Positions 1-8,279 of a stretch of 8,279 nt of DNA are shown here, piece after piece. Below the pieces are notes generated by a model. That model was not told where the DNA came from and ran no database searches. It saw only the letters and a list, made by a program, of their open reading frames with translations. Made by a program: the position numbers and the translations under genes. Each line of letters begins with the position of its first letter. Position 1 is the first letter of the stretch. Where the stretch lies: assembly GCA_003557545.1 (NCBI GenBank), contig PWOD01000195.1, positions 1 to 8,279 on the forward strand, in the 5' to 3' direction. This DNA is from a bacterium. Lineage in GTDB: Bacteria > T1Sed10-126.

Positions 1-201
1 CAAACCCAGTTTTTCCACAAGCCGGCTCATTTTTCGCATCGTTCATGCTTCGCCGCTCTAAACTGTAATTCGACGTCCAGCCCCATCAGCTGATTAACCG
101 ACCTATTCACAGGTTTCCTTCAAACCATCCGTATCCTCGCTGATCTACACCAGCTCAAGAATGGCACTCAATGAATCTCCTGTTATACTTTCTTCCGCCA
201 T
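1..201 (-). pseudogene. IS256-family-like transposase, decayed N-terminal remnant (continues past left edge)
   Basis: Read on the minus strand from an ATG at 201, the translation begins MAEESITGDSLSAILELV, then meets a stop (145-147), continues ISEDTDGLKETCE, and meets further stops (103-105, 94-96). In another frame the match resumes as VNQLMGLDVELQF, followed by RAAKHERCEK, a stop, then AGLWKN. Put together this follows the usual start of IS256/Mutator-type transposases: a short 'MAE..I..D.L..ILE' leader, a 'VVNQLM..EVE' helix, then 'HERTE.RAGYRNGY'. The HERCEK-stop-AG segment would be restored by one TGA-to-CGA change. A Shine-Dalgarno-like GAAGG lies upstream of the ATG. At least four in-frame stops and one frameshift near 95-104 make it non-functional. 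The catalytic part, if present, lies beyond the left edge. Family assignment rests on remembered consensus, not a search. Confidence 0.68.
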
Positions 202-347
202 CGTGTAATACCTTCAATAATGATTTTTTTGGACACACTATTGAAACCACACTATGACCTTTTGTCAATTATCTGCTCGGACATAAAGACAATTTAGACC
301 ATTCCACACTACCTAATCGATCTAGCCTAAACAATAAGCTTAAAAAA

Positions 348-377
348 TTGTCATTTTCTTATTTGCCATGATATTAT
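348..377 (+). promoter_or_regulatory. Candidate sigma-70-type promoter for the FkbM methyltransferase gene
   Basis: TTGTCA at 348-353 (5 of 6 to TTGACA) is followed after 18 bp by TATTAT at 372-377 (5 of 6 to TATAAT). This would start transcription near 384, about 60 nt before the ATG. The surrounding DNA is so AT-rich that chance matches are likely. A weaker alternative is TTGTTC 382-387 with TTTAAT 406-411. Confidence 0.35.
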
Positions 378-429
378 CTAGTTGTTCGCTTGTTTTTTAT
401 AAACTTTTAATATATTTTTTTCATTATAC

Positions 430-435
430 AAGGAG
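430..435 (+). promoter_or_regulatory. Ribosome binding site of the FkbM methyltransferase gene
   Basis: AAGGAG lies 8 nt before the ATG at 444. It is a near-consensus Shine-Dalgarno sequence and supports that start over later in-frame Met codons. Confidence 0.8.
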
Positions 436-443
436 TGTAATAA

Positions 444-1328
444 ATGACCAAAATAATAACACTTTTAATAAAAGCTAAAAAAATCTTTTTTAACCTAATG
501 ATGGGTGGGCTTTTTGAAAAATTTCTCAAAAAACTAAAAATCCATTATGTTCTCAAAAAAATCTACGATACAATTCAAACATTTTTTTTCAAAATTGAAG
601 ATTCTCGTCCCGAGTACATACAAAAAATTCAATTTGAACAATTTGAAGCGCATTTCAAAGTATCATCCGGTCAAGAACGGCAAAATTTTTCAACCGGTTC
701 AATAGATTCAAACAATGACAAAACGATGCAGATTCTTTTAAATGCACTTAGTCCTGATGATGTTTTCTGGGATATCGGAGCTAATGTTGGTTTATATTCC
801 TGTTTTGCCGGACAAATAGTTAAGGATGGGAACTTGGTCTGTATTGAACCAATTCCAGTCAATCTTAAACGATTAAAGCAAAATCTTAATTTAAATAATA
901 TTTCTAAACCACTCTTGTTAAATTACGCTCTTTCTAACAAAAAAGGAACTTTTGGATTCGCGAAGAGAAATAATCTCGCCGGTGGCCTTGGCAGCCTAAC
1001 CCATAATAATTCTAACAATGAAATTACCGTGCCTGTGGTACCAGGCGACTCACTGGTTTCTGAACAAATAGCACCTCTTCCAACCATAATTAAAATGGAT
1101 ATAGCTGGTGAAGAATGGAATGTTATTGAAGGTATGACAAAAACTTTATTAGATAAAAATTGTAAGCTTTTACTATGTGAAATACATCCCCGCGGGGTAC
1201 AAGAACGTGGTGGCAGTGTGGAAGAATTTATCAACAAAATTACTGATTTAGGCTTTGATAAAATCGAAAAATTAAAAAGAAGTAAAACAGCCAGAGCTTT
1301 ACACTATTGCTTTAAAAAATCCTCTTAA
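444..1328 (+). CDS. FkbM-family SAM-dependent methyltransferase
   Basis: A 294-residue protein of the FkbM methyltransferase family, whose members usually put a methyl group on a hydroxyl of a sugar or small molecule, often in surface polysaccharide or natural-product pathways. The Rossmann SAM-binding motif is DIGANVG (110-116). The acidic post-I region is CIEP (133-136). The family's second signature appears as KMDIAGEEWNVIEG (217-230), where most members have K(I/M)D(V/I)EG: the usual Glu is Ala here. CEIHP follows at 245-249. The first 100 residues are a basic, helix-rich extension (LLIKAKK, FLKKLK) of unknown role that could favour membrane contact. Sampled lines give about 25-45% G+C, mostly near 31%, well below the neighbours. 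It has its own ribosome binding site and possible promoter. It ends head-on against the glycosyltransferase gene, sharing TTAA at 1325-1328. The substrate cannot be told from sequence. Confidence 0.88.
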   Translation: MTKIITLLIKAKKIFFNLMMGGLFEKFLKKLKIHYVLKKIYDTIQTFFFKIEDSRPEYIQKIQFEQFEAHFKVSSGQERQNFSTGSIDSNNDKTMQILLNALSPDDVFWDIGANVGLYSCFAGQIVKDGNLVCIEPIPVNLKRLKQNLNLNNISKPLLLNYALSNKKGTFGFAKRNNLAGGLGSLTHNNSNNEITVPVVPGDSLVSEQIAPLPTIIKMDIAGEEWNVIEGMTKTLLDKNCKLLLCEIHPRGVQERGGSVEEFINKITDLGFDKIEKLKRSKTARALHYCFKKSS

Positions 1329-2455
1329 ATTAACTTCCTATACAGGCTGTCAAACTGGGATACTACTTTATCAAGTGAATAATTCTCGGCTATCCGGCGG
1401 CGAGCTTGTCTGCCCTCTGCTTGAAGCTGAGCAGGTTCCATCTGGATAAATTTTCGCCAGGCTGTAGCCAGTTTATCTGGTGCATCCGGCGGTATAACAG
1501 CACCCATATCACCCAGCATCCGGGCAGCGTCTCCCACGTCGGTTACCACACAGGGAGTTTCCGTCGCCATCGCTTCTGCAACTACATTGGGAAAACCCTC
1601 GCCATATGCGGAGGCGATAGTGGCAAGATCCAACCCACAGTTAATTGCCACTATATCCTCCCGTTCTCCCAATAGAAAAACCCTTTCAGCTAGTCCGGCT
1701 TTTTCAATCCAACCGGTTAATTTGGAATTTTCCCAGTTAATATCCGGCCCACACAATAAAAATTTTACCCGGCCCTCTTTTTTAGCTAAAATCTCGGCAG
1801 CTTTTATAAAATTTTTATGATCTTTTTTAGGAGCGAAGCGTGCGACGTAACCAATCAAAAAATCCGCGGCGGACAAATTAAGCTCACGGCGAATTTTTTC
1901 CCGTTTTTCAAGGTCAGAAGCTAATGTGTCCAGATCATAGGCATTAGGAATAACCGTAATCTTATCGGCGGGATAGCCCTTTTCCGCATGAACCAGCTTG
2001 CCGGCATGAGAACAGGAAACAATCTGGGCGGGAATATATCCCGATAACCAGGTACATAGTTTGATGGTTAATCGAGTATGAAATTTAAGTTGGCGCGGAT
2101 CAAAATCACTCTGCCTGAGACTCCATATAACCGGTGCTTTGCTGACCAGACGGGAGGCGACTCCCCCCAGTAGATCAGCATGATACATCCAGGTTTGAAC
2201 AAAGTTTGGCTGAAATTTACGGATAATTTTTAATAAACGTAAAAATTTCAAGGGATTGGGCAGATGTGGTGTGATTTCCAATTTTTCAACAGGAATCCCC
2301 TGCTTTTCCAACTCCCAAGCACGAGGATTTTCCTTGTTTAACGTAACAACTTTAAACGCATAGTGATTTTTCAAGCTTGAAAGGAGCCGGATAAACATCG
2401 ATTCCGCCCCACCATATCCGAGACCGGTAATTATTTGCAAACTTCTTTTCACCAT
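1325..2455 (-). CDS. Glycosyltransferase family 4 (GT-B fold)
   Basis: A 376-residue cytoplasmic or membrane-associated retaining glycosyltransferase. It is expected to move a sugar from a nucleotide-sugar onto a lipid-linked or surface glycan. The N-terminal acceptor half opens ITGLGYGGAES (9-19), the glycine-rich loop of GT4 enzymes, and contains FVQTWMYHADLLG (85-97). The linker carries VIPNAYD (168-174). The C-terminal donor half opens GYVARFAPKKDH (202-213). It contains the EX7E nucleotide-sugar motif with Glu286 and Glu294 in YGEGFPNVVAEAMA (284-297), followed by PCVVTDVGDAARMLG (301-315). Length is normal for a complete family member. The ATG at 2455 follows GGGAGG with a short 4-nt gap. 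The next codon, GTG, is an alternative start with better spacing. It lies 139 bp downstream of the large repeat-protein gene on the same strand. No donor or acceptor can be assigned. Confidence 0.9.
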   Translation of the reverse strand: MVKRSLQIITGLGYGGAESMFIRLLSSLKNHYAFKVVTLNKENPRAWELEKQGIPVEKLEITPHLPNPLKFLRLLKIIRKFQPNFVQTWMYHADLLGGVASRLVSKAPVIWSLRQSDFDPRQLKFHTRLTIKLCTWLSGYIPAQIVSCSHAGKLVHAEKGYPADKITVIPNAYDLDTLASDLEKREKIRRELNLSAADFLIGYVARFAPKKDHKNFIKAAEILAKKEGRVKFLLCGPDINWENSKLTGWIEKAGLAERVFLLGEREDIVAINCGLDLATIASAYGEGFPNVVAEAMATETPCVVTDVGDAARMLGDMGAVIPPDAPDKLATAWRKFIQMEPAQLQAEGRQARRRIAENYSLDKVVSQFDSLYRKLI

Positions 2456-2594
2456 AGAACCTCCCAGTTAAATTACCTCAAGTATTAATTTAAGGGGACA
2501 TAATTGGAATAATTAATCGACCTATTATTAATTACCAAACATAAAAACAGAGGTTTTTTGTGGGAAAACAGCTGTAATTATAATTTTAGACTGA
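2456..2594. other. AT-rich gap between repeat-protein gene and glycosyltransferase gene
   Basis: Contains GGGAGG (complement of 2460-2465), the glycosyltransferase ribosome binding site. It also has three AT-rich symmetries: AAAAAC/GTTTTT arms with an AGAG loop (2543-2558), AATTAAT/ATTAATT arms (2511-2517 and 2527-2533), and the 10-bp palindrome AATTATAATT (2576-2585). The first could be a weak terminator for the large gene, but its stem has only one G-C pair. I found no convincing promoter, so it is open whether the glycosyltransferase is read through from upstream. Confidence 0.5.
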
Positions 2595-5500
2595 CTAATT
2601 ATGCCGGACAATTGACAGGCGGCCGGATTTTTGTTCGCCGGTTACCCGTTCTTTTACCGAGTAAATATAGTAGCCACTGGCCACATGATCACCGGAGCTG
2701 TTGCGGGTATCCCAGAGATAACGAGGATCGGTTGTGACAGTCTCATAGACAAGTCTGCCTGCAACTGTGTAGACAGAGATTTCAAAGGGACCAAAACCCT
2801 CGGCCGCATCAAAGAAAAACCAGATTCCAGCATCCCCGGTGGAACTTTTCCCATCCCCGGGTCGGAAGGGGTTAGGCCCCATGCGAAAGTTTTGAAGGCC
2901 GGGAGAGCCACGGGCAAATTCAGCTGTAATATTTTTATCAGAATCAATATAAAGCTGATGCTCAAAATCTCTGCTAACTAGATCCCCATGCCAGCGCCGG
3001 AAATCCCAGAGGTCCGTCTTAACTGCTTCGAGAGTAACAGTTTCGCCCGCCAGCAGCTCAATAGTCTGCAGAGACTGAGAAAATATTTGAGATCCAATAC
3101 GGACTCCACCGCTGCTAACGATACTCAAGGTCAGTTTATGAACAGGAAGTTTTTCAAACTCGGCCGTAGCAAAAATATGAGCGGTGGGAACAATCACCAG
3201 GGCTGTATCAGTCCCCTGCAGATCACCACCCCAGCTGCTAAATTTCCAGAGATCATCGGGAACCGGCTGAATTACGACAGTATCCTGCTCCACCAGGGTA
3301 AGTGGTGAAGTATAGAGTTTATTGTTAACAAACAGCTCACCGTCACCAATAATGTCAAAATTTAACAGATAACGATTTAACTCACTGAAATTAGCCGTTA
3401 CAACCCGATCAGAACTGATCAAAACCGGCAGTCGGGTATCAGTTTTAGTTGACTTATTATTCCAATTTTCAAACTCCCAAAATTTGTCTGGAACAGCTTC
3501 CAGCTCAACTATATCACGGTATTCAAAGGAGACCGGTTCAGTATAACTGCGGCCATCGACCTTGACTGCTCCTTCACCATTAATCTCCACTGTAAGTGTA
3601 AACTTCTGCCGCACAAAATTAGCCTGGACTGTTAAATCGTCGATCATCTTAAATCCGGTCAGTTTGCCCTCCTGCGATATATCGCCGCTCCAATCGGCGA
3701 AGGTCCAGTTGTCGGCCGGAACAGCCTCAACCGTCACCAGATCATCTTTGACAACGGGAAGCGGACCAACATAAAGTTCACCATTAACCAGCACATCACC
3801 TTCACCGGCAACATCAACAGTCAAAATATGGGTGTCATGTTTAGCAAAAATCGCCATAATCTGTCGATCCTGATCAACCGGCAAAATAAGTTCAGGCAGA
3901 GTTGCCGTAATATCACCGGTCCAGCTTTCCAGATACCAAAAATCCTCAGGAACTGCTTGCAGCGTGACCTGCTCACCACGAATTAGAGTAACTGTTTCAG
4001 TATAGGTTTCACCATCAACCAGAACCGCTCCCCGTCCGGCAACTGCCACAGTTAAAATATTCGTATCATGCTGCAGAAAGGTTGCCTCAATAAGACGATC
4101 CATATCCATATCAACCTGGACCAGTTTGTCTGTTGAACTAATATCTTCCTCCCAGCTATCAAAATACCAGAACTCAGCGGGATCGGCCTCAAGTGTAATT
4201 GTGGTTCCGGTAATAAAGGTCCGCTGTTCCTGATAAGGCTGTCCATCAACTAAAACCTCACCATCTCCGATGATATTAACGGTAAGAACACTGGTGTCAA
4301 AATCTCCAAACTCGGCCAATACAAGCCGATCTTGATCAACAAACAGCTGCTGGGTCTTAGCCGTGCCGCTCAGATCAATCCCCCACTGTTCAAAAAACCA
4401 GAACTCAGCCGGACGGGCCTCCAACGTATAGGTTTCCCCGGCCGGCAGCGCAACCATTGTATGATAGGTGTCACCATCAATGAGAACATCCCCCTTACCC
4501 ATCCGCTCAACCTGCAGTATAAAGTGCTGCTGTTCAAAAACAGCAGTAACAGAACGATCACTATTCATCAATAATGAACGACCGGTATCATGCCCGGAAA
4601 GACTACCCTGCCATTCGACAAAATCCCAGTACTGCTGAGGTACGGCTGTCAGCTGAATCACCTGGTTTTCGATGGCGACGATCGGTTCAGTATAGGTTTC
4701 ACCATCAACCAGGACAGTCCCCTGGCCATGAAGATCAACAGTTAAAATATAGGTATCATGTTGGGAAAAAATCGCGGTTATATTCTTGGGAGAATCCATA
4801 ACAAAATCCTGGGGTGAATTACTCCCTGAAAGATCACCTGACCATTCGGCAAAATACCAATAATAATCAGAAACAGCCGTCAGGGTGACAGTTTGATTCT
4901 CAATAATATCAACCGGCTCAGTATAGGTCTCTCCATCAACCAAAACCTCGCCCTCGCCCTGAATATTAATGGTTAATTGATAAAAATCCTGTTCCTCAAA
5001 AATTGCCGTGATATTGAGGTCGCTGTCGATAAAAACTTCCTTAAACAGATCGGAACCAGACAGGTGTCCACCCCAGCTATCGAACAGCCAGATTCCGGTT
5101 TCAACTATTTCAAGCTGGGCGGTTTCTCCTGCTGGAAGGTCGACCGGCTGCTGATATGGGGTTCCATTAACCAGCAGCTCCCCCTCACCAATCAAAGCAG
5201 CCGACAACCGATAAGTTTGCTGCTCGAAGGTCACAGTTATATCCCGATCATCCGAAATTAACAGCTCAACCTGCGGATCAGTTCCAACAAGGTCACCACT
5301 CCAGTCGATAAACTCCCAGTAATCAGCAGCTAATGCCTGCAGCTCGACCGTTTCTCCAGCCGCAATAGGCAGAGAGTCACTGTAGGGAATATTATCGACC
5401 AGAACCTCTCCCTGACCAACAATATCAATAGTAAGTATATGAATCTGCCGCTCAAAACGAGCAATAATATTTTTATTTGATTCAACCAATATCTGTTGAA

Positions 5501-7265
5501 CAGTATCATTACCGGCCAAATCACCGGCCCATTCATCAAGATAATGGTATTGATCAGGAACTGCTTCCAGTTCAAGCTCAGTCCCACCCGGAACCTCAAT
5601 GGGATCAGTATAGGGCTGTCCATCCACCTTGACCTGACCGTTCCCCATAATATCGATAAACAGCAGAAAACTCTGCTCGTCAAATTCAGCCGTAAGTTGT
5701 TTATCCTCATCAACCAGTAACTGCTGTTGGGGGTCCGTTCCAGTGAGATCACCTGACCATTCAACAAACTCCCAGTAAAGCTCGGGCTGGGCCTCGATAT
5801 CCAAAACATCCCCGGCTGGAACGGTAAGTGGGTCAGAATAAGGGGTCCCATCCACCAGCACCTGACCGGAACCGAGCTGATCAACAGTCACCGTATAACT
5901 GGGCCGATCAAACTCCGCGGTGACTGTTTTGTCCTCATCAAGCAGTAGCTCAACAGTAGTATCACTGCCACTGAGCGCAGCTCCCCACTGCTCAAAATGC
6001 CAGAAATCCTCCGGTTCAGCCTCCAACAATACTGTATCATTTTCAGTTAAAACCATGGTCTGTGAATAGGGGGTTCCATCCACCAGAACGGTTCCTTCAC
6101 CGATGATATCGATGGTCAATTCGACCATCAAATCTGGATCAGGTATGACCCAGATCGAGGAGTTATCCAGATGAAAAGGATAACCGTCGTTTCGCATCAC
6201 ACCGGTTGGTTCGATATCCCAGTTCAAACCAAGAAAGGTGTCGATATCCTTCATCTCATCAGTTGTTTTACCGGTACCACCATCACTGTTTGTTGTTTCT
6301 GAGGTTTCTACATCCCAGAAGCTGCGATTAACATTCCGCAGATCATTACCCACAAGCCCACCTCCATTGGGCACCCGGCCAACCGAATAGGAGGTTGATA
6401 CTAACTCTCGATTATGACCAACCAGCCCACCAACATCATTATTGCCAGTCACCTGGCCGGTAGCATAAGAGTTTCGGATATCGTCGTTATTACGACCTAC
6501 CAGCCCACCAACATCAATAGTTCCATCCACCTCCCCGGTAGCGTGAGAACGCAAAATCTCACCATTGTTCCAGCCTACCAGCCCGCCGGTCCGAGCCTGT
6601 CCACTAACCGCACCAGAGGAGGAGGCCAGCTCAATTAATCCCAGATTACGACCAACCAGCCCCCCGGTTCGCCCATCACCCTCAACCGTAACAGCAGCTG
6701 ACGAGTTAGTAATGGTTCCCTCATTTATCCCGGCCATACCTCCAGAAAACCAATCGAGGGCGGTCAACTCACCGGATAGATGCAAATTATTGACCGTTCC
6801 ATGAATTTCTCCAGCAAGACCACCGACAATCTCACCCCCACTAATATTAAAATTTTCAAGATTGAGATCATAGATATTACTACCAGAACCAGTTTTACCA
6901 AAAAGTCCGATCTCCTGAGTCCCGGTGAGATCAATATAGAGATCAGAAATCGTATGGCCCTGACCATCAAGTTCACCATGAAAATAGGCTGTAAAACGGG
7001 CGATAGGATCCCATCCAGAACCACCATTTGCAGTCGGACCGGCCAGATCAGAATAACCGACGCTGGACTGGTTCAGATCATTAACAAGCCGGTAACTGGC
7101 ATTGAGATCATTACGGATAGCATCAAGCTCATGCCAATCAGTAATAAGGTAGGGATCACCCGGTGTACCTTCACCTGACCCGGGGAAACCATACAGGGCG
7201 ACAGGAAAAACAATTAAAGAGGCTACTATCAAAAGAAATGTTTTCATACGATAAAAGTCTTGCAC
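2595..7265 (-). CDS. Large secreted repeat protein: GLUG repeats, 14 InlB-B-like repeats, C-terminal sorting-like domain
   Basis: A 1,556-residue predicted exported, surface or extracellular protein. Residues 7-26 (MKTFLLIVAS...) form a signal peptide with a long hydrophobic core. Residues 30-145 resemble the start of GLUG proteins (GSGEGTPGDPYLI; DGQGHTISDLYI). Residues 146-310 are GLUG repeats such as VGGLVGRNN...SYATGQVTG, followed by the typical SFWDVETSETT...GGTGKTTDEM and NDGYPFHLDN tail. Residues 381-1450 hold fourteen repeats of the divergent InlB-B type (LTIDIxGxGxVLVDGxxY ... WxFxxWSGDLSGTD ... DKxITAxF). Residues 1453-1556 form the terminal domain with NPFRP (1465-1469), VYTVAGRLV, WDTRN, SGYYIYSV and SGRLSIVR, like FlgD-Ig/type IX sorting domains. 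I saw no cysteine in the whole chain. The GTG at 7265 is favoured by a Shine-Dalgarno sequence 8 nt upstream; ATG at 7247 (residue 7) gives a more classical signal peptide. Adhesion or a stalk role is inferred. No enzyme domain is visible. Confidence 0.88.
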   Translation of the reverse strand: MQDFYRMKTFLLIVASLIVFPVALYGFPGSGEGTPGDPYLITDWHELDAIRNDLNASYRLVNDLNQSSVGYSDLAGPTANGGSGWDPIARFTAYFHGELDGQGHTISDLYIDLTGTQEIGLFGKTGSGSNIYDLNLENFNISGGEIVGGLAGEIHGTVNNLHLSGELTALDWFSGGMAGINEGTITNSSAAVTVEGDGRTGGLVGRNLGLIELASSSGAVSGQARTGGLVGWNNGEILRSHATGEVDGTIDVGGLVGRNNDDIRNSYATGQVTGNNDVGGLVGHNRELVSTSYSVGRVPNGGGLVGNDLRNVNRSFWDVETSETTNSDGGTGKTTDEMKDIDTFLGLNWDIEPTGVMRNDGYPFHLDNSSIWVIPDPDLMVELTIDIIGEGTVLVDGTPYSQTMVLTENDTVLLEAEPEDFWHFEQWGAALSGSDTTVELLLDEDKTVTAEFDRPSYTVTVDQLGSGQVLVDGTPYSDPLTVPAGDVLDIEAQPELYWEFVEWSGDLTGTDPQQQLLVDEDKQLTAEFDEQSFLLFIDIMGNGQVKVDGQPYTDPIEVPGGTELELEAVPDQYHYLDEWAGDLAGNDTVQQILVESNKNIIARFERQIHILTIDIVGQGEVLVDNIPYSDSLPIAAGETVELQALAADYWEFIDWSGDLVGTDPQVELLISDDRDITVTFEQQTYRLSAALIGEGELLVNGTPYQQPVDLPAGETAQLEIVETGIWLFDSWGGHLSGSDLFKEVFIDSDLNITAIFEEQDFYQLTINIQGEGEVLVDGETYTEPVDIIENQTVTLTAVSDYYWYFAEWSGDLSGSNSPQDFVMDSPKNITAIFSQHDTYILTVDLHGQGTVLVDGETYTEPIVAIENQVIQLTAVPQQYWDFVEWQGSLSGHDTGRSLLMNSDRSVTAVFEQQHFILQVERMGKGDVLIDGDTYHTMVALPAGETYTLEARPAEFWFFEQWGIDLSGTAKTQQLFVDQDRLVLAEFGDFDTSVLTVNIIGDGEVLVDGQPYQEQRTFITGTTITLEADPAEFWYFDSWEEDISSTDKLVQVDMDMDRLIEATFLQHDTNILTVAVAGRGAVLVDGETYTETVTLIRGEQVTLQAVPEDFWYLESWTGDITATLPELILPVDQDRQIMAIFAKHDTHILTVDVAGEGDVLVNGELYVGPLPVVKDDLVTVEAVPADNWTFADWSGDISQEGKLTGFKMIDDLTVQANFVRQKFTLTVEINGEGAVKVDGRSYTEPVSFEYRDIVELEAVPDKFWEFENWNNKSTKTDTRLPVLISSDRVVTANFSELNRYLLNFDIIGDGELFVNNKLYTSPLTLVEQDTVVIQPVPDDLWKFSSWGGDLQGTDTALVIVPTAHIFATAEFEKLPVHKLTLSIVSSGGVRIGSQIFSQSLQTIELLAGETVTLEAVKTDLWDFRRWHGDLVSRDFEHQLYIDSDKNITAEFARGSPGLQNFRMGPNPFRPGDGKSSTGDAGIWFFFDAAEGFGPFEISVYTVAGRLVYETVTTDPRYLWDTRNSSGDHVASGYYIYSVKERVTGEQKSGRLSIVRHN
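2916..6125 (-). repeat. Fourteen tandem InlB-B-like repeats of about 76 residues
   Basis: By residue the repeats run 381-452, 456-528, 532-604, 608-680, 684-756, 762-833, 839-910, 914-986, 992-1063, 1069-1140, 1146-1217, 1221-1293, 1298-1370 and 1376-1450. Each has a glycine turn (GxGxVLVDG), a Tyr, an acidic-aromatic centre (W/Y-x-F-x-x-W) and an end close to ITAEF. The consensus matches the divergent InlB B-repeat (beta-grasp-like) known as a spacer in surface proteins. The copies have diverged, but DNA patches remain identical, for example 27 bp at 3996-4022 and 4686-4712, exactly three repeats apart. Repeat 14 has lost the VDGxxY turn. Confidence 0.9.
6336..6827 (-). repeat. GLUG repeats, 26-residue period
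   Basis: Six units with a near-exact 26-residue step start around residues 147, 173, 199, 225, 251 and 277, with a degenerate seventh at about 301. Core motif: (V/T)GGLVGxNxGxIxxSxAxGxV. At the DNA level AACCAGCCC(A/G/C)CC recurs in each unit. The GLUG motif is known from secreted and surface proteins, including IgA peptidases and adhesin-like proteins. The short fixed period suits a beta-solenoid, which is inferred. Confidence 0.85.
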
Positions 7266-7282
7266 CAGTGGTGCACCTCCCC
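7261..7282 (-). promoter_or_regulatory. Ribosome binding site plus start-codon hairpin of the large repeat-protein gene
   Basis: On the minus strand GGGGAGG (7282-7276) runs directly into a perfect inverted repeat, TGCACC-ACT-GGTGCA (7275-7261). Its right arm contains the GTG start at 7265-7263. The 6-bp stem has four G-C pairs and a 3-nt loop. If folded, it would hide the GTG and bring the Shine-Dalgarno sequence effectively to about 13 nt from the ATG at 7247. It could equally be a protein-binding palindrome. Confidence 0.55.
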
Positions 7283-7650
7283 GGTATTAATCCGGAGGAT
7301 CAATTATTTTCCATCAGGTAAATCAAGTTAAAGACAGAGTTAGCAGTTCATTAACATAAGATTGTAACAGTTGAACTACTATTTTCTCGACTCACAGAAC
7401 CCTATTAATCTATCTCCAACACTATTAGTTTACCAGATAACAAGCCCAATTATTAGTAAGAATATTAAAATCAATATTGAGAAACAGCTACACCAAAAAA
7501 CAATCTAATAGCTACAAGTTCGCTCCAACAGTAAAATAAAGCGGTAGTTTCCTGAATAAACAGTACCAGAGGAGTTAATTATTCCGAAAAAAAATACCAA
7601 CGGAGGGGATTGCTCGGCGCTTAGCAGACCACAGCTGGAGGAACAGCTAT
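7283..7650. other. Non-coding gap between the two repeat-protein genes
   Basis: 368 bp, AT-rich, with no supported gene on either strand. Near the upstream gene's end an 8-bp A run (7587-7594; a U run on the minus-strand transcript) could be part of a terminator, but no good stem precedes it. A 5-bp stem AGCTG/CAGCT lies at 7633-7648. CCGG-TATTAAT-CCGG lies at 7281-7295. The gap presumably contains the large gene's promoter. The best -10 look-alike (TACAAT, complement of 7361-7366) has no matching -35 element. Confidence 0.5.
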
Positions 7651-8279
7651 TTATCGCCAGCGAACGATTGATAACCGTCCGGACTTTTGATCTCCGGTCG
7701 ACGACTCCTGCACAAGATAAATATAATGACCACTGACCACCTTTTCTCCAGCATTATTACGTGTATCCCATTGAAAACGTCGCTGATCGGTCACAGTATC
7801 AAAAACCAACCGTCCTGAGACAGTATAAATTTCTAATTTAAAAGGCCCATAATCATCAGCCGCATCAAAATAAAACCAGATCCCATCGGTCCCGGTTTTA
7901 GCCTTTCCATCGTCCGGACGGAAAGGGTTGGGGCCAAACCTGAAATTATCCAGACCGGGAGCGCCACGCTCAAACTCAGCCGTAATATTCTTATTTCCAT
8001 CGATGAATAGATGCTGATCGGGACCACGACCTTGAACAGCACCATACCAGCGGTTGAAAGGCCAGATGGTAGTTTGTTCCGCCTGGATTAAAACAGTGTC
8101 ATTAGCCGGCAGAGAGATGGTTTGTTTGCCATCATTATGTAGCTTCGAATAATTGTCTGAAATAACTCGAACAGCACCACTGTTAATAATGCTTATAGAT
8201 AGTTCATATGTGGGCAGTTTATCAAATCTAACCTTGATATGTTTATTAGAACCGGCAATTAATTCGGTCCGAGCAGTGG
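7651..8279 (-). CDS. Second repeat protein, C-terminal part only (paralogue of the large secreted protein; start beyond right edge)
   Basis: Translated on the minus strand, 209 codons stay open from the right edge to a TAA at 7651-7653. The fragment starts near the end of one InlB-B-like repeat (HIKVRFD). It then has one full repeat (KLPTYELSISIINSGAVRV ... HLFIDGNKNITAEFE) and the same terminal domain as its neighbour: GAPGLDNFRFGPNPFRPDDG, IYTVSGRLV, WDTRNN, SGHYIYLV and KSGRLSIVRWR. Hand alignment of the last 104 residues gives 67 identities (about 64%) with no gaps. It is therefore a paralogue, secreted in the same way if the sorting domain works. It lies upstream on the same strand, with 385 bp between its stop and the neighbour's GTG. 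The N-terminal content and total length are unknown. Confidence 0.9.
   Translation of the reverse strand, partial: TARTELIAGSNKHIKVRFDKLPTYELSISIINSGAVRVISDNYSKLHNDGKQTISLPANDTVLIQAEQTTIWPFNRWYGAVQGRGPDQHLFIDGNKNITAEFERGAPGLDNFRFGPNPFRPDDGKAKTGTDGIWFYFDAADDYGPFKLEIYTVSGRLVFDTVTDQRRFQWDTRNNAGEKVVSGHYIYLVQESSTGDQKSGRLSIVRWR

Follow-up and report, generated by a model that had tools for sequence, protein, structure and literature searches.

Two neighbouring repeat proteins of a T1Sed10-126 bacterium share an inherited, type IX-like C-terminal tail

Two neighbouring minus-strand genes of a metagenome-assembled bacterium encode repeat proteins with the same ending, a last repeat followed by a C-terminal domain (CTD). 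Does this shared ending mark a last repeat with a role of its own, in capping the repeat stalk or in its export, or is it the inherited tail of a family of surface proteins? The window, that is, the whole stretch of DNA that was analysed, is an entire contig of 8279 bp (C105), and its end truncates the second gene; no contig overlapping this right end was found among the contigs examined. The source genome comprises 2,151,867 bases in 239 contigs and is 91.9% complete. A review lists T1Sed10-126 (Candidatus Busufiota) as a phylum known from two genomes, 2.15-2.2 Mb in size, whose source was hypersaline soda lake sediment (PMC11382960). On the minus strand the gene 2 fragment lies upstream of gene 1, and gene 1 is followed on the same strand by a GT4 glycosyltransferase gene (1325-2455, minus). 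An FkbM-type methyltransferase gene (444-1328) lies on the plus strand, and the stop ends of these two genes overlap by 4 bases at 1325-1328.

Gene 1 (2595-7265, minus strand) was delimited from its open reading frame, Pfam matches and upstream sequence, and encodes a giant repeat protein of 1556 aa starting from a GTG at 7265, with GGGGAGGT before it; an alternative ATG at 7247 would give 1550 aa. The likely ribosome-binding site and the GTG start adjoin a short inverted repeat (TGCACCACTGGTGCA) at 7259-7285. Reading of the sequence predicts a Sec-type signal peptide, MKTFLLIVASLIVFPVALYG, at 7188-7247 (minus), followed by an N-terminal region with GLUG motifs (PF07581, E 2.1e-8) at approximately 6129-7187 (minus), with limits set by inspection. 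The protein then continues into 14 InlB-B-like repeats of 76-78 aa. Thirteen of these are internal (76-77 aa each; 3144-6128, minus) and were placed by Pfam and by our own repeat model; the divergent InlB B-repeat model PF18998 (Flg_new_2) matched gene 1 in 11 stretches with 264 bits, well above its gathering score. The final repeat (VHKLTLSIVSSGGVRIGSQIF...ITAEFAR; 2910-3143, minus) was placed from the repeat listing and the tree, and the sorting-like CTD (GSPGLQNFRMGPNPFRP...SIVRHN; 2598-2909, minus) by profile, sequence and fold comparison.

Gene 2 (7651-8277, minus) is an open reading frame of 208 aa that runs off the contig end, the C-terminal fragment of a paralogue. Inspection shows about 22 residues from the end of its penultimate repeat (TARTELIAGSNKHIKVRFDKLP; 8212-8277, minus). 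The final repeat (TYELSISIINSGAVRVISDNY...ITAEFER; 7966-8211, minus; from the repeat listing and the tree) and the sorting-like CTD (7654-7965, minus; from its match to CHU_C) complete the fragment. The original prediction spoke of two giant proteins; 'giant' is proved for gene 1 alone, since gene 2 is readable only to the end of one preceding repeat.

The tail common to both genes, consisting of F[ED]KLP, the final repeat, ITAEF[AE]RG[SA]PGL and the NPFRP domain, had been described exactly. The VDGxxY turn is absent from both final repeats, which read SSGGVRIGSQIF in gene 1 and NSGAVRVISDNY in gene 2 at that position, while [VI][DN][GN]xxY is kept in all 13 internal repeats of gene 1. Over 113 aa the tail of gene 1 is 68% identical to that of gene 2 (E 2.6e-51), far beyond chance. 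Among 472 repeats of this genome, a FastTree tree placed the two final repeats as sisters (SH 0.957), as had been predicted, and did not group them with the internal repeats of their own protein. The nearest neighbours of the pair were the final repeat of a protein on contig C119 and the penultimate repeat of one on C136.

For the genome as a whole, a final repeat was defined as one standing directly before a CTD, which gave 19. The proposal of a position-specific, conserved final repeat is sound for the window pair but fails across these 19, which are scattered among the internal repeats. In the 472-repeat tree the 19 finals showed 15 label changes, against a mean of 18.7 and a lowest value of 17 in shuffles, and this slight clustering is the product of a few related pairs. 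The mean identity of finals to other finals was about the same as, and no higher than, that to internal repeats of other proteins. A leave-one-out 'final' profile gave a mean z of 0.47-0.74, compared with 0.46 for a 'first of array' profile and 0.01-0.40 for random internal sets. A special class of final repeats was thus ruled out by tree, identity and profile tests. Loss of the VDGxxY turn was also ruled out as a mark of the final position, several finals retaining the motif.

A capping role as a general rule falls with these results. That the final repeat serves as a cap or as an export adaptor, specialised to join stalk to CTD, is quite improbable. Such a cap would fit the sister relationship of the window finals, the five CTD proteins that carry a single repeat only, placed immediately ahead of the CTD, and the few finals that score well on the final profile. 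It is at odds with a profile signal hardly above that of first or random internal repeats, and with the existence of at least five CTD proteins that have no repeat adjoining the CTD, from which it follows that the final repeat is not needed alongside it. The CTD proteins fetched from the sister genome and from other phyla carried no such repeats. When final repeat and CTD were folded together in prediction, confidence was low over the repeat (pLDDT 40-56). Our preferred explanation, in which the window's final repeat would be an ordinary last unit of the stalk, is the one we consider probable, if by no great measure.

One further observation bears on the cap and on the alternative of simple duplication. 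Across proteins, pairwise CTD identity was correlated with pairwise final-repeat identity (Mantel r 0.47-0.74, p 0.0002): r was 0.47 for 19 proteins, 0.40 without a near-duplicate and 0.74 when restricted to the 12 proteins that have a penultimate repeat. In those 12, CTD identity was not significantly related to penultimate-repeat identity (r 0.20, p 0.14). This contrast between final and penultimate repeats, drawn from 12 proteins, survived the omission of any one protein, with a bootstrap P of no difference of 0.03. Because the CTD tracks the final repeat and not the penultimate one, the tail is passed on as one unit, and it is the array behind it that is reshuffled. A cap could produce such tracking, but the pattern is also expected if repeats multiply and vanish inside the array, so that no function of the final repeat is required: internal repeats would duplicate and be lost, and the end beside the CTD would turn over less, so that the tail stays together. 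Judged from these sequence relationships, what survives of the proposed 'cassette' is co-inheritance of the tail, which is no demonstration of a capping function.

A recent tandem gene duplication might instead explain the similarity of the two tails by itself, leaving the tail unconstrained outside the CTD. The two genes stand next to each other in the same orientation, giants in tandem are a common arrangement in this genome (C104, C112, C133 and C20), and the two proteins are 68% identical in the CTD but 45% in the final repeat, all of which suits this alternative. We nevertheless consider it rather unlikely, as the correlation between final repeat and CTD holds over 12-19 proteins from different contigs and with any one left out. 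It departs from the preferred explanation, inheritance of the tail as a unit, only in the degree of tail cohesion.

The identity of the CTD was assessed with type IX and FlgD-Ig profiles, and the outcome was sorting-domain-like, in line with the original prediction. The type A sorting domain model TIGR04183 (the TIGR04183/PF18962 definition) gave 16.4 bits for gene 1 and 14.8 bits for gene 2, against a cut-off of 23. CHU_C (PF13585; gathering score 27 bits) matched gene 2 above its threshold with 28.0 bits and gene 1 below it with 23.3, and it matched 30 of 36 aligned relatives at E <= 0.001; the end of PorZ (NF052228) matched all 36. By these profiles the CTD is a relative, rather than a filed member, of the type IX type A sorting domain. 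Against solved structures the CTD profile found PorZ (E 1.4e-12), PorU (1.3e-7) and the FspA CTD (5.3e-5). The AlphaFold model (pLDDT 92) has seven strands and predicts the seven-stranded Ig-like sandwich of type IX CTDs such as those of PorZ, PorU, NucA and RemA. It was closest to PorZ 5m11 (Foldseek E 4.8e-7; Z 12.2, 2.2 A over 91 residues) and then to PorU 6za2 (Z 11.2), followed by the mirolase and NucA CTDs (Z 10.3 for NucA, 9.3 for RemA), all above FlgD. The CTD, as modelled, is type IX-like with a fold nearest those of PorZ and PorU. In Porphyromonas gingivalis PorU and PorZ keep their CTDs uncleaved, and these remain bound to PorV and PorQ (PMC10202324; see also PMC8545088).

An ordinary FlgD-Ig or other Ig-like domain with no sorting role would account for the FlgD_ig matches, which were obtained for gene 2 (E 2e-4) and 16 of the 36 relatives, and Ig-like folds do match many structures. 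Against it, the domain lies at the extreme C-terminus in 63 of 63 open reading frames, and FlgD is outranked by PorZ, PorU and CTD structures in both sequence and fold. The pairing with PorV/PorQ barrel genes and the co-occurrence with SprA, both described below, also speak against it, and we regard it as very improbable.

The window genes are not isolated. With a model built from the window's repeats, 495 distinct repeats were found in 40 fetched stretches of this genome. The family, counted as open reading frames with a repeat or a CTD, comprises 54 members over 228 kb, or 10.6% of the genome; 29 of them are longer than 1000 aa, the longest piece reaching 4459 aa. Count and length are lower bounds, many genes being truncated at contig ends. 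The genome holds 32 distinct copies of the CTD. The family layout is a signal peptide, a GLUG or other N-terminal part, a Flg_new_2 array and a PorZ/PorU-type CTD. Tandem arrangements of giant repeat genes occur on several contigs, among them the four named above. The window genes thus belong to a large paralogous family, probably of surface proteins. Its expansion looks recent, since PF18998 is matched 8 times in the sister genome (G001).

Candidate partners of the CTD are barrel proteins. Six barrels of the PorV/PorQ family scored above the NF033709 cut-off in this genome, the best with 166 bits (C73:6279-7124, C231:9683-10528, C119:1015-1848, C136:15113-15949, C77:1749-2603 and C53:8076-8924). 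All six directly follow a CTD gene and share its strand, and the reading frames of CTD gene and barrel gene overlap in three of the four pairs checked. In three of the four barrels examined, a C-terminal TPR extension follows the PorV/PorQ-family match. The three scanned barrels were nearer PorQ (E to 9e-36) than PorV (E to 2e-22), and a barrel matched the PDB PorV 6h3i with E 3.5e-16. Gene 1 and gene 2 have no adjacent barrel in the window; after gene 2, the CTDs closest to that of gene 1 are those on C136 (0.66) and C119 (0.56), both of which are paired with a barrel.

A candidate translocon was also found. An open reading frame of 1004 aa on C23, which runs to the end of its locus, resembles SprA (TIGR04189, E 2.9e-21; 74.5 bits against a cut-off of 200), and a second SprA-like piece, 699 aa long and located on C86, aligns further along SprA. 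The two may be halves of one divergent SprA split by the assembly. The SprA-like piece had no match among PDB sequences, and the sister genome gave no SprA match. Matches to the PorU sortase model NF033707 in this genome were confined to its CTD parts, and searches with SprA_N and peptidase C25 (PF01364) gave no match, with controls equally silent.

From homology and gene order we judge it reasonably probable that these proteins are exported through an SprA-like translocon and that the uncleaved CTD is held by a PorQ-like barrel. Sec would carry the protein into the periplasm, and a divergent, type IX-like SprA translocon would take the CTD through the outer membrane. A PorQ-like barrel would then retain the CTD, still uncleaved, in the way that PorZ is held by PorQ and PorU by PorV, leaving the repeat array outside the cell as a long, non-covalently anchored stalk or adhesin. 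The window's two genes would share a barrel encoded elsewhere, most likely those paired on C119 and C136. We infer that T1Sed10-126 may display giant adhesins on PorQ-like barrels without a sortase.

PorV similarity was also used to collect 79 loci, drawn from Elusimicrobiota, Hydrogenedentota, Aerophobota, the sister genome and others, in which the pairing of CTD and barrel was followed. A CTD open reading frame lay directly upstream of 58-59 of the 85 barrel open reading frames, downstream of 2 and on the opposite strand of none; the loci were chosen by their barrel, so direction and position are the informative part of this count. Across loci L148-L224, a CTD gene directly preceding a PorV/PorQ-family gene was seen in phyla described as having no type IX secretion; the two frames often overlapped, and the domains upstream of the CTD varied (PKD, fn3, carboxypeptidase-regulatory-like). 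One locus (L151, PWGJ01000035.1), assigned to Candidatus Nealsonbacteria (T1Sed10_186), has a CTD-barrel pair that closely resembles that of T1Sed10_126, which comes from the same sample; it is probably a misbinned contig.

Over 59 genomes, CTD and SprA were both present in 18, CTD only in 3, SprA only in 3 and neither in 35 (p 2e-9). For CTD and the PorV family the corresponding numbers were 19, 2, 0 and 38 (p 2e-13). Some of the 59 may be Bacteroidota, so this co-occurrence says more for what the CTD model stands for than for how far the system extends. Papers from 2023-2025 confine type IX secretion and its sorting domains to Bacteroidota (PMC10202324, PMC12618676), and among the papers searched here none described a type IX system in Elusimicrobia or candidate phyla. 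A wider reading is that sortase-free type IX display is widespread outside Bacteroidota, each giant protein holding its PorZ-type tail on its own PorQ-like barrel encoded by the next gene, and that T1Sed10-126 has multiplied such stalks to about a tenth of its genome. This we put forward tentatively, at somewhat below an even chance.

The arrangement recalls known systems in part. It resembles the PorZ-PorQ and PorU-PorV pairs of P. gingivalis in that the CTD is closest to PorZ and PorU and the barrels to PorQ. It differs from P. gingivalis type IX secretion in its giant repeat passengers, in its adjacent barrel and passenger genes present in several copies, in the TPR part of three barrels, and perhaps in the sortase, as the PorU model matched in its CTD parts only; the C25 search was silent in its controls too. 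In Flavobacterium johnsoniae, SprB-SprF and other type B CTD proteins follow a similar plan, a large adhesin gene directly preceding its own PorP/SprF-like barrel gene, and some orphan substrates share a barrel (PMC12618676). The CTD-barrel gene pairs found here are alike in this respect, and the barrel-less window genes resemble the orphan type B substrates. The families are different, however: type B CTDs and PorP/SprF barrels there, a PorZ/type A-like CTD and a PorV/PorQ-family barrel here. The stalk repeats match the Pfam model of InlB B-repeat (Flg_new_2, PF18998) proteins well above cut-off. InlB proteins of Gram-positive bacteria use other anchors, whereas here hundreds of repeat copies are combined with a type IX-like tail.

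As for the two window proteins, their shared ends are best read as an inherited export-and-anchor tail and not as evidence of a cap repeat. If the proposed system is real, the tail, the barrel and the SprA-like protein, with their repeated pairing in other phyla, would point to an earlier origin of type IX secretion or to its transfer between phyla, and would offer simple units of two genes with which to test how a barrel selects and holds its passenger.
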